Assembly: GCF_016865425.1 (NCBI RefSeq)
Contig: NZ_AP023355.1
Location: 928,198-992,197, forward strand
Reading direction: 5' to 3'
Origin: Actinocatenispora thailandica
GTDB lineage: Bacteria > Actinomycetota > Actinomycetes > Mycobacteriales > Micromonosporaceae
Length of the DNA stretch: 64,000 bases
The notes beneath the pieces were generated by a model, which was given only the letters and a program-made list of their open reading frames with translations, was not told where the DNA came from and did not search any database. The position numbers and the translations under genes were made by a program. Positions 1-64,000 of this stretch are shown one piece after another; positions within the stretch are counted from its first letter, which is position 1; each line of letters starts with the position of its first letter.

Positions 1-810
1 CTGCCGGCCGCCGGCCGGTTGGGCGTCTCCGACTCGGCCTGGGCGCTGCACCTGCTCGGGCTGCAGCGCACGGTGCCGGAGCTGCGCTGGGCCGGCCTGT
101 CGGAGGCGCTGCCGATGCTGCGCGCGGTCAAGGAACCGGCCGAGCTGGCCCGGCTGGCCGCCGCCGGCGCCGCCGCGGACGCCACGTACGAGCAGATTCT
201 CGGGGTGCGGTTCGCCGGTCGGCGGGAGCGCGACGTCGCCGCCGACCTGGCCGCCGGGCTGCGCGCGCACGGCCACGAGCAGGTCGACTTCACGATCGTC
301 GGGTCCGGCCCGAACGGTGCGAGCCCGCATCACGAACCGACCGACCGGGTCATCGCCGAGGGCGACACCGTGGTGCTCGACTTCGGCGGGCTGCGCGACG
401 GGTACGGCTCGGACACCACCCGCACGGTGCACGTCGGTGAGCCGGGCGCGGAGGTCCGCGAGGTGCACGAGGTGGTACGGGCGGCGCAGCAGGCGGCGTT
501 CGACGCGGTGGCGCCGGGCGTACCGTGCGAGTACCTGGACGAGGTCGCCCGCCGGGTGATCGCCGAAGCCGGGTACGCGGAGCACTTCATCCACCGCACC
601 GGGCACGGCATCGGGACGACCACGCACGAGCCGCCGTACCTCGTGACCGGGGAGAAGCAGCCGCTGGTGCCGGGGATGTGCTTCTCCATCGAGCCGGGCA
701 TCTACCTGCCGGGCCGGTTCGGGGTGCGGATCGAGGACATCGTCACGGTCACCGAGTCCGGCGGGCGCCGGTTCAACGACACCAGCCGCGCCCTCCAGGT
801 CGTGCGCTGA
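1..810 (+). CDS. M24 metallopeptidase, Xaa-Pro aminopeptidase-like (5' end outside window)
   Basis: Cytosolic dinuclear-metal peptidase of the pita-bread (M24) fold that would remove N-terminal residues from peptides with proline at position 2. The reading frame is open to the first base, so the N-terminal creatinase-like domain is largely missing; what remains is most of the catalytic domain. All five metal ligands are visible in order: Asp in LDFGG, Asp in GSDTTRT, His in GHGIGTTTHEPP, Glu in SIEPGIY and Glu in RIEDIV. A TTG at 19 could be taken as a start but the sequence before it continues the same frame, so truncation by the window edge is more likely. The paralogue at 7604-8380 is a true methionine aminopeptidase; the longer family-typical spacing here favours the Xaa-Pro (pepP/pepQ-like) group. 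Substrate is inferred from family only. Confidence 0.85.
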   Translation: MPAAGRLGVSDSAWALHLLGLQRTVPELRWAGLSEALPMLRAVKEPAELARLAAAGAAADATYEQILGVRFAGRRERDVAADLAAGLRAHGHEQVDFTIVGSGPNGASPHHEPTDRVIAEGDTVVLDFGGLRDGYGSDTTRTVHVGEPGAEVREVHEVVRAAQQAAFDAVAPGVPCEYLDEVARRVIAEAGYAEHFIHRTGHGIGTTTHEPPYLVTGEKQPLVPGMCFSIEPGIYLPGRFGVRIEDIVTVTESGGRRFNDTSRALQVVR

Positions 811-812
811 GG

Positions 813-843
813 TTGACTTCAACCGCGCTCGAAGTCGTACGGT
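813..843 (+). promoter_or_regulatory. Promoter of the PPOX gene, leaderless
   Basis: A -35 TTGACT (813-818) and -10 TACGGT (838-843) are separated by 19 bases; the ATG follows the -10 by 6 bases, so the transcript probably starts at or next to the start codon with no room for a ribosome binding site. Confidence 0.5.
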
Positions 844-849
844 CCGGGG

Positions 850-1290
850 ATGGGTGACGAGATCTTCACCGCCGCGGAGCGGACGTACCTGGAAAGCCAG
901 CGGTTGGCGCGGCTGGCCACGATCGGCCCGGACGGTGGTCCGCAGGTCAGGCCGGTCGGGTTCGTGTTCGACGCCGACGCCGGCACCGTCGACATCGGCG
1001 GGCCCCGGTTGACCGCCAGCCGCAAGTACCGCAACGTCGAGGCGAACCCGCTGGTGTCGCTGGTGGTCGACGACATGACGCCGGACGAGCCGGGCGCGGT
1101 GAAGCCCGGCTGGGGGCGCGGTGTCGAGATCCGCGGCCGGGCCGAGACGCTGACGCTGGCGGAGCCGCCGATGGCGCCCGGGTTCTTCGCCAACGAGGTG
1201 ATCCGGATCCATCCGGTCCGGATCATCAGCTGGCACCTCGACCCGGACCACCTCGACGACGCCCGCACGGTGGGCGAGGCGCCGGCGTGA
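850..1290 (+). CDS. PPOX-class F420-dependent oxidoreductase family protein
   Basis: A 146-residue split-barrel flavin/deazaflavin-binding protein. The N-terminal half carries the family pattern ARLATIGPDGGPQVRPVGF, followed by a conserved segment around SRKYRNVEANP and a C-terminal IRIHPVRIISWHL that resembles the MSMEG_5819 subgroup of PPOX proteins. Members of this family bind F420 and reduce various small molecules; the physiological substrate here is unknown. It follows the peptidase by 39 bases but has its own promoter (TTGACT/TACGGT), and no Shine-Dalgarno is visible, consistent with leaderless translation. No sign of truncation. Confidence 0.8.
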   Translation: MGDEIFTAAERTYLESQRLARLATIGPDGGPQVRPVGFVFDADAGTVDIGGPRLTASRKYRNVEANPLVSLVVDDMTPDEPGAVKPGWGRGVEIRGRAETLTLAEPPMAPGFFANEVIRIHPVRIISWHLDPDHLDDARTVGEAPA

Positions 1291-1338
1291 CCCGGCGCCG
1301 ACCGGGCGCCGACCGCCGACCGGGGCGCGCTGGCCGCA

Positions 1339-2016
1339 TCACTGGTCGTCGCTGCGCGTCGTGACCTCCCGGACCGGGGGGAGCCGGTTGTCGGTGGCCG
1401 ATGCCGGCGCCAGCCGGGTGACGGCGGTGGGCATCGGGCCGACCGTGAAGACCCGGGCGAACGAGCCGACGGTGAGTGCCGCGAAGGACGCCGTGGACGG
1501 CACCCGCTCGGGGAGTGCAACGGTGTGCGACCCGGCGGGACGGCGTTCGTCGAGCACTCGCATCGACGCGCTCCGCGGCTCCGGCGGTACGACGGAGGTG
1601 AGCCACCACGCCGCCACGGTGACGTGGGCCGGCTCGCGGAGGGTGAACCGCACCGTGCGCTGGTCCGGGTCGTAACCGACCGCACCGATGGCCGGTGGCT
1701 CGGTCGTGGTGGCGGCCTGCACCTGCGCGCTGATGAGGCCGGGGATGCCGGCGAGTCCCTGGACGAAGACCACCCGCGGGTTGCGGTCGCGAACGGTCGC
1801 CCGCAGCTGTTCCTTCGTCTCGGCGGGAACCATGCCGCCGAAGACGAGCACGTCGAGGGCGCTGACGTCGTAGTCGTCGACGACCTGGCCGAACCGGTTG
1901 GTCGCGTCGGCGGAGTACCCGTTGGCCCGCAGCAGGTCGACGGTGTCGGTGAGGACCTGTGGGCTGCGGCCGACGACGAGTACGCGTCCGGGTCGGTTCT
2001 CGGGTTCGGTGCGCAT
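1339..2016 (-). CDS. Unrecognised protein with a receiver-like N-terminal fold
   Basis: A 225-residue protein that I do not recognise. The first ~95 residues look like a Rossmann or receiver-type alpha/beta fold: RVLVVGRSPQVL, then a strand LDVLVFGGMVP and a strand RVVFVQGLAG; the phospho-acceptor set of true response regulators is not complete. The C-terminal half is beta-rich (TVRFTLREPAHVTVAAWWL, FARVFTVGPMP). The ATG at 2016 was chosen because GAGGAG lies just upstream; the frame is open further but runs through the divergent promoter. It is transcribed away from the MarR gene across a perfect inverted repeat, so it is probably the regulated partner of that repressor. Confidence 0.6.
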   Translation of the reverse strand: MRTEPENRPGRVLVVGRSPQVLTDTVDLLRANGYSADATNRFGQVVDDYDVSALDVLVFGGMVPAETKEQLRATVRDRNPRVVFVQGLAGIPGLISAQVQAATTTEPPAIGAVGYDPDQRTVRFTLREPAHVTVAAWWLTSVVPPEPRSASMRVLDERRPAGSHTVALPERVPSTASFAALTVGSFARVFTVGPMPTAVTRLAPASATDNRLPPVREVTTRSDDQ

Positions 2017-2044
2017 GGTCGGCTCTCCTCGCTGGCCGGCAAAA

Positions 2045-2063
2045 ATGTTGGTAACACCAACAT
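2045..2063. promoter_or_regulatory. Inverted-repeat operator between divergent genes (MarR site)
   Basis: ATGTTGGTAACACCAACAT is an inverted repeat with 8-bp arms and a 3-bp centre. A further TGTTGG half-site lies at about 2070. It sits between the hypothetical gene (minus) and the MarR gene (plus), the usual place for a MarR-family autoregulatory operator. Confidence 0.6.
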
Positions 2064-2103
2064 AGCTAGTGTTGGCTAGACCCACAATTGTTAGGCTCGG
2101 TGG

Positions 2104-2565
2104 GTGCCTCCGCAGCATCGCGACACCGACCGGGTACCGAGTCGGCTGGAAGGTCGGGCGACCTGGCTGGTCAGCCGGGCGTACGCGCGCTCGTCCGGGC
2201 TGCTCCACGCCGGCTTCGAGGCCGGCGGCGCCGGGCTGCGCAGCTACCACTACCGGCTGCTCGCCGCGCTGCACGAGTGGGGGCCGGCGAGTCAGGCGCA
2301 ACTCGGCCGGCAGACCGGCATCGATCGCAGCGACGTGACCGCGGCCCTGGCCGAACTGGAGACCCGCGACCTCGTCGAGCGGTCCGCCGACCCCGATCAC
2401 GGGCGCCGCAAGATCGTCACGATCACGGCGGCCGGCGCCGACCGGCTGCGCGAGCTGGACCGGATCGTGGACGGCGTCCAGGACGACTTCCTCGCGCCCC
2501 TGACCGTCGCCGAGCGGCGCCGGCTGGTCGCCCTGCTCTCCCGGCTGGTCGACGCACCGCGCTGA
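2104..2565 (+). CDS. MarR-family transcriptional regulator
   Basis: A 153-residue winged-helix regulator. The HTH lies around residues 60-90 (SQAQLGRQTGIDRSDVTAAL) followed by the wing with DPDHGRRKIVTIT, both typical of MarR proteins, and terminal helices for dimerisation. The GTG start at 2104 follows a -10 like TAGGCT (2092-2097) by 6 bases, so the mRNA is probably leaderless. It likely binds the inverted repeat at 2045-2063 and controls itself and the divergent gene; the ligand is unknown. It converges on the sigma factor gene with a shared terminator. Confidence 0.85.
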   Translation: MPPQHRDTDRVPSRLEGRATWLVSRAYARSSGLLHAGFEAGGAGLRSYHYRLLAALHEWGPASQAQLGRQTGIDRSDVTAALAELETRDLVERSADPDHGRRKIVTITAAGADRLRELDRIVDGVQDDFLAPLTVAERRRLVALLSRLVDAPR

Positions 2566-2590
2566 TCCCGGCCGGCCGTGGCGGGATCAG
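2562..2590. terminator. Bidirectional terminator between MarR and sigma factor genes
   Basis: CTGATCCCG pairs perfectly with CGGGATCAG across an 11-base loop. The hairpin overlaps the stop codons of both convergent genes. Confidence 0.6.
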
Positions 2591-3600
2591 CCGGGCGGCA
2601 GGCCGCGGCGCGGCGGCAGCGACCGTGGCAGCCCGAACGCGGGGAACACACCCTTCTCGAAGCGGGTCAGTGCGCAGATGCGGTCGCCGGCGAGGCCGAG
2701 CACGAACAGCCCGGTGCCGTGCCGCGTTCCGTCCGGGCCGTGCAGGTAGGCGCCGAACGCGGGCTGCCCGTTGGCCCGGGTCGGTACCAGCTCGAACCGC
2801 CGGCCGGCCCGGAACAGCAGGCCGCAGAACCGGCCCACCACGTCGCGACCCTGGTACTCCAGGGGCAGCGGCGGCATCGACATGAACACGTCGTCGGTGA
2901 GCAGTCCGACCAGCGCATTCAGGTCGGCCGACTCCCAGGCGGCGACGAACCGCGCCACCAGCGCGCGTTCGGTCGGCGCCGCCGGCGGTGGTTCCGCGCC
3001 CGCCTGCTGCCGCTCCCGCAGCCCGGACCGGGCCCGCTTGAGGGCGCTCTTCACCGCGTCGACGGTCGTGTCGAGCATGACCGCCACCTCGCCCGCCCGG
3101 AAGCCGAGCACGTCGCGCAGGACCAGGACCGCGAGCTGCCGCGGTGGCAACGTCTGCAGGGCGGTCACGAACGCGAGCGAGATCGCCTCGGCCTGCTCGA
3201 CCCGTACCTCCGGGCCGGGCGGCGCCGCGTCCGGGTCGGCGAGCAGCGCGTCCGGGAACGGCTCCAGCCAGACCACCTCGCCGAGCCGGGTCGGCTCGGG
3301 CGGTTCGACGTTCGGGATCTCCCAGCGGGCCGGCTTGCGACGGCCGGCGGCCCGGCGCGCGTTCAGGCACCGGTTGGTGGCGATCCGGTACAGCCAGGTG
3401 CGCAGCGAGGCCCGGCCCTCGAACCCGGCGAACCCGCGCCACGCGGCCAGCAGCGTGTCCTGCAGCGCATCCTCGGCGTCGTGGAACGAGCCGAGCATCC
3501 GGTAGCAGTGCACCTGCAGCTCCCGCCGGTACGGCTCGGTCAGGTCCCGGAACGCCTCCCCGTCGCCGGCCCGCGCCCGCGACATCAGTTCGGTCGACAT
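2587..3600 (-). CDS. ECF-type sigma-70 factor with C-terminal SnoaL-like domain
   Basis: A 337-residue extracytoplasmic-function type sigma factor. Region 2 begins near residue 8 (GDGEAFRDLTEPYRRELQVHCYRMLGS, AEDALQDTLLAAWRG), region 4 is around residues 140-195 (TLPPRQLAVLVLRD, SALKRARSGLRE). The last ~110 residues (ERALVARFVAAWESADLNALVGLL) form an NTF2/SnoaL-like domain, as in the sigma factors grouped near SigJ/SigG, where this domain replaces a separate anti-sigma factor in controlling activity (family knowledge). The ATG at 3600 gives the family-typical N-terminus MSTELMSRARAGDGEAF. It is divergent from a dihydrofolate-reductase-like gene 174 bases away that may be its target. Confidence 0.85.
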   Translation of the reverse strand: MSTELMSRARAGDGEAFRDLTEPYRRELQVHCYRMLGSFHDAEDALQDTLLAAWRGFAGFEGRASLRTWLYRIATNRCLNARRAAGRRKPARWEIPNVEPPEPTRLGEVVWLEPFPDALLADPDAAPPGPEVRVEQAEAISLAFVTALQTLPPRQLAVLVLRDVLGFRAGEVAVMLDTTVDAVKSALKRARSGLRERQQAGAEPPPAAPTERALVARFVAAWESADLNALVGLLTDDVFMSMPPLPLEYQGRDVVGRFCGLLFRAGRRFELVPTRANGQPAFGAYLHGPDGTRHGTGLFVLGLAGDRICALTRFEKGVFPAFGLPRSLPPRRGLPPG

Positions 3601-3773
3601 CGCACCCACCCCGATCGTCTCGCTGGTCCCGCCCTCCGCGGTAGGGACACCGTCGATCCCGGAAAGGGGGCGCCGGCCGGTTGTCGGTCTCGTCACGTCG
3701 GCGCGGCGCCACCTGCGCCGCGCCGCGGTGTCTACCCCGCTGACAGTCGAGCACGCGACCTTGGGAGTACACC

Positions 3774-4337
3774 ATGGCAAGGATCGTCATCAGCGAGAAC
3801 GTCTCGGTCGACGGCGTCGTCGAGGTCGGCGACGGCTTCGACCGCGGCGACTGGTACGGCCGGATCGGCGCGACCGACCGGGAGGCTTGGGCGAAGCTGG
3901 AGTACGACGAGGCGCTCGGCGCGGACGCCCTGCTGCTGGGCCGCCGGACCTACGAGTGGTTCGGCGCGCGGGGCTGGCCGTCCCGCTCCGGGGCCTGGGC
4001 GGACCGGTTGCGGGAGCTGCCGAAGTACGTCGTGGCCGGTGAGACCGATCTGGGCCGCTGGGCCAACTCGACGGTACTGACCGGTCCGGTCACCGAGGCG
4101 GTCACGGCACTGAAGCGCGAGGTGCGCGGCGAGATCGTGGTGTACGGCAGTGGCCGGCTGGCGCGCGCCCTGCTCGCAGCTGAGCTGGTCGACGAGCTGC
4201 GGCTGGTGACGTACCCGTTCGTGGTCGGCGCCGGCGAGCGGCTGTTCGGTGCGACCGACGCCGTGCGGTCGCTGGGCCTCGCCGACACCAGGACAGTGGG
4301 GGAGAACCTCGCCCTGCTCACCTACCGCCCGGCCTGA
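3774..4337 (+). CDS. Dihydrofolate reductase-family (RibD C-terminal fold) protein
   Basis: A 187-residue NADPH-binding reductase-like protein of the RibD_C/DHFR superfamily. It begins MARIVISENVSVDGV, has the cofactor-loop type segment DALLLGRRTYEWF near residues 60-75 and the GEIVVYGSGRLARALL segment near residue 120 that binds the pyrophosphate of NADPH in relatives. Proteins like this are common as stand-alone genes in actinomycetes; they are not housekeeping FolA and the substrate is unknown. GGGAG upstream supports the ATG. It is divergent from the sigma factor and terminates in a strong hairpin shared with the next gene. Confidence 0.8.
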   Translation: MARIVISENVSVDGVVEVGDGFDRGDWYGRIGATDREAWAKLEYDEALGADALLLGRRTYEWFGARGWPSRSGAWADRLRELPKYVVAGETDLGRWANSTVLTGPVTEAVTALKREVRGEIVVYGSGRLARALLAAELVDELRLVTYPFVVGAGERLFGATDAVRSLGLADTRTVGENLALLTYRPA

Positions 4338-4345
4338 CCTGCATC

Positions 4346-4373
4346 GACCGTCGGGGCCGCGGCCCCGACGGTC
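4346..4373. terminator. Bidirectional terminator, 13-bp perfect stem
   Basis: GACCGTCGGGGCC pairs with GGCCCCGACGGTC directly between the convergent DHFR-like and DUF4267-like genes, immediately adjoining the stop codon of the latter. Confidence 0.75.
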
Positions 4374-4745
4374 TCAGCTCAGCAGCAGGAGCAGGCCGCC
4401 CACGATGGCGAGGACGCCGGTACCGGCGTGCACCGCGTACGCGACGATCTTCGGGCCGCCGTGGCGCAGCACGGTCAGGCAGTCGGCGAAGGCGGCGACG
4501 CTGCCGGCGAGCAGGATCCAGCCGGCGACGGTGTGGGCGCCGAGGACGAGTGGCACGGCGATCATCAGGGCGCACGTGAGGTCTCGGTTGCCCTTGACCG
4601 ACAGGTAGGTTCCGGCGTCCCCGTGGGGGTCGGCGGGGACGCCGTACCCGGCGGCCGAGGCCCGCGGGGCGACGAGGAAGCGGATCGCGATCCACCCCAG
4701 GCCGGCGGAGATCACGGCAGCGATGACGGTACCGGCGATGGTCAT
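4374..4745 (-). CDS. Small membrane protein, DUF4267-like
   Basis: A 123-residue protein with about four hydrophobic segments (IAGTVIAAVISAGLGWIAIR; DLTCALMIAVPLVLGAH; VAGWILLAGSVAAFADCL; VLAIVGGLLLLLS) and a conserved central stretch ASAAGYGVPADPHGDAGTYL. It matches the pattern of DUF4267 proteins, which often accompany TetR regulators in actinomycetes; function unknown. The ATG at 4745 is preceded by GGAG; an in-frame start 48 bases further up would enter the operator region. Two copies of the same palindrome separate it from the divergent TetR gene. Confidence 0.7.
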   Translation of the reverse strand: MTIAGTVIAAVISAGLGWIAIRFLVAPRASAAGYGVPADPHGDAGTYLSVKGNRDLTCALMIAVPLVLGAHTVAGWILLAGSVAAFADCLTVLRHGGPKIVAYAVHAGTGVLAIVGGLLLLLS

Positions 4746-4786
4746 GACTTCTCCGAATCGTGCGGCCGGCTCGACCGGCCGAGAAT

Positions 4787-4799
4787 CTAGCAATGCTAG
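4787..4799. promoter_or_regulatory. TetR operator copy 1
   Basis: CTAGCAATGCTAG, an inverted repeat with 6-bp arms, present twice (again at 4837) with 50 bp between copies, one near each divergent gene. Confidence 0.6.
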
Positions 4800-4836
4800 G
4801 AATGTGGTCAGCGATAGAGTAGCACTGATTTTGAAA

Positions 4837-4849
4837 CTAGCAATGCTAG
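4837..4849. promoter_or_regulatory. TetR operator copy 2, overlapping the -10
   Basis: Second CTAGCAATGCTAG. Its right arm overlaps TAGGAT (4847-4852), a -10 hexamer placed 6 bases before the TetR start codon, so repressor binding would block its own leaderless promoter. Confidence 0.6.
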
Positions 4850-4858
4850 GATCGGCCC

Positions 4859-5434
4859 ATGAGCATCCAGTCCCGTCGCGAACGTGAACGCGCCGAGCGG
4901 CACCAGCTGATCGTCACCGCGGCCCGCGAGCTGGCCGAGGCCGAGGGCTGGGACGCGGTCACCACCCGCCGGCTCGCCGCCCGGATCGAGTACAGCCAGC
5001 CGGTGCTCTACAGCCACTTCCGCGGCAAGGAGGCGATCATGCGCGCCGCGGCGCTGGAGGGCATCGGGGAGCTGACCGACCGGCTCCGGGCGGCCCGCGA
5101 GGGCGCGGCCGACCCGGCGGCGGCGATGCGCGCCGTCGCGGCCGGCTACGTCGAGTTCGCCGAGCGGCAGCCCGCGCTCTACGCGGCGATGTTCACGCTC
5201 ACCAGCGACCTGTCGTTCGGCACCGAGCAGAGCCCGGCGACACTGCGCGCCGCGTTCGGCGAGTTCGCCGCGACGGTACGGCCGTTCGCCCGGCCGGGGG
5301 CGGACCTGGAGACGCTGACCGAGACGTTCTGGGCGGCGCTGCACGGCCTCGTCGCGCTCGACGACAGCCACCGGCTGCGCCCCGGCCGTACCGCCGAGCG
5401 GGTGGCCCTGCTCGTCGACCGCTTCCTGTGCTGA
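4859..5434 (+). CDS. TetR-family transcriptional regulator
   Basis: A 191-residue repressor. N-terminal HTH is clear (LIVTAARELAEAEGWDAVTTRRLAARIEYSQPVLYSHFRGKEAI, residues ~18-60), followed by an all-helical ligand domain with the WAALHGLVALDDSHRLRP motif typical of TetR_C-type proteins. The ATG lies 9 bases after the second CTAGCAATGCTAG palindrome, and no Shine-Dalgarno is present, pointing to a leaderless transcript. It should repress itself and the divergent DUF4267-like membrane gene; the inducer is not evident. Confidence 0.88.
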   Translation: MSIQSRRERERAERHQLIVTAARELAEAEGWDAVTTRRLAARIEYSQPVLYSHFRGKEAIMRAAALEGIGELTDRLRAAREGAADPAAAMRAVAAGYVEFAERQPALYAAMFTLTSDLSFGTEQSPATLRAAFGEFAATVRPFARPGADLETLTETFWAALHGLVALDDSHRLRPGRTAERVALLVDRFLC

Positions 5435-5461
5435 GACCGGCCCGTCCGGCCCCGGCCCCGC

Positions 5462-7363
5462 TCAGTCCTCGGCGAGCACGATGATGCTGTCGCCCGGCCG
5501 GACGGTCAGCGGCTCCGCCTTGTCGGGGTTGAGCACGATGCCGAACGCCGGCGCCTGGTGCGCCTGCGCCGCCACCCGGTAACCGATCGCAGACTCGCCC
5601 TTCGCGCGGGCCGCCTCCACCACCGTCTGGTAGTTGATCGGTACCCCGGGGCGGACGTACCGGCCGGCCGGCTTCAGGTAGATCTCGCAGCCGTCCGCAT
5701 CGAACAGGTCGTCGAACAGCCGGGCCAGGTGCGGGTTCTCCGACACCTGCGTCATCATCAGGGTCAGCAGCTTGTCGCTGACGATGAAGTCGTCGGCCTG
5801 GGTGACCTGCGCCAGCGCCCGGTTCCGGTCGTCGGCCATCTCGCTGACGATGGAGAACCGGTCGCCCAGCCGCTGCTCCATGTCGCGCAGCTGCAGCAGC
5901 GTCGCGAGGGTGCGCGAGTCTGCCAGCTGCGGATCGACGTCGTCGCCGCACAGCACGATGATGTGGTCGAAGTTCTGGATTCCCAACGACTCCAGCACCG
6001 CCCGGTCCGAGCTGTCCTCGGCCTTGAAATCGAGCAGCATGTTCTGCACGCTGAGCTTGCGCATCGACGGCTCGGCGTCCGGGTGGCTCGCCACCACGTG
6101 CGCCTCGGAGCCGGCGGACACGTACTGGTCGAGCTGGCGCAGCACGCCCTCGGCGCGGGCGTTCCAGCCCAGGATCAGGGTGCGTTCCCTGGTCGCGGGC
6201 GAGTTCGGGATCGCGGTGATCGCGGGGCCGTGCACCGGCGCCGGGCCGGTGGGCGACAGGATCACGGTGTCGTCGTCCGCCGAGATCGCGATGAGCCGGT
6301 CACCGGGCCGGATCGGCGTCCGGCTGTCCGGGTTGACGCCGATCCGGCCGTCGGCGCCGAGGATCCCGATGATCGACGAGGTGCGGTAGGCGTGCAGCGC
6401 GTCGGCGTAGGTGCGCCCGACGAGCGCCGGCTCCTCCTTCAGGTACACCTCGTCGCCGCCGAAGTCGAGCAGGTCGGTGTACACCACCGACAGCCCGGAC
6501 TGCCGGCAGGTCTGCACGATCAGCCGGGCCGCGATGTCGTTGGCGTCGATCAGGTACGCGTGCGGACCGCCGGCGAGTCGCGCCGCGGCGAGGTTCTTCG
6601 TCTCGCTGACGCAGCCGACGATCGGGCAGGGTCGGGTGCTGCCCTCCCGGGCCCGGTTGATGGCGAGCAGGGTACGGACCAGGTTGGCGTCCGGGTTCGA
6701 CTCCGCCAACGGCAGGATGATCACCGACTTCGCCTCGGCCGGGTTGACGATCATGATGTCGTCCGGATCCACCGGATCGCCGGTGCGGCAGACGATCCGC
6801 ATCCGGCCGACGTCGGGCACCTTGGCCCGGATCTCGTCCTCCATCTCGACCTTGTCCCGGTCGGCCAGGATCGCCACGCAGGACCGGCGCTGGTTCTCGT
6901 TCGCCTCGGCGAGCTCGGACAGCACCGTGAACACCTGGTCGGACCAGCCGAGCACCACGGTGTGCCCCTGCTCCAGCACGTCGGAGCGACCCTTGCGCAG
7001 GTCGCTGAGCTTCGCGTCCAGGCCGGTGGTGAGCACCCCGATGAACGCGGTGACGATCATGATCCCGCCGATCGTGATCAGGAACGCGATCGCGATGTAC
7101 CACCAGTGCCCGGTGTCGCCGGCCACCGTGCCCGGGTCCATGGCGTGCAGTACCGCCTGCCACAGCGCGGCGAGCAGCCCGCGCGGTTCGCCCTCCGCCG
7201 AGCCGGGGTGGACGAGCAGCTCCACCAGCCAGGCGAGCACGCCGCCGACGACCACCACGGCGAGGGAGGCGACGGCGAGCCAGCCGACCAGGGCCGGGGT
7301 GCCCCTGGACATCGTCCGGTCGAACCAGTACCGGATTCGTCGACGGAACGTGATGGCGGGCAC
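5462..7363 (-). CDS. CASTOR/POLLUX-like ion channel with RCK/TrkA-N domains
   Basis: A 633-residue membrane protein. Two N-terminal membrane helices (residues ~20-45 and ~80-115, the second AIAFLITIGGIMIVTAFIGVLTTGL) flank a pore-like loop, followed by a long cytosolic region with Rossmann-type RCK segments (HTVVLGWSDQVFTVLSEL; TLILGWNARAEGVLRQL) and TrkA-C-like segments (VRPGDSIIVLAED at the end). This is the domain order of CASTOR/POLLUX-related channels, which in plants pass cations across the nuclear envelope; bacterial members are uncharacterised cation channels. GTG at 7363 was chosen because GGGAG lies 5 bases upstream; another GTG at 7369 is possible. It converges with the TetR gene. 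Confidence 0.85.
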   Translation of the reverse strand: MPAITFRRRIRYWFDRTMSRGTPALVGWLAVASLAVVVVGGVLAWLVELLVHPGSAEGEPRGLLAALWQAVLHAMDPGTVAGDTGHWWYIAIAFLITIGGIMIVTAFIGVLTTGLDAKLSDLRKGRSDVLEQGHTVVLGWSDQVFTVLSELAEANENQRRSCVAILADRDKVEMEDEIRAKVPDVGRMRIVCRTGDPVDPDDIMIVNPAEAKSVIILPLAESNPDANLVRTLLAINRAREGSTRPCPIVGCVSETKNLAAARLAGGPHAYLIDANDIAARLIVQTCRQSGLSVVYTDLLDFGGDEVYLKEEPALVGRTYADALHAYRTSSIIGILGADGRIGVNPDSRTPIRPGDRLIAISADDDTVILSPTGPAPVHGPAITAIPNSPATRERTLILGWNARAEGVLRQLDQYVSAGSEAHVVASHPDAEPSMRKLSVQNMLLDFKAEDSSDRAVLESLGIQNFDHIIVLCGDDVDPQLADSRTLATLLQLRDMEQRLGDRFSIVSEMADDRNRALAQVTQADDFIVSDKLLTLMMTQVSENPHLARLFDDLFDADGCEIYLKPAGRYVRPGVPINYQTVVEAARAKGESAIGYRVAAQAHQAPAFGIVLNPDKAEPLTVRPGDSIIVLAED

Positions 7364-7603
7364 TGCCACTCCCGGGGTTCGGCGGGCGTCCCGCGCGGAT
7401 CCGCGGGGCCGGCACATCGTGTCGGCGACCGATGGTAGGCCGCCGCGCAAGCCCTCCTCGCGCCCGTGAGCTGCGGTTGGGGATGATCGCGCACCGTCGG
7501 GCGGCGGTCGCTGCCGGTGGCTGGGCCGCGTCCGGGCACTCCGAACCCGGCTGGCAATGCGGTCGCTGACAGTCATCAACGGCCGCTCGCGCCGGTGCCG
7601 CGG

Positions 7604-8380
7604 TCAGCGTCCGGTCGGCAGGGTGAGGATCTCGGCACCGTCGGCGGTGATGGCGATGGTGTGCTCGCTGTGCGCGGTCCGGCTGCCGGTGGCGCTGCGC
7701 AGCGTCCAGCCGTCCGCGTCGGTGACGAGCCGGGCGGTGTCGGCCATGATCCACGGCTCCAGCGCGAGCAGCAGGCCGGGGCGCAGCGGGTAGCCGCGGC
7801 CGGCGCGACCGGTGTTCGGGATGTGTGGGTCCTGGTGCATCGTCGAGCCGATGCCGTGCCCGCCGAACTCGGTGTTGATCGGGTAGCCGGCCGCGCTCAG
7901 GACCTCGCCGATGGCGTGCGAGAGGTCGCCGATGCGGGCGCCGGGGCGGGCGGCGGCGATGCCGGCGCGCAGCGCGCGCCGGGTGGTGTCGATCATCGCG
8001 ATGCTGTCCGGGTGCTGCGTGTCGCCCACGACGAAGCTGATGGCCGCATCGGCGGCGATGCCGTCCTTGGCGACGGCGAGGTCGAGGGTCAGCAGGTCGC
8101 CGTCGGCCAGCGGGCGGTCGTACGGCATGCCGTGCAGCACGGCGTCGTTGACCGAGGTGCAGATGTAGTGGCCGAACGGCCCGCGGCCGAAGGACGGCTC
8201 GTAGTCGACGTAGCAGGACTCCGCCCCGGCCTGGACGATCATCTCCCTGGTCCAGGTGTCGATGTCCAGCAGGTTGGTACCGACGGTGCTGCGCCTCTCG
8301 AGCGTCTGCAGGATGTCGGCGACCAGGGCGCCGGTGACCTTCGCCCGGGCCAGTTCGGTGTCGTTCAGGATCTCGATCAT
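7604..8380 (-). CDS. map: Type I methionine aminopeptidase
   Basis: A 258-residue peptidase that removes initiator methionine from nascent proteins. Metal ligands of M24A enzymes are all present: Asp in LLTLDLAV, Asp in AADAAISF, His in GHGIGSTMHQDP, Glu in LALEPWI and Glu in HSEHTIAI; the substrate-side motif HYICTSVNDAVLHGMP is intact. Divergent from an XRE regulator with an inverted repeat between them, which suggests it is a regulated accessory copy rather than the housekeeping map normally next to the ribosomal protein operon (inference). Confidence 0.9.
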   Translation of the reverse strand: MIEILNDTELARAKVTGALVADILQTLERRSTVGTNLLDIDTWTREMIVQAGAESCYVDYEPSFGRGPFGHYICTSVNDAVLHGMPYDRPLADGDLLTLDLAVAKDGIAADAAISFVVGDTQHPDSIAMIDTTRRALRAGIAAARPGARIGDLSHAIGEVLSAAGYPINTEFGGHGIGSTMHQDPHIPNTGRAGRGYPLRPGLLLALEPWIMADTARLVTDADGWTLRSATGSRTAHSEHTIAITADGAEILTLPTGR

Positions 8381-8407
8381 GCCGTACCTTCCCGGTCCCC
8401 AATAACT

Positions 8408-8431
8408 ATACCGGCAATACTATCCCGGTAT
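8408..8431. promoter_or_regulatory. Inverted repeat between map and XRE genes
   Basis: ATACCGG and CCGGTAT separated by 10 bases, immediately upstream of a -10 TAGAAT (8432-8437) that lies 6 bases before the XRE start codon. A likely operator for the regulator. Confidence 0.5.
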
Positions 8432-8443
8432 TAGAATCGGGTC

Positions 8444-8737
8444 ATGGTCAGGTTGCCGCTCAGTCCCGCCGAGCTGGAACGCGGTGCCCGCCTCGGTGTG
8501 CTGCTGCGGCGCGCCCGGGGCGAGCGCTCGATGCTGCAGACCGCGCTCGACGCCCAGGTCTCGCCGGAAACCCTGCGCAAGATCGAGTCGGGTCGGGTGG
8601 CGACCCCCGCCTTCTCCACCATCGCGGCGATCGCCGACGTGCTCGGCCTGTCGCTCGACGCGGTGTGGTCCGAGATCAACCAACCCGAGCAGGGCGTCGA
8701 ACCGCCCCACCGGGCCGGGGCACGGCTCGCCTCCTGA
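8444..8737 (+). CDS. XRE-family helix-turn-helix regulator
   Basis: A 97-residue DNA-binding protein. The Cro/C1-type HTH occupies residues ~15-70 (LGVLLRRARGERSMLQTALDAQVSPETLRKIESGRVATP, IAAIADVLGLSLDAVWSEI). No second domain. Leaderless ATG behind TAGAAT; it is divergent from map and probably controls the pair through the ATACCGG/CCGGTAT repeat. Function beyond that is unknown. Confidence 0.85.
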   Translation: MVRLPLSPAELERGARLGVLLRRARGERSMLQTALDAQVSPETLRKIESGRVATPAFSTIAAIADVLGLSLDAVWSEINQPEQGVEPPHRAGARLAS

Positions 8738-8826
8738 CCGTCCCGCGCCACCTGCACCGGTCCGGCGCCGCACCGGTCGGAGCCGTCCTTCCCCGGTCGG
8801 CGGCCGCGGGGCCGAGGTACCACCGG

Positions 8827-10137
8827 TCAGAGCCGCCCGGCCGCCTTGAGGTCGAGGTAGACGTCGGTGACCGTGCTGGCGAACTCGGCCGCGGCGGCGT
8901 CGACCACCACCACCCCGTTGCGGCGCAGCGCGTCCGCGATCCGGTGCCGCTCCGCCAGGGCGCGCTCCGCGGCGGCCGCCGCGTACGCCTCGGCGATCTC
9001 GCCGGAACGCTCGGTGAGCCGGTCCAGCGTGTCGTCGTGGGTGGCGGCGAGCAGCACCGTGTGCCGGTCGGTGAGCATCGGCAGCACCGGCAGCAGCCCC
9101 TCCACCAGCGCGCCCGGGGCGAGTTCGGTGAACAGTACGACCAGCGAACGCTTCCGCTCGGTGCGCAGGACCTCGCCGGTGACCAGCTCGAAGTCGGTCT
9201 CCACCAGTGCCGGTGTCAGCGGCGCCAGCGCGTCCGCGAACCGGGGCAGCAGGGTGGCCGCGCCCGCGCCGCGCACCGCCGCGCGTACCTCGGTGTCGGC
9301 GGCGAGCAGGTCGACCTGGTCACCGCCGCGGGAGGCGACCGCGGCGAGCAGCAGGCAGGCGTCCAGGGCGGCGTCCAGCCGCGGCTCGTCGCCGATCCGG
9401 GCCGCCGCGGTCCGGCCGGTGTCCAGCACGCACAGCACCCGGCGGTCCCGCTCCGGCCGCCAGGTGCGCACCAGCACCTCGGCACTGCGGGCGGTACCGC
9501 GCCAGTCGATGGACCGGACGTCGTCGCCCGGCACGTACTCGCGCAGCGCGTCGAACTCGGTGCCCTGGCCGCGGCCCCGGATGGCCACCGTGCCGTCCAG
9601 TACCCGCAGCCGGGCCAGCTTCTCCGGCAGGTACCGGCGGGCCGAGAAGCGCGGCAGCACCCGCAGCGTCCAGCCGGGTGTCATCGCCGCCGCCGCGCGC
9701 GCGGTGGCCTGCCGGTAGCCGAACCGCAACGGCCCGTACGACCGGACGGTGACCCGCCGGGCCGGCCGGTCACCGCGCCGGGTCGGGGTCAGCGTCATGG
9801 TGATCGTCGCGCGGCCACCGGCCGGCAGCGACACCCGCCGGACCGGCCGGGCGGCGCCCGCGGACGGCACCCACGCGTCGCGCACCGTGGCCCGCAGCGG
9901 CCGGGTCGCCTCGTTGTGCACGTGCAGCCGTACCGTCGCCGATTCGCTCAGCCGGACCCGGGTGTCGCCGGTGCGGGACAGCCGGACCCGGGAGACCGGC
10001 GCCGCGGCCACCATGTCCACGATGGACAGCGCGAGTACCGCGGCGATCGAGCACGCCACCCCGAGCACCGGGCTCGGCCACAGCGGCAGCGTCACCGCCA
10101 GCACCGCGAGCAGCGCCACCGGCCGCCAGGTCAGCAT
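8827..10137 (-). CDS. DUF58-domain membrane protein
   Basis: A 436-residue protein with two adjacent N-terminal membrane helices (VALLAVLAVTLPLWP, VLGVACSIAAVLALSIVDMVA) and a DUF58 core containing the hallmark DALREYVPGDDVRSIDWRGTAR and LCVLDTGRTAA (vWA-like strand). DUF58 proteins are partners of MoxR-type ATPases in envelope or complex-assembly pathways. It is the last gene of the MoxR operon. A 49-codon open frame fills the gap from the moxR stop and its stop codon falls inside the first codons of this gene, which suggests coupled translation; the ATG at 10137 has no strong Shine-Dalgarno of its own. Confidence 0.85.
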   Translation of the reverse strand: MLTWRPVALLAVLAVTLPLWPSPVLGVACSIAAVLALSIVDMVAAAPVSRVRLSRTGDTRVRLSESATVRLHVHNEATRPLRATVRDAWVPSAGAARPVRRVSLPAGGRATITMTLTPTRRGDRPARRVTVRSYGPLRFGYRQATARAAAAMTPGWTLRVLPRFSARRYLPEKLARLRVLDGTVAIRGRGQGTEFDALREYVPGDDVRSIDWRGTARSAEVLVRTWRPERDRRVLCVLDTGRTAAARIGDEPRLDAALDACLLLAAVASRGGDQVDLLAADTEVRAAVRGAGAATLLPRFADALAPLTPALVETDFELVTGEVLRTERKRSLVVLFTELAPGALVEGLLPVLPMLTDRHTVLLAATHDDTLDRLTERSGEIAEAYAAAAAERALAERHRIADALRRNGVVVVDAAAAEFASTVTDVYLDLKAAGRL

Positions 10138-10280
10138 CGCCGCCCCCGGGCACGGCACGGCAGGGTGCCCGACGGTCCGGCGACGGACCGGGCGGGTGAC
10201 GCGGCCCGCGGCTCCGGGGCGCGCTTCGGCGCTGCCGCGCGGAGTTGCGCGACGGGTCGCGAGCCGGCTCGGCTGGGCAT
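10131..10280 (-). other. Candidate intercistronic leader ORF bridging moxR and DUF58
   Basis: ATG 5 bases after the moxR stop, 49 codons (MPSRAGSRPV...), ending TGC TGA so that its stop lies 4-6 bases inside the DUF58 gene. Arg/Ala/Pro-rich and without recognisable domain. Possibly only a high-GC chance frame; listed because comparable ORFs fill other gaps in the window. Confidence 0.3.
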
Positions 10281-10285
10281 CGCGG

Positions 10286-11317
10286 TCAGCGCGGCGTCGG
10301 GACGCTGGCGAGGACCGAGTCGAGCACCGCGTCGGCGGTGACACCGGCCAGTTCGGCTTCCGGCCGCAGCCGGACCCGGTGCCGCAGTACCGGCCGGACC
10401 AGCGCCTTCACGTCGTCCGGGGTGACGAAGTCGCGGCCGGCCAGCCAGGCCCACGCCTTCACCGCGGACAGCAGCGCCGCCGAGGCACGGGGCGAGGCGC
10501 CCAGCGCCAGCGACGGTGCGGTCCGGGTCGCGCGGCACACGTCCAGCAGGTAGCCGAGGACCACGTCGGCGACCTGCACCGCGCCCGCCTGCCGGTGTGC
10601 CGCGGCCAGCTCGGCCGGCCCCGCCACCGGCTCGACCCCGGCGGCGGCCAGGTCGTGCGGATCGAACCCGCGGTGGTGCGCGGCCAGCATCGCCAGCTCC
10701 GCGGCCCGCTTCGGCAGCGGCACCGTCAGCTTCAGCAGGAACCGGTCCAGCTGCGCCTCCGGCAGCGAGTAGGTGCCCTCGTACTCGATCGGGTTCTGGG
10801 TGGCGGCGACGGTGAACGGCTCCGGCAGCCTGCGGGCCACCCCGTCGGTGGTGACCTGCCGTTCCTCCATCGCCTCCAGCAGCGCCGACTGCGTCTTCGG
10901 CGGCGTCCGGTTGATCTCGTCGGCGAGCAGCAGGTTGGTGAACACCGGCCCCTCGCGGAACTCGAACTCGGCGGTACGCGCGTCGTACACCAGCGAACCG
11001 GTGACGTCGCCGGGCATCAGGTCCGGGGTGAACTGGATCCGCTTGTGCGACAGCGACAGCGCCCGCGCGAGCGTCCGGACCAGCAGCGTCTTCGCCACCC
11101 CCGGGACGCCCTCCAGCAGCACGTGGCCGCGGCAGATCAGCGCGATCACCAGGCCGGTGACCACCGCGTCCTGCCCGACCACCACCTTGCCCACCTCGGC
11201 GCGCAGCCGTCCCAGCGCCGCCCGGGCGTCCCCGTCGGCACCCGCCGGGGCCGGTGCCGGCGGCTCCGCCGGCTCGCCGGGCGGCGTACCGATCCGGGGT
11301 TCACCGATGTCCTGCAC
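10286..11317 (-). CDS. MoxR-family AAA+ ATPase
   Basis: A 343-residue ATPase. Walker A is HVLLEGVPGVAKT (around residue 70), Walker B LLLADEINRTPPK, then ALLEAMEERQVT and the sensor segment VAATQNPIEYEGTYSLPEAQLDRFL that is nearly invariant in MoxR proteins. MoxR ATPases act as chaperones for assembly or maturation of envelope and redox complexes, with DUF58 and vWA partners. The GTG at 11317 has an excellent AAGGAGGAG before it and overlaps the end of the DUF4350 gene by 17 bases, so the two are translationally linked. Confidence 0.9.
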   Translation of the reverse strand: MQDIGEPRIGTPPGEPAEPPAPAPAGADGDARAALGRLRAEVGKVVVGQDAVVTGLVIALICRGHVLLEGVPGVAKTLLVRTLARALSLSHKRIQFTPDLMPGDVTGSLVYDARTAEFEFREGPVFTNLLLADEINRTPPKTQSALLEAMEERQVTTDGVARRLPEPFTVAATQNPIEYEGTYSLPEAQLDRFLLKLTVPLPKRAAELAMLAAHHRGFDPHDLAAAGVEPVAGPAELAAAHRQAGAVQVADVVLGYLLDVCRATRTAPSLALGASPRASAALLSAVKAWAWLAGRDFVTPDDVKALVRPVLRHRVRLRPEAELAGVTADAVLDSVLASVPTPR

Positions 11318-12608
11318 GCCTGGTCTCCTCCTTCGCAGGGCCGTACCGCGGGTCGAGCACCCGGCGCCGCAGCTCGGCCAGGTCGGCGGCGAGCGCGCGC
11401 AGATCGTCGTCGCGTTCCGGAGCCGGACCGTACAGCACCGACTCGACCCGCCCCACCGGCCAGCCGGACGCGGTGGCCAGCGCGACCGGGCTGCTCGCCT
11501 CCGCCGTCGCACCGAGCCCCGCTCGTAGCCGCCGCAGGGTACCGGCCCGCAGCGCCGCCGCCGCGGCCTCCCGGGCGTGCGCGCGCCGGTACAGCCGGGC
11601 CCGGCCGAGGACGGTCTCGGTGCTCGGTACCAGGACCGGCAGCGGCTCGCCGACCGGACCGCCGAGCCGCCGGGCCCGCCACCCGGCGAACAGCGCCGCC
11701 GCCACCAGCAGCTGCACCACGATCGCCCACACCCAGGGCGGCAGCGCCGACCACAGCGGGTTCGGCGGGCTGCCGCCGCCGGACGAGCCGCCGCCGGCCC
11801 GGGCGGACCCGTCGCCCGCCGTCGCCGACGGCGCGGTGGTACCGGCGGTCACCGACGGCTCGGGCCGATCGGGGCTGGCGGTCGGAGCCGGTGGCGGCAG
11901 CTGGACCTGCTCGACCGGTTCCGGCCGGTGCAGGCTGAGCCACACCACCGGGCGGGTACCGAGCAGCGCGGCGGCCAGCGCCGCGTTGCGGTGCTCGGCG
12001 ATCCGGTCGTTGCGGAACACGTCCGCCGCGCCGACCAGCACCACCTGCGGCCCACCGGCCGCCGGCAGCAGCAGTACGCCGCCGGCATAGCACCGGCGCG
12101 CCCCCGGCGCGGTCGCCGCGTACGTGTCGCCGCGCACCGCCGCCGGTCCGACCGCCGGGCCGCCGGAACAGCCCGCGTCGGCCACCCCGGTGGTCCACCG
12201 GCTGCCGGTACGGCGGGCCGGCAGCCGCTGCTCGTCGAGCACCGTCGGCGACGGCGCGACCAGCACCACCCGGCGGTACCGGCCCGGTGCGAGCAGCCGG
12301 CCCAGCCGCGCCGGCCGCAGGTAACCCGGCGCCGTGACCAGGAGCGTCGCGCCGCCGGTGGCGGCCGACAGGGCGGCGGCCGAGCCGCCGACCCGGCGCA
12401 CCGGTACGCCGGTGGCGGCGAGCCGGTGCGCGGCGGTGGCGGCGCCGATGCCGGCACGCGACGCCGGTTCCAGGAACTGCGCGTCACCGGGGGTGACCCG
12501 CTGCATCGCCCAGGTCACGATCGTGCCGGTGAACAGCACCAGCAGCACCGCCACCGGCGCCATCCAGCGCCGGAACCGGAACCGGCGCCGGCTGCTCCGG
12601 GTGCTCAT
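11301..12608 (-). CDS. DUF4350-domain membrane protein
   Basis: A 435-residue protein: a short basic N-terminus (MSTRSSRRRFRFRR), one membrane helix (WMAPVAVLLVLFTGTIVTWAM), an extracytoplasmic DUF4350 domain (LLVTAPGYLRPARLGRLL; VVLVGAADVFRNDRIAEHRNAALAAALLG), a Ser/Gly-rich linker, a second helix (WVWAIVVQLLVAAALFAGW) and a C-terminal cytoplasmic segment. DUF4350 proteins occur in MoxR/DUF58/DUF4129 operons; function unknown. Its ATG overlaps the stop of the DUF4129 gene (ATGA). Confidence 0.8.
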   Translation of the reverse strand: MSTRSSRRRFRFRRWMAPVAVLLVLFTGTIVTWAMQRVTPGDAQFLEPASRAGIGAATAAHRLAATGVPVRRVGGSAAALSAATGGATLLVTAPGYLRPARLGRLLAPGRYRRVVLVAPSPTVLDEQRLPARRTGSRWTTGVADAGCSGGPAVGPAAVRGDTYAATAPGARRCYAGGVLLLPAAGGPQVVLVGAADVFRNDRIAEHRNAALAAALLGTRPVVWLSLHRPEPVEQVQLPPPAPTASPDRPEPSVTAGTTAPSATAGDGSARAGGGSSGGGSPPNPLWSALPPWVWAIVVQLLVAAALFAGWRARRLGGPVGEPLPVLVPSTETVLGRARLYRRAHAREAAAAALRAGTLRRLRAGLGATAEASSPVALATASGWPVGRVESVLYGPAPERDDDLRALAADLAELRRRVLDPRYGPAKEETRRAGHR

Positions 12609-13150
12609 CGGGTCGCCCCCGCTCGCTCGGCCACGGCGGCGGCGAGGGTGCGCATCCGCGCGTCGTCGGCCGCGGTGGCGGGGCGCCGGGCGTACCAGAT
12701 CCGGGAGAACACGTCGGCCGCTTCGGTCATCGTCCCGGCCAGTCCCGGTGCCGCGGCGCCGGCGGCGGCGGCCAGTTCCGTGACCGTCCACTCCGGACGG
12801 TGCCGCAGCACGCCGCGTTCCACCAGCTCGCGCACCATCGCCCGGAGCCGTTCGCGGACCGCCTCGGCGTACCGGCCGGCCGCCGCGTACCGGTCCGCGA
12901 GGGAGGCCAGCTGCGCCGGCGGCAGCTCCGGCACCGCGTCGTCCTCGTCGTCGGTGGCCGCCTCGGCCGGCTCGTCGGTGGCCGGCGGGTCGACCGGCTC
13001 GGGCCGGTGCCGCCGCCGGGGCCGCCAGTACAGGGCGATCAGCGCGAGCCCGGCGAGCAGCAGCACCAGCGCGGCGAGCCCGGCGACCCCGCCCGGTACG
13101 TGATCGGCCAGGTCGGCGACGAACTCGGTCCAGGACCGGGAGAGACTCAC
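12605..13150 (-). CDS. DUF4129-domain protein
   Basis: A 181-residue protein with one membrane helix (GLAALVLLLAGLALIALYW) and a C-terminal cytosolic DUF4129 domain (YAEAVRERLRAMVRELVERGVLRHRPEWTVTEL; ADVFSRIWYARRPAT). In actinomycetes this domain sits beside MoxR and DUF58 genes and is in some proteins fused to transglutaminase domains. The GTG at 13150 has GGGAGGA upstream and overlaps the stop codon of a 40-codon leader ORF; the end overlaps DUF4350 by 4 bases. Confidence 0.8.
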   Translation of the reverse strand: MSLSRSWTEFVADLADHVPGGVAGLAALVLLLAGLALIALYWRPRRRHRPEPVDPPATDEPAEAATDDEDDAVPELPPAQLASLADRYAAAGRYAEAVRERLRAMVRELVERGVLRHRPEWTVTELAAAAGAAAPGLAGTMTEAADVFSRIWYARRPATAADDARMRTLAAAVAERAGATR

Positions 13151-13269
13151 GGCTGGTCCTCCCGTGCCGACCCGCCGGCGCGGGGCCACGCGCGCGCTCT
13201 CGCCGGCTCCGCCCTCTCCCCGGAAGCCGGGGCGGCGGCGCCCCCGGCACGCCTGGTTCGCTCGCTCAC
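13147..13269 (-). other. Candidate relay ORF (VSER...) coupled at both ends
   Basis: A 40-codon frame starting GTG AGC GAG CGA (VSERTRRAGG...). Its GTG overlaps the TGA of the membrane protein gene (13266) as GTGA and its own TGA overlaps the GTG of the DUF4129 gene as GTGA. Arg/Ala-rich, no domain. The exact overlap at both ends fits a translational bridge. Confidence 0.4.
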
Positions 13270-14057
13270 CGGATCGCCTCCAGGACGGCACGGCGGGGGC
13301 CGGTCGTGGTGGCGAGGGCCAGGTCCAGGCCCTCGGTCCGCATCCGGTTCTCCACGTGCAGGCAGGCGTCCAGGCAGGCCAGCGCCGGGTACGCGAGCGC
13401 ATCGACGACGACCCAGCCGATCGCACCGGCGAACGGTACGGGCAGCGGCAGCTCGCCGAGCAACTGCTGCGCGCCGATCCCGACCGCCAGCCGGACGGCG
13501 AGCCAGCCGAAGTAGCCGAGCAGCCGGATGCCACCCGCCCGGCAGCCGCCGCGGCCGAGCAGGACCAGCGGCCGGGCGATCACCTGGCCGCCGGTGGCGC
13601 GGTCCGCGATCAGCACCGGTACCAGCAGCCCGGCGGCGCCGTAGGCGACGAGCCACGGCAACCCGCAGGCGAACGCGCCGCCGACGGCGACCGCGCCCAC
13701 CAGTACCGCCAGGCCGAGCGTCGCCGGCCAGCGGCGGCCCGGCGCGGTGAGCAGGGTGCGCCGCCCGACGGGCTCGCCGGCGACCACCCGGGCGGCGGCC
13801 ACGCTGGCCGGCGCGCCGAGAATCGCGATCGCGGTGGACTCGGTACCGAGCCAGACGCCGAGCCAGGCCCAGAAGCCGGCCGGGTCGGTCCACACCTGGT
13901 CCGGCATCGGGGCGACCAGGCCGACCAGCGCCTGCTGGCCGAGTGCGAGCACCAGGCCGAGGGCCACCAGGGGCGGCCAGCCGCGGCGCAGCAGCACGAC
14001 GGAGGCGTCCAGCAGCTCGCCGACGGTCATCGGCCGCAGCGGCAGCTCCGTCTCCAT
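13266..14057 (-). CDS. Polytopic membrane protein of the MoxR operon
   Basis: A 263-residue protein with about five to six hydrophobic segments (for example LVALGLVLALGQQALVGLVAP, LGLAVLVGAVAVGGAFACG, GAIGWVVVDALAYPALACL) and a conserved-looking start PLRPMTVGELLDASVVLLRRG, a pattern seen in glycerophosphoryl-diester-phosphodiesterase-like membrane domains and DUF7544-like proteins at this position of actinobacterial MoxR operons. No enzyme motif is visible. First gene of the operon; GGGGAG upstream of the ATG. Function unknown. Confidence 0.7.
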   Translation of the reverse strand: METELPLRPMTVGELLDASVVLLRRGWPPLVALGLVLALGQQALVGLVAPMPDQVWTDPAGFWAWLGVWLGTESTAIAILGAPASVAAARVVAGEPVGRRTLLTAPGRRWPATLGLAVLVGAVAVGGAFACGLPWLVAYGAAGLLVPVLIADRATGGQVIARPLVLLGRGGCRAGGIRLLGYFGWLAVRLAVGIGAQQLLGELPLPVPFAGAIGWVVVDALAYPALACLDACLHVENRMRTEGLDLALATTTGPRRAVLEAIR

Positions 14058-14217
14058 CGCCCTCTCCCCGCCCGGAGGCCAGTCGGGTTACCCCGTGCTC
14101 GAAGGCCCCCGGCCTCCGCGGGACGCCGCCGTGGCGGGCCCCGACGCAGCCGCCATCCTGGCATGCGCGCGCCCGCGGGTCGTAGCGGCGGGCCCGCTGG
14201 TGCCGGGCGCGGCGCGG

Positions 14218-14886
14218 TCAGCCGGTGTCGTACAGCCGGAGGAACGTGGCGGCCTCGGCCGCGGCGCGGTCCTCGTCGCCGGCCGAGATCGCCTCGACCA
14301 GCCCGGTGTGGCTCAGGTACTCGTCCGGCCGGACCTCGCCGCCGACGCAGGTGTGCAGCACGTCGCGCAGCGCCTCGCCGAAGTCCGCGTACAGCTCGAT
14401 CAGCATCGCGTTGTGCGAGCAGTCGGCGACCGCGTGATGGAACCGGGCGTCGGTCTCGACGAACAGCTGCGCGTCCTGATCGGCCCACGCCGCCTCGCGC
14501 GCGGCCAGCGCGGCCCGCAGCGCCGCCAGGTCGTCGTCGGTACGCCGGCGGGCGGCGAGCCGGGCCGCCTCCACCTCCAGGCCGCGCCGCAGCTCGGTGG
14601 CGTCCCGCAGTTCGGCCCGGGCGAGTCGCCGGCGGACCGCGCCGGCCAGCTCGTTGTCGGCCCGCACGTACGTGCCGGCGCCCTGCCTCGACTCCAGCAG
14701 GCCGAGGTGGGCGAGCGCCCGGACCGCCTCGCGGAGGGTGTTGCGACCCACGCCGAGCGCCGCGACCAGGTCCGGTTCGGTGGGAATCTTGCTGCCCACC
14801 GGCCACTCGCCGGACGAGATCTGCTCCCGCAGCTGGGTGATCACCTGGTCGACCAGCGGGGTACGGGCGGCGTTGCGCAGTGGCAT
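14218..14886 (-). CDS. GntR-family regulator, FadR subfamily (FCD domain)
   Basis: A 222-residue regulator. The winged helix spans residues ~10-75 (LVDQVITQLREQISSGEWPVGSKIPTEPDL, VGRNTLREAVRALAHLGLLESRQGAGTYV), then the FCD ligand domain with metal-site residues in DARFHHAVADCSHNAMLI and LSHTGLVEAI. The ATG at 14886 is preceded by AAGGAGG at 9 bases; a longer frame begins 39 bases earlier without such support. It is divergent from a CynX-type transporter gene and most likely regulates it. Confidence 0.88.
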   Translation of the reverse strand: MPLRNAARTPLVDQVITQLREQISSGEWPVGSKIPTEPDLVAALGVGRNTLREAVRALAHLGLLESRQGAGTYVRADNELAGAVRRRLARAELRDATELRRGLEVEAARLAARRRTDDDLAALRAALAAREAAWADQDAQLFVETDARFHHAVADCSHNAMLIELYADFGEALRDVLHTCVGGEVRPDEYLSHTGLVEAISAGDEDRAAAEAATFLRLYDTG

Positions 14887-14969
14887 CGACAACAACCTCC
14901 TTGTTGGAGCAGTGGCATTGGGCACAACCTCCTGTCATCCAGTCATCCCATGATTCTAGGCTGGCTCTC

Positions 14970-16229
14970 GTGCCGGAGACGACCCAGGACCAGCAGCCCA
15001 CCCGTACCGCCGTCGCCGGTGCGGGTGAGCCGGCCCGACGTCGAGCCCGCTGGCTGATCGGCGCCGGCATCCTGCTCGTCGCGCTCAACCTGCGACCCGC
15101 CATCACCAGCGTCGGCGCGCTGCTCGACCAGTTGCAGTCCGGACTGTCCATGTCCGGCGCCACCGCCGGGCTGCTGACCACCCTGCCGGCGCTGTGCTTC
15201 GGCGCGTTCTCCGGTCTCGCGCCGCGACTGGCCCGCCGGTTCGGGGCCGACCGGGTGCTCCTCGCCGCGATGGCCGCGCTCGTCGCCGGCCTGGTGCTGC
15301 GCCCGCTGGCCGGCTCGGCCCCGGTGTTCCTCGCCGTCAGCGTGCTGTGCCTGGCCGGCATCGCCGCCGGCAACGTGACCCTGCCGGTCCTGGTTCGCAC
15401 GTACTTCCCGGACCGGCTCGGGCTGCTCACCGGGCTGTACACGACGGTGCTCAACCTGGGCGCCGCGCTCGCCTCCGCGGTGGCGGTCCCGGTGGCGGCC
15501 GCCGCCGGTGGCTGGCGCGGCGGCCTGGCGCTGTGGGCCACGATCGCGGCGTTCGGGCTGCTGCCCTGGCTCGGTGCGCTGCGCCGCCGGCAGCCCTCGC
15601 CCGCGGCCACCGCGCCGGTCGGTGCGGCGCCGGGCGTCCGGCCGTCCCGTACCCGGTTGGGCTGGGCGCTCGCCGTCTACATGGGCACCCAGTCGCTGCA
15701 GGCGTACGTGGTGTTCGGCTGGCTGGCGAAGATCTTCGCCGCCGCGGGCTACTCCTCGTCCACGGCCGGGCTGCTGGTGTCGCTGGTGGTCGCGGTCGGG
15801 ATGCCGATCGCGTTCTTCCTGCCCACGCTGGCCGGCCGGACCCGCGACCAGCGGCCGTACGTGCTGCTGCTGATCGGCTGCTACGTGGTGGGCTACCTCG
15901 GGCTGTTGCTGGCCCCGCACGCCGGCGCGCTGGCCTGGGCGCTGCTGATCGGCGTCGGGGGTGGCGCGTTCCCGCTGGCACTGCTGATGGTCGGGCTGCG
16001 CGCGCGTACGCCGGCCGGTACGGCCGGGTTGTCCGGGTTCGTGCAGAGCGTCGGGTATCTGATCGCCGCCGTCGGCCCGCTGCTCGTCGGCGTGCTGCAC
16101 GACGCGACGCACGGCTGGCTGGTGCCGATCCTGTTCCTGCTGGTGATGCTGGTACCGCAGCTGTTCGGCGGGCTGGCCGCCGGGCGCAACCGGTACATCG
16201 AGGACGAAGCACGGTCGCAATCGCGCTGA
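14970..16229 (+). CDS. CynX/NimT-type MFS transporter
   Basis: A 419-residue transporter with twelve membrane helices and the family signature near the first helix, VALNLRPAITSVGALL. The CynX/NimT group includes cyanate and 2-nitroimidazole carriers; the real substrate is unknown. GTG at 14970 follows a -10 TAGGCT (14957-14962) by 7 bases, so translation is likely leaderless; a frame extending to 14880 would overlap the GntR gene. Repeated TCATCC elements at about 14934-14948 in the divergent promoter may bind the GntR regulator. Confidence 0.85.
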   Translation: MPETTQDQQPTRTAVAGAGEPARRRARWLIGAGILLVALNLRPAITSVGALLDQLQSGLSMSGATAGLLTTLPALCFGAFSGLAPRLARRFGADRVLLAAMAALVAGLVLRPLAGSAPVFLAVSVLCLAGIAAGNVTLPVLVRTYFPDRLGLLTGLYTTVLNLGAALASAVAVPVAAAAGGWRGGLALWATIAAFGLLPWLGALRRRQPSPAATAPVGAAPGVRPSRTRLGWALAVYMGTQSLQAYVVFGWLAKIFAAAGYSSSTAGLLVSLVVAVGMPIAFFLPTLAGRTRDQRPYVLLLIGCYVVGYLGLLLAPHAGALAWALLIGVGGGAFPLALLMVGLRARTPAGTAGLSGFVQSVGYLIAAVGPLLVGVLHDATHGWLVPILFLLVMLVPQLFGGLAAGRNRYIEDEARSQSR

Positions 16230-16333
16230 GACCGGTACTTTCGGGCGGATTCGACTGGCCGAACGGGTCGCGCCGGGCGCGTGGGGGCAACCGGGTTTTC
16301 CGTAGGTTGGCCGGCTGATGAAACGATAGGGCC

Positions 16334-16408
16334 ATGAGCGATACGCAACGAGGCGGAGCGCGGCGGTGGGACTTCGGTCGGTGCGCGACGCGGTCGGTGT
16401 CCGCGTGA
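16334..16408 (+). other. Candidate leader ORF overlapping the mtrA start
   Basis: ATG AGC GAT ACG... encodes a 24-residue Arg-rich peptide (MSDTQRGGARRW...) whose TGA overlaps the GTG at 16405 as GTGA. This overlap supports 16405 as the true mtrA start. Confidence 0.4.
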
Positions 16409-17094
16409 GGGCGCGAGTGCTCGTCGTCGACGACGACCCGGCGCTGGCCGAGATGCTCGGCATCGTGCTGCGCAGCGAGGGGTTCATGCCCTCGTTCGTG
16501 GCCGACGGTGAGCGGGCCCTGGCGGCGTTCCGGGAGACCAGGCCGGACATCGTGCTGCTCGACCTGATGCTGCCCGGGATGAGCGGGATCGACGTCTGTC
16601 GGGCGATTCGGGGCGAGTCCGGGGTGCCGATCGTGATGCTCACCGCCAAGAGCGACACCGTCGACGTGGTCCTCGGCCTGGAGTCCGGGGCCGACGACTA
16701 CGTGGTCAAGCCGTTCAAGCCCAAGGAACTGGTGGCCCGGATGCGGGCGCGGCTGCGGCGCGGCGAGGACACCGCGCCGGAGCTGCTCACCATCGGCCCG
16801 CCCGGCCGGCAGATCAGCATCGACGTGCCCGCCCACACCGCCACCCGCAACGGCGCCGAGGTCAAGCTGACCCCGCTGGAGTTCGACCTGCTCGTGGCGT
16901 TGGCACGCAAGCCGCGACAGGTGTTCACTCGTGAGGTGCTCCTGGAACAGGTCTGGGGCTACCGACACGCCGCGGACACCCGGCTGGTCAACGTGCACGT
17001 GCAGCGGTTACGGGCCAAGATCGAGCCCGACCCGGAACGTCCGGAGATCATCCTGACCGTCCGCGGTGTCGGCTACAAGGCAGGCACGGGGTAA
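16405..17094 (+). CDS. mtrA: Response regulator MtrA
   Basis: A 229-residue OmpR-type response regulator of the MtrAB system that controls cell-wall and division genes in actinobacteria. Receiver domain residues: acidic pair in LVVDDDP, phospho-acceptor Asp in LLDLMLPG (about residue 53), Lys in MLTAKSD. The winged helix at the C-terminus contains LTPLEFDLLVALARKPRQVFTR and RLVNVHVQRLRAKIE, nearly identical in pattern to mycobacterial MtrA. The GTG at 16405 gives VRARVLVVDDDP and overlaps the stop of a leader ORF; a GTG at 16366 is an alternative. Followed by two tiny coupled ORFs and mtrB. Confidence 0.95.
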   Translation: MRARVLVVDDDPALAEMLGIVLRSEGFMPSFVADGERALAAFRETRPDIVLLDLMLPGMSGIDVCRAIRGESGVPIVMLTAKSDTVDVVLGLESGADDYVVKPFKPKELVARMRARLRRGEDTAPELLTIGPPGRQISIDVPAHTATRNGAEVKLTPLEFDLLVALARKPRQVFTREVLLEQVWGYRHAADTRLVNVHVQRLRAKIEPDPERPEIILTVRGVGYKAGTG

Positions 17095-17097
17095 GGC

Positions 17098-17199
17098 ATG
17101 AGCGAGCGCCGCTCGGAGCGGAGCGGACGGCGGGCGTCGGCGAACGAGTCGCGGGCGCCGGTCGGCCGTCGCCCGGAGCACGGCGGAGCGCGGACATGA
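17098..17199 (+). other. Candidate relay ORF 1 between mtrA and mtrB (MSER...)
   Basis: ATG 3 bases after the mtrA stop; 33 residues, MSERRSERSG...GGART. Its TGA overlaps the ATG of the next tiny ORF (ACATGA at 17194-17199). Confidence 0.4.
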
Positions 17200-17279
17200 G
17201 CCGGCGCCGGCGGGCGGATCGTGCGCGCCGCCCGTTCGTCCCCCGGGGCCGCTCCGAGCGTGCCGGGGCGCGGACATGA
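17196..17279 (+). other. Candidate relay ORF 2 between mtrA and mtrB (MSRRRR...)
   Basis: 27 residues, MSRRRRADRARR...GART, ending with the same ACATGA as relay ORF 1; that ATG is the mtrB start. The two junctions share GCGCGGACATGAG, which looks like a tandem duplication of the mtrB start region. Confidence 0.4.
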
Positions 17280-19003
17280 GTCGACGCGACGCACTGGTGC
17301 GGCGGGCCCGGGAGACGCTGCACCGGGTGGCGCCGGGGCTGGGTCGACGCGCCCGCCGTGCGGTGTCCCCGTGGCGCCGCTCGCTGTCGCTGCGCGTCGT
17401 GTCGATCACGTTGCTGGTGTCGTCGCTGCTGGTGGCCGCGTTCGGGTACTTCGTGGCGAAGCAGATCACCGCCGGACTGGTGGTGGCCAAGCGGCAGGCC
17501 GCCGTGCGCCAGGTGTCCAGCGGCGCCACCACCGTGCAGCAGCAGCTGGCCGCGCTGTCCGGCGCGCAGGACCCGCAGCTTGGTGCGAGCGTCCGCGACG
17601 TGGTCGTGAACCTCTACAGCGTGCCCGCCCGCGCCGGTACCTACGAGGTCAAGCTGGTGCCCGACTCGCGCATCGACGTCGCACCGTACGGCGGGCCGGC
17701 GACCGACCAGACCAAGATCGAGGTGCCGGCCGCGCTGCGCGACACGGTCAGCCGCAAGGGTGCCCTGGCATACCAGTTCACCACCGCGGACCCGGACGGT
17801 CAGGGCCGGCGGCCCTACCTCGCCGTCGGCGAGCACGTCGACGTCGGCTGGGGCGTGTTCAACCTCTACTACCTGTTCCCGCTGGACGACGAGGTCGCCG
17901 CGGCCAACCTGGTGCGCAACACGACCATCATCGCCGGCCTGGCGCTGGTCCTGCTGCTCGCGCTGATGGCGGCGATCGTGGCCCGGATGGTGGTCACCCC
18001 GGTCCGGGTCGCGGCGCGCACCGCGCAGCGGCTGTCCGCCGGGCTGCTGCACGAACGGATGGAGGTGCGCGGCGAGGACGATCTCGCCCGGCTCGCCGCC
18101 TCGTTCAACCAGATGGCGAGCAACCTGCAGAACCAGATCGTCCGGCTGGAGGAGCTGTCCCGGCTGCAGCGCCGGTTCACCTCGGACGTCTCGCACGAGC
18201 TGCGCACGCCGCTGACGACGGTACGGATGGCCGCCGACATGCTCTACGCCGGTCGCGACGAGTTCCCGCCGGCCGCCGCCCGCAGCTCCGAACTGCTCGC
18301 CGACGAGCTGGACCGGTTCGAGGCGTTGCTGACCGACCTGCTGGAGATCAGCCGGTTCGACGCCGGGTTCGCGGTGCTCGACGCCGAGGCGGTCGACCTG
18401 GTACCGATCGTGCAGCGGGTCGCCGCCGGCTTCGGCGTGCTCGCCGAGCGGCTGCGCGCGCCGGTGCACCTGCACACCCCGGACGGGCCGGTGATCGCCG
18501 AGGTCGATCCGCGTCGGGTCGAGCGGGTGCTGCGCAACCTGATCGGGAACGCCATCGAACACGGTGAGCACCAGCCGGTCGAGGTCCACCTGGCGGCCGA
18601 CGAACGGACCGTGGCGATCGCGGTCCGCGATCGCGGCATCGGGCTGCGGCCGGGTGAGGAGAAGCTGGTGTTCAACCGGTTCTGGCGGGCCGACCCGTCC
18701 CGCGCCCGGCAGACCGGCGGCACCGGGCTGGGGCTGTCGATCAGCCTGGAGGATGCCCGGCTGCACGGCGGCTGGCTGGAGGCGTGGGGCGCGCCCGGGC
18801 AGGGCTCGCAGTTCCGGCTGACCGTGCCGGCCCGCGCCGGCGACCGCATCGTGTCGTCGCCGTTGCCGCTGGTGCCGCCGGACGCCGACGTGTCACCGGC
18901 GCCGCTGGCGCTGCCGGCCGGCCCGGCCGGCGGCAGCCTCGACGACGAACCGCAGCGGGAGCCGGACGTCGACCCGCTCTCGGCCGGGGTCGGCGATGAG
19001 TAG
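17276..19003 (+). CDS. mtrB: Sensor histidine kinase MtrB
   Basis: A 575-residue membrane kinase partner of MtrA. First helix at ~40-65 (LRVVSITLLVSSLLVAAFGYFVAKQI), extracytoplasmic sensor loop, second helix at ~215-240 (IIAGLALVLLLALMAAIVARMVV), HAMP, then the H-box SDVSHELRTPLTTVRM, N-box RNLIGNAIEHG, G1 VRDRGIGL, F-box FNRFWRADPSRARQ and G2 GGTGLGLSIS, all intact. A Pro/acidic C-terminal tail follows. The ATG is the overlap site of a preceding tiny ORF. The stop is overlapped 8 bases by lpqB, giving the classical mtrA-mtrB-lpqB operon. Confidence 0.95.
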   Translation: MSRRDALVRRARETLHRVAPGLGRRARRAVSPWRRSLSLRVVSITLLVSSLLVAAFGYFVAKQITAGLVVAKRQAAVRQVSSGATTVQQQLAALSGAQDPQLGASVRDVVVNLYSVPARAGTYEVKLVPDSRIDVAPYGGPATDQTKIEVPAALRDTVSRKGALAYQFTTADPDGQGRRPYLAVGEHVDVGWGVFNLYYLFPLDDEVAAANLVRNTTIIAGLALVLLLALMAAIVARMVVTPVRVAARTAQRLSAGLLHERMEVRGEDDLARLAASFNQMASNLQNQIVRLEELSRLQRRFTSDVSHELRTPLTTVRMAADMLYAGRDEFPPAAARSSELLADELDRFEALLTDLLEISRFDAGFAVLDAEAVDLVPIVQRVAAGFGVLAERLRAPVHLHTPDGPVIAEVDPRRVERVLRNLIGNAIEHGEHQPVEVHLAADERTVAIAVRDRGIGLRPGEEKLVFNRFWRADPSRARQTGGTGLGLSISLEDARLHGGWLEAWGAPGQGSQFRLTVPARAGDRIVSSPLPLVPPDADVSPAPLALPAGPAGGSLDDEPQREPDVDPLSAGVGDE

Positions 19004-20897
19004 CCGGCGCCGGGTCCGCGGCGGGAGCCTGCTGGGTGTCGTGCTCGCCGGGCTGCTCGGTGCGACGCTGGCCGGCTGCGGGGTACCGAGTTCCGGCCCG
19101 CCGGTGGTGGTGAAGCCGGCGCCGGCGGGCGGCGGCGAGGACAACGAGCCGCAGGCACCGCACCAGGACCCGCCGCCCGACCCGGCCACCGCGAGCAGCC
19201 CGACCGACCTGGTCAACCAGTTCTACCGGGCCGCGGGTTTCGACCCGAACCCGGACCAGTTGCGCGGCAACGTGACCCAGTTCTTCTCCGCGGACGCCCG
19301 CGGTCGATGGCACCAGGACCCGGCCGGGCTGACCGTGGTGCGCATCTACACCAACACGGTCACCGCGCAGGGCAAGGACAAGCACGGGCGGCCGACGGCC
19401 ACGGTGCGGGTACGCGGCGAGCTGGTCGGCACCCTGACCGAGAACGGCTCGGTCGACGCGCCGGGCTCGCACGCCAGCCGCGACTACGCGCAGGAGTTCC
19501 GGCTCGCGCAGTGGCCGACCGGCACCGGCGGCAAGGAGTGGCTGATCACCAACCCGCCGGACCACACGCTCATCTCCACCGAGGCGATGACGGCCGACTA
19601 CACGGCCACCCCGGTCTACTTCGCCAGCCCCGACCACCAGTCGCTGGTGCCCGACCTGCGGTACGTGTCGAAGACGATCGCGCCGCAGAAGGAGCGCACC
19701 ATCCTGGTCGACTGGCTGCTCGACGGCCCGTCACCGTGGCTCGCGCCCGCCGTGGTCAACGACATCCCGGAAGGCACCAAGCGGCGCGGCAACGTGGTCG
19801 CCCAGAACGACAAGGATGTCGTGGTGGTCGACCTGACCAGCGAGGCGGTCGGAGCGAAACACCTGCTGACGATGGCCGCGCAACTGGCCTGGACGCTGCA
19901 CGCGCGGGCGTCGCGGTTGCAGCTGCGGGTCGAGGGCCGGCCCTTCCCGGTGCCGGGCATCAGGGACGGCGGCAGCACCTTCGACGTCGGTTCGCTGCGC
20001 ACCTTCAACCCGGCCACCCTCGCCGCCAGTTCCGGCGGGTACTACGTCTCGCACGGCATCGTGATCCCCGCGTCGAGCAAGCAGTGGTTGCCCGGGGTGC
20101 TGTCCGCCCCGGCCACCAGCGGGCTGAACAGTGACGTCCAGCGCGCCGCGCTGAACGTCGACTCGTCCGCCACCGCGCTGGTCCGCACCGACGACGACGG
20201 CCGGCCGGCGCTGTGGATCGGACACACCATCGGCGACGCGAAGTCGTCCGACGCCCGCTTCGTCCGGGCCGAGGGGCTCGGCGACGCGGCCGAGATCGGG
20301 CGCCCCAGCCTGCTGCCGCACTCGTCGACCGCCCTGGTACCGGTGGACGGCACGCTGCGGGTCGCGACGGGGACCGGGCACACCGAGAAGGTGGCGTTCG
20401 CGCCCGGTTCGCCGGGCGGCGCGGTGACCGCGGTGGCCGTCTCACCGGACGGGTGCCGGGTCGCGCTGGTGCGCGGCGGCCACCTGTACGTGGCGCCGCT
20501 CATCCAGCAGGACACCACCCTGTCGGTGGGCCGGATGCGCGCGGTGGCCAGCAGCTTCACCGATCTCAGCGAGGTCTCCTGGACCCAGGACGACGACGTC
20601 GCGTTCGGCGGTCGCGGCTCGGTCGGCTGGGCCAGCGGCCAGTCCAGCGCGGTACGCGGCGGCGCGTGGCAGTTCAGCCTCGACGACGTGTCGTCCGACC
20701 TGCTCACCGGCACCAGCGGGGACCGGGTCCCGGAGTACGTGGCGTCCGGTACCACCGACCCGGCCCGCGGCGCGGCGCACGGCATCATCCTGCTGGCGAT
20801 CAACGGCAAGCTGTGGCAGCTGACCGGCAACGAACTGGCGGCGCCGGACGGGGCTGCGGAGCCACCGACCGGCACCGCCCCGTTCTTCCCGAACTAG
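18996..20897 (+). CDS. lpqB: Lipoprotein LpqB
   Basis: A 633-residue lipoprotein that works with MtrAB in envelope and division control in actinobacteria. Basic N-terminus MSSRRRVRGG, hydrophobic core and lipobox LAGC with Cys28 as the lipidation site. The GerMN-type sporulation domain covers roughly residues 70-340 (LVNQFYRAAGFDPNPDQL, ERTILVDWLLDGPSPWL) followed by a beta-propeller LpqB domain (VTAVAVSPDGCRVALVRGG). It overlaps the mtrB stop, so the sensor kinase and the lipoprotein are made together. Confidence 0.95.
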   Translation: MSSRRRVRGGSLLGVVLAGLLGATLAGCGVPSSGPPVVVKPAPAGGGEDNEPQAPHQDPPPDPATASSPTDLVNQFYRAAGFDPNPDQLRGNVTQFFSADARGRWHQDPAGLTVVRIYTNTVTAQGKDKHGRPTATVRVRGELVGTLTENGSVDAPGSHASRDYAQEFRLAQWPTGTGGKEWLITNPPDHTLISTEAMTADYTATPVYFASPDHQSLVPDLRYVSKTIAPQKERTILVDWLLDGPSPWLAPAVVNDIPEGTKRRGNVVAQNDKDVVVVDLTSEAVGAKHLLTMAAQLAWTLHARASRLQLRVEGRPFPVPGIRDGGSTFDVGSLRTFNPATLAASSGGYYVSHGIVIPASSKQWLPGVLSAPATSGLNSDVQRAALNVDSSATALVRTDDDGRPALWIGHTIGDAKSSDARFVRAEGLGDAAEIGRPSLLPHSSTALVPVDGTLRVATGTGHTEKVAFAPGSPGGAVTAVAVSPDGCRVALVRGGHLYVAPLIQQDTTLSVGRMRAVASSFTDLSEVSWTQDDDVAFGGRGSVGWASGQSSAVRGGAWQFSLDDVSSDLLTGTSGDRVPEYVASGTTDPARGAAHGIILLAINGKLWQLTGNELAAPDGAAEPPTGTAPFFPN

Positions 20898-20924
20898 GGG
20901 TTCGCCGCACCGGTTCGACGCGAT

Positions 20925-20943
20925 AGCACGCAACTCTCGTGCT
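20925..20943 (+). terminator. Weak hairpin after lpqB
   Basis: AGCACG and CGTGCT flank a 7-base loop 28 bases after the lpqB stop. Short stem, so only a possible terminator or pause site before comF. Confidence 0.3.
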
Positions 20944-21010
20944 CGGCGGGTTGTCCACCGGGCTGTGCACGACCGGCCGGGGCGCGGGGCCGGCGAGCGA
21001 CGCTGGGCAG

Positions 21011-21739
21011 ATGCGTGATGTGCTGGTGGATCTCGTCGAGCTGGTGTTCCCGGCCGACTGCCCGGGGTGCGGGGCGGCCGGTCCGGCGGCGCCGCTGTGC
21101 CTGCGGTGCGGTGCGGCGCTGCGGGCCGCGACGGCAGGGCCGACGGCGCCCGATCCGGCACCGCCGGGCCTGCCGCCGTGCCATGCCCTCGGTGCGTACC
21201 AGGGCATGCTGCGTGAGCTGATCCTGTCGTACAAGGAGCGTGGCCGGCTGGGGCTCGCCGGGCCGCTGGGCCGGGCTCTGGCGGTGGCACTGCGCGCCGC
21301 GGTGGCCGGGCGCGCCGGCGGGGATTCCGGGGCGGTGACACTGGTGCCGGTGCCGGCGACGGCCGCGGCGGTTCGGGCCCGGCACGGCGACCACACGCTC
21401 CGGTTGGCCAGGTCCGCGGCGCGCTGGCTCGGCCGGGACGGTACCGCCGCCGTCGTGCGGCGACCGCTGCTGGCCCGGCCGCGTGGTGCCGACTCGACCG
21501 AGCTGACCGCGGCGGCCCGCATCGCCCGGTCCGACCAGGCGTTTCGGCTGCGCCCCGGCGCCGGGAGGCTGGCCCGGTGCGACCCGGTGGTGCTGCTGGA
21601 CGACCTGATCACCACCGGGGCCACCCTGGCCGGCGCGGCCCGCCTGCTGCGCGCGGCCGGAGTGCCGGTGGCCGCCGCCGTCACGCTCGCCGCGACCCGG
21701 CGCCACCAGCGACCCGCCGCCACCCACTCGACCTGGTAA
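21011..21739 (+). CDS. ComF-family phosphoribosyltransferase-like protein
   Basis: A 242-residue protein of the ComF/GntX group. A zinc-ribbon start (CPGCGAAGPAAPLCLRCG) is followed by the helical region LRELILSYKERGRLGLA and a PRT-fold C-terminus with the PRPP-binding loop VVLLDDLITTGATLAGA. Relatives take part in DNA uptake in competent bacteria, but in actinomycetes the role is not established. ATG at 21011 gives the standard family N-terminus; a GTG at 20939 would add 24 atypical residues overlapping a hairpin. Located between lpqB and hpf as in many actinobacteria. Confidence 0.85.
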   Translation: MRDVLVDLVELVFPADCPGCGAAGPAAPLCLRCGAALRAATAGPTAPDPAPPGLPPCHALGAYQGMLRELILSYKERGRLGLAGPLGRALAVALRAAVAGRAGGDSGAVTLVPVPATAAAVRARHGDHTLRLARSAARWLGRDGTAAVVRRPLLARPRGADSTELTAAARIARSDQAFRLRPGAGRLARCDPVVLLDDLITTGATLAGAARLLRAAGVPVAAAVTLAATRRHQRPAATHSTW

Positions 21740-22105
21740 TTCACGGCGAAATGGCAGCTGGTTCGGGGCTTCGTGACCCTAGGCTGGAGGCTCCTGGCAA
21801 CACGCTCCGTACCCGGGGCGCCCGGCCGGAACGCACACCCAGTGCGTCACCGGTGGGTGTTCCTGCCCCGATACGCGGGGGAGCGGTGTCGGTGCCCCAA
21901 AATCTCGCTGACCTTGGGGATGCCGATTCGAGACCAGGAGGTTACCGTCGGGTGCACCCGATGTGCTCGCACGGGAGCGAGGGAGGTCGACAGAGACGAC
22001 AGTGCCGGCCACCGCGAGGCGCGAGGGGCGCCGCCATCGCCGGCCGGTACGCACAGCGTTGCGGGTCCGCCGTAACCCACATGCGAAGACCGTGGGAGGT
22101 CAGGC
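21740..22105. other. Intergenic region upstream of hpf (366 bp)
   Basis: No gene found. It contains a short hairpin (CCCCAA at 21895-21900, TTGGGG at 21914-21919) and ends in GGGAGGT before the hpf GTG. A long 5' leader for hpf is possible; I see no recognisable riboswitch. Confidence 0.4.
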
Positions 22106-22720
22106 GTGGATGTTGTGATCAAGGGCCGAAACCTGGAAGTGCCCGACCACTTCCGCCAGCTCATCACCGACAAGATGGACAAGATCGGCCGGTACGACCC
22201 GAAGATGTTCGAGGTCGACGTGGAGCTGTCCCACGAGCGCAACCGGCGGCAGTCCGGCCGCTGTCAGCGCGTCGAGATCACCTGCCGCTCGCGCGGCCCG
22301 GCGGTGCGCGCCGAGGCCTGCGCCGGCGACTTCTACAGCGCGCTGGACGCGTCGCTGACCAAGCTGGAGGCGAGGCTGCGCAAGTCGGCCGACCGGCGCC
22401 GGGTGCACCGCGGCCGGCGCACCCCGGAGTCGGTGGCGGCGGCCACCGCAGCGCTGGGCGCCGACAGCCCGGTGCCGGGTGCGGTCGCCGTGCTCGACCG
22501 GACCGACGAGCTGGCGGAGGGGGAGCGCGAGCAGGGGCCGGGCCGCATCGTCCGGGAGAAGGAGCATCCGGCCGACCCGATGACCGTCGACGACGCGCTG
22601 TTCCAGATGGAACTCGTCGGCCACGACTTCTACCTGTTCGTGGACAAGGAGTCCGGCCGGCCGAGCGTGGTCTACCGACGCAAGGGCTTCGACTACGGCA
22701 TCCTTCGGCTGATGAGCTGA
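22106..22720 (+). CDS. hpf: Ribosome hibernation promoting factor, long form
   Basis: A 204-residue long-form HPF that binds the 30S decoding centre in stationary phase and drives 100S ribosome dimers through its C-terminal domain. The N-terminal S30AE domain begins VVIKGRNLEVPDHFRQLITDKMDKI and has two helices with basic residues; the C-terminal dimerisation domain is TVDDALFQMELVGHDFYLFVDKESG to YGILRL. GTG start with GGGAGGT upstream. It precedes secA in the genome order typical of actinobacteria, here separated by the GNAT/thiol-transferase block. Confidence 0.93.
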   Translation: MDVVIKGRNLEVPDHFRQLITDKMDKIGRYDPKMFEVDVELSHERNRRQSGRCQRVEITCRSRGPAVRAEACAGDFYSALDASLTKLEARLRKSADRRRVHRGRRTPESVAAATAALGADSPVPGAVAVLDRTDELAEGEREQGPGRIVREKEHPADPMTVDDALFQMELVGHDFYLFVDKESGRPSVVYRRKGFDYGILRLMS

Positions 22721-22741
22721 CCGCTCGGCACCTGATCGGAT

Positions 22742-22774
22742 CGACGGCCCGGCGCCCCTGGTGCCGGGCCGTCG
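22742..22774. terminator. Bidirectional terminator, 12-bp stem
   Basis: CGACGGCCCGGC pairs perfectly with GCCGGGCCGTCG around a 9-base loop between hpf and the convergent GNAT gene. Confidence 0.75.
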
Positions 22775-22783
22775 CGCGCCGGG

Positions 22784-23938
22784 TCAGGCCGATCCGGCAA
22801 CCAGCTCGTACAGCACGTCGTCGACGCGGCCACCGTCGGCGCCGGGCCGCCGGCTCAGCTCGCGGCCGACCCGGCGGAACCCGGCCCGTTCCAGCACCGC
22901 CTGGGATGCGGTGTTGCGCACGTCGGCCCCGGCGTACAACCGGGCCAGCCGCACATGGTCGAACGCCCAGCCGGCGAGCAGCCGGACCGCCCGGGTGGCG
23001 AAGCCGCGGCCCCGCCAGGCGGGCGCCAGGTGGTAGCCGACCATCGCGTTCGCGGTGACCGGCTCGGTGTAGTGCAGGACGATCTCCCCGGCGTAGCGGT
23101 CGCTCGGTGCGTCCCGCACGGTCAGCCGGGCGGCGGCGCCGGCGAGCCACTGGCTCTGCGCGGTCTCGCAGCTGTCCCGCACCTGGGCGCGGGTCGGCGC
23201 CACCGGCGGCACCGAGGACTCGTAGACCTCCGGCAGCCGCAGCACCTGGTACGCGTCGTCGGCGTCGGTCCGGTCCAGCGGGTGCAGCGCGACCACCCCG
23301 TCGGACAGCTCGCCGCCGGGCAGGTCGGGCAGCAGCCGGGGGGTGGGGCCGGCCGGGTCGCCGGTGAGTCGGGCCCACAGGACCAGGTCGCGCCGGGTCC
23401 CGCCGGGTCCGGTACCCGCACCGCGCAGGACGCCCTCCCGCCGGTACCCGGCCGCGAGCGCGACGCGCTGCCGCTGGGCGTCGGCGGGCGCCGCGCGCAG
23501 TTCCAGCCGGGCCAGTCCGTGCTGCAGCGCCCAGTCGGTCAGCGCGGCGACCGCTTCCCCGCCGAACCCCTTGCCCAGCGCCCAGGGCGCGAGCCAGTAC
23601 CCGGCCTCGGCCTGGGCCAGCGGTTCGAGGTAGCGGTCCAGCTCGACGCAGCCGAGCAGCCGGTCGGTGTCCCGGTCGGCGACCACGAACACCGCGCCAC
23701 CGGCCGCCCATCGGGCCGGCGCCTCGACATCGACGAAGGTCCGCGCTCGCGCCGGGTCGGCGAACCCGGCACACCCGCCGACCACGCCGCCGGTGCCGCC
23801 CGTTCCGCCGCCGGCCGCCTTGCCGTCGCCTGCCGCGACCGCCCGGCCCGCGGCGACCAGGTCGTCGACGTCGGCCCGGGCGGGCGCGCGCAGCCGCAGC
23901 CGTACGGTGTCGAGCTCCTCGCGTGGCAGCCCACCCAT
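22784..23938 (-). CDS. Tandem GNAT acetyltransferase, two domains
   Basis: A 384-residue protein with two GNAT domains of the RimJ/RimL type. Domain 1 (to ~200) has GYWLAPWALGKGFGGEAVAAL; domain 2 has VGYHLAPAWRGRGFATRAVRLLAGWAF and ASQAVLERAGFRRVG, both with the acetyl-CoA pyrophosphate-binding RGxGxxxxA/G pattern. A glycine-rich insertion (AAGGGTGGTGGVVGG) interrupts the first domain near its start. Substrate unknown. ATG at 23938 has a GGGGAGGG box upstream. A second two-domain GNAT gene lies 1.6 kb further on in the same orientation. Confidence 0.85.
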   Translation of the reverse strand: MGGLPREELDTVRLRLRAPARADVDDLVAAGRAVAAGDGKAAGGGTGGTGGVVGGCAGFADPARARTFVDVEAPARWAAGGAVFVVADRDTDRLLGCVELDRYLEPLAQAEAGYWLAPWALGKGFGGEAVAALTDWALQHGLARLELRAAPADAQRQRVALAAGYRREGVLRGAGTGPGGTRRDLVLWARLTGDPAGPTPRLLPDLPGGELSDGVVALHPLDRTDADDAYQVLRLPEVYESSVPPVAPTRAQVRDSCETAQSQWLAGAAARLTVRDAPSDRYAGEIVLHYTEPVTANAMVGYHLAPAWRGRGFATRAVRLLAGWAFDHVRLARLYAGADVRNTASQAVLERAGFRRVGRELSRRPGADGGRVDDVLYELVAGSA

Positions 23939-24217
23939 CCTCGCCCTCCCCACCCCGCACCCACCTTAGGGTCTGTCCCGACGTCCGCCTGCCCGCTGCG
24001 GTGGCCGTTCGCCGCGTCACGGTTCGGCCGGGTGGCTCTCCCGCCCATACCATGGCCCCTCGAGACCGGCCGGGCCCCGCCGACCTCGACCAGGGACGTC
24101 GAGACCGGCCCCCGAAGGAACCCGCCGGCATTCGATGCCTTCCGGCCGGCGGATTCGCGGCCCGCTCGAACCACTTTTCCGATGCGCTCGCCCGCCGACT
24201 GCGGCAGGCTTGCCGGC

Positions 24218-25273
24218 ATGAGTACCGCTGACGTTTCGTCGACCACGCAGCAGGATGCCACGGCACCCGGCACCGGGTCGTCGGCTGCCACGCAGCCCGG
24301 CGGCAGGCAGGACGCCGCACAGTTCGGCCGGGAGACCGCGTCGGACGGCGCGTTCGTCCGCCAACCCAACCGGTTCACCGACCGGGTGACCCGGGACTCC
24401 CGGTCCGCTCCCGGCGAGGGGCCGGACGAGCACGGCCACTGGCCGGTCGAGGCCGGACGCTACCGGCTCGTCGTCTCGCTCGCCTGCCCCTGGGCCCACC
24501 GGTCGATCATCGACCGGGAGCTGCTCGGGCTGCAGGAGGCCATCTCGCTCGCCGTGGTCGATCCGATCCGGGACGAGAAGGGCTGGCGGTTCACCCTCGA
24601 CGAGGGCGGCAAGGACCCGGTGCTCGGCATCGGCTTCCTGTCCGAGGCGTACCTGGCGACCGACCCCGGCTTCGCCGGCCGGGTCACCGTCCCGGCGCTG
24701 GTGGACACGATCACCGGCCGGGTGGTCAGCAACGACTACCCGCAGCTTTCGCTGGACCTGTCCACCGAGTGGGTGGACCACCACGGCCCCGGCGCCCCCG
24801 ACCTGTACCCGGAGGCGCTGCGCGCCGAGCTGGATCCGCTGATGGCGGAGATCTTCACCGACCTCAACAACGGGGTGTACAAGGCGGGCTTCGCCACCGG
24901 CCAGGCGGCGTACGAGGCGGCCTACGACGCGCTGTTCGCCCGCCTGGACGTGCTGGAGGAGCGGCTCGCGGACCGGCGGTACCTGATGGGCGACCGGCTC
25001 ACCGAGGCGGACGTGCGGCTGTTCACCACGCTGGTGCGGTTCGACGCCGTCTACCACAACCACTTCAAGTGCAACCGGCAGAAGCTGACCGAGTTCATCA
25101 ACCTCTGGGCGTACGCGCGCGATCTCTACCAGACCCACGGCTTCGGCGACACCGTCGACTTCGACCACATCAAGCGGCACTACTACCTGACCCACCCCAA
25201 GATCAACCCGACCGGGGTCGTCCCCAAGGGCCCCGACCCGCTGCGCTGGCTCACCCCGCACGCCCGCGGTTGA
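24218..25273 (+). CDS. Xi-class glutathione transferase-like thiol reductase
   Basis: A 351-residue enzyme like the glutathionyl-hydroquinone reductases (YqjG/Xi class). The active-site motif LVVSLACPWAHRSII (Cys about residue 91) is intact, and the C-terminal helical domain has DRLTEADVRLFTTLVRFDAVYHNHFKCN and YYLTHPKINPTGVVPKGP as in the family. Actinomycetes make mycothiol rather than glutathione, so this protein may work with mycothiol (inference). The N-terminal ~35 residues are low-complexity Ser/Thr/Gln. Start ATG 24218 gives MSTADVSST; no strong Shine-Dalgarno. Confidence 0.85.
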   Translation: MSTADVSSTTQQDATAPGTGSSAATQPGGRQDAAQFGRETASDGAFVRQPNRFTDRVTRDSRSAPGEGPDEHGHWPVEAGRYRLVVSLACPWAHRSIIDRELLGLQEAISLAVVDPIRDEKGWRFTLDEGGKDPVLGIGFLSEAYLATDPGFAGRVTVPALVDTITGRVVSNDYPQLSLDLSTEWVDHHGPGAPDLYPEALRAELDPLMAEIFTDLNNGVYKAGFATGQAAYEAAYDALFARLDVLEERLADRRYLMGDRLTEADVRLFTTLVRFDAVYHNHFKCNRQKLTEFINLWAYARDLYQTHGFGDTVDFDHIKRHYYLTHPKINPTGVVPKGPDPLRWLTPHARG

Positions 25274-25280
25274 GTGAGGT

Positions 25281-25456
25281 CGCTGCGCCGCACCTGAGGC
25301 GTCCGCTGGACTGCGCCGATCCCGGACTTGTGTGCGTTCCTTGATGTGACGCTGCGCCGCACCTGAGGCGTCCGCTGAACTGCGCCGGTCCCGGACTTGT
25401 GTGCGTTCGCACACGGCGCCCGGTCTCGGCTTGCCAGCGAACGCCTCAGGTACGGC
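25281..25456. repeat. Intergenic direct and inverted repeat cluster
   Basis: Two 59-bp copies (25281-25339 and 25350-25408, 69-bp period) differ at only two positions. Their central 22 bases (25356-25377 in copy 2) recur inverted at 25435-25456 with two mismatches, so copy 2 and the third element can form a long hairpin between the convergent thiol-transferase and GNAT genes. A tight GTGTGCG/CGCACAC palindrome (25399-25414) ends copy 2. Confidence 0.8.
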
Positions 25457-25538
25457 TCGCTCACGTCCCCTCGGGGAGACGTCACAACCCTCTGGGGGGA
25501 GAATTTCTCGGGCTTTGGCCTCAGTGCGGCGGTGCGTC

Positions 25539-26657
25539 CTATCGCAGCAGGGCGCCGTACCAGGTGTCGACGGGGGTACCGCGGTGCAGGGTGTGGCCGC
25601 GTTCGGTGCCCTCGACGGTGAAACCGGCCTTCTCGGCGACCCGGCGGGACGCCGGATTCGTCACGTACGCCCGCCATTCGATCCGGTCGATCGCGAGGGC
25701 GTCGAACGTCCAGTCGCAGACCGCACGCAGGGCGCTGGTGGCGACACCCCGGCCGCGCGCCGACGCCGCGACCGAGTAGCCGATGTCGGCGATCCGGGCG
25801 GGCCAGTCCAGCAGTCGCAGGTCCATCGTGCCGAGCAGCCGGCCGGCCGGCTCGGTGATCGCGAAGACCGCGCCGTCGCCGGCCACCCAGCGGTCCCGGG
25901 CGAGCCGGACGAAGAACGCCGCGTGCGACGGCTGGTACGGCACCGGCACGGTGGTGAACTCCGCCATCGCCGGGTCCCGGCACAGCTCGACGAGCGCCGG
26001 CACGTCGGTCTCGGTGACCGGGCGCAGCAGGTACCCGCCGGCCTCGATCGTGGGCTGGGCCGTCAGGTAGGTGCGCGCCTGCCGTGCCGCCCGGGCCAAC
26101 GCCGCGTCGTCCGGTCCGGCCGCGCGCAGTTCGCCGGGCAGCATGCCGGCCAGCCACCCGTCCTGCGGTTCGTCACCGAGGTGCGGCGCCAGCCCGGACC
26201 GGGTCACCCCTTCCAGCCGCATCCCGAGCCGCGCGGCGACCAGCCGGGACGCGTGGTTGCCGACCACCGCCTGCCAGCCGAGCCGGTGGACCCGCAGCGT
26301 GTCGAACGCCCACCGCGCGACCAGCCGGCCGGCCCGCACGGTGACGCCACGGCCCCGCGCCCACGGCGCCGTCCAGTACCCGAGCTCGGCGGTCCCGTCG
26401 CGCCGGTGCAACCCCTGGGATCCGAGCAGCTCGCCGGTCGCCGAGTCGAACACGCCGAAGGTGGCGACGGTACCGGCGGCCCACTGGTCGGGCGCCGTGG
26501 CGACGAAGTGGGCCGCGTCCGCCTCGGTGTACGGGCTCGGCACGGTCGTCCAGCGCTGGATGTCCGGGTCCTGGCAGGCGCGGTACACCGCGTCGGCGTC
26601 GTCCGGGCGCCAGCAGCGCAGGGTCAGCTCGTCGTCGGTCAGCCGCACCGGGTCCAT
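25539..26657 (-). CDS. Tandem GNAT acetyltransferase, two domains (second gene)
   Basis: A 372-residue protein built from two RimJ/RimL-like GNAT domains: VRLTDDELTLRCWRPDD with GYWTAPWARGRGVTVRAG, then YLLRPVTETDVPALVEL with IGYSVAASARGRGVATSALRAV and SRRVAEKAGFTVEGTERG. It resembles the gene at 22784-23938 in organisation, suggesting duplication, though the sequences have diverged well. ATG 26657 starts MDPVRLTDDEL; the upstream frame runs into low-complexity repeats and is not coding. Substrate unknown. Confidence 0.85.
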   Translation of the reverse strand: MDPVRLTDDELTLRCWRPDDADAVYRACQDPDIQRWTTVPSPYTEADAAHFVATAPDQWAAGTVATFGVFDSATGELLGSQGLHRRDGTAELGYWTAPWARGRGVTVRAGRLVARWAFDTLRVHRLGWQAVVGNHASRLVAARLGMRLEGVTRSGLAPHLGDEPQDGWLAGMLPGELRAAGPDDAALARAARQARTYLTAQPTIEAGGYLLRPVTETDVPALVELCRDPAMAEFTTVPVPYQPSHAAFFVRLARDRWVAGDGAVFAITEPAGRLLGTMDLRLLDWPARIADIGYSVAASARGRGVATSALRAVCDWTFDALAIDRIEWRAYVTNPASRRVAEKAGFTVEGTERGHTLHRGTPVDTWYGALLR

Positions 26658-26929
26658 GCCGGGGATCCTGCCGGAACCGCGGCGGCCGGCACACCGAATT
26701 CGCCGGGCCCGGCGGTGGGTGGTGCCGGGCGTGCGCGGACGGTACCGGGCAGGCGCCGGACGGTGGCCGGCGGCGGGCGGTGGCCGGACGGTACGGGGTG
26801 TGCGCGGCCGGTGGCCGGCGGCGGGCGATGGCGGGCGGGCGCCGGACGGTGGCGGGCGGGCTGGGAAAACGGGGCGCGGCAGGGCACACTCGTACCCATT
26901 GGTAACCATGGACGGTCGGTGACGAGGCG
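26658..26929. repeat. Low-complexity GGTGGCCGGCGGCGGGC repeats
   Basis: The region between the GNAT gene and the small membrane protein is made of imperfect iterations of GGTGGCCGGCGGCGGGCG and CGCCGGACGGT units (about 26755-26870). No gene or terminator can be assigned. Confidence 0.5.
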
Positions 26930-27274
26930 GTGGCAGTGGCGAAACACGGCGCCGAGGCGACGGGGGTGGCGACGGGCGCGCGCGTCCGGTCCGGCGTGCG
27001 GGTCGGCCGGACCTACCTGGCGAAGACGATCATGACGGCGGCGCTGGTGGCGGCCCTGCTGCTGGGCCTCGGCGCGGTACTCGTCGGATTCGGTGCGAAC
27101 CCGCACAACGTGCTGGTCAGCGGGCTGACCCGGGCCGGCAACTGGCTGGCCGGGCCGTTCGGCGACCTGTTCACGTTCGCCGACCACACCAAGCAGGTCC
27201 TGGTCGACTGGGTGATCGCGGCGGTGGCGTACCTCGCCGTCGGTGGCGTGCTGTCCCGGCTGATCAGGCCATGA
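26930..27274 (+). CDS. Small two-helix membrane protein
   Basis: A 114-residue protein with a basic N-terminus and two membrane helices (TIMTAALVAALLLGLGAVLVGFG and VLVDWVIAAVAYLAVGGVLSRLI) separated by a ~45-residue loop with NWLAGPFGDLFTFADHTKQ. I do not recognise a named family; similar small proteins lie upstream of secA in related actinomycetes as far as gene order suggests. GTG at 26930; the next candidate starts would shorten the basic N-terminus. Function unknown. Confidence 0.65.
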   Translation: MAVAKHGAEATGVATGARVRSGVRVGRTYLAKTIMTAALVAALLLGLGAVLVGFGANPHNVLVSGLTRAGNWLAGPFGDLFTFADHTKQVLVDWVIAAVAYLAVGGVLSRLIRP

Positions 27275-27510
27275 CCGTTTTCGCCACCTCGGGCCGGTCG
27301 GGCCGGTCGCCGCGCCACGTCGGCCTGGCGTCGCCGGTCGCCGCGGCACGTCGGCCCGGCTTCGCCGGTGCGCCGGGCGCGCGCCGCCGGTCGGGTGTGC
27401 CGCTGGTCACCGGCACCGCGGGGCGTGGTCCAATGACCGGATCAGGGTGCCGTGTGACAATCCGGAGCCGGTCTGCCGGGCGCGATGTGTCCAACGGGCG
27501 CCGCCCTGCC

Positions 27511-27516
27511 TACGAT
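27511..27516 (+). promoter_or_regulatory. Candidate -10 of secA promoter
   Basis: TACGAT, 36 bases before the secA GTG, with a poor -35 (TGTCCA) 17 bases upstream. The leader would include a CAGGGAG Shine-Dalgarno-like box. Confidence 0.35.
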
Positions 27517-27552
27517 GGTCGCCGGAGAACATCCCCCAGGGAGCGTTGAGAA

Positions 27553-30680
<3,128 letters not shown>

Positions 30681-30701
30681 CACTGTCTGTGGCGCGGCTC
30701 G

Positions 30702-30977
30702 CTAAGTCGTGGAGTCCGGCTCTTCATCGACCAAGGGCAGACCACGAACGCCGCGCCAGCCCCAGCTGTCCAATTTGTGCAGCAGCGGCTCCCACGCAAC
30801 CGCAGCGAGCTCCTGGGCGTGCTCCGCGCAGAGCTGCATGGTCACGGCGAGGTCGTCTACCTGTAGGCGAAGCTGTATGCCTCTCCGGTACTGCTGGATC
30901 TCTTGCAACGGCGCGTTGGTCCATGACTCCCCATGGGTCGCGACACGGGCACAGCCTTTCACTCCGCACACCAGCAT
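30702..30977 (-). CDS. Small Cys/His protein of the integrated remnant
   Basis: A 91-residue protein beginning MLVCGVKGCARVATHG with a second pair at LCAEH, which could form a small zinc site (CxxxxC...CxxH). The rest is helical (EIQQYRRGIQLRLQVDDLAVTM; ELAAVAWEPLLHKLDSWGW) with an acidic tail. Unrecognised; such proteins are common cargo in actinomycete integrative elements. The frame is open upstream to 31892 but without coding character. Confidence 0.5.
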   Translation of the reverse strand: MLVCGVKGCARVATHGESWTNAPLQEIQQYRRGIQLRLQVDDLAVTMQLCAEHAQELAAVAWEPLLHKLDSWGWRGVRGLPLVDEEPDSTT

Positions 30978-31457
30978 CTGGTCAGTCTGCCGCGCTCGGT
31001 GAGTCCTGGGGCCCCGCAGCCCTGCCAGCCGCACTCGGCAGGTCTTGCCTGCTGAGGTGCACTCACGGCCGCCGGCGCGCCAGTGCCAGGCAGGGAGGGC
31101 CGCAGCGTTGCCCCAGCTCGTCTCGCCATCGGACCGTGCCCAGCCGGTCTCGGGGCAAGATGGCCCCGGGGTTGGGCCATCGCGGCAGCGCTCGCCCGGA
31201 ACCACGGCCAACGGTGGCCACGCAGAGGCGAGCGTAAGGCCGTGCCCCGACAGCTCGCCCTGGTCCTGGCGGTGCTCGTCGACGGTGGCGCCGGGTGCGG
31301 GCCGGCCTTCCGCCCGCCGAGGCCGGAGGCCGTAGGCGGGCGGCCCTTCCCGGACCGTGCCCGGCGCCTGCGCCGCGCCAGCGGCGCCTTGATCCAGTAG
31401 AGAGCAATTCGGCAGTGACCCCGGGCGGCTGCTGCTGCGTACGAGTGCGCGGCCGGG
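30978..31457. other. Non-coding or decayed stretch in the remnant (480 bp)
   Basis: Several overlapping open frames exist but none resembles a protein; a small hairpin GCAGG-TCTTG-CCTGC lies at 31038-31052. It probably contains eroded element genes. Confidence 0.4.
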
Positions 31458-31470
31458 TATGCTCGCTGGT

Positions 31471-31665
31471 ATGACGCGGTTGACGATCACGGTGCCGGAC
31501 GATCTGGCCAGCTTGATCCGGGAGGCTGGCGGGGAGAACGTGTCCGCATGGGCGGCTCGGCAACTCCGGGATGCCCTGGTGCGCGAGGAAGCGCGGATGG
31601 TCGCGGAGTACGAGCGAACGCACGGCGATCCCGATTGGGATGCTGAGCGGGAGTCGATGGCGTGA
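31471..31665 (+). CDS. Ribbon-helix-helix antitoxin
   Basis: A 64-residue antitoxin. The N-terminal MTRLTITVPDDLASLIREA is the RHH DNA-binding strand and helix; NVSAWAARQLRDALVREEARM is the second helix; the acidic C-terminus GDPDWDAERESM would bind the toxin. A -10 TATGCT at 31458-31463 lies 7 bases before ATG 31471, indicating a leaderless promoter; an ATG at 31459 is inside this hexamer and unlikely. It overlaps the toxin start by 4 bases (GTGA) and should repress the pair. Confidence 0.8.
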   Translation: MTRLTITVPDDLASLIREAGGENVSAWAARQLRDALVREEARMVAEYERTHGDPDWDAERESMA

Positions 31666-31961
31666 GGCGGGGAACGGTGGTCGGCCACGCTCTGCGTGAC
31701 CGGCGGTTTGTCGTTGTCTCCTGCCAGGCAATCACCGACACCGGAACGGTTGTCGTCGCGGAGATTGCCGATGCGGTGCCGAGTGGTGCACGCGGGATGT
31801 TGGCCGTTCCGCTCACCGATGCGGACCCGGTTCCGGGAGCGGTGCTCTCGTGGCGGATCAACTACATGGCGGCTGATCGTCTCGGCGGGCAACTTGGCGA
31901 GCTGTCCGCCGAGACGGTGGAGCGTCTAGACATGGCGCTGAGGGCCACGCTGGACCTGTAG
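31662..31961 (+). CDS. MazF/PemK-like toxin
   Basis: A 99-residue protein with the MazF-like beta-barrel pattern: MRRGTVVGHALRDRRFVVVS at the start, TVVVAEIAD in the middle and a C-terminal helix DRLGGQLGELSAETVERLDMALRATLDL typical of the family. MazF toxins are endoribonucleases; catalytic Arg/Thr positions are plausible but divergent here, so activity is uncertain. GTG start overlaps the antitoxin stop. Probably an addiction module that has helped retain the element. Confidence 0.75.
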   Translation: MRRGTVVGHALRDRRFVVVSCQAITDTGTVVVAEIADAVPSGARGMLAVPLTDADPVPGAVLSWRINYMAADRLGGQLGELSAETVERLDMALRATLDL

Positions 31962-31965
31962 CGAC

Positions 31966-32262
31966 TCAGGCGGGCTGATCCGCTGGACGCATTTCCTCGA
32001 TGATCCAGTCCAGGTACCGGTCCCATCCACCGGTGATCGGCAGGACGATCAGTTCGGGGACCTCGCCGCTGTGGTGCGCGGGCAGCCATTCAACGATCGC
32101 GTCGACCCGGTCGGCTGCGGTCTTGATCCAGATCTGCCACTCGGCCTCGTTCCAGACCTGGCCCTCCCACCGGTAGATCGCTCGGATCGGCGAGGTCACC
32201 TGTGCGCACGCGGCAAGCCGGGCCTCGACCAGTTCAGTGGCGAGCTTCTGCGCCTGCTCTCG
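31966..32262 (-). pseudogene. cutA: 5'-truncated cutA (divalent-cation tolerance protein)
   Basis: The frame encodes the body of a CutA1 trimer subunit: LATELVEARLAACAQV, IRAIYRWEGQVW, WIKTAADRVDAIVEWL and VPELIVLPI, ending ...YLDWIIEEM. The first ~12 residues and the start codon are missing: the frame is abruptly joined at 32262 to the integrase fragment. A GTG/ATG-started shorter frame begins at 32199 but would lack an essential strand. It appears to have been cargo or flanking sequence cut by a deletion. Confidence 0.75.
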
Positions 32263-32264
32263 AG

Positions 32265-32512
32265 CGGGTCAACGGGATGCACGCGCTGCGGCACTTCTAC
32301 GCCTCGGTCCTGCTGGACGCGGGGGAGAGCATCAAGGCGCTGTCGTCATACCTCGGGCACGCGGACGGGGGTTCACGCTGCGTACGCACACGCACCTGAT
32401 GTCGTCCAGTGAGGCGCGGACGCGGAAGGCGATTGCCGACGTGCTTCGGGCAGCCCCTAGTAATAGGGTGAGTGACTCCGACGGCCCAGTGGCGGCCCAG
32501 GGGGTCAGTTGA
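32265..32512 (+). pseudogene. Tyrosine integrase, C-terminal fragment, frameshifted
   Basis: Residual catalytic region: NGMHALRHFYASVLLDAGESIKALSSYLGHAD contains the HxLRH and GH boxes, then a one-base deletion near 32366-32371 shifts the frame and the text resumes as GFTLRTHTHLMSSSEARTRKAIADVL. The catalytic Tyr expected in LRTYTHLM is His here. The N-terminal core-binding region is gone; the fragment starts at the junction with truncated cutA. Not functional. Confidence 0.85.
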
Positions 32513-32557
32513 TCTACATCACCGCAGGTCAGGTGCATGATCAACCAGAGAATTAGC

Positions 32558-32753
32558 AGAAGTGCCACGGCGCCCCTGGCTCGGCTCCGCTACCCGAGTG
32601 ATCATGCTCTGACCTGAACAGTTCGACAGTTGTCGACGGTCGTTGGTGGTCGTCATCGGGCTTGATCAGACGGCCCGGTGACGGCCCAGACGGACCAACA
32701 ATCGGGCGCCAGAGACACCGCATGCCCCGGCAGAACCCCACCTTGCCGGGGCA
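32558..32753 (+). other. attR-like repeat: second copy of secA 3' end
   Basis: Encodes the same last 13 SecA residues ([13 protein letters not shown] and stop); the three base differences in that stretch are all synonymous. Then the shared non-coding block and a perfect 10-bp terminator (TGCCCCGGCA 32723-32732, TGCCGGGGCA 32744-32753). Confidence 0.75.
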
Positions 32754-32970
32754 GCGCGGTCGGTACGGTCTCCTCGCAGTGTCCGGAGCGGGCCGCGGAT
32801 GGCGCTGACCCACCGCTACAGTGGCTGTCACATGGGCCAGCCGAAGCACTCGTCTGACGACTTCGTCGGCAGCTTCACGACGGCGGCTCAGGATCACGGC
32901 CATTACCCAGATGGTGTCCACGACTGACTGTCCGTCCATCCCGACAGCGCCGAGCTCGTCGCAGGACAAC

Positions 32971-33393
32971 TCACCTGAAGTCGGCCCTGGTGAGACCGTC
33001 GGGGTGGCCGTCGGGCCACTGGACCAGCTCGATCCGGTAGCCGTCCGGATCGCTGATCCAGCAGGTCTGCGGGCCGGCGGGGCCGCCAGGGCGCTCGATC
33101 GGCCCGGGTTCGATCCCCCGGGCGGCAAGATCGGCGTGTGTTTCCGCCACCGACTCGACCTGGATCACCAGGTGGTTGAGGCCGTCACCGGGGCCGGCCG
33201 CGCCTCGTGCCGGGTCGTGCACCAGTTCGATGGTGACGAAGTCGTCGCCGGGCAGCTGGAGCATGGTGAGGCTGCCGTGGGCGGTCCCCTCGACGGTGCC
33301 GACGAGTCGGTACCCGACGGCGGTGTAAAAGGCGAGGGAACGTTCCGGCTCGCTGACCCGCAGGCCGACGTGCAGCGTACGCATGGTGGACAT
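32971..33393 (-). CDS. VOC (glyoxalase/bleomycin-resistance) family protein
   Basis: A 140-residue vicinal-oxygen-chelate protein with two beta-alpha-beta-beta-beta units: MRTLHVGLRVSEPERSLAFYTAVGYRLVG with a metal-ligand His, FVTIELVHD, then GLNHLVIQVESV with His and the end DPDGYRIELVQWP with Glu. Metal ligands typical of glyoxalase I are therefore present. Substrate cannot be told; glyoxalase I (lactoylglutathione lyase-like) or a resistance protein are options. CAGGAG lies upstream of the ATG. Confidence 0.8.
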   Translation of the reverse strand: MSTMRTLHVGLRVSEPERSLAFYTAVGYRLVGTVEGTAHGSLTMLQLPGDDFVTIELVHDPARGAAGPGDGLNHLVIQVESVAETHADLAARGIEPGPIERPGGPAGPQTCWISDPDGYRIELVQWPDGHPDGLTRADFR

Positions 33394-33708
33394 CCTGCGC
33401 TCCTGTGGTGAGTCGGCTCGCCGGCCGAGGAATGGAGGAAACGATGCCGGGCCGCGTCGGGCGGACTGTCGGATCGGCGTCAGGCGGATGGTGAGTGTCG
33501 GTACGGCCCGTAGCGTTGGCTGTGGATCACCGGTGGGTGCGCGCGGCGTACCGGGTCGGCGGGTGAATCTGGGTTAACCTGTGATCACCAAGCGAATATC
33601 GCACTCGCGGTGACTTGCCTCCCGGTGCGACACTCCATTGTGGAACTCGCAGGTCGAACGACAGGTGGGAGCGCGTAGCAGTAGCGACGTGGGGAGGAGG
33701 TGCCCGAG
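33394..33708. other. Divergent promoter region between VOC gene and sepF (315 bp)
   Basis: No gene. An AT-richer stretch around 33565-33600 (GGTTAACCTGTGATCACC) may hold the promoters. No clear operator is assigned. Confidence 0.35.
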
Positions 33709-34059
33709 ATGGCCGCGGTGGACAGGTCCCGTTCCTGGCTGGGGTTGGACTCCGGTGAGCCGCACGACGACGAGGCCGTGCCGCCTCGCGTGCCGGACGC
33801 CGCGCCCGCTGCCGACCGTCGTCTCGCCACCATTCACCTCACCAGCTTTCACCAGGCACGGACCGTCGGCGAGCGGTTCCGTGAGGGTGTGCCGGTGCTG
33901 ATGGACCTGAGCGGGATGGACGAGGCGGGCGCCAAGCGCGTCGTCGACTTCGCCTCCGGGTTGGTGTTCGGGCTGCGTGGCGGCATGGACCGGATCGCAC
34001 CGCGGGTGTTCCTGGTGCTGCCGGCCGGCACCGAGCTGACCCACGCGACACCTCGCTGA
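33709..34059 (+). CDS. SepF-family cell-division protein, short paralogue
   Basis: A 116-residue protein made mainly of the SepF core: RLATIHLTSFHQARTVGERFREGVPVLMDLSGMDEAGAKRVVDFASGLVFGLRGGMDRIAPRVFLVLP. SepF links FtsZ filaments to the membrane through an amphipathic N-terminal helix; here the N-terminus (MAAVDRSRSWLGL) is short and the long linker is reduced. The usual sepF lies in the division cluster beside ftsZ, so this is probably an extra copy. ATG 33709 is preceded by GGAGGAGG at 8 bases; GTG at 33700 lies within that box. Confidence 0.8.
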   Translation: MAAVDRSRSWLGLDSGEPHDDEAVPPRVPDAAPAADRRLATIHLTSFHQARTVGERFREGVPVLMDLSGMDEAGAKRVVDFASGLVFGLRGGMDRIAPRVFLVLPAGTELTHATPR

Positions 34060-34075
34060 CGCTGCTCGCCCGACT

Positions 34076-34115
34076 CGATCGCGCCACGTGCCCGTAGGGG
34101 TACGTGGCGCGATCG
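34076..34115 (+). terminator. Terminator after sepF paralogue, 14-bp perfect stem
   Basis: CGATCGCGCCACGT pairs with ACGTGGCGCGATCG across a 12-base loop, 17 bases after the stop. Confidence 0.8.
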
Positions 34116-34441
34116 GCCTCGTCGGCCCGGCCGGGCACCGGACAGGGCGCGCAACGCCCGGTCACAGCTTTTCCGCAATTTTCTTCGTCACTCGCCGTCG
34201 ATCTCCTAGGGATGCACGCGGGTTCCGGTGACTCGATTCTCGGGCGCATTTCAACAGCGATCACTACGGAATGCATTCATGCATTCACCGATGCATGTCA
34301 ATGAATGGTCTGGGCTGGCCGGCCAAATCGGCAGAGATACGGCAGATCATGACTTGACGCCTCCGGTTTGGCTGGTCAAACTGGCCCGGACCAGGCGCCT
34401 GGTTCATTGATTACTGACCGAATTTAAGGGAGTACGCGCAG
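34116..34441. promoter_or_regulatory. AT-richer regulatory region before the Gly-rich gene (326 bp)
   Basis: Contains palindromes GAATGCAT-TC-ATGCATTC (about 34270-34287) and the perfect ACCAGGCGCCTGGT (34390-34403), plus TTGACG 17 bases before CAAACT as a weak promoter (about 34354-34382). G+C is visibly lower than around it. No gene found. Confidence 0.45.
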
Positions 34442-34735
34442 ATGAGTCTCGGTGGAATTCTGCCGCTGGACAACTTGGGTGACGTCACCCACGGCGCGAC
34501 CGGCTTCGAGGCCGGCCCGATTCACGGGGGCGCCGGCCTCGACCTGACCGGCACCAGCGCGGTCGGCGTGCACGGCCCCGCCGGTGTGAACGCGGGCGGC
34601 GACGTGAGCCTGGCCGACCAGAGCGCGCACCTGGGTGTCGGCGCCGCTGGTCACGAGGTCGTCGGGGTGGGTACGCCCGGTCAGGCCGGCAACAACCTCG
34701 ACGTGACCGTGCTCGACCAGAACCTCGGCCTCTGA
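34442..34735 (+). CDS. Gly-rich small protein without Lys, Arg, Cys, Trp or Tyr
   Basis: A 97-residue protein that I do not recognise. It contains no Lys, Arg, Cys, Trp or Tyr, about one-quarter glycine, many Val/Leu/Asp and six or so His, and no transmembrane helix or signal peptide. Its two ends look alike (LPLDNLGDVT and LDQNLGL) and the middle reads as loose GxxG/AGxxxx iterations (GVHGPAGVNAGGDV). AAGGGAG upstream at 9 bases gives a good translation start. Two to three strong hairpins follow. It lies just before an ABC exporter; it could be an exported structural or amyloid-like polypeptide, but that is speculation. Confidence 0.6.
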   Translation: MSLGGILPLDNLGDVTHGATGFEAGPIHGGAGLDLTGTSAVGVHGPAGVNAGGDVSLADQSAHLGVGAAGHEVVGVGTPGQAGNNLDVTVLDQNLGL

Positions 34736-34738
34736 TTC

Positions 34739-34770
34739 CTGCTTCGCGGGCCCGCACGGGCCCGAAGCAG
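34739..34770 (+). terminator. Terminator 1 after the Gly-rich gene
   Basis: CTGCTTC/GAAGCAG and GGGCCCG/CGGGCCC form a two-part stem with a 2-base bulge and 2-base loop, directly after the stop codon. Confidence 0.7.
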
Positions 34771-34814
34771 TTGGTGGCTGCCGGGCCCCGGACCTTGGCC
34801 CGGGCCCGCACTGC

Positions 34815-34850
34815 CGTACCGGCACCGTCGCGCGAAGCGGTGCCGGTACG
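34815..34850 (+). terminator. Terminator 2, 13-bp perfect stem
   Basis: CGTACCGGCACCG pairs with CGGTGCCGGTACG around a 10-base loop. A third hairpin with the same core (GGTGCCG/CGGCACC, 34896-34913) follows. Confidence 0.65.
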
Positions 34851-34943
34851 TGGCCGTCACGGCGCCGGCCGCCGGGACGACGACCCCGCCGTACCGGTGC
34901 CGTTGCCGGCACCGCGGACGCCCGCACCGTGGACGGGAGCGAC

Positions 34944-35915
34944 ATGCGTCAGTCACTGGCCATCGAGGTCACCGACCTGGCCAAGTACTACGGACGGCAC
35001 CGGGCGGTGGCCGGGATCAGCTTCGACGTCGCCGACGGCGAGATCTTCGCGCTGCTGGGCCGCAACGGCGCCGGCAAGTCCACCACCATGAAGATGCTCA
35101 GCACGCTGATGCTGCCGAGTGGCGGCCGGGCCCGCGTCGCCGGCTACGACACGGTCCGGTCTCCGCGCGAGGTGCGGCACCGGATCGGGTTCGTGTTCCA
35201 GGAGAGCACCCTGGACCCCGCCCTGACCGTGCTGGAGAACCTACGCTTCCACGCCACCCTGTACGGCACGCCGCGGCGCCAGCTGGACGAACGCATCGAG
35301 TACGCGTTGATGCTGCTCGGGCTCGAACCACATGCCAAGGCGATCGTTGCGCGGCTGTCCGGCGGTCTCGCGCGGCGGCTGGAGATCGTGCGCGCGCTGC
35401 TGCACAAGCCCAAGATCCTCTTCCTGGACGAGCCGAGCCTCGGCCTCGACCCGCCCACCCGCACCCGGCTCTGGCAGGAGATCCGGCACCTGCGCGAACG
35501 CGACGGGCTGACGGTGCTGATGACCACGCACTACATGGACGAGGTGGAAAACGTCGACCGGCTCGCCATCGTCAACGCCGGCGAACTCGTCGCGATCGAC
35601 ACCCCGAGCCGGCTCAAGGCGGCCGTCGGACTGGACCGGATCCGGCTCAGTACCACCAACAACGCGCTGGCGCTGCACCAGCTGGTGGCCGCGGGCGTAC
35701 CGGCATGGGCGGAGGGCGAGGTCATCGTCTGCTGCGTGCCCGACGCGGAGCGCGGCATCGGCCGGCTGCTCGGCCATGTCGACGTGCCCGCCACCTCGGT
35801 CAGCGTCCAGCGGCCCAGCCTGGACGACGTGTTCGTGCACTTCACCGAGCAGGCGCTGGCGCGCGAGGCGGCCGAGCCGCCGTCCGGCACGCACCGTCGC
35901 CGGGTGCGGTCATGA
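34944..35915 (+). CDS. ABC transporter ATP-binding protein, DrrA-like
   Basis: A 323-residue ATPase of the drug/lipid/antibiotic exporter type. Walker A LLGRNGAGKST, Q-loop VFQESTLDPALTVLENL, signature LSGGLARRLEI, Walker B ILFLDEPSLGLDP and the H-loop MTTHYMDE are all intact; the C-terminal ~90 residues form the DrrA-type extension (RPSLDDVFVHFTEQAL). ATG 34944 has GGGAG 4 bases upstream; GTG 34929 is an alternative. Its stop overlaps the first of two tiny relay ORFs that lead to the permease gene. Confidence 0.88.
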   Translation: MRQSLAIEVTDLAKYYGRHRAVAGISFDVADGEIFALLGRNGAGKSTTMKMLSTLMLPSGGRARVAGYDTVRSPREVRHRIGFVFQESTLDPALTVLENLRFHATLYGTPRRQLDERIEYALMLLGLEPHAKAIVARLSGGLARRLEIVRALLHKPKILFLDEPSLGLDPPTRTRLWQEIRHLRERDGLTVLMTTHYMDEVENVDRLAIVNAGELVAIDTPSRLKAAVGLDRIRLSTTNNALALHQLVAAGVPAWAEGEVIVCCVPDAERGIGRLLGHVDVPATSVSVQRPSLDDVFVHFTEQALAREAAEPPSGTHRRRVRS

Positions 35916-35965
35916 GCGATCGTCGGCGAGCGAGCCGCGGGTGTCGCGCGCTGCGTGCCTCATGA
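35912..35965 (+). other. Candidate relay ORF 1 between ABC ATPase and permease (MSDRRR...)
   Basis: 17 residues (MSDRRRASRGCRALRAS). Its ATG overlaps the ATPase stop (ATGA) and its TGA overlaps the ATG of the next tiny ORF (ATGA). Confidence 0.4.
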
Positions 35966-35991
35966 GCGTCCCGAGGGAGGGGCGTTCGTGA
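35962..35991 (+). other. Candidate relay ORF 2 (MSVPREGRS)
   Basis: Nine residues; contains the GAGGGAGGGG Shine-Dalgarno for the next gene and ends in GTGA, overlapping the permease GTG at 35988. Confidence 0.4.
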
Positions 35992-38114
35992 GCGATGGTC
36001 AGTCGTCCCGGGTGTACGCGTCGCGCGGCACGACCGGGATCCGCCGGTCGCTGTTCGGCGGGCCGGTGCCGGTGGCCGGCGAGGACGACACCGAACAGGC
36101 CGAACGCACCGTCCGGCTGCGGCCCGAGTCCGCTGCGACGAACCGGGAGCCGGCCGCCGTGGACCGCGAGTCGCGCCGGCCGTCGCCTCGCCGCCGGACA
36201 GGTCCCCGCCCGGCGGAACGGCCGACTTCCGCGGCGGATCGCGACCGCGAAGCGCCCTCCCGGCCGGGACGTGGGTACGAGCCGGGCCGCCCGTCGGATC
36301 GGCCGGAGCGGGCGGCCCCGTCGGGGCCCAGCGCGGGGGACCGGTCGCGCGCCGACTCCGCGGCGCCGTCCGACGCCGGGACCGGTCGACACGGTAGGGA
36401 GCCGGCGCCGGAGCCGCGCGGGCGTCACGGGCACGCCGAACCCGAGGACCAGACCGGTCGGCACGGCACCGGGTCCGAGGACCAGACTGGTCGGCATGGC
36501 AGCGGGCCCGAGGCGCGGGGCGGCCGGCACGGCGGCGATTCGCGGTCCGCGGTGCAGCACGGTCGGCGCGGCGCCGGCACCGGATCCGAGGCGCGAGCCG
36601 GTCGGCACGGCGCCGATTCCGGATCCGAGGCGCAGTCGGCGGGGCGGCATGGCGCCGACACCGGATCCGAGGCGCAGTCGGTGGGGCGGCACGGCGCAGA
36701 CTCGGGCCGCCTCGGGTCGCGATCCGCGGCCACGGTGTCGTCCCCGGCCCCGGTGTCGCCGGCGCCCCGGCACGGCGCCGAACCGCCCGCCTCGGCGCCG
36801 CGGCACGGTGCGGAACCGGCCTCGCCGGCGGCCCGGCACGGTGCGGAGCCAGGCACCCCGGCGTCCCCGCACGGCGACGCACCGGTGTCAGCCGCCTCCG
36901 TGCCGCCGCCCCGGCACGGAGCGGAGCAGACCTCGCCCGCTTCCCGGCACAGCGCGGAACCGGTGTCTCCGGCGCCTCGACGCGAGGCCGAGCCGGCCGC
37001 ACCGGCGGCCCGGCGCGGCCTCGAGCCGAATGCGCCGGCCCGGCGCGGCGTCGAGTCGGACGCGCGGCTGGCGCGACACGAGGTGGCAGGACATGCGGAT
37101 CCGGCGTCCGCGGCGCCGCCGCCGTCCCGGCAGCGCCCGGCCCGGCACGATCCGGTACCGGTGTCGCCGGCGCCCCGTGGCGCGGCGCAACGGGAGCCCG
37201 CGACGCGGGGCGGCGGCGCGGTCCGGACGGCGGCGCGCACCGTGGCCGAGCCGGAGCTGGACGACGGACCGGTCGGCGACTTCGAGCCCGGCGCGCACCG
37301 GCGGGAACCGCGGCTGGTCGCCGAGCTGCGGGTGATCGGCATGGTGGTCCGCCGCGAGCTGAAGAAGTACCTGCGCTCCAAGGCGAAGATCCTCTCCAGC
37401 TTCGTGCAGCCGTTCTTCTTCCTGCTGATCTTCGGGTACGGGATGCGCACGCTGGTGCGCACCACCGGCGGCGTGAGCTTCGAGGCGTTCGTGTTTCCCG
37501 GCGTGATCGCGATGACCGTGCTGGGCCGTTCACTGCTGTCCGCGGTGACCATCGTGCAGGACCGCGAGTTCGGTTTCCTGCGCGAGATGCTGGTGTCGCC
37601 GGCCAGCCGGATCTCGATCGTGCTCGGCGCGATCCTGGGCGGTGCGCTGATCTCCACCGTGCAGGCGGTGCTGCTGTTCCTCGGTGCGCCGATCATGGGA
37701 CTGTTTCCCGGGCCCGGGACGATCCTCGCGGTGCTCGCCGGTACCGGGTTGATGGCCGTGGAGGTGACCGCGCTCGGGGTGGCGCTGGCGACGTTCATCG
37801 CCAAGCCGCAGAGCTTCACCGCGGTGACGCAGGCGCTGACGTACCCGATGCTGGTGCTGTCGGGCGCGCTGGTGCCGCTCGCCGGGCTGCCCTCGTGGGT
37901 CGGCACGATCGCCACGTTCAACCTGTTCAGCTACCCGGTCGACGCCATCCGCCGGCTGCTGATCGGGTCGAACGTCCGCGCCGACCAGGGTGCGCTGACC
38001 GGCCTGGTGCTGCTCGGGCACCGGATGAGCGTGACCGATGAGCTCGCGCTGACGGGCGTCTGCACGCTGCTGTTCGTGGTTCTGGCGGCGTGGCGGTTCG
38101 CGCGGGTCAGCTGA
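35988..38114 (+). CDS. ABC-2 type permease with a ~440-residue repetitive N-terminus
   Basis: A 708-residue protein. The last ~260 residues are an ordinary DrrB-like ABC-2 permease: VVRRELKKYLRSKAKILSSF, six helices including PFFFLLIFGYGMRTLV, FPGVIAMTVLGRSLLSAV and the QDREFGFLREMLVSP coupling segment. The first ~440 residues are predicted disordered and consist of an Arg/Ser/Pro-rich part then about eighteen iterations around RHGAEP or GRHGADSGSEAQS. Permeases of this family are usually ~260-280 residues, so the extension is exceptional. GTG 35988 is set by the GTGA overlap and the GGGAGGGG box. Confidence 0.85.
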   Translation: MSDGQSSRVYASRGTTGIRRSLFGGPVPVAGEDDTEQAERTVRLRPESAATNREPAAVDRESRRPSPRRRTGPRPAERPTSAADRDREAPSRPGRGYEPGRPSDRPERAAPSGPSAGDRSRADSAAPSDAGTGRHGREPAPEPRGRHGHAEPEDQTGRHGTGSEDQTGRHGSGPEARGGRHGGDSRSAVQHGRRGAGTGSEARAGRHGADSGSEAQSAGRHGADTGSEAQSVGRHGADSGRLGSRSAATVSSPAPVSPAPRHGAEPPASAPRHGAEPASPAARHGAEPGTPASPHGDAPVSAASVPPPRHGAEQTSPASRHSAEPVSPAPRREAEPAAPAARRGLEPNAPARRGVESDARLARHEVAGHADPASAAPPPSRQRPARHDPVPVSPAPRGAAQREPATRGGGAVRTAARTVAEPELDDGPVGDFEPGAHRREPRLVAELRVIGMVVRRELKKYLRSKAKILSSFVQPFFFLLIFGYGMRTLVRTTGGVSFEAFVFPGVIAMTVLGRSLLSAVTIVQDREFGFLREMLVSPASRISIVLGAILGGALISTVQAVLLFLGAPIMGLFPGPGTILAVLAGTGLMAVEVTALGVALATFIAKPQSFTAVTQALTYPMLVLSGALVPLAGLPSWVGTIATFNLFSYPVDAIRRLLIGSNVRADQGALTGLVLLGHRMSVTDELALTGVCTLLFVVLAAWRFARVS

Positions 38115-38307
38115 CCCCGGCGTGGCACCGGACGTCGCCCAGCGCATCGAGCCCGGCGCATCGAGCCCGGCGCGTCGAGCCCGGCGCGTCGAGCCCGCTG
38201 CATGCCGATGCATCGAGCCCGCGGGTAGCCGGCGTCGCCCGCCGCGCCGGGTTGCCGCATCGCGGCCGTCGCACCGGCCGGCCGGATAGCCGAAGTCGTC
38301 TGCCGCA

Positions 38308-38856
38308 TCACCAGACTCCCTGGAAGTCGGCGCAGCGCCAGGAGCCGTCGGCGTGCACCAGCCGCAGCGCGATCGCGAGGACCTGCCCGCGGTCGAGGTC
38401 GGTCAGCAGCACGACGACCTCGGCACGCCCCGGCAGCTGCTCGATGACGTGCAACCGGAACAGTCGGAGCCGCCGCTGCGGGTTCGGCGTGACCTGGATG
38501 AGCTGGCGAGCCGCGGCCGGCGTGGCGGGGCCGGCGAGCTGACTGGCGGGGCGCCGGCCGGCCAACACTTCGAGGTACCCGTTGATCAGCAGCCAGGCGG
38601 CCCGCTGCGCGCCGGGCGGGTGTTCGCCCGGATCGGCGCCGTCGGCGTCGTCGTCCGCCGCCGGCCGGGCCCGGGGTGGCCGGGGGGCGACGGCGGACAG
38701 CCGGGGACGCACCCAGTACGGGTCGGGGTCGTGGTCCGGCTCGGTGTCCGGCGGCGGCAGCACGCGCAGTGCGCCGAGGTCGTCGTCCGGGACCAGCCTC
38801 GGGTAGGGGCCGGGGATCGGCTCCGGGAAGGGGTCGGCGGGGAGCGGAGTCGCCAT
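38308..38856 (-). CDS. Rv3235-family protein
   Basis: A 182-residue protein. The first ~90 residues are Pro/Asp-rich and disordered; the C-terminal ~90 form the conserved domain (AAWLLINGYLEVLAGRRPASQL, ARQLIQVTPNPQRRLRLFRLHVIEQLPGRAEVVVLL, LRLVHADGSWRCADFQ) found in Rv3235-like proteins encoded downstream of secA in actinobacteria. Function unknown; the fold looks NTF2-like. ATG 38856 has CGGAG upstream. Its promoter carries three tandem 10-bp repeats shared with the neighbouring BldC-like gene. Confidence 0.75.
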   Translation of the reverse strand: MATPLPADPFPEPIPGPYPRLVPDDDLGALRVLPPPDTEPDHDPDPYWVRPRLSAVAPRPPRARPAADDDADGADPGEHPPGAQRAAWLLINGYLEVLAGRRPASQLAGPATPAAARQLIQVTPNPQRRLRLFRLHVIEQLPGRAEVVVLLTDLDRGQVLAIALRLVHADGSWRCADFQGVW

Positions 38857-38886
38857 GGGGATTCTCCGAGAGGGCCAGAGGGGGCG

Positions 38887-38916
38887 ATTGCCTTCGTTTG
38901 CCTTCGTTTGCTTCGG
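38887..38916 (-). promoter_or_regulatory. Tandem 10-bp GCAAACG repeats at the Rv3235-family promoter
   Basis: On the minus strand: TAGAAC, 4 bases, then GCAAACGAAGGCAAACGAAG and a degenerate third unit GCAATCG. The repeats begin at the expected transcription start, 10 bases per unit. Confidence 0.65.
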
Positions 38917-39040
38917 TTCTACCCCGATAGCTATACACGTTCCGGGCCGGACGCGCCCGTGCCCGGAGCTGACGAGTATGTGACAGACGGCGGTCACCAG
39001 GGCTTCGACGCGTGTTCGTCGGGCCGGGCCGCGAGGGTGC

Positions 39041-39271
39041 TCAGTCGGCGGTGTCGCGGGCGAGCAGCGGATTCTCGGCCACCCAGGCCGCGGTCTCGGC
39101 GTACTTGCGCTCGATGAACTCTTCCAGCTTCGCCCGCTCGACCCGCCACTGGCCGCGCCCGCCGATCTTGATGGCCGCCAGATCGCCGCTGCGCACCAGG
39201 TGGTACACCTGTGACTCGGTGACGTTCAGCTCGTCGGCGACGTCGGCGAGCGGCAGGAAACGAGACGACAT
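39041..39271 (-). CDS. BldC-like MerR-type DNA-binding protein
   Basis: A 76-residue protein consisting of one winged-helix of the MerR/excisionase type: [56 protein letters not shown]. It resembles BldC and related stand-alone MerR domains of actinomycetes, which bind head-to-tail on direct repeats and control development (family knowledge). Its own promoter and that of the neighbouring Rv3235-family gene share tandem GCAAACG units at 10-bp period, the likely target. ATG at 39271 with GGGAG upstream. Confidence 0.85.
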
Positions 39272-39317
39272 CCGTCGACTCCCGTCGTGGGCTGGGCGGC
39301 CGGCGGCAGTGCGTCCG

Positions 39318-39337
39318 TTTGCCGCCGTTTGCTTGTA
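39318..39337 (-). promoter_or_regulatory. Tandem GCAAACG repeats at the BldC-like gene's own promoter
   Basis: On the minus strand: TACGGT, 4 bases, then GCAAACGGCGGCAAACGG. Same spacing from the -10 as in the Rv3235-family promoter; probable autoregulatory site. Confidence 0.65.
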
Positions 39338-39447
39338 CCGTAGCCTTGCGGCTCGGGGCACGACAGACTGCCGGGCGGTCGCACGCCAACCCGTCGGTGC
39401 CACCGCCGCGCGAGCGGGCGGTCGGTGAGGAAGGATGTGCAACCACG

Positions 39448-39954
39448 GTGTCCGAGGCATCGATACGCGTCTACCTGCCGGCGACGCTGCCCCTGCTCGC
39501 CCGGCTGCATGCGGACGGTGCGCTGCCCGCCCTGACCGGCCACGCGGTCACCGGCCCGCTGCGCGAGTGGTACGCGGAGGGCGACGACGAGGAACTCGAG
39601 TACGTCGCGTTCACCCGTGCGGCGCAGTCCGCGCTGGCGCTGCTCGCCGGTGACCCGTCCGCGCCGCGTCGCCGGGTGGTGGTCTCGGTCGACCTGCCAC
39701 CGTCGCAGGCGCGTCCGGCGGGCGCCGAACTCGGCGACAGCGAGGTGACGGTGACCGGCTCGGTGCCGCTCGCCGCGGTGGCCGCGCTGCACGTGGACGG
39801 CGTGGACGCCGAGCCGGCGGTCGCGGCCGCAGCGGAGGTGATCGTGGCGGCGGCGAGCGGCGACGCCGACGCCCAGTTCGTCGTCGACGGCGCCGAGGAC
39901 CACGAGCTGGAGTGGTACGACGTGTCCGAACTCGCCGACCTCGTCGCCGGCTGA
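39448..39954 (+). CDS. DUF6912-family protein
   Basis: A 168-residue soluble protein: [22 protein letters not shown] at the start, [20 protein letters not shown] in the middle, and an acidic C-terminus ending [15 protein letters not shown]. This pattern matches DUF6912 proteins encoded next to the BldC-like gene in actinomycetes; function unknown. GTG 39448 follows GAGGAAGGA by 13 bases. The frame is open upstream through the divergent promoter and that part is not coding. Confidence 0.75.
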
Positions 39955-39986
39955 GCGAGGCGGTCCGGCGTCCGCCGGCGGCCGGG

Positions 39987-41537
39987 TCAGGTGCGGGCGC
40001 GCTTGCGGGTGCCGTTGTCCGCCGGCTTGCCAGCTTTCTGGCCGCCCTTCCGGGCACCGCTGTCGCCCGCTGGCGTGCTGCTCCCGGATGAGCCCGGGCC
40101 CGCCCCGGACGACCCCTCGGCCGCGGACTGCCCCTTGGCTCCGGACGACGCCTCGGCTGCGGACTGCCCCTTGGCTCCGGACGACCTCTTGGCAACGGTC
40201 GGCCTCTTGGCTCCGGCCGCCCCCTTGACCGTGGGCGTTCCCTTGGCCGCGGACTGCCCCTTGGCTCCGCTCGCTCCCTTGGTCGCGCTCGATCCCTTGG
40301 CTCCGGTAGGACTCTTCGCCCCGTCGGAAGACTTGCCAGCCGGTGCGCTCCCGGCCGAGCTTTCGGCCCCGCCGGTGTCCTCGGCGCTGGCCCGCTTCGT
40401 GCCGCCGGTCGATCCCTTGCTGCCGGTCGATCCCTTGCCGCCGGCCGGCCGCTTGGTACCAGTCGGCCGCTTGGTACCGGTCGGGCCGGAACCGGTGCGG
40501 GCGGCGCGGTCGAGTTCGGCGGCGCGGCGTTCCTCCCGGACGGCCCACTCGGGCTTGGCGGCCGGCCGCTTCGCCGGGCGGCGGCGGCGCGGGCCGCGGG
40601 TGCGCCCGTACAGCAGGAGGGCGACGATGGCGCCCGCGAACAACAGCGCCAGGCCGCCGTTGAGCTGGTACATGCCGGCGATGTGGAAGGCCAGCTGGTC
40701 GCCGAGGTCGAGGCCGCCCGCGCTGCTGATCAGCTGCCGGTCGAACACCCAGGTCAGCGCCAGCCCGACCAGGGTGAACACGCCGGCCGTGGCACCCGCG
40801 CCGATGGTGCCGGCGATGCGCAGCCGGTTGCCGGTGCGGCGCGCGTACAGGTGGATGGCGACGCCGGCCACCACGCCGGCCACGACGAAGCTGACCAGGG
40901 CCAGCATCGACTGCGCGCTGGCGTACTTCTCGATCGTGCCCTCGCCGCCGAACAGCCTGGTCAGCGGCGTGATGAAGACGCTGCGCAGGGCCAGCACGGC
41001 GAGCGTGACGAGGGTGCCGAGCACCCCGGCGGCGACCATCAGGCCCGGCCGGACGGCGGCCGCGGCGCCACCGAGCAGCGCGCTGATCGCGATGCTGGCG
41101 CCGATCGCGAGCCGGTCGCCGGTGCGCAGGTCGGCCTCCAGCAGGTACGCGGCGCCGCCGGCGACCACGCCGGCGACCAGGCCGCCGAGAACGGCCAGCA
41201 CGGTACGGCGGGCGACCCGGTCGAGCAGCGCCGTACCGTCGTGGCCGGCGAAGGCGCGGATCGCGGCGAGGCCGGCCGCGTTGCCGAGCATCAGCCCGGC
41301 GAACAGGATCGAGGACAGGAAGGTGGCCACCTGGATCGCGGCGACCGCCGGGTCGCCGGCGGCGCGGACCAGGATGTGCTCGCCGCGCAGCATCATCGCG
41401 AACAGCACGATCGCGATGACCAGCAGGATCAGGGTGGAACGCAGGCCCGGCTCGGGGAGCGCGGCGGGTCCCGAGGCGGGCCCCGACCGGGAGCCCGAAG
41501 CCGGCCTCGAATCGGACCCAGCGGCGCGCTTGGTCAT
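39987..41537 (-). CDS. Polytopic membrane protein with long Lys/Gly/Ala/Ser tail
   Basis: A 516-residue protein: a short disordered start, about eight membrane helices between residues 33 and 335 (for example TLILLVIAIVLFAMML, TVLAVLGGLVAGVVAGGAAYLL, LLFAGAIVALLLYG), then ~180 residues of Lys/Gly/Ala/Ser/Thr repeats built on GAKGQSAA and GTKRPTG units. The tail resembles the basic, nucleic-acid-binding tails of actinobacterial proteins such as Lys/Ala-rich DNA-binding proteins, but no function can be given. Codon pattern of the tail is repetitive at DNA level (CCTTGGCTCCGG blocks), which suggests repeat expansion. Confidence 0.7.
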   Translation of the reverse strand: MTKRAAGSDSRPASGSRSGPASGPAALPEPGLRSTLILLVIAIVLFAMMLRGEHILVRAAGDPAVAAIQVATFLSSILFAGLMLGNAAGLAAIRAFAGHDGTALLDRVARRTVLAVLGGLVAGVVAGGAAYLLEADLRTGDRLAIGASIAISALLGGAAAAVRPGLMVAAGVLGTLVTLAVLALRSVFITPLTRLFGGEGTIEKYASAQSMLALVSFVVAGVVAGVAIHLYARRTGNRLRIAGTIGAGATAGVFTLVGLALTWVFDRQLISSAGGLDLGDQLAFHIAGMYQLNGGLALLFAGAIVALLLYGRTRGPRRRRPAKRPAAKPEWAVREERRAAELDRAARTGSGPTGTKRPTGTKRPAGGKGSTGSKGSTGGTKRASAEDTGGAESSAGSAPAGKSSDGAKSPTGAKGSSATKGASGAKGQSAAKGTPTVKGAAGAKRPTVAKRSSGAKGQSAAEASSGAKGQSAAEGSSGAGPGSSGSSTPAGDSGARKGGQKAGKPADNGTRKRART

Positions 41538-41885
41538 GCTGTTCTGGTCCCTCCGCCCGGGTACGCCCGACGGGTGCCCAGCCTACGCCGGCCGTCGGCG
41601 CGCCCCGCGGCAGCGGCGGCCGGGTGACCGGTGGCACAACCCGGACGTACGGTAGGGGTCGAATCGCCCGGTGTCGCCGGGCAAGTTCAGAAGAACCGGA
41701 GGTCACCGGGCTGCGCCGCCGACGTATCCCAGGTGCCGTGTCAGTATTGAACCGACGTTCCGCGGGTCCCGGGCCGACCGGGGTGGCCGGGACGTGATCA
41801 TCAGGAAACAGGAGGTCCGCGCCGGACCTCTCCGCGTGCCGGCCCGGCACGCACTCGCCAGCGTCGCCGAGTGAAGGTGTGGGAG
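41538..41885. other. Divergent region upstream of pruA (348 bp)
   Basis: No gene. Two hairpins can form: GCCCGG-TGTCG-CCGGGC (about 41667-41683) and AGGTCCG-CGC-CGGACCT (41813-41829), the second close to the pruA start. They may belong to a long pruA leader. Confidence 0.4.
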
Positions 41886-43517
41886 ATGGACTCGCTCTTT
41901 CAGGTACCCGAGCCGAGCAACGAGCCGGTGCGCACGTACGCGCCGGGCAGCGCCGAGCGCGACAGCCTGACCCGCCGGCTGGCCGAGCTGGCCGCCGACA
42001 AGGTCGAGCTGACCATGACCATTGCCGGCGAGCAGCGGATGGCCGGCGGCGACCGGTTCGCCGTGGTCCAGCCGCACAAGCACGCGCACGTGCTGGGGGA
42101 GAGCGCCCAGGCCAGCAACGACGACGTCGCGGCGGCGGTGGCGGCGGCCAAGGCGGCGGCGCCCGGCTGGCAGGCGATGCCGTACGACGAGCGGGCCGCG
42201 GTGTTCCTGCGCGCCGCCGATCTGCTGGCCGGGCCCTGGCGGGACACGATCAACGCGGCGACCATGCTCGGCCAGTCGAAGAGCATCCAGCAGGCCGAGA
42301 TCGACGCGGCCTGCGAGCTGATCGACTTCCTCCGGTTCAACGCGCACTTCGGCGCGTTCATCCTGGGTGAGCAGCCGCGCAGCGTGCCGGGCGAGTGGAA
42401 CCGGTTCGACCACCGCCCGCTGGACGGGTTCGTCACCGCGATCACCCCGTTCAACTTCACCGCGATCGCCGGCAACCTGCCGACCGCTCCGGCGCTGATG
42501 GGCAACACGGTGGTGTGGAAGCCGACACCGACCCAGCAGCTCGCCGCGCACTACACGATGCGGATCTTCGAGCAGGCCGGCCTGCCGTCCGGGGTGATCA
42601 ACCTGGTCACCGGCGACGGGCAGGCGGTCAGCGAGGTCGCGCTGACCGACCCGGAGCTGGGCGGCGTGCACTTCACCGGTTCCACCCGCACCTTCCAGCA
42701 CCTGTGGCGCACCGTCGCCGGCAACATCGAGCGGTACCGGGCGTACCCGCGGCTGGTCGGCGAGACCGGCGGCAAGGACTTCGTGATCGTGCACCCGAGC
42801 TGGACCGACCAGGAGGCGTTGACCGTCGCGCTGGTCCGCGGCGCCTTCGAGTACCAGGGGCAGAAGTGCTCGGCGGCCTCCCGGGCGTACGTGCCGCGCT
42901 CGATCTGGCAGGGCGGGCTGCGCGACAGGGTGGTGGCGACCACCGCGGAGATCAGGTACGGCGACGTGACCGACCTGGCCAACTTCGGCGGCGCGGTGAT
43001 CGACCGCCGGGCGTACGACAAGCTCGTCGCGGCGATCGAGCGGGCCAAGGCGACCGAATCGTGCACCATCGTGGCCGGCGGCGGGTACGACGACAGCGAG
43101 GGCTTCTTCATCGAGCCGACCGTGGTGGAGTGCAGCGACCCGACCGACGAGGTGTTCAGCACCGAGTACTTCGGGCCGTTCATCGCCATCCACGTGTACG
43201 ACGACGGTGACTTCGAGCAGGTCACCCGGCAGGCCGCGGACGCCTCGCCGTACGCGCTGACCGGTGCCGTGTTCGCCACCGACCGCGCGGTGATCACCTG
43301 GGCGAGCGACGTGCTGCGGTTCTCCGCCGGCAACTTCTACGTCAACGACAAGCCGACCGGGTCGATCGTGTCCCGGCAGCCGTTCGGCGGCTCCCGGGCC
43401 TCCGGCACCAACGACAAGGCCGGCTCCTGGCAGAACCTGGTGCGCTGGGTGTCGCCGCGGGCGATCAAGGAGACGTTCGTTCCGGTGCACGACTGGCGCT
43501 ACCCGCACATGGGCTGA
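41886..43517 (+). CDS. pruA: L-glutamate gamma-semialdehyde dehydrogenase
   Basis: A 543-residue aldehyde dehydrogenase that oxidises 1-pyrroline-5-carboxylate/glutamate semialdehyde to glutamate with NAD in proline catabolism. Motifs: cofactor site TPFNFTAIAGNLPTAPALMGNTVVWKP, GSTRTFQHLW, general-base region LVGETGGKDF and catalytic Cys in YQGQKCSAASR; the C-terminus SRQPFGGSRASGTNDKAG is the P5CDH-specific stretch. ATG 41886 gives MDSLFQVPEPSNEPVRTYAPGS, the family start. A proline dehydrogenase is not within the window. Confidence 0.93.
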   Translation: MDSLFQVPEPSNEPVRTYAPGSAERDSLTRRLAELAADKVELTMTIAGEQRMAGGDRFAVVQPHKHAHVLGESAQASNDDVAAAVAAAKAAAPGWQAMPYDERAAVFLRAADLLAGPWRDTINAATMLGQSKSIQQAEIDAACELIDFLRFNAHFGAFILGEQPRSVPGEWNRFDHRPLDGFVTAITPFNFTAIAGNLPTAPALMGNTVVWKPTPTQQLAAHYTMRIFEQAGLPSGVINLVTGDGQAVSEVALTDPELGGVHFTGSTRTFQHLWRTVAGNIERYRAYPRLVGETGGKDFVIVHPSWTDQEALTVALVRGAFEYQGQKCSAASRAYVPRSIWQGGLRDRVVATTAEIRYGDVTDLANFGGAVIDRRAYDKLVAAIERAKATESCTIVAGGGYDDSEGFFIEPTVVECSDPTDEVFSTEYFGPFIAIHVYDDGDFEQVTRQAADASPYALTGAVFATDRAVITWASDVLRFSAGNFYVNDKPTGSIVSRQPFGGSRASGTNDKAGSWQNLVRWVSPRAIKETFVPVHDWRYPHMG

Positions 43518-43530
43518 CCGGGAAGATTCG

Positions 43531-43564
43531 ACGAGGGGGAGGGCCGCCGGGCCCTCCCCCTCGT
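43531..43564. terminator. Strong bidirectional terminator after pruA
   Basis: ACGAGGGGGAGGGC pairs perfectly with GCCCTCCCCCTCGT over a 6-base loop and is followed by GTTTGT. It serves convergent pruA and the TetR gene. Confidence 0.9.
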
Positions 43565-43584
43565 GTTTGTCGGTACCGCCGCTG

Positions 43585-44148
43585 TCAGGTGTCGTCGCGG
43601 TGCAAGGTCCGGTGCAGGAAGTCCAGGTAGGCGGGGCGATCGGCGTCGGGGAGCAGCGCGCCGGCGGTGGCCCGCTGCGCCTGGATGAGCCCGATGTAGG
43701 CGGTGTACCCGAGCACCGCCCGGAACCGGGCCTCCGTCTCGGGGCAGCCCGCCTGCCGGTACGCGGCGGCGATGAACTCGACCCGCCGCTCGGTCACCGC
43801 GGCCACTACCGGTGCGACGGCGGGATGGTCGGCGTGCGCGAGCAGCGCCAGTTCGGCCCGGTTCGCGGTGGTCTGGCCGATGGTCTTGGCGAGCAGCGCG
43901 TCCAGCCGCCGCTGCGGGTCGGTGATCGGTCCGAGTTCCTGGATCACCGCCTCGGTGTGCTGGTCGGCCCAGTGCGCCAGGGCGGCGTCGATCAGCGCGC
44001 CCCGGTTGGCGAAGTGCCAGTAGAAGCTGCCCTTGGTGGCGCCGAGCTTGGTCGCGATCGGCTCGACCGCGACGGCGGCCAGCCCGCCGTCGGCGAGCGC
44101 GGTGAGCGCCGCGTCGGCCCAGTCGGTACGAGTCAGGGTCTTCCGCAT
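43585..44148 (-). CDS. TetR-family regulator
   Basis: A 187-residue repressor with N-terminal HTH (LTRTDWADAALTALADGGLAAVAVEPIATKLGATKGSFYWHFANRGALIDA) and a helical ligand-binding domain that includes IGLIQAQRATAG. It lies divergent to an SRPBCC-type gene with a 41-bp near-perfect palindrome starting 6 bases before its own start codon, so control of both genes is very likely. Ligand unknown. Confidence 0.88.
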   Translation of the reverse strand: MRKTLTRTDWADAALTALADGGLAAVAVEPIATKLGATKGSFYWHFANRGALIDAALAHWADQHTEAVIQELGPITDPQRRLDALLAKTIGQTTANRAELALLAHADHPAVAPVVAAVTERRVEFIAAAYRQAGCPETEARFRAVLGYTAYIGLIQAQRATAGALLPDADRPAYLDFLHRTLHRDDT

Positions 44149-44153
44149 CGCGT

Positions 44154-44194
44154 CCGTACGCTACCGTATGGATCGACCATACGGAAGCGTACGG
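44154..44194. promoter_or_regulatory. 41-bp palindromic TetR operator
   Basis: Inner arms CCGTATGG-ATCGA-CCATACGG (44164-44184) are perfect; outer arms CCGTACGCT (44154-44162) and AGCGTACGG (44186-44194) extend it with a single mismatch at the joining base. Located between the divergent TetR and SRPBCC-like genes. Confidence 0.75.
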
Positions 44195-44204
44195 AGGTGT
44201 CCCG

Positions 44205-44738
44205 ATGCTCGACCGGATGCGCAACTGGGGCGGCACCGAGGCGGACCTCGCCCGGCACTACCCGGGCGAGGACTACCTGACCGGGCCGGTCGAGCGGCTG
44301 ACCAGGGCGGTGACCGTGCAGGCACCCGCGGCGGCGACCTATCGCTGGCTCTGCCAGCTCGCCGTCGCTCCCTACTCGTACGACTTGCTGGACAACCGCG
44401 GCCGGCGCAGCCCCGCGGAGCTGACCCCCGGTGCCGACCAGCTGCGGATCGGCCAGCGGCTGATGGTGTTCGAGCTGCGCGAGATCGACCCCGGGCACAG
44501 CTTCTCCGGCCGCGGCTTGCCGGCGGCGGAACGCCTGTTCGGCCCGATCGCCGGTACCTACGCGGTGGAGCCGATCGACCCGCACCGGTGCCGCCTGCTG
44601 TGCCGGCTGGTCATGGCCCGGCGTCGCGGCCCGGCCCGGCTGCTGACCCTCGCCCTGGTCTGCGGCGACCTGATCATGATGCGCAAGCAGCTTCGCACCC
44701 TGAAATCGCATGCCGAACGCGACAGCTCACCCGGGTGA
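44205..44738 (+). CDS. SRPBCC-like protein of the TetR pair
   Basis: A 177-residue protein. The order RAVTVQAPAAATYRWLCQLAVAPYSYDLLDN and LRIGQRLMVFELREIDPGHSF, followed by TYAVEPIDPHRCRLLCRLVMAR, fits a START/SRPBCC hydrophobic-ligand fold (polyketide cyclase-like). The N-terminus MLDRMRNWGGTEADLARHYPGEDY is typical of actinobacterial members annotated only as hypothetical. GGAGGTG lies upstream. It is probably repressed by the divergent TetR protein. Confidence 0.65.
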   Translation: MLDRMRNWGGTEADLARHYPGEDYLTGPVERLTRAVTVQAPAAATYRWLCQLAVAPYSYDLLDNRGRRSPAELTPGADQLRIGQRLMVFELREIDPGHSFSGRGLPAAERLFGPIAGTYAVEPIDPHRCRLLCRLVMARRRGPARLLTLALVCGDLIMMRKQLRTLKSHAERDSSPG

Positions 44739-44842
44739 CCGTCCGGGCCCGCCGGCACGCACCGGAGGGCAAAGGGGGCGACTGCGACCGCGGCGAGCAC
44801 GCTCGCCACCACCCCCATCGCCACCCGGTAGCGTGCGCGGAT

Positions 44843-45637
44843 GTGACGCACACCCACGACACCCACTTCGGCGAACAGGGCGGCCTGCTCACCTACGGCA
44901 GCTACCTGCGCCTTCCCGAGCTGCTCGACCAGCAGCGACCGCAGACCGATCCGGCGGCGCACGACGAGCTGCTGTTCATCACCGTGCACCAGACCTACGA
45001 GCTGTGGTTCAAGCTGGTGCTGCACGACCTGACCGACGCCCGGGACCGGCTGCTCGCCGGTGAGACCTACCTGCCGCGGGTCCGGCTGGAGCGGTGCCGG
45101 GCGATCGGGCGGCTCGCGGTGTCCCAGGTCGACGTCATCGACACCATGACCCCGCAGGACTTCCTGGAGTTTCGTACCGTGCTCGCGCCGGCCTCCGGAT
45201 TCCAGTCGGTGCAGTTCCGCGAGATCGAGTTCCTGTCCGGGCTCAAGGACCCCGGCTACGTGCGCCGGTTCCGCGGGCTCACCGACACCGAGCGGGCGAA
45301 CCTGCTGCGCCGGCTGGAGGAGCCGAGCCTGTGGGACGGCTTCCTGCGGGTGCTCGCCGCGGCCGGCTTCCCGGTGGACACCGCCGAGCAGCGCTTCACC
45401 GCGTACGAGACGATCGCCCGGGACCGCGCGCGGTTCGGCCCGCTGTGGGACCTGGCCGAGGCGCTGATCGAGCACGACCAGGTGTGGGCGCTGTGGCGGG
45501 CCCGGCACGTGCTGATGGTGGAGCGCCAGATCGGCACCAAGAGCGGCACCGGCGGCAGCACCGGGTCGCAGTACCTGCGCGCCCGGGTCGAGCTGCGGTT
45601 CTATCCCGAGCTGTGGGAGCTGCGCAGCCGCCTCTGA
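44843..45637 (+). CDS. kynA: Tryptophan 2,3-dioxygenase
   Basis: A 264-residue heme dioxygenase that opens the indole ring of L-tryptophan to N-formylkynurenine. Signature blocks: LTYGSYLRLPELLDQQ, ELLFITVHQTYELWFKLVLHDL with the distal His, QDFLEFRTVLAPASGFQSVQFREIEF, RARHVLMVERQIGTKSGTGGSTGSQYL with the proximal heme His and substrate loop. GTG 44843 lies 8 bases behind TAGCGT (44829-44834), so a leaderless transcript is likely. No kynureninase or formamidase gene is adjacent. Confidence 0.93.
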   Translation: MTHTHDTHFGEQGGLLTYGSYLRLPELLDQQRPQTDPAAHDELLFITVHQTYELWFKLVLHDLTDARDRLLAGETYLPRVRLERCRAIGRLAVSQVDVIDTMTPQDFLEFRTVLAPASGFQSVQFREIEFLSGLKDPGYVRRFRGLTDTERANLLRRLEEPSLWDGFLRVLAAAGFPVDTAEQRFTAYETIARDRARFGPLWDLAEALIEHDQVWALWRARHVLMVERQIGTKSGTGGSTGSQYLRARVELRFYPELWELRSRL

Positions 45638-45788
45638 CCGGACGAAACGGCTCGCCTCCCCGCCACGCCGGGGCCGCCGGGGCCGGATCCGGCGGCCGTG
45701 CTCCCGGGTTTGTGCCACCCCTCGGCTCGGGCCCGTCCCGGCGCCGAACAAGCCCTTAGCGTGATGGCCTGAGTCAAGGGGAGGGGCC

Positions 45789-47225
45789 ATGACGAGGACG
45801 CTGGAGCAGCGGTACGAGCTGGAGGCGGAGATCGCGTCCGGTGCCGCCGGCACCGTGTGGCGCGCGCGGGACCTCGCCACCGGTACCCCGGTGGCGGTCA
45901 AGTTGCTGCATCCCTCCGCCGCCGCGCAGCCCGACGTGGTCGCGGCGTTCCAGGCGGAGGCGCACATCCTGGGCGAGGTGCGGCACCCGGGCGTGGTGCG
46001 CGCGCGCGAGTTCCTGCACCCCTCCGACGGGACGTACGCGCTGGTGATGGACCTGGTGGCGGGGCGGGACCTGCGCCGGCTGCTGATCGCGGACGGCCCG
46101 CTCGCGCCGGCCGCCGCCGCGTCGGTACTGGCGCAGGTGGCCGCGGCGATCTCGGCCGTGCACGCGGCCGGTGTCGTGCACGGCGACGTCAAGCCGGGCA
46201 ACATCCTGGTCCCCGAGCCGCCCGGTACCGACGGGGTCCGGCTGGTGGACTTCGGTGTGGCGCAACGGATGCAGTGCCCGACCGGTGCGACGCACGCCAC
46301 CCCGGAGTACGTCGCGCCCGAGGTGGTGGCGGGGCGCCCGCCGGTGCCGGCCAGCGACGTGTACGGCATCGGCATCGTGGCGTACGAGGCGCTGTCCGGC
46401 CGCAGCCCGTTCCGCGGCGGCAGCGTCGACGAGGTGCTGCGCCGGCACCACGGCTGGACCGTGGCACAGCTGCCCGGGGTGCCGGAACCGTTGTGGGACC
46501 TGATCAACTGCTGCCTGGCGCTCGACCCGGCGGTGCGCCCGACCGCCGGTGAGCTGAGCGTCCGGCTCGGTGAGCTGGCACCGGAGCTGATCGGCCTGCC
46601 GCCGGTGACCCTCCCACCGGACAGCCCGACGCTGCGCCCGCGGGCCGACCGGGAGCCCACCGACGGTGGCTTCGTCAGCCTGGACAGCCTGCTCGGCTCG
46701 GCCCCGGCGGTGAGTTCCTCGGCCGAGCCGGCGCCGGCCGAGCCGGTCTGGCCGGCGCGGGTCGGGGCGGCGGCGCCGGCCGAGCCCGCTCCGTGGCGGT
46801 CCGACCGCGAGCCGGCACCCGGCGGCAACCGGACCAAGCTGTTGCTCGGCGTGGCCGCCGGCGTGGTGCTGGTGGCGTTGCTCACCTTCGGCGGCTGGCT
46901 GTTGGTGGGCGGGGGCGGCGGCCGGCCGGCCGCGCCGGCGGCGGATCCGAAGCACCCGTCCGCTTCGACGCCGGCCCGGCAGCAGCACCGGTCGGCCAGC
47001 CCGCCGCCGGCGTCGCCGAGTGCCACGCCGGGTGACGGCGGTGCCCAGGCCGGGGGCGGCGACGGGGCCCGGCCCGGCGGTGGGCAGGGCGACGGCGCCG
47101 ACGGCGGCACCGGTACGGACGGCGGCGCCGGTACCGGTGGCGACGGCTCCGGATCCGGTGGCACCGCGGGTGATCCGCCCGGCATCGGCGGGCCGATGCC
47201 GACGATGGGTACGTTCGGCAACTGA
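45789..47225 (+). CDS. Membrane Ser/Thr protein kinase (PknB-type) with HGD catalytic loop
   Basis: A 478-residue kinase. Catalytic domain to ~275: ATP loop EIASGAAGTVWRARD, Lys in VAVKLLHP, catalytic loop VVHGDVKPGNIL (HGD in place of the usual HRD), DFG in LVDFGVAQ, and ATPEYVAPEVV. A Pro/Ala linker leads to one membrane helix (LLLGVAAGVVLVALLTFGGWLLV) and a Gly/Ser/Asp-rich extracytoplasmic tail of ~110 residues lacking PASTA repeats. A -10 TAGCGT near 45757 and GGGGAGGGG before the ATG are visible. Substrates unknown. Confidence 0.88.
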   Translation: MTRTLEQRYELEAEIASGAAGTVWRARDLATGTPVAVKLLHPSAAAQPDVVAAFQAEAHILGEVRHPGVVRAREFLHPSDGTYALVMDLVAGRDLRRLLIADGPLAPAAAASVLAQVAAAISAVHAAGVVHGDVKPGNILVPEPPGTDGVRLVDFGVAQRMQCPTGATHATPEYVAPEVVAGRPPVPASDVYGIGIVAYEALSGRSPFRGGSVDEVLRRHHGWTVAQLPGVPEPLWDLINCCLALDPAVRPTAGELSVRLGELAPELIGLPPVTLPPDSPTLRPRADREPTDGGFVSLDSLLGSAPAVSSSAEPAPAEPVWPARVGAAAPAEPAPWRSDREPAPGGNRTKLLLGVAAGVVLVALLTFGGWLLVGGGGGRPAAPAADPKHPSASTPARQQHRSASPPPASPSATPGDGGAQAGGGDGARPGGGQGDGADGGTGTDGGAGTGGDGSGSGGTAGDPPGIGGPMPTMGTFGN

Positions 47226-47381
47226 CCGAGCGGGCGGTCGGGTGCGGGAAACGTTGCGAGGTAACGGCGGCGCCGGTCGGGACACCGACCGGCGCCGTTC
47301 GCGACTGCCGGGCCGCCCCGACCGACCGCCTCGCCTCGCGGCCGACGCCGCGGATCGCTGGCGGCCGATGTGACTGTCCAG

Positions 47382-47410
47382 TTGCGACCGTCCGGCCCGG
47401 ACAGTACACA
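47382..47410 (+). promoter_or_regulatory. Promoter of the PadR gene
   Basis: TTGCGA (47382-47387), 17 bases, TACACA (47405-47410). The leader of ~40 bases includes GAGGTGG before the start. Confidence 0.5.
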
Positions 47411-47458
47411 ATGGATCGACGAAAAGTCTGGATTTCACTGCGACGAGGTGGCAGCGTG

Positions 47459-47980
47459 ATGGCTATGGCGGATTCTGGTCTCAACGCGACGGCGGCGGCC
47501 CTGCTCGGCCTGCTGCACGAGGGCCCGATGACGGGCGGGCAGCTGATGGCGGCGGCGGAGCGCAAGCTCGGGCCGTTCTGGTCGATGACGCGCAGCCAGG
47601 TCTACCGGGAACTGCCCGCACTGGCCGACGCCGGCCTGGTGCGGATGGGCAAGCCGGGCCCGCGGGCCAGCCAGCCCTACACGATCTCCGCGGCCGGTAA
47701 GCGGGCGTTCGCCCGCTGGCTGTCCGAGCCGGTGGGACGCGACCAGCTGCGCAATCCGGTCATCCTGCGGGTCGCGTTCGGCAAGTTGCACAGCGGGCAG
47801 CAGCTCGCCGAGCTGTACGCGCAGGCGGAGGCGCAGCACAGCGAGGCGCTGTCCGCGGCGCGCGAGCAGGCCAAGCAGGCCACGGCCGACGGCGACGAGT
47901 ACGGTGCCGCCGCGCTCAACTTCGCCGTCGCCTACCATCGCGCGGCGCTGACCTGGCTGAAGAACGCTCCGCGCGGCTGA
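47459..47980 (+). CDS. PadR-family transcriptional regulator
   Basis: A 173-residue regulator: winged helix LNATAAALLGLLHEGPMTGGQLMAAAERKLGPFWSMTRSQVYRELPALADAGLVRM, wing GPRASQPYTISAAGKRAFARWL, then the C-terminal coiled-coil dimerisation region (Vir_act_alpha_C type) with QLAELYAQAEAQHSEALSAAREQ. ATG 47459 has GAGGTGG upstream. PadR proteins usually repress themselves and a neighbouring transporter or detoxification gene; here the neighbours are a kinase and prfB, so the target is unclear. Confidence 0.87.
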   Translation: MAMADSGLNATAAALLGLLHEGPMTGGQLMAAAERKLGPFWSMTRSQVYRELPALADAGLVRMGKPGPRASQPYTISAAGKRAFARWLSEPVGRDQLRNPVILRVAFGKLHSGQQLAELYAQAEAQHSEALSAAREQAKQATADGDEYGAAALNFAVAYHRAALTWLKNAPRG

Positions 47981-48091
47981 CTCGACCGGACCGGTCCGCA
48001 CCGGTGCGCCGGCACCCCGCCCCGGGCGGCCGGCCGGGTCCGCGGCGGGCGAGCAGACGAAGTGTCGCCCCGCCGCGTACCCTTGGCAGTC

Positions 48092-49204
48092 GTGACGATC
48101 CAGGACCTCGCCGACGAGTTGCGCCGCCTCGACCAGACCCTGTCCGGCATCGAGAAGGTGCTCGACATCGACCGGCTGCGCCGGGAGAAGGCCGAGCTGG
48201 AGACGCAGGCCGCGGCGCCGGACCTGTGGGACGACCAGGAGGCCGCCCAGCAGGTGACCTACCGCCTTTCCTACGTGCAGGGTGAGATCGCCCGGCTGGA
48301 GAGCCTCCGGTCCCGGGTGGACGACGCCGGGGTGCTGCTGGAGCTGGCCGAGGCCGAGGACGATGCGGGCAGCGTCGCCGAGGTCGAGGCCGAGGTGACG
48401 CGGTTGCGCAAGGCGGTCGACGAGCTCGAGGTCCGCACCCTGCTGTCCGGGGAGTACGACCAGCGTGAGGCGCTGGTCACGATCCGCGCCGGCGCGGGTG
48501 GGGTGGATGCGGCCGACTTCGCCGAGATGCTGCTCCGGATGTACCTGCGCTGGGCCGAGCGGCACGGCTACGGCACCGAGGTGTACGACACGTCCTACGC
48601 CGAGGAGGCCGGCCTGAAGTCGGCGACCTTCCAGGTCAAGGCGCCGTATGCGTACGGGACGCTGTCCGTGGAGGCGGGTACCCACCGGCTGGTGCGGATC
48701 AGTCCGTTCGACAACCAGGGCCGCCGGCAGACCAGCTTCGCCGCGGTCGAGGTGGTCCCGGTGGTGGAGAAGACCGACGAGATCGAGATCCCGGAGGACG
48801 ACATCCGGGTGGATGTGTACCGCTCGTCCGGTCCGGGTGGCCAGGGTGTCAACACCACCGACTCGGCGGTGCGGATCACCCACATTCCCACCGGCATCGT
48901 CGTGACCTGCCAGAACGAGCGGTCGCAGATCCAGAACCGGGCGTCGGCGATGGCGATCCTGTCGGCGAAGCTGCTCGCGCTCAAGCAGGAGGAGGAGCGC
49001 GCCAAGATCGACGAGCTGCGCGGCGACGTGGCCGGGTCCTGGGGCGACCAGATGCGGTCGTACGTGCTGCATCCTTACCAGATGGTCAAGGACCTGCGCA
49101 CCGCGCACGAGACCGGCAACCCGCAGGCGGTGTTCGACGGCGACATCGACGCGTTCATCGAGGCCGGCATCCGCTGGCGCCGGGAGCAGCAGCCGGTCGG
49201 TTAG
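48092..49204 (+). CDS. prfB: Peptide chain release factor 2
   Basis: A 370-residue RF2 that ends translation at UGA and UAA. The stop-codon reading tripeptide SPF ([15 protein letters not shown]) and the catalytic GGQ loop ([25 protein letters not shown]) are intact. The gene is one uninterrupted frame, so the programmed +1 frameshift used in many bacteria is absent. GTG 48092 lies 8 bases behind TACCCT, fitting leaderless translation; upstream in-frame codons are unlikely. It heads the prfB-ftsE-ftsX-smpB-ssrA block. Confidence 0.95.
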
Positions 49205-49593
49205 CCGGGTCGGGCCTCGCGGCCACCGCTCGCTCTTTCGTGTCATCGGACGACGCAGTGCTCACTCCGGGGAGTGAGCACTGCGCGTTGCTGCGCCGAG
49301 CCGGACCGCGAAGAAGGTAACTTTCTGTGTGGGCGACCTCCCCAGTCGTCCACGGCCCGGGACGCTGTCGGTCGGTGGCGGTACGGGCGAAACCCCTCGG
49401 GCCCGTCGTGTTTCCGGTCGCGACGGGCCCAGCCCGTGTCGGACGAACTGCCCACAATGGCGTGATTCGCGACACCCTGAGCGGCGAATTTCGAGGTCTC
49501 AGCCACTGAAACGGCACCCATCGATGGAGGTACCGGACGAAGTGGCGTGCCTGCCCCCGCCCGCACTTGTCGCTCCGCGTAAACTTCCGACCC
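49205..49593. other. Intergenic region prfB-ftsE with two strong hairpins (389 bp)
   Basis: Besides the terminator at 49256-49283, a second hairpin with a perfect 10-bp stem (GGGCCCGTCG 49399-49408, CGACGGGCCC 49421-49430) lies mid-region. No gene is apparent. A structured leader or small RNA is possible. Confidence 0.4.
49256..49283 (+). terminator. Terminator after prfB, 13-bp perfect stem
   Basis: CAGTGCTCACTCC pairs with GGAGTGAGCACTG; the loop opens from the central GG. Confidence 0.75.
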
Positions 49594-50274
49594 GTGATTC
49601 AGCTGGAGAACGTCACCAAGACCTACCCCCGGGCGACGCGACCCTCGCTGGAGGGTGCCAGCGCCTTCATCGAGAAGGGTGAGTTCGTCTTCTTCATCGG
49701 GCCGACCGGCTCGGGGAAGACCACGATCATCCGGTTGCTGCTGCGGGAAGAGACCCCGACCTCGGGTCGGGTGGTCGTCAACGGCCGCGACGTGGCGAAC
49801 ATGCACTCCTGGAAGGTGCCGGCGTTCCGCCGGTCCATCGGGTGCGTGTTCCAGGATTTCCGGCTGCTGCCGAACCGCACCGCCGCCGAGAACGTCGCGT
49901 TCGCGCTGGAGGTCATCGGCAAGTCACGCACCGTCGCACGGCGCGTGGTGCCCGAGGTCCTGGAACTGGTCGGCCTGGGCGGCAAGGAGAACCGGTACCC
50001 GCACCAGCTGTCCGGCGGTGAACAGCAGCGCGTCGCGATCGCGCGGGCGTTCGTCAACCGCCCGCTGGTGCTGCTGGCCGACGAGCCGACCGGAAACCTC
50101 GACCCGGACACCAGTATCGAGATCATGCGGCTGCTGGATCGGATCAACCGCACCGGTACCACCATCGTGATGGTCACCCACGACTCCAACATCGTGAACC
50201 AGATGCGTCGTCGGGTGATCGAGATCGACACCGGCCGGATCGTGCGGGACCAGCCGCGCGGCGTCTACGGCTGA
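49594..50274 (+). CDS. ftsE: Cell-division ABC ATPase FtsE
   Basis: A 226-residue ATPase that with FtsX activates peptidoglycan hydrolases at the septum. It begins [12 protein letters not shown]; Walker [13 protein letters not shown]-loop [18 protein letters not shown], signature [14 protein letters not shown], Walker [14 protein letters not shown] and H-loop VTHDSN are intact. GTG 49594 follows TAAACT (49580-49585) by 8 bases, suggesting a leaderless transcript. FtsX follows after 58 bases. Confidence 0.95.
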
Positions 50275-50332
50275 TCCGGGTCGCAAGACTCCCGTCCGAG
50301 ATAGAGCGCGGCTCACCACCGGAAGGAAGCAG

Positions 50333-51214
50333 ATGCGCGCGAAGTACGTCCTGTCCGAGGTCTTCCTCGGACTGTGGCGCAACGTCACGATGACGATCGC
50401 CATGATCATCACGATGGCGGTGTCGCTGTCGATGCTCGGCGCCAGCCTCCTGCTGTACTGGAAGGTCCAGGACATGCAGGACTACTTCAATACGAAGGTG
50501 GAGATGTCGGTCTTCCTCAAGACCGGCTTCACGCAGGACCAGAAGCAGCAGCTGCAGAGCGAGCTGAACAACGACAACCGGGTGTCGAAGCTTCAGTTCG
50601 AGAGCCAGAACCAGGCCTACCAGCGCTTCCGGACCGAGTTCAAGGACGCCAAGGACCTCGTCGACTCCACCAAGCCGGAGGCGCTGCCCGCGTCGTTCCG
50701 GGTCAAGCTGAAGGACCCGCACCAGTACGCCGCGGTCCAGGCCGACTACAAGGGCAAGCCCGGCGTGGAGTCGATCGTCAACCAGCAGCAGACGCTGGAC
50801 AAGATCTTCTCCGTCCTCAACGGCATCCAGAACCTCGCGCTGGTGGTGGCCATCGTGCAGGGTCTGGCGGCGCTCCTGCTGGTGGCGAACACCATCCAGG
50901 TCGCCGCGTACTCCAGACGCCGCGAGGTCGGGATCATGAAGCTGGTCGGCGCGTCGAACTGGTTCATCCAGCTACCGTTCGTGCTGGAGGCGGTGTTCGC
51001 CGGCCTGATCGGTGCGGTGATCTCGTTCATCGTGCTCGGCGTGGCCAAGGCGTTCCTGCTGGACAAGACGTTGTCCGGGATCTTCACCGCCGGCATCATC
51101 CCGCCGATCAGCTGGAACGACATCCTGCTGACGCTGCCGCTGCTGTTGCTGGTCGCCGCGGTGATCAGCGCCGCGACCGGCTGGGTCACGCTGCGGTTCC
51201 GGCTGCGCACCTGA
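50333..51214 (+). CDS. ftsX: Cell-division membrane protein FtsX
   Basis: A 293-residue FtsX with N-terminal cytoplasmic helix [17 protein letters not shown], first membrane helix ([24 protein letters not shown]), an extracytoplasmic loop of ~110 residues that contacts hydrolase activators, and three further helices ([60 protein letters not shown]). The segment [18 protein letters not shown] is the MacB/FtsX coupling element that contacts FtsE. GGAAGGA precedes the ATG. Confidence 0.95.
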
Positions 51215-51387
51215 CCGCCCACCCGACCGGTACCGGCCGGGCCGCCCCACCGCGGGCGACCCGGCCGGTCCGTGTCCGGGGGAAACGGTTGGACGCGGTG
51301 GGTACCCGGTCCCGTACCATGGGCGGTCGGTCGGGAAGCAGAGGTGTCGGTGCAGCTTGCCGGTACCTGTCGGGGAGTGGAGGAACG

Positions 51388-51867
51388 GTGCCACGGGAAC
51401 AGGGGCGCAAGCTCGTCGCGTCGAACAAGCGGGCCCGGCACGACTACGCCATCCTCGACACGTACGAGGCGGGCATGGTGCTGACCGGCACCGAGGTCAA
51501 GTCGCTGCGGGCCGGGCGCGCCTCGCTCACCGACGCGTTCGCACACCTCGACGGCCACGAGATCTGGCTCTACGGGATGCACGTGCCGGAGTACGTCAAC
51601 GGGACCTGGACCAACCACGCCCCGCGCCGGACCCGCAAGCTGTTGCTGAACCGGCGCGAGATCGACAAGATCGCCGGCAAGCTCAGCGAGTCCGGTGTCA
51701 CCCTGGTGCCGCTGTCCGTCTACTTCAACAACGGGTACGCCAAGGTCGAGCTGGGCCTCGCCCGCGGCAAGAAGACCTGGGACAAGCGGCAGGACATCGC
51801 CAAGCGCGACGCGGACCGGGAGATCGCCCGGGTGATGGGCCGCCGCCGCAAGGGCATGACCGCCTGA
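51388..51867 (+). CDS. smpB: SsrA-binding protein SmpB
   Basis: A 159-residue tmRNA partner in ribosome rescue. Family landmarks: [74 protein letters not shown] and the basic C-terminal tail MGRRRKG. GTG 51388 has GTGGAGGAA upstream. ssrA lies about 300 bases downstream in the same direction, separated by a degenerate Uma2 fragment. Confidence 0.95.
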
Positions 51868-51880
51868 GCTGGGCCGTTGC

Positions 51881-52103
51881 GGCCACCGCCAGAACCTCGG
51901 CTTCGGGCTGCTTGCCCGAATCATGCCCGCCCTGCCGGACGGCTGGGCGCTGCGGTACGACTACGGGCTGACCATCGGTGGCCGGCAGGCCGTTCCCGAT
52001 CTGGTGGTCTTCGACGTGGAACGAGGTTCGGGTGATTCGGCCCGGTTCGGAGCTGGCGGTCGAGGAGCCGTTCCCGATCGTGCTGCGCAGCCCGGTGCGG
52101 TGA
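51881..52103 (+). pseudogene. Uma2-family (DUF820) nuclease remnant
   Basis: Translation gives GHRQNLGFGLLARIMPALPDGW then YDYGLTIGGRQAVPDLVVF, the middle of a Uma2 protein, followed after a frame change near 52020 by VRVIRPGSELAVEEPFPIVL, its C-terminal end. Start codon, N-terminus and catalytic centre are missing, so this is an internally deleted pseudogene between smpB and ssrA. Confidence 0.6.
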
Positions 52104-52114
52104 GCGATACCGGG

Positions 52115-52144
52115 AAGACAACCGGGGCGGTCGGACGTTAAGAT
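52115..52144 (+). promoter_or_regulatory. Promoter of ssrA
   Basis: AAGACA (52115-52120), 18 bases, TAAGAT (52139-52144); the tmRNA 5' end follows ~19 bases later. Confidence 0.5.
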
Positions 52145-52162
52145 CGATGTACAACTCAACAG

Positions 52163-52534
52163 GGGGGTGACTGGTTTCGACTTCGTACGTCGAGCCAGGG
52201 GAAGCGGGCTGAGGAAGCCGACGTCGTCTCATTAATCGGTCGTCGGAAACCAAAAAGCGCCAACTCTAAGCGCGCTGACTTCGCTCTCGCCGCCTGAGGC
52301 GAGTAGCAAGTCTGTCGGTCCGGAAGTGCCTTCGGTCCGGTAGCCGGCATCAGCTAGAGGGCTTGCTGTTCGAGTTCGGCCGCGGAACTCGGACGGGACT
52401 TTCACAGCGGCTGGGCCTGTCACATCGTCTCGCTCGCGTGATCGATGGGGCCAAGTAGAGGCATAGCGAGCTGCGCCCGGAGAAGCCCTGGCAACACAGC
52501 GAAGGACCCGGGTTCAATTCCCGGCACCTCCACC
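52163..52534 (+). ncRNA. ssrA: tmRNA (SsrA)
   Basis: Begins GGGGGTGACTGGTTTCGAC and ends GGTTCAATTCCCGGCACC TCC; the first seven bases GGGGGTG pair with CACCTCC (52525-52531) to form the alanyl acceptor stem. The tag frame GCC AAC TCT AAG ... encodes ANSKRADFALAA followed by TGA at about 52297-52299, a typical actinobacterial tag ending ALAA. The discriminator A is followed by CCG, so the full CCA end is not encoded in the genome. It works with the neighbouring smpB product in trans-translation. Confidence 0.95.
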
Positions 52535-52544
52535 GAGTCGGATG

Positions 52545-52582
52545 GGCGGACTGTGCTCGCGAAGTGCGCGAGCCGGTCCGCC
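52545..52582 (+). terminator. Terminator of ssrA
   Basis: Outer stem GGCGGAC/GTCCGCC with an inner CTCGCG/CGCGAG stem. A second hairpin (TGCGGGGGC 52594-52602, GCCCCCGCA 52606-52614) follows. Confidence 0.65.
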
Positions 52583-52738
52583 TCGTCGTGTTCTGCGGGG
52601 GCGCGGCCCCCGCACCCCGCGCCGGAGGGGCTTCGCCCCCCGGCACCCCCGGTGACTCGCTGGGGTGCTCTGCGCTGGTTGCTTCCGGATCGACCCTTTC
52701 GAGTCCAGGCGCGTGACCACCGCTGATATGGCGGTCGT

Positions 52739-52772
52739 CGCGGTGCCGGGGGGCGAGCCGCCCGGCACCGCG
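52739..52772. terminator. Terminator before the convergent C39 peptidase gene, 12-bp stem
   Basis: CGCGGTGCCGGG pairs perfectly with CCCGGCACCGCG around a 10-base loop. Confidence 0.7.
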
Positions 52773-52778
52773 TGGTGG

Positions 52779-54026
52779 TTACCAGTTCGGCTGGCCGGGA
52801 GGTAAGGGGAGCGGGGTGCCGGGGTCGTGCACCACGTAGGTGGTGCCGCCGGAGCTGGTGAGCCAGGCGGATTCCAGCTCGGCGCGGCCGACGGCCTTAC
52901 GGACCGAGGCGTCGTCGGCCGAGTACGGGTCGTTGAGCACCGGGCTGCCGTCGGCCGCGAAGCCGGCGAGGACCATCAGGTGTCCGTTGGTGCCGTAGTC
53001 GAGGCCCGGGATCTCGCCCTTCTTGAACGAGGCGGACAGCACCAGCGGGATCCCGGCCTGGATGAACAGTTCCGCTTCGGCCAGGGATCGCAGCCGGGTC
53101 ACGAACCCGGACAGGCCGCCGAAGCGGGCCGCGTAGGCCGTGTTGAACGGCCAGTTGCCGCACCCGGTGTACCGGTAGTCGTACACGTTGCGGGCCGCGT
53201 GATCGACCCACGGGTCGGCGTAGCTCGGATCGACCCAGGCGTAGTCGTCCGCGGTCGGGCCGGTGCCCCAGTACGCCACGACCATCGACGTCGAGGTCGG
53301 GCTGCACCAGGCCTCGCCGCCACCGTCCCACTGCGGGTACTGGCCGGAGTGGATCTCCTGCGAGTACTGCGGCACGTCCAGCACGGTGCCGGCCGCCGCG
53401 CCGGGCGCGCTCGCGGTCGGCTTGCTGCTGGGCAGGGCGGAGGCCACCGCGCCGATCGAGCGCAGCGCGGGGGCGTCGGTACTGCCCGCGGGACGGTACA
53501 GGGTGAGCCGCAACTGCCAGCTGGCGAGCGTCACGCCGGACGCCGCGACGAACGTGTCGACCTGCACGGTGCCGGTGGCGTCGGCCTGGTTGCCGACCGA
53601 GGTGCGGTGCAGCGCGGTGTCGTCGGCGCACCACCGGCCCAGCACGTACCAGCCGGTGTTCGGGCCGTGCATCTCGACCTGCAGCCAGCTACCCCCGGGC
53701 GTGGTGGCGTTCCAGGAGCTGATCAGCTCGGTCAGGCCGAAGCCCGGGTCGACCGACGGCGACGTCCACTGGCCGTACTCGTAGCCGGCGGTCGATCCGT
53801 ACGGGTCGGTGTAGTCGATGGTGCCGATCGGCTCGGTGAGCACGAGCGCGCCGTTCTCGACCGCGGTACCGGCGGTGGTGCCGGCGCCGAGTTCGGTGCC
53901 GGTCCACGACTGGTAGGCGATGTCGCGGGTGCCGGAGCGGGGCTTCGACCCGGCGAACGCGGGGCCGCCGCTCGCGAGGCCGGCGGCGAGTGCGGCGCCG
54001 CCGGTCAGAACCGTTCGTCGCTTCAT
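52779..54026 (-). CDS. Secreted C39-family peptidase
   Basis: A 415-residue exported protein. The N-terminus MKRRTVLTGGAALAAGLASG has a twin-arginine-like motif and hydrophobic core ending near AFA. A beta-sandwich-type middle region precedes the papain-like C39 domain: VLDVPQYSQEIHSGQYP, catalytic Cys in WCSPTSTSMVVAYWG, and the His in NGHLMVLAGFAADGSPVLNDPYS. It probably cleaves a cell-wall or extracellular peptide; target unknown. ATG 54026 is 9 bases after GGAGG; a GTG two codons earlier is too close. Confidence 0.85.
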   Translation of the reverse strand: MKRRTVLTGGAALAAGLASGGPAFAGSKPRSGTRDIAYQSWTGTELGAGTTAGTAVENGALVLTEPIGTIDYTDPYGSTAGYEYGQWTSPSVDPGFGLTELISSWNATTPGGSWLQVEMHGPNTGWYVLGRWCADDTALHRTSVGNQADATGTVQVDTFVAASGVTLASWQLRLTLYRPAGSTDAPALRSIGAVASALPSSKPTASAPGAAAGTVLDVPQYSQEIHSGQYPQWDGGGEAWCSPTSTSMVVAYWGTGPTADDYAWVDPSYADPWVDHAARNVYDYRYTGCGNWPFNTAYAARFGGLSGFVTRLRSLAEAELFIQAGIPLVLSASFKKGEIPGLDYGTNGHLMVLAGFAADGSPVLNDPYSADDASVRKAVGRAELESAWLTSSGGTTYVVHDPGTPLPLPPGQPNW

Positions 54027-54144
54027 TGGCACTTTCCTCCGCCCGAATTCGGGATTTCGGAATATTTACGCCAGACGCTACCGGATCGCGACGGCACGGG
54101 CCAGAGCCGCGCGGGCGCTCAGCGCCCGCCGTCGCGCCAGCTGC

Positions 54145-54216
54145 GCCGGGTACGGGAGCCGAGGAGGTCAGCGGCGTTTCGCCGGGTACGGGAGCCGAGG
54201 AGGTCAGCGGCGTTTC
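54145..54216. repeat. 36-bp tandem duplication across the dedA stop codon
   Basis: Two copies, 54145-54180 and 54181-54216 (GCCGGGTACGGGAGCCGAGG...). The second contains the dedA stop and last codons, the first is its duplicate just downstream. Confidence 0.8.
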
Positions 54217-54866
54217 GCTGGGGCCAGGCGCTCGGCCCGTTCGCTGTCCGGGGTGTCGTCGGCGGTGATCCGCCGGGCCCGGTGCCGCACGACCAGCGCC
54301 GTCAGGACGCCGCCGAGCACGACGACCCCGAGCAGCGCCCAGGAGAAGTCCTTCAGCCAGCGCTCCGCGGCCCGGCCCAGGAAGTAGATCACCGCCGTCG
54401 TGCCGCCCGCCCAGAACACCCCGCCACCGGCGTTGGCCAGCAGGAACTTCCAGTACGGCATGCGCAGCGAGCCGGCGATCGGGCCGGCCAGGATGCGCAG
54501 CAGCGCGACGAACCGACCGAAGAACACCGCCCACACACCGTGCCGGTGGAACGCCCGCCGCGCCCGGTCGATCTTGTCCGGGCCGAGATGCTTCGGGAAC
54601 CGCAGGCCGAGCCGGTCGAAGACCGCCTGCCCGCCCCGCCGGCCGATCCAGTACCCGATCGAGTCGCCGACGATCGCGCCGGCCGCCGCGGCGATCCCGA
54701 CGCCCCACGGCGAGACGGCGCCGGTGGCGGCCAGCAGCGACGCGCTGACCAGCGCCACCTCACCGGGCAGCGGGATACCCATCGACTCGATGCCGATCAC
54801 GGCCAGCAGCAGCAGGTACACGGCGATCGGGGGAATCGTGCCGAGCCACGCTTCCACACCGTGCAC
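54204..54866 (-). CDS. DedA-family membrane protein
   Basis: A 220-residue protein of the DedA/SNARE-associated (VTT) group, thought to act in lipid scrambling/undecaprenyl-phosphate recycling and membrane homeostasis. Key motifs: IESMGIPLPGEVALVSASLLA, DSIGYWIGRRGG and VFFGRFVALLRILAGPIAGSLRMPYWKFLLANAGGG with the conserved FxRFxPxxR-like arginines. GTG 54866 is preceded by GGAGG. The C-terminus is basic. The stop codon region is tandemly duplicated. Confidence 0.88.
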   Translation of the reverse strand: MHGVEAWLGTIPPIAVYLLLLAVIGIESMGIPLPGEVALVSASLLAATGAVSPWGVGIAAAAGAIVGDSIGYWIGRRGGQAVFDRLGLRFPKHLGPDKIDRARRAFHRHGVWAVFFGRFVALLRILAGPIAGSLRMPYWKFLLANAGGGVFWAGGTTAVIYFLGRAAERWLKDFSWALLGVVVLGGVLTALVVRHRARRITADDTPDSERAERLAPAKRR

Positions 54867-54974
54867 CGCCGCACCTCCGGCTCCGCCGCCCTCCGGTGTG
54901 CCGCTGCACTCCGCTCGACCGAACGGGCCGGCGACCACCCCTGGCAGAACCCTAAGCGGCGGTCGCCCGCGATG

Positions 54975-55499
54975 TCATCCCACCTTGGAAGGTCCTGGCT
55001 GGCCCGACTCTCCATCCTTCGTAGGACTTTCGGGCCCGCCGGGCTCGGGGTTTCCCCCGGTGGGTGCCGTGTGCGGCGCGGGTCCGGTGGCGTACTGGTG
55101 CGCCCCGGGGCGGCGCCGGCGCAGCACCGCGAGCGCGGCGGTGACCAGCCAGACCGCCGCGAGGGTGACGGCGAGGCCCAGCGGGTAGTTCAACGGCAGC
55201 GCGGACGGGTTCGTCGCACGGCGGCCGAACCCGAGCACGGTGGGCAGGAACGCGAGGACCACCGCGCCGGAGACGATCAGCCCGCCGCGGACCACCGGGT
55301 ACAGGTCGGCCGGAACCAGCCGGCGGGCCAGCACCGCGACCAGGATCGCCAGCGGGGCCAGCAGCAGGTCGTGGCCGAGGATGGCGGCGACGGCGAACAG
55401 CCCGACCGAGACCGGCCGGGACTCGGTGGCCAGGCCGAGCGCCCCGTAGCCGATGCCGACGAGACCGAGCAGGACCAGGGCGGCGCGGATCGCTCTCAT
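54975..55499 (-). CDS. Four-helix membrane protein of the sulfite-oxidase operon
   Basis: A 174-residue protein with about four helices (AALVLLGLVGIGYGALGLA; LLAPLAILVAVLARR; GGLIVSGAVVLAFLPTVLGFG; LAVTLAAVWLVTAALAVL) and a Pro/Gly-rich C-terminal tail. I recognise no named family. Its ATG overlaps the stop of the sulfite-oxidase-like gene (ATGG/TGA overlap of 4 bases), so it is the last gene of that operon and may help anchor or serve that complex. Confidence 0.65.
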   Translation of the reverse strand: MRAIRAALVLLGLVGIGYGALGLATESRPVSVGLFAVAAILGHDLLLAPLAILVAVLARRLVPADLYPVVRGGLIVSGAVVLAFLPTVLGFGRRATNPSALPLNYPLGLAVTLAAVWLVTAALAVLRRRRPGAHQYATGPAPHTAPTGGNPEPGGPESPTKDGESGQPGPSKVG

Positions 55500-56890
55500 G
55501 GCAGTACCACCAGACGGTCGACCCACTTGGTCTGCATGACCCCGGGCAGGTTGGGTGCGATCACCCGGCACGGGAAGCCGTGGTCGAGATCCAACTCGGC
55601 GCCGTTGAGCCGCAGCGCCAGCAGGCTGCGCGGGTCGTGGCAGTGCGCCGCCGGCCAGACCGCCGCCCGGTACAGGCCGCCGCGCTGGGCGGACTCGACC
55701 CGCAGCCGGCTGCCGGCCGGCGCGCCGACCAGCGCCAGCAGATCCGGGATCGGTACGCCGGTCCAGTGCGCGGTGGCGCTCCAGCCCTCGACGCAGGCGA
55801 TCGGCAACGCGACCGTGTGCTGCGGTAGCGCGGTCAGCTCGGCGAGCGTCAGGGTGTGCGGGTGCGGCCCGTCGATGTGCAGCCGGTACCGGTCGTCGGC
55901 GCGGGCGACGCCCGCCTCGACCGCGGACTTGTTCACCGGTAGCTGCTGCGGGCCGATGTCGGGGCGGCGCGGCGCGAGCAGGTCCAGCCGGGACAGCGGG
56001 CGCACCGTCTGGCCGACGGAGACGAGCGTGACCACCCCGACCGCCGCGCCGACCGCGCCGAGCAGCCCGCGCCGCTGCATCGCGGGGCCCGTACCCGCTG
56101 CTTCGGCCCGGTCGCGACCACCCGGGGCGGTGGCCGGTCCCGGCTGGTCCGTGCCGTCGACCGGCGGCTCCGGCCGGTTCGTGGCGGCGGCCAGCGCCGG
56201 CTGGTCCGAGGCGACCGGTGATGCCGGCCGGTCTCGGTCGGCGACCGGTGGTGCCGGCTGATCCGTGGCGGGGTGCGGCGACGGGGCGCGGGCCAGTGCG
56301 GCGCGGACCGTCGGCAGCTGGACCGCGATGTGCACCAGCAGCGCGCCGATCGCCACCCAGGCCAGCCAGTGATGCGCCACCGTGAAGAAGAACGGCATCG
56401 GCGGGTACCACCGGGCGATGTTCAGGATGCCGGTGGTGACCTGCGCCAGCCCGGCGCCGATCAGCACGAACACCGACAGCCGGGACAGCAGGTGCGCGAT
56501 GCTGCGCACCGGCGGCCACTCGAACAGCTTCGGGTACACCGACCACAGCTTCGCCAGCAGGATCGGCACCGTGGCGATGCCGGTCGCGACGTGCACGCCC
56601 TGGGTGATGCGGTACAGCTGGGTGGGGGCCGACGGCCAGGCGAACCAGCTCGGCGGATGCTGGATCAGGTGCGAGGTGAGCCCGGTGACGAAGCAGACCG
56701 AGAACGTGACGGCCAGCGCGATCCCGAGCCAGGAGGTGAGCCGGGTGGAGCGCAGCGGCGAACCGAACCTCGGCAACCGGTCGCGTACCAGCGCCCCGAT
56801 CGCGCTCGCCCGGTTCCGCAGCGGCCCGGGCAGCAACGAGATCGGATCGGCGGTCCAGAGCCGGGTCAACCGGCCAGCTCGGCGAACCAT
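55496..56890 (-). CDS. Sulfite-oxidase-like molybdopterin protein with membrane cytochrome-type domain
   Basis: A 464-residue protein in two parts. The N-terminal ~210 residues have four helices with paired His (GLTSHLIQHPP, ITQGVHVATGIATVPILL, VAHHWLAWVAIGALLVHIAVQL), like cytochrome b561-type subunits. A Pro-rich linker with repeated DQPA units leads to a Tat-like or helical segment (MQRRGLLGAVGAAVGVVTLV) and an oxidoreductase molybdopterin domain with the Mo-ligand Cys in IACVEGWSATAHWTGVP and GFPCRVIAPNLPGVMQTKWV. It is probably a membrane-bound periplasm-facing reductase like MsrP/YedY. Start overlaps the methyltransferase stop. Confidence 0.8.
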   Translation of the reverse strand: MVRRAGRLTRLWTADPISLLPGPLRNRASAIGALVRDRLPRFGSPLRSTRLTSWLGIALAVTFSVCFVTGLTSHLIQHPPSWFAWPSAPTQLYRITQGVHVATGIATVPILLAKLWSVYPKLFEWPPVRSIAHLLSRLSVFVLIGAGLAQVTTGILNIARWYPPMPFFFTVAHHWLAWVAIGALLVHIAVQLPTVRAALARAPSPHPATDQPAPPVADRDRPASPVASDQPALAAATNRPEPPVDGTDQPGPATAPGGRDRAEAAGTGPAMQRRGLLGAVGAAVGVVTLVSVGQTVRPLSRLDLLAPRRPDIGPQQLPVNKSAVEAGVARADDRYRLHIDGPHPHTLTLAELTALPQHTVALPIACVEGWSATAHWTGVPIPDLLALVGAPAGSRLRVESAQRGGLYRAAVWPAAHCHDPRSLLALRLNGAELDLDHGFPCRVIAPNLPGVMQTKWVDRLVVLP

Positions 56891-57573
56891 CGCCCTGCCT
56901 CCGTCCACTGGGTACGGACCTGCAGCCCGGCCGCCGCGGCGGTGTCGGCCAGCGCGTCGACCGACAGGTACGCCCAGCGGAACGGGGCGCTGCAGCGTTC
57001 CCCGTCGCGCAGCCGCAGCGCGGCGGTGCCGCTGCCGGTGCCGGGCGGTCCGACCTCGACCAGGACGGTGCCACCCGCGGCGAGCAGCTCGCGGCAGCGC
57101 CGCAACAGCCGGACCGGGTCGGCGCCGATGCCGATGTTGCCGTCGGCGAGCAGCACGTGCCGCCAGCGGCCCTGCCCGGGGAGCCGGCCGAACACCGACC
57201 GGCGCAGCGCGATCCCGCCGCGGGCGCGGACCAGCGCGACCGCGGCGGGCGCGATGTCGACCCCGAGCGCGGGGATCCCGGCCGCGGCCACCGCGAGCGT
57301 GAACCGGCCCGGGCCGCACCCCACGTCGAGGGTGGCGCCGGCGCACCGGGCGACGAGGGCCCGGTCGGTGTCGCTCGGCGCCGCGCACCAGGTGGCGATG
57401 TCCACCGTGGACGATGCCGGGTGGTCGTGGCCGGCCGCGGCCGACCGGGTCGGGTGCGCGGTCAGCGTCGGCGGCGCGCCGGCGGTGTGCCGGGCCAGCG
57501 CGGCGTCGTACATGGCGATCGGGCTGGCGGCCGTCCCGTCGGCCACGGCGGTGGTGTCGAGCGGTGCCGTCAC
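56866..57573 (-). CDS. Class I SAM-dependent methyltransferase
   Basis: A 235-residue enzyme. The SAM-binding motif I is ATLDVGCGPGRFTLAVAAAG, motif II ALGVDIAPAAVAL, and HVLLADGNIGIGADPVRLL with LAAGGTVLVEVGPPG follow in order. The C-terminal part (WAYLSVDALADTAAAAGLQV) completes the fold. Substrate unknown. GTG 57573 overlaps the DUF2064 gene by 4 bases and has GGAGG upstream; the end overlaps the sulfite-oxidase-like gene by 25 bases. Confidence 0.82.
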   Translation of the reverse strand: MTAPLDTTAVADGTAASPIAMYDAALARHTAGAPPTLTAHPTRSAAAGHDHPASSTVDIATWCAAPSDTDRALVARCAGATLDVGCGPGRFTLAVAAAGIPALGVDIAPAAVALVRARGGIALRRSVFGRLPGQGRWRHVLLADGNIGIGADPVRLLRRCRELLAAGGTVLVEVGPPGTGSGTAALRLRDGERCSAPFRWAYLSVDALADTAAAAGLQVRTQWTEAGRWFAELAG

Positions 57574-58298
57574 GCCGGTACCTCCGCGTCCCGGGAAGCC
57601 GCCGGGCGGCCCGGCGACGAGGCGGACGAGCCGTGCGGCGGGATCTCGCGTTCCGCCGCACGACCCAGCTCGGCGTCGACCGCGGCGGCGAAGCCGCCGT
57701 GACAGTGCGGCGCGACCGCCCACGCATCGGGCGCGGTGTCCACATCGCGCAGCGTCTCCAGCAGCGCGACCCGGAGGCCGCGCCGGCGCAGCGCGGCGAC
57801 GGTCGCGGTACCGGTGTCCGATGTGGACATCGGCACCCCGAGCAGCGCGACCGCGTCCGCCGGTCGGCGCAGCCCCAGCAGCCACCAGCCGCCGTCCGCC
57901 GCCGGACCGAGTACCGCGTCGGCACCGCGCAGCGCGGCGCGCGCCGCGGCCAGGTGCGACACCCGAAGTTGCGGGGTGTCCATGCCCACCAGCACCGTGG
58001 CGGTACCCGGCCGGGCGGTGTCGGCGAACGCGTTCGCGAGCCGCTCGGCGAGGCCGGTCCCGCGCTGCGCCGCCACCGGGAACCGGGCCGCGTTCGGTAC
58101 CGGATGGTCCTGGTGCGGCTCGCCCGCGGCCACCAGCGTCCGCCGGTCCGCGGGGGCGGCCCACACCGTGGCGAGCGTGTCGTCCAGCGACGCGGCCGCT
58201 ATCCGGGCCGCCTGCGCCGGCGTCGCCGGCGGGCACAGCCGGGTCTTGACCCGGCCGGGCGCCGGCCACTTCGCCACCACCAGCAACTGAGTCCTCAT
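57570..58298 (-). CDS. DUF2064 glycosyltransferase-like protein
   Basis: A 242-residue protein of the DUF2064 group (TIGR04282-type, nucleotidyl/glycosyltransferase fold, related to arsenosugar biosynthesis enzymes). Motifs: LLVVAKWPAPGRVKTRLCPP at the start, GTGLAERLANAF, VLVGMDTPQL (donor-site DTP) and DAVLGPAADGGWWLLGL. In this family partner genes are GT2 enzymes, as here. ATG 58298 has GGAGG upstream and overlaps the GT2 stop. Confidence 0.82.
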   Translation of the reverse strand: MRTQLLVVAKWPAPGRVKTRLCPPATPAQAARIAAASLDDTLATVWAAPADRRTLVAAGEPHQDHPVPNAARFPVAAQRGTGLAERLANAFADTARPGTATVLVGMDTPQLRVSHLAAARAALRGADAVLGPAADGGWWLLGLRRPADAVALLGVPMSTSDTGTATVAALRRRGLRVALLETLRDVDTAPDAWAVAPHCHGGFAAAVDAELGRAAEREIPPHGSSASSPGRPAASRDAEVPA

Positions 58299-58969
58299 TG
58301 GACACCTCCGGCCGGGAGGGCGCGCATGATCCGGCTCATGTCCCGTACCGCGCGGGCGCTGCCGAGCAGCGTGCCGGTGACCTTCGACCGGGTACCGGCG
58401 GCGCGCGGCCGGTAGTCCACGTCGATCTCGCGCAGCTGCCACCCGGCGTGCGCGGCGCGCAGCACCATCTCCAGCGGGTACCCGAACCGGCGGTCGGTCA
58501 GGCCGAGCGACAGCAGCGGGCGCCGCCAGCCGGCGCGCATCGGCCCGAGGTCGCGCACCGGTACCCGGTAGCGCCGGCGCAGCCGCCGGGCCAGCAGCGC
58601 GTTCGCGTACCGGGCGTGGGTCGGCCAGGCGGTCCGGTCGGTCGGTACCCGCCGGCCGAGAACGAGATCGGCGGTGTGATCGAGCAGCGGCGCGAGCAGG
58701 TCGGGCAGCTGGGCCGGATCGCAGGAACCGTCCGCGTCGGCGAAGCAGACGATCTCGGCGGTGGCGGCGCACAACCCGGCGTGCGCGGCGGCACCGAACC
58801 CGCGACGCGGTACCGGGACCACGACCGCGCCGTGGTCCCGGGCCACCGCGGCCGAGTCGTCGGTGGAGCCGTTGTCCGCCACGATCGCGGTGCACCCGGG
58901 CGGGATCCGGGACAGCACCCAGGGCAGCGCCGCAGCCTCGTTCAGACAGGGCAGGATGACGTCGGTCAT
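58295..58969 (-). CDS. Family 2 glycosyltransferase
   Basis: A 224-residue GT-A enzyme without membrane helices: VILPCLNEAAALPWVLSRI, ADNGSTDDSAAVA, and the DXD-type VCFADADGSCDPAQLPDLL, like dolichyl-phosphate-mannose-type transferases. First gene of the coupled five-gene operon. On the minus strand TAGGTT lies 7 bases before the ATG, so the operon mRNA is probably leaderless. Confidence 0.85.
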   Translation of the reverse strand: MTDVILPCLNEAAALPWVLSRIPPGCTAIVADNGSTDDSAAVARDHGAVVVPVPRRGFGAAAHAGLCAATAEIVCFADADGSCDPAQLPDLLAPLLDHTADLVLGRRVPTDRTAWPTHARYANALLARRLRRRYRVPVRDLGPMRAGWRRPLLSLGLTDRRFGYPLEMVLRAAHAGWQLREIDVDYRPRAAGTRSKVTGTLLGSARAVRDMSRIMRALPAGGVQ

Positions 58970-59112
58970 GCCGGTGAACCTAGGCGAACGGGCAGCTCCG
59001 CGACCCTTACATGTCCATGACGGCGGCCCGAAAGGTGGGCGGTTCTTACGAACCGCGAACGTCCCGGCCGGTGTGCCGGACCGGGCCCGCCGGATGGGTT
59101 AGCGTCGATGCG

Positions 59113-60672
59113 GTGAGCAGCGCCGCACCGAAGCTGGACCGTGTCGAGGTGCCACCGGCCACTCCCGTGCGGCGGTGGCCGCGTGGGCTGCTGCCGCTGG
59201 TGGTGGCCGGCGCGCTGGTGCTGGCCAGTCACCTGGCCGGGGTGCGGATCGCGGGGGCGCTGCACCTCGGCCAGACGTACCCGATCGCCGGTTCCTGGCG
59301 CTCGGCGGTCACCGGCTGGTTCCTGGTGCCGGTGGTGGCCGCGGCGCTGGCGTACTGGGGCTGGCCGCTGCTGGTCCGCCGGCTGCGCTGGCGGGTGCTG
59401 CTGGCGGTGTCGGCGGTGGTCGCCGCCGGCTGGTCGGTGGCGCTGGCGCTCGTCGACGGGCCGAAGGGCCTGACCGCGCCGCTTGCGCCCTACCAGCAGT
59501 ATCCGCACGACGTGTCGCGGGTGACCGATCTGGGCAGCTACCTCGCCACCTTCGCCGGTCACGTCGTCGATCCCGCCAACGGGCCGGTGTGGGCGGTGCA
59601 CGTAGGCGGTCACCCGCCGGGCGCGCTCGGCGTCTTCGTCCTGCTGGACCGGCTCGGGCTCGGTGGCCTCGGCTGGGCCGCCGCGCTGTGCATCGCCGGT
59701 GGCGCCCTCGCGGTGCCGAGCGTGCTGGTCCTCACCCGGCTGTACGGCGGGGCGGGTGCCGGCCGGCGGGCGGCGCTGTTCGTACCGCTGGCGCCGGCCG
59801 CGCTGTGGATCGCCACCAGCGCCGACGCCCTGTTCGCCGGCGTTGCCGCGGCCGGCCTGTGCGCCCTCGCCGTCGCCGGTGCCCGGCGCCGGCCGCCCGG
59901 CGGCGAGGTTCTCGCTGGTGGTCGACTCCGGCAGCCGGGCGGCGAGGTTCTCGCTGGTGGTCGACTCCGGCAGCCGGGCGCCGACCTGCTCGCCGCCGTT
60001 GGCGGGCTCGCGCTGGGCTGCTGCCTGTTCCTGTCGTACGGGTTGAGCCTGCTGGTGCTCCCGGCGGTCGCGGTCGTGCTGTTCGCCCCGCGCCGGGCCG
60101 ACCGGCGCGCGGCCGGTGGCCGGCTGTCCCCCGACTCGGACCGCCCGGCCGGCGGGCGCCGGCTGCTGGCCCGGTGGGCCCGGGAAACCCTGTCGCCGCA
60201 ACGGATCCGGCCGCTGCTGATCGGCGCCGCGATGGTGCTGGCGGTGCTGGTGGCGGCGCGGCTGGCCGGCTTCGACTGGTGGCACGGGCTGTCGCTGGCC
60301 GCCGAACGCACCCGGACCGGCGCCCGTTCGGCGCACCCGCCGACCGTCTGGCAGGACCGGCCCACCTGGTACTTCCTGTTCGCGAACCCGGCGGCGCTGG
60401 CCGTGCTGCTCGGTCCGGCAGCGATCGCCGCCCTCGGCTTCCTGCGCCGGTCCCGGCTGCTGGTGCTGCCGGCCGCCGCCGCGCTGGCGGTGCTCGGTGC
60501 GGTGCTGTCCGACCTGTCCAAGGGTGAGGTGGAACGCATCTACCTCCCGTTCGCGCTGCTGATGTTGCCGTTGACGGCGATGCTGCCGATCCGCCGGTAC
60601 GGGCGGCTGCTGCTCGCGGTACAACTGGGCTGGGCGGTGCTGATCGCCCTGACGATCGAGACGTGGTGGTGA
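59113..60672 (+). CDS. Polytopic GT-C-like membrane protein
   Basis: A 519-residue protein with ten or more helices and a conserved extracytoplasmic loop HVGGHPPGALGVFVLLDRL, reminiscent of the HPP loops of GT39/GT-C lipid-linked sugar transferases. No exact family is claimed. A perfect 39-bp tandem duplication (13 residues, GGEVLAGGRLRQP twice) sits in a cytoplasmic loop near residue 263. GTG 59113 follows TAGCGT (59100-59105) by 7 bases (leaderless). It is divergent from the GT2 operon and its stop overlaps the response regulator start. Confidence 0.7.
   Translation: MSSAAPKLDRVEVPPATPVRRWPRGLLPLVVAGALVLASHLAGVRIAGALHLGQTYPIAGSWRSAVTGWFLVPVVAAALAYWGWPLLVRRLRWRVLLAVSAVVAAGWSVALALVDGPKGLTAPLAPYQQYPHDVSRVTDLGSYLATFAGHVVDPANGPVWAVHVGGHPPGALGVFVLLDRLGLGGLGWAAALCIAGGALAVPSVLVLTRLYGGAGAGRRAALFVPLAPAALWIATSADALFAGVAAAGLCALAVAGARRRPPGGEVLAGGRLRQPGGEVLAGGRLRQPGADLLAAVGGLALGCCLFLSYGLSLLVLPAVAVVLFAPRRADRRAAGGRLSPDSDRPAGGRRLLARWARETLSPQRIRPLLIGAAMVLAVLVAARLAGFDWWHGLSLAAERTRTGARSAHPPTVWQDRPTWYFLFANPAALAVLLGPAAIAALGFLRRSRLLVLPAAAALAVLGAVLSDLSKGEVERIYLPFALLMLPLTAMLPIRRYGRLLLAVQLGWAVLIALTIETWW
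59900..59977 (+). repeat. 39-bp in-frame tandem duplication
   Basis: Two identical 39-bp units; read on the plus strand as GGEVLAGGRLRQP twice, on the minus strand as an open frame RLPESTTSENLAA twice. Confidence 0.85.
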
Positions 60673-61388
60673 GGACGGTGACCGAGCGGCCGGCGCGGGT
60701 CCTGGTGGTGGACGACGACCCGACCGTCTCCGATGTCGTCGCCCGCTACCTGCACCGGGACGGCCTCGATGTCCGGCTCGCCGCCGACGGCCCCGGCGCG
60801 CTGCGCGAGTTCGCCGACTACCGGCCCGATCTGGTGGTGCTCGACCTGATGCTGCCCGGCCTCGACGGCATCGAGGTGTGCCGGCGGATGCGGGCCGGCG
60901 CCGACGTCGCGGTCATCATGCTCACCGCGCTGGGCGAGGAGTCCGACCGGGTGCTCGGCCTCGCCACCGGCGCCGACGACTACGTGACGAAGCCGTTCAG
61001 CCCGCGGGAGCTGGCGCTGCGGGTGCAGTCGGTGCTGCGCCGCTCGTACCGGCCGGTCGAGCCGGCGCAGCCGGAGGTGTTCCGGGACGGGGAGCTGGTG
61101 GTCGACACCGCGGCCCGGATCGCCACCCTGGCCGGGCAGCGGCTCAACCTGACCGTCCGCGAGTTCGACCTGCTGGCGTTCCTGGTGCGCAACCCGGGCA
61201 CCGCGTACCGGCGGGAGGAACTGCTCGCGCAGGTCTGGGGCTGGACGTTCGGCGACCACTCGACGGTGACCGTGCACGTGCGGCGGTTGCGGGAGAAGGT
61301 GGAGCGCGATCCGGCCCAGCCGCACCGGATCGTCACGGTGTGGGGCGTCGGCTACCGGTACCAACCGGACGGAGGGGAGGCGCGATGA
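60669..61388 (+). CDS. OmpR-family response regulator
   Basis: A 239-residue two-component regulator. Receiver: acidic residues in VLVVDDDPTVSD, phospho-acceptor Asp in VVLDLMLPGLDG, Lys in YVTKPFSPREL. C-terminal winged helix LNLTVREFDLLAFLVRNPGTAYRREELLAQVWGW and TVTVHVRRLREKVE. GTG 60669 is taken because it overlaps the stop of the membrane protein (GTGA); two GTGs just upstream are possible. Coupled to the kinase gene by ATGA. Confidence 0.92.
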   Translation: MRTVTERPARVLVVDDDPTVSDVVARYLHRDGLDVRLAADGPGALREFADYRPDLVVLDLMLPGLDGIEVCRRMRAGADVAVIMLTALGEESDRVLGLATGADDYVTKPFSPRELALRVQSVLRRSYRPVEPAQPEVFRDGELVVDTAARIATLAGQRLNLTVREFDLLAFLVRNPGTAYRREELLAQVWGWTFGDHSTVTVHVRRLREKVERDPAQPHRIVTVWGVGYRYQPDGGEAR

Positions 61389-62394
61389 CCGACCGGATCC
61401 TGGTGGTGCTGATCGCGCTGGGCTGTTCGCTGGCGGTCGCGGTGCCGGGTGTCGTACTGCTCCGGCTGCGGCGCGGCTGGTCGGTCACCGTGCACGTGTG
61501 CGTGCTGATCGCGGTGACGGTGCTCGCGATGGCCGCCGGGGTGGTCGGCACCGCGCTGGCGATGTTCATCTCGCCGCACGACCTGAGCGTGCTGCTGACG
61601 GTGGTGGCGGTGGCCGGGGCGGTCAGCCTGGTGGCCGCGCTGTGGCAGGGCCGGCGGCTGGCCGCGGCGAGCATGTGGTCGGCCGAGGCGAGGCGGCGGG
61701 AACGGCAGCTGGAGGCGAGCCGGCGCGAGCTGGTGGCCTGGGTCAGCCACGATCTGCGCAGCCCGCTGGCCGGGCTGCGGGCGATGGCCGAGGCGCTGGA
61801 GGACGGCGTGGTCGCCGACCCCGGCACGGTCGGCGAGTACCACCGCCGGATCCGTACCGAGACCGACCGGATGGCCGGGCTGGTCGACGACCTGTTCGAA
61901 CTGTCCCGAATCAATGCCGGCGCGCTGCGGCTGTCGCTGTCCGCGGTGCCGCTGGGCGATCTGGTCTCGGACGCGGTCGCCTCGGCCGAGCCGCTGGCCA
62001 CCGCCAAGCGGGTCCGGTTGATCGCGGCGGCCGGCGACTGGCCGGTGGTGCGGGCCAGCGAGCCGGAGCTGTCCCGGGTGCTGGCGAACCTGCTGCGCAA
62101 CGCGATCCGGCACACCCCACCGGACGGTACGGTCTCGGTCAGCGGCGGGCGGGACGGGGCCGATGGCTGGTTCGCCGTCACCGACGCCTGCGGCGGCATT
62201 CCGGAGGCAGACCTCCCCGGGTGTTCGACGTGGCGTTCCGTGGCGAGACCGCGCGCACCCCGCGGCCGGCCGGCGGCGGTGGCGGCGGGCTCGGCCTCGC
62301 CATCGTGCGTGGCCTGGTCGAGGCGCATGCCGGCAAGGTAGCGGTGTCCAATGTGGACACTGGCTGCCGCTTCCTGGTCCGCCTGCCGGCCTGA
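61385..62394 (+). pseudogene. Sensor histidine kinase with a frameshift in the ATPase domain
   Basis: Two membrane helices (LVVLIALGCSLAVAVPGVVLL; LLTVVAVAGAVSLVAALW), HisKA box AWVSHDLRSPLAGLRAM, N-box LANLLRNAIRHTPP and G1-like FAVTDACGGIPEADLP are in one frame. At the run CCCC (62215-62218) one base is missing: the continuation VFDVAFRGETARTPRP and G2-box GGGGGLGLAIVRGLVEAHAGK are in the next frame, ending at 62394. As read, translation stops at 62341 after unrelated residues. Either a real loss of kinase function or a sequencing error in a homopolymer. Confidence 0.8.
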
Positions 62395-62531
62395 CCCGGC
62401 GAACCCGGTCGCAGCAACCCGGACCCGAGTTGGTCGTCTTGGTGTGGAAGAAGTCACCCCACCCACCCGGGGGCGACCCCGCAACGACCCTACCCCGGAA
62501 CTCTCGGAAGCCACCTAGCCATCGGCGCCCC

Positions 62532-62559
62532 TGTGGACAACGGGCACCCCTGTGGACAA
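62532..62559. promoter_or_regulatory. Two DnaA boxes in direct orientation
   Basis: TGTGGACAA (complement TTGTCCACA) at 62532-62540 and 62551-62559, 19 bp apart, inside a repeated CCCCTGTGGACAAC. They lie in the gap between the kinase and the epimerase gene. Confidence 0.6.
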
Positions 62560-62571
62560 CGCCCGCGGGTC

Positions 62572-63720
62572 TCACCTGCGTAGCGGCACACCGGCGAATT
62601 CGGCCATCCCGTCGGCGAAGTCGACCGAGGCCCGGAAACCGAGTTCGGTGCGGGCCAGGTCCGGCGCGGCGACGACGTGCCGCACGTCGCCCAGCCGGTA
62701 CCGGCCCGTCACCACCGGCGCCGGCCCGCCGAACGCGTCGGCGAGCGCGGTGGCCATCTGACCGACCGTGTGCGGCTGCCCGGACGCCACGTTGTACGCC
62801 CGGAAGCCGCCGGGTCCGCCGTCCGCGCCCCCGCTGTCTGCACGCCCGCTGTCCGCGCGCCCGCCGTCTGCACGCCCGCGGCCCGCGCGACCGGCGTCTG
62901 CGCGGCCGGCGGCGGTCCCGCCGGGACCGCCGGTGGCGGTCACCGCGGCCAGGTTGGCGGCGGCCACGTCGCGCACGTGCACGAAGTCGCGCCGCTGCGC
63001 GCCGTCCTCGTACACCTGGGGCGCCTCGCCCCGTTCCAGCGCCGACCGGAACAGCGCGGCCACCCCCGCGTACGGCGTGTCCCGGGGCATCCGCGGCCCG
63101 TACACGTTGTGGTACCGCAGGGCCACCACCGACCCGCCGGTGTCCCGGGCCCACGCCGCGGCCAGGTGCTCCTGCGCCACCTTCGTCGCCGCGTAGGTGT
63201 TCCGCGGATCCAGCGGCGCGGACTCGGGGACGTTCTCCGGCCGCAGCCAGGCGCCGCAGCGCGGGCACGGCGGCTCGTACCGACCAGCGGCGAGATCCGC
63301 CTCCCGGCGGGGCCCCGGGCGCACCGTGCCGTGCTCGGCGCACGCGTACCTGCCCTCGCCGTACACCACCATCGACGAGGCGAGCACCAGCCGGCGCACC
63401 CCGGCGGCGGCCATCTCGGCCAGCAGCACCGCGGTACCCAGGTCGTTGCAGCCCACGTACTCCGGCAGGTCGGCGGTGTCCACGCCCAGCCCGACCATCG
63501 CCGCTTGGTGCACCACGACGTCCACGTCGGCCAGCGCGGACCGCACCGCGGCGGCGTCCCGCACGTCCGCGCGCAGCCAGCCGTCCGCCAGGTAGGACGG
63601 CACGCCGCGGTGTGCGGCGGGATGCAGGCAGTCCAGCACCCGAACCGGGGCACCGGCAGCCCGCAGCGCGTCGACCACGTGCGAGCCGATGAATCCGGCC
63701 CCGCCGGTCACCAGGATCAC
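62572..63720 (-). CDS. NAD-dependent sugar epimerase/dehydratase (SDR family)
   Basis: A 382-residue extended SDR. Rossmann motif ILVTGGAGFIGSHVVDALR, active-site YxxxK as YAATKVAQEHL, and LRYHNVYGPRMP as in nucleotide-sugar epimerases such as dTDP-rhamnose 4-epimerase-like enzymes. A small metal-type insertion CAEHGT...CPRCGA is present near residue 130-155. Between residues ~265 and 300 lies a low-complexity GRADxGRADSG insertion. It is downstream of mtnP with a 4-base overlap. Substrate not determined. Confidence 0.85.
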   Translation of the reverse strand: MILVTGGAGFIGSHVVDALRAAGAPVRVLDCLHPAAHRGVPSYLADGWLRADVRDAAAVRSALADVDVVVHQAAMVGLGVDTADLPEYVGCNDLGTAVLLAEMAAAGVRRLVLASSMVVYGEGRYACAEHGTVRPGPRREADLAAGRYEPPCPRCGAWLRPENVPESAPLDPRNTYAATKVAQEHLAAAWARDTGGSVVALRYHNVYGPRMPRDTPYAGVAALFRSALERGEAPQVYEDGAQRRDFVHVRDVAAANLAAVTATGGPGGTAAGRADAGRAGRGRADGGRADSGRADSGGADGGPGGFRAYNVASGQPHTVGQMATALADAFGGPAPVVTGRYRLGDVRHVVAAPDLARTELGFRASVDFADGMAEFAGVPLRR

Positions 63721-64000
63721 GGCACCGTCACCCCGGCCTCCTCGTACGACTCGCCGCAGGCGCAGTCGCGCTCGACCGGCAGGGCGGCCGCGGCGCTCAG
63801 CAGCAGCGTGCGCATCCGTTCGGTGTTGGCGGCGAACACCGCGAACACCTCCTCCTGGCTGACCCCGGCGCCCGCCTCGATCCCCGCGTCCAGGTCAGTG
63901 ACCAGTGCGATCGGCGTGTAGCACAGCCCGAGTTCGCGGGCCAGCACCGCTTCCGGATGGCCGGTCATGTTCACCACCGACCAACCCTGCGCGGCGAACC
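63717..64000 (-). CDS. mtnP: S-methyl-5'-thioadenosine phosphorylase (3' part in window)
   Basis: C-terminal ~94 residues of a PNP/MTAP-fold phosphorylase, read from the window edge: QGWSVVNMTGHPEAVLARELGLCYTPIALVTDLDAG contains the substrate-site MTGHPE and the Asp of VTDLD; then VSQEEVFAVFAANTERM and a CAC tail. It salvages methylthioadenosine from polyamine and related pathways. The gene start is beyond 64000. Its stop overlaps the epimerase start (ATGA-type). Confidence 0.88.
   Translation of the reverse strand, partial: FAAQGWSVVNMTGHPEAVLARELGLCYTPIALVTDLDAGIEAGAGVSQEEVFAVFAANTERMRTLLLSAAAALPVERDCACGESYEEAGVTVP

Follow-up and report, generated by a model that had tools for sequence, protein, structure and literature searches.

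Decayed copies of a dispersed ~80-nt repeat with a stop-start chained reading frame probably lie between mtrA and mtrB of Actinocatenispora thailandica

The mtrA-mtrB junction

The two-component genes mtrA and mtrB follow each other on the forward strand of the window, the whole stretch of 64,000 nucleotides analysed here from the genome of Actinocatenispora thailandica (G000). The mtrA gene extends from 16405 to 17094, with a GTGAGG start at 16405 (VRARVLVVDDD) and a TAA stop at 17092-17094, and mtrB from 17276 to 19003, with an ATG start at 17276. Both gene names, proposed in a first-pass annotation, were confirmed by the NCBIfam equivalog models MtrAB_MtrA (scored on the longer frame 16366-17091) and MtrAB_MtrB, each above its cut-off. 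We chose the mtrA start at 16405 on the ground that mtrA begins with RTGA in all 106 loci of the taxonomic family in which the start region could be located. Many Actinoplanes-type loci also show a short VQYWTA/VQYWIA frame before mtrA, which may really be the -10 box of a leaderless transcript.

The insert-bearing gap between the two genes (17095-17275, forward strand) measures 181 nt and is spanned by two tiny ORFs on the same strand, ORF1 (17098-17199, 33 codons) and ORF2 (17196-17279, 27 codons), in agreement with the lengths and coordinates first reported. According to the first-pass annotation, each stop of this chain overlaps the next start. This holds for two of the three junctions, ORF1/ORF2 and ORF2/mtrB, both of which are ATGA overlaps, and fails for mtrA/ORF1, where TAA GGC ATG leaves a 3-nt spacer without overlap. 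With its TGA stop inside the RTG start of mtrB, the frame at 17196-17279 is an RTGA-coupled small ORF in the sense of Shell et al. (2015, PMC4633059), and the mtrA-to-ORF1 junction is not of this kind. A sequence common to both overlaps had also been proposed, and the 13-mer GCGCGGACATGAG is indeed exact at both ATGA junctions, with no other exact occurrence in the window in a search that allowed up to two mismatches; it is part of a 38-nt direct repeat of 79% identity whose copies lie 80 nt apart. A start of mtrB further upstream was rejected for G000, since there is no in-frame RTG or TTG codon between the mtrA stop and 17276. In another Actinocatenispora genome, G003, an in-frame ATG at +45 is a possible start of mtrB.

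Chained reading frames in codirectional gaps

Genes were called with our own gene finder in the window and in 60 stretches of 20 kb from G000 (1.264 Mb, 1055 genes in total); the gene starts used below are those of this program, which misplaced at least one start in Actinocatenispora rupis (at the 35912 junction, see below) and one in Actinocatenispora comari. The enrichment of overlapping tiny ORFs over shuffled sequence, by which the first-pass annotation expected its proposal to stand or fall, turned out to be only marginal. Full chains span 38 of the 338 codirectional gaps of 20-400 nt versus 30.0 in shuffles (sd 3.7; maximum over 60 shuffles 39), and chains of at least two links span 8 of them versus 3.5 (sd 1.7, largest 8). 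When the mtr gap itself was shuffled with its dinucleotides preserved, a full chain arose in 325 of 5000 shuffles, with two or more links in 53 of the 5000. Such chains are expected by chance in DNA of 73% G+C because stops are rare and because a start codon followed by A carries a TGA in the overlapping frame. A model match of at least 25 bits, for the repeat described below, was present in the gaps of only eight of the 38 full chains (five of the eight multi-link chains). In G006, another member of the taxonomic family, the 14 full chains counted do not rise above the level of shuffling (11.8, sd 2.3), and there are 4 multi-link chains versus 1.1. The ORF chain by itself can therefore not carry the claim, given that full chains are barely above shuffles and that the shuffled mtr gap closes as often as it does, and the comparison of bridging-ORF counts with shuffles was set aside as the main proof.

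Two gaps of G006 contain units repeated in tandem, with lengths of 59 and about 63 nt, which follow the same stop-start logic. At L187 and L192 of this genome, four units of VSVRSEPGLRAPQSRTEGDR or a near variant recur with a 59-nt spacing, and an in-frame set of VSARSAAQRSPAVRERTDRP is present.

A repeat family of about 80 nt

Several of the chained gaps share one unit of ~80 nt, which is present in some of them as tandem copies. A first profile, made from 10 seed units taken from gaps, found 16 to 18 places in the 1.264-Mb sample of G000, including a clear copy at 35912-35991 on the forward strand (46.5 bits). This copy is a 76-nt unit whose frame is divided by an internal ATGA (35962), which gives two tiny ORFs with steps of 50 and 26 nt. 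Two other models, neither of which contains a sequence from the mtr gap, were then used: a sequence-only model made from 13 copies (R1) and a covariance model made from 14 other copies (R2), the latter giving the copy at 35912 a score of 47.7 bits (E 1.3e-9). At E ≤ 0.01, R1 has at least 81 matches in G000, at least 83 in A. comari, at least 68 in G003 and at least 26 in A. rupis, with no more than 150 candidates scored in each genome. The unit measures 77 or 80 nt in 59 of the 66 scored units, and 18 of the 52 arrays consist of two or more copies in tandem.

Beyond this genus, searches were run at the level of the family, the order and the class, under strict filters and with few candidates scored per genome. 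In the family, R1 detected the element in at least 52 of 121 genomes (at least 22 of 44 genera; E ≤ 1e-3; the four Actinocatenispora included), and in the order in at least 49 of 298 genomes (at least 7 of 77 genera; E ≤ 1e-4); in the class, R2 detected it in at least 27 of 394 genomes (at least 10 of 138 genera; E ≤ 1e-5). Judged by these matches, the elements occur well outside Actinocatenispora. The motif TGAGCGAGCGNAGCG, present in 11 of 21 genomes and with a single match in G000, proved too strict to mark the family. No Rfam model matched the element in 8 loci (27,102 bases). The Y1 transposase model PF01797 had no match in G000 and A. rupis and one match each in A. comari and G003, and the idea that the mtr gap is a transposase-linked palindrome was rejected, G000 having no Y1 transposase.

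Position and orientation of the copies

Placement was analysed in the G000 sample, to which 20 further places of G000 and 20 places of G003, picked by R1 matches, were added. As the copies are related to one another, the counts given here and below are not independent. Among the 84 profile matches, 81 reach at least 25 bits and form 52 arrays, 43 of which are flanked on both sides by genes that read in the direction of the element, and one of which is at an edge; the upstream gene is opposite in six arrays and the downstream gene in two. The start codon of a codirectional downstream gene is the exact end point of 47 out of 49 arrays, and where the upstream gene is codirectional, 21 of 46 begin 4 nt inside its stop; both features are combined in 19 of 43. 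The same arrangement was found in other genera of the family, in which 11 of 11 copies inspected end on a coding-like ORF and seven of them overlap a coding-like stop at their beginning, at -4. Outside the family, seven loci that represent the best-scoring matches rather than a random draw have 77- or 80-nt units (7/7), a long downstream ORF (7/7) and a -4 overlap with a coding-like upstream stop (6/7).

A precise pair of occupied and empty sites is provided by the junction before nuoJ, a gene assigned by PF00499 (the upstream nuoI by its position). One 80-nt copy stands there between two ATGA overlaps in G000, and the junction is an uninterrupted -4 ATGA overlap in all five relatives compared (G003, A. 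comari, A. rupis, G006 and G106). For the other loci, apart from mtrA-mtrB, insertion rather than loss would likewise be the direction of change. Another copy, L140:4751-4834 (76-nt gap, -4/-4), is located directly before the gene of an acetolactate synthase small subunit (PF10369).

The frame is kept and the end of the unit folds

Of the 66 scored units, 62 have a length of 2 mod 3, as needed to keep the chain, and an exact RTG...TGA frame ending at the terminal TGA is likewise present in 62 of them. This count left out 15 of the 81 copies, 12 of which have both ends placed; as only five of these twelve are 80 nt long (five others have 78 nt, one 73 and one 70), 67 of the 78 placed units conform to 2 mod 3. 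The 78-nt units belong to a tandem array of G003 that forms one frame of 156 codons, and the last unit of this array, with 77 nt, restores the RTGA overlap. No premature stop is found in the 26 dereplicated 80-nt units versus 4.9 in column shuffles, none of 2000 being as low; the 16 units of 77 nt are also free of stops versus 0.9 expected, a deficit equalled by 19% of the shuffles and not significant. Constraint on codon positions was detected neither in the 80-nt units (differences of 0.322/0.289/0.310, p 0.46) nor in the 77-nt units (0.240/0.255/0.276, p 0.29). Since the units keep to 2 mod 3, have few stops and differ equally at the three codon positions, the frame is kept and the peptide is not visibly selected. 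A recurring intercistronic class with a tiny RTGA-chained frame that begins RTGAGCGA, as surmised in the first-pass annotation, thus exists in this genome.

Over its last ~35 nt the unit folds into a hairpin, the terminal CATGA pairing with an internal TCATG, and the stem is altered on both sides in many copies. Compensatory cells number 27 versus 7.3 in shuffles for the 80-nt units (largest of 500 shuffles 17) and 12 versus 3.8 for the 77-nt units (largest 9), counts that are not independent and are inflated by the relatedness of the copies. In a set spanning several genera, seven pairs are changed on both sides. In one type of unit that bears AAGGAGG, this motif is also inside the hairpin.

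The mtr gap as a member of the family

R2 matches the same mtr gap in three species over model positions 1-84, with 57.8 bits in G003, 41.3 bits in A. comari and 26.0 bits in the window at 17196-17279. The match in the window corresponds to ORF2, which is recovered weakly but as a whole unit from RTGA to RTGA (E 0.0002 in 83 kb, 0.0178 genome-wide), ranks 63rd among the 65 R2 matches listed genome-wide and shares 58 of 84 letters with copy L131 in an ungapped alignment. The copy in the mtr gap of G003 reaches a genome-wide E of 4.1e-12 with R1. The first profile gave the gap of the window only 4.7 and 1.9 bits, which is not significant; ORF2 was recovered by a second profile and by the covariance model, both made from copies of a closer type that include no mtr sequence. 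In none of 2000 shuffles of the mtr gap was the real score reached with the second profile, compared with 5 of 2000 with the first, less suited one. ORF2 is thus a decayed copy of the ~80-nt element. In ORF1, R2 sees only a 33-position stretch (17106-17137; 11.2 bits, E 0.69), which is not significant. ORF1 is probably also a copy, further decayed and carrying extra sequence, an assignment that rests on the sister species, in which recognisable units are present in the corresponding region, because its own match is short and non-significant.

The distance from mtrA to mtrB is 181 nt in G000, 102 nt in G003, 104 nt in A. comari and 5 nt in A. rupis, whose junction is without insert. In the three species with an insert the chain is closed, although lengths and sequences differ; in A. 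comari, a single frame made of two fused units, as in the tandem array of G003, terminates in the mtrB GTGA. Across the taxonomic family, the first in-frame start lies no more than 30 nt from the end of mtrA in 97 of 110 mtrAB loci (some species being counted twice). The 5 nt of A. rupis and the short distance in these 97 loci indicate that the insert is a gain in the three-species branch of Actinocatenispora. A hairpin at the start of mtrB itself is evident in G003 and not in G000 or A. comari, the fold z-scores, obtained with single-base shuffles, being -3.99, +0.76 and -0.07, respectively.

A proposed mechanism and its alternatives

Our main reading, to which we assign a probability of about 0.8, is that decayed copies of an insertion element resembling MIRUs occupy the mtr gap, and that this element exploits and preserves translational coupling. 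The unit, of about 80 nt (mostly 77 or 80), has the layout RTGAGCGAGCG...[hairpin]...RTGA and is located at the stop/start junctions of operons, above all at 4-nt RTGA overlaps, RTGA standing at both ends of the insert. It supplies its own start, a stop-free frame and a terminal TGA overlapping the downstream start, so that one overlap is turned into overlap, tiny ORF and overlap. Translation of these frames, re-initiation and gating by the hairpin, all of which we infer from sequence, could then proceed as follows. A ribosome leaving the upstream gene would re-initiate on the tiny ORF and open the hairpin at its end, in which the next start codon is enclosed (together with AAGGAGG in some copies), before re-initiating on the downstream gene; the peptide would be a by-product. 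The unfolding of structure at the downstream start is one of two models of coupling given in the available passages of a 2025 review (PMC12548453). In the ancestor of the three species, such a sequence would have been gained between mtrA and mtrB and would later have diverged in length and sequence, the chain staying closed.

If the tiny chained ORFs had arisen by themselves in a spacer of 73-81% G+C, one would expect numbers close to those obtained above, 38 full chains versus 30.0 (sd 3.7) in 338 gaps, and for the mtr gap a full chain in 325 and a multi-link chain in 53 of 5000 shuffles. Such an origin does not account for an end-to-end match to the family from ATGA to ATGA that none of 2000 shuffles equals with the second profile, for clear family members in the same gap of the sister species, for a chain that is closed in three species despite unlike lengths, or for the strand of the matches, since 11 of 275 gaps score at least 8 bits on the coding strand and none on the reverse strand. 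The sequence family behind the chain is beyond chance, chance is already unlikely for ORF2, and overall we regard it as improbable. The main role of the insert might instead be to provide mtrB with its own promoter or with a processing site. There is a precedent in the MIRU-bearing senX3-regX3 gap of M. tuberculosis, which drives senX3-independent expression of regX3, as stated in the accessible part of PMC4213456. However, a simple scan for sigma-70-type promoters and for terminators gave no such pattern in 16230-17300, and a promoter does not predict that the family keeps its frame, which makes this reading very improbable.

The first-pass annotation saw in the tiny ORFs a relay by which ribosomes keep the MtrA/MtrB pair stoichiometric. 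A relay selected for this purpose, as an adaptive device of the operon, would explain why the chain is closed in three species over 181, 102 and 104 nt of unlike sequence. A closed chain would, however, also result from avoidance of damage to the expression of mtrB, and A. rupis manages with 5 nt. Because mtrB starts 5 nt after mtrA there, the insert maintains, at most, a coupling that predates it, and the stoichiometry claim is not supported. The same elements, moreover, stand at many unrelated junctions, so that what had looked like a device of mtrA and mtrB is instead a dispersed, inserting repeat family, and selection for stoichiometry appears to us hardly likely. That the ORFs encode functional small proteins could be argued from open frames with starts and from the avoidance of stops in the family. 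Against this, the copies give no codon-position signal, the peptide of the mtr gap differs between species, and the five peptides scanned had no Pfam match and in NCBIfam a single sub-threshold match to one of them (13.3 bits, cut-off 40); we consider functional small proteins extremely improbable.

Relation to known elements

The first-pass annotation was not aware of a description of such elements. The logic of stop-start insertion is in fact already known, since the principle has been reported for MIRUs (PMC12548453) and for RTGA-coupled small ORFs (PMC4633059), as far as the accessible parts of these sources go. According to passages of the 2025 review, MIRUs insert at start codons and their internal ORF is coupled to the gene with a -4 spacing (PMC12548453); the element is cited to Supply et al. 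(1997). They are described as 40-100-bp units at 41 places (PMC2734929), with units of 77 and 53 bp between senX3 and regX3 (PMC4213456). In the excerpts of these three papers, MIRUs thus resemble the present elements as short intercistronic repeats, scattered and in tandem, which also occur between two-component genes. Size (77 or 80 nt in 59/66 units), number (at least 81 matches in G000) and tandem arrangement (18/52 arrays) are similar, and so is insertion at start codons, documented here by 47 of 49 arrays and by the exact occupied and empty sites before nuoJ; the -4 coupling would be a further likeness. In the rnc-fpg1 gap, which has 279-358 bp in the M. tuberculosis complex, most other species listed in the part of PMC2734929 seen have only a few bp, as does A. 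rupis at the mtr junction. The two groups of elements differ in their taxa; R2 has one match in 118 genomes of the genus of G127, and the likeness is to descriptions of MIRUs, not to MIRU sequences. A covarying hairpin at the next start codon and a spread over several bacterial families are features of the present elements that are absent from the MIRU accounts, as far as these were accessible.

In the portion of their report available, the small ORFs of Shell et al. (2015, PMC4633059) are likewise tied to the next gene by an RTGA tetramer, are enriched in mycobacteria and can be conserved in placement and coupling without conservation of the peptide. Unlike the present elements, they were defined on leaderless transcripts and, in that portion, in which the term MIRU has no occurrence, are not assigned to a repeat family.

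REP/RAYT or IS200/IS605-type palindromic elements are also short, dispersed and provided with a hairpin end. They differ in their Y1 transposase, for which PF01797 has no match in G000 and A. rupis, and we know of no tie of these elements to start codons or to a reading frame.

The family also suggests that use of the MIRU principle extends from mycobacteria, for which it was described, to several other actinobacterial families. In the open literature searched, no description of a comparable family outside mycobacteria was found; within this incomplete coverage, the breadth of the family and its hairpin are the parts that appear to be undescribed. A broader hypothesis, which we hold to be about evenly balanced, is that one self-spreading family of 'coupled cistrons' extends across many families of Actinomycetes. 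It would target RTGA overlaps, duplicate the tetramer and bring a hairpin-gated tiny cistron, so that an insertion in the middle of an operon would cost the host little; it would evolve as a frame, without being selected as a protein, and MIRUs would either be the branch of this family found in mycobacteria or exemplify a general strategy in parallel. A curiosity in a single gap thereby becomes a testable family, and the occupied junctions, together with their insert-free relatives, constitute a natural experiment on whether stop-start overlaps keep neighbouring genes in step. For annotators, there is reason not to name such frames as genes and not to extend downstream genes into them.

Other intercistronic cases in the window

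The first-pass annotation had grouped the mtr gap with four other places of the window as one class, a grouping that dissolves into one clear member (35912), one decayed member (the mtr gap), two unrecognised inserts and one conserved leader ORF. At the 35912 junction, A. rupis is closed at -4 when the start is read manually, the gene finder having called a later one.

The first of the two inserts, named after 13147, measures 115 nt (13151-13265, reverse strand) and contains one tiny ORF with -4/-4 overlaps; with an R2 score of 7.5 bits (E 5.4) it is not recognised as a copy by the family models. The other, named after 10131, measures 148 nt (10138-10285, reverse strand), contains one bridging ORF and is not recognised as a copy either. 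The corresponding junctions of A. rupis are closed, at -4 for 13147 and at -1 for 10131. At the 13147 junction, three species carry three unlike inserts (119, 68 and 59 nt), each with one -4/-4 ORF, and the insert of A. comari resembles a duplication of the end of the upstream gene. The growth of a junction therefore need not always stem from the ~80-nt family.

The leader ORF at 16334-16408 (forward strand; MSDTQR...) overlaps the start of mtrA by RTGA. It is conserved in all four Actinocatenispora, with 24 codons in three of them and 36 in A. rupis, the overlap being kept. It may be an old insert at the start of mtrA, although the models do not recognise it as a copy, and it fits the RTGA-coupled small ORFs, as far as the accessible part of the report of Shell et al. 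(2015, PMC4633059) describes them, better than the mtrA-mtrB gap does. Elsewhere in the window, a tmRNA gene with the tag ANSKRADFALAA is located at 52163-52534.
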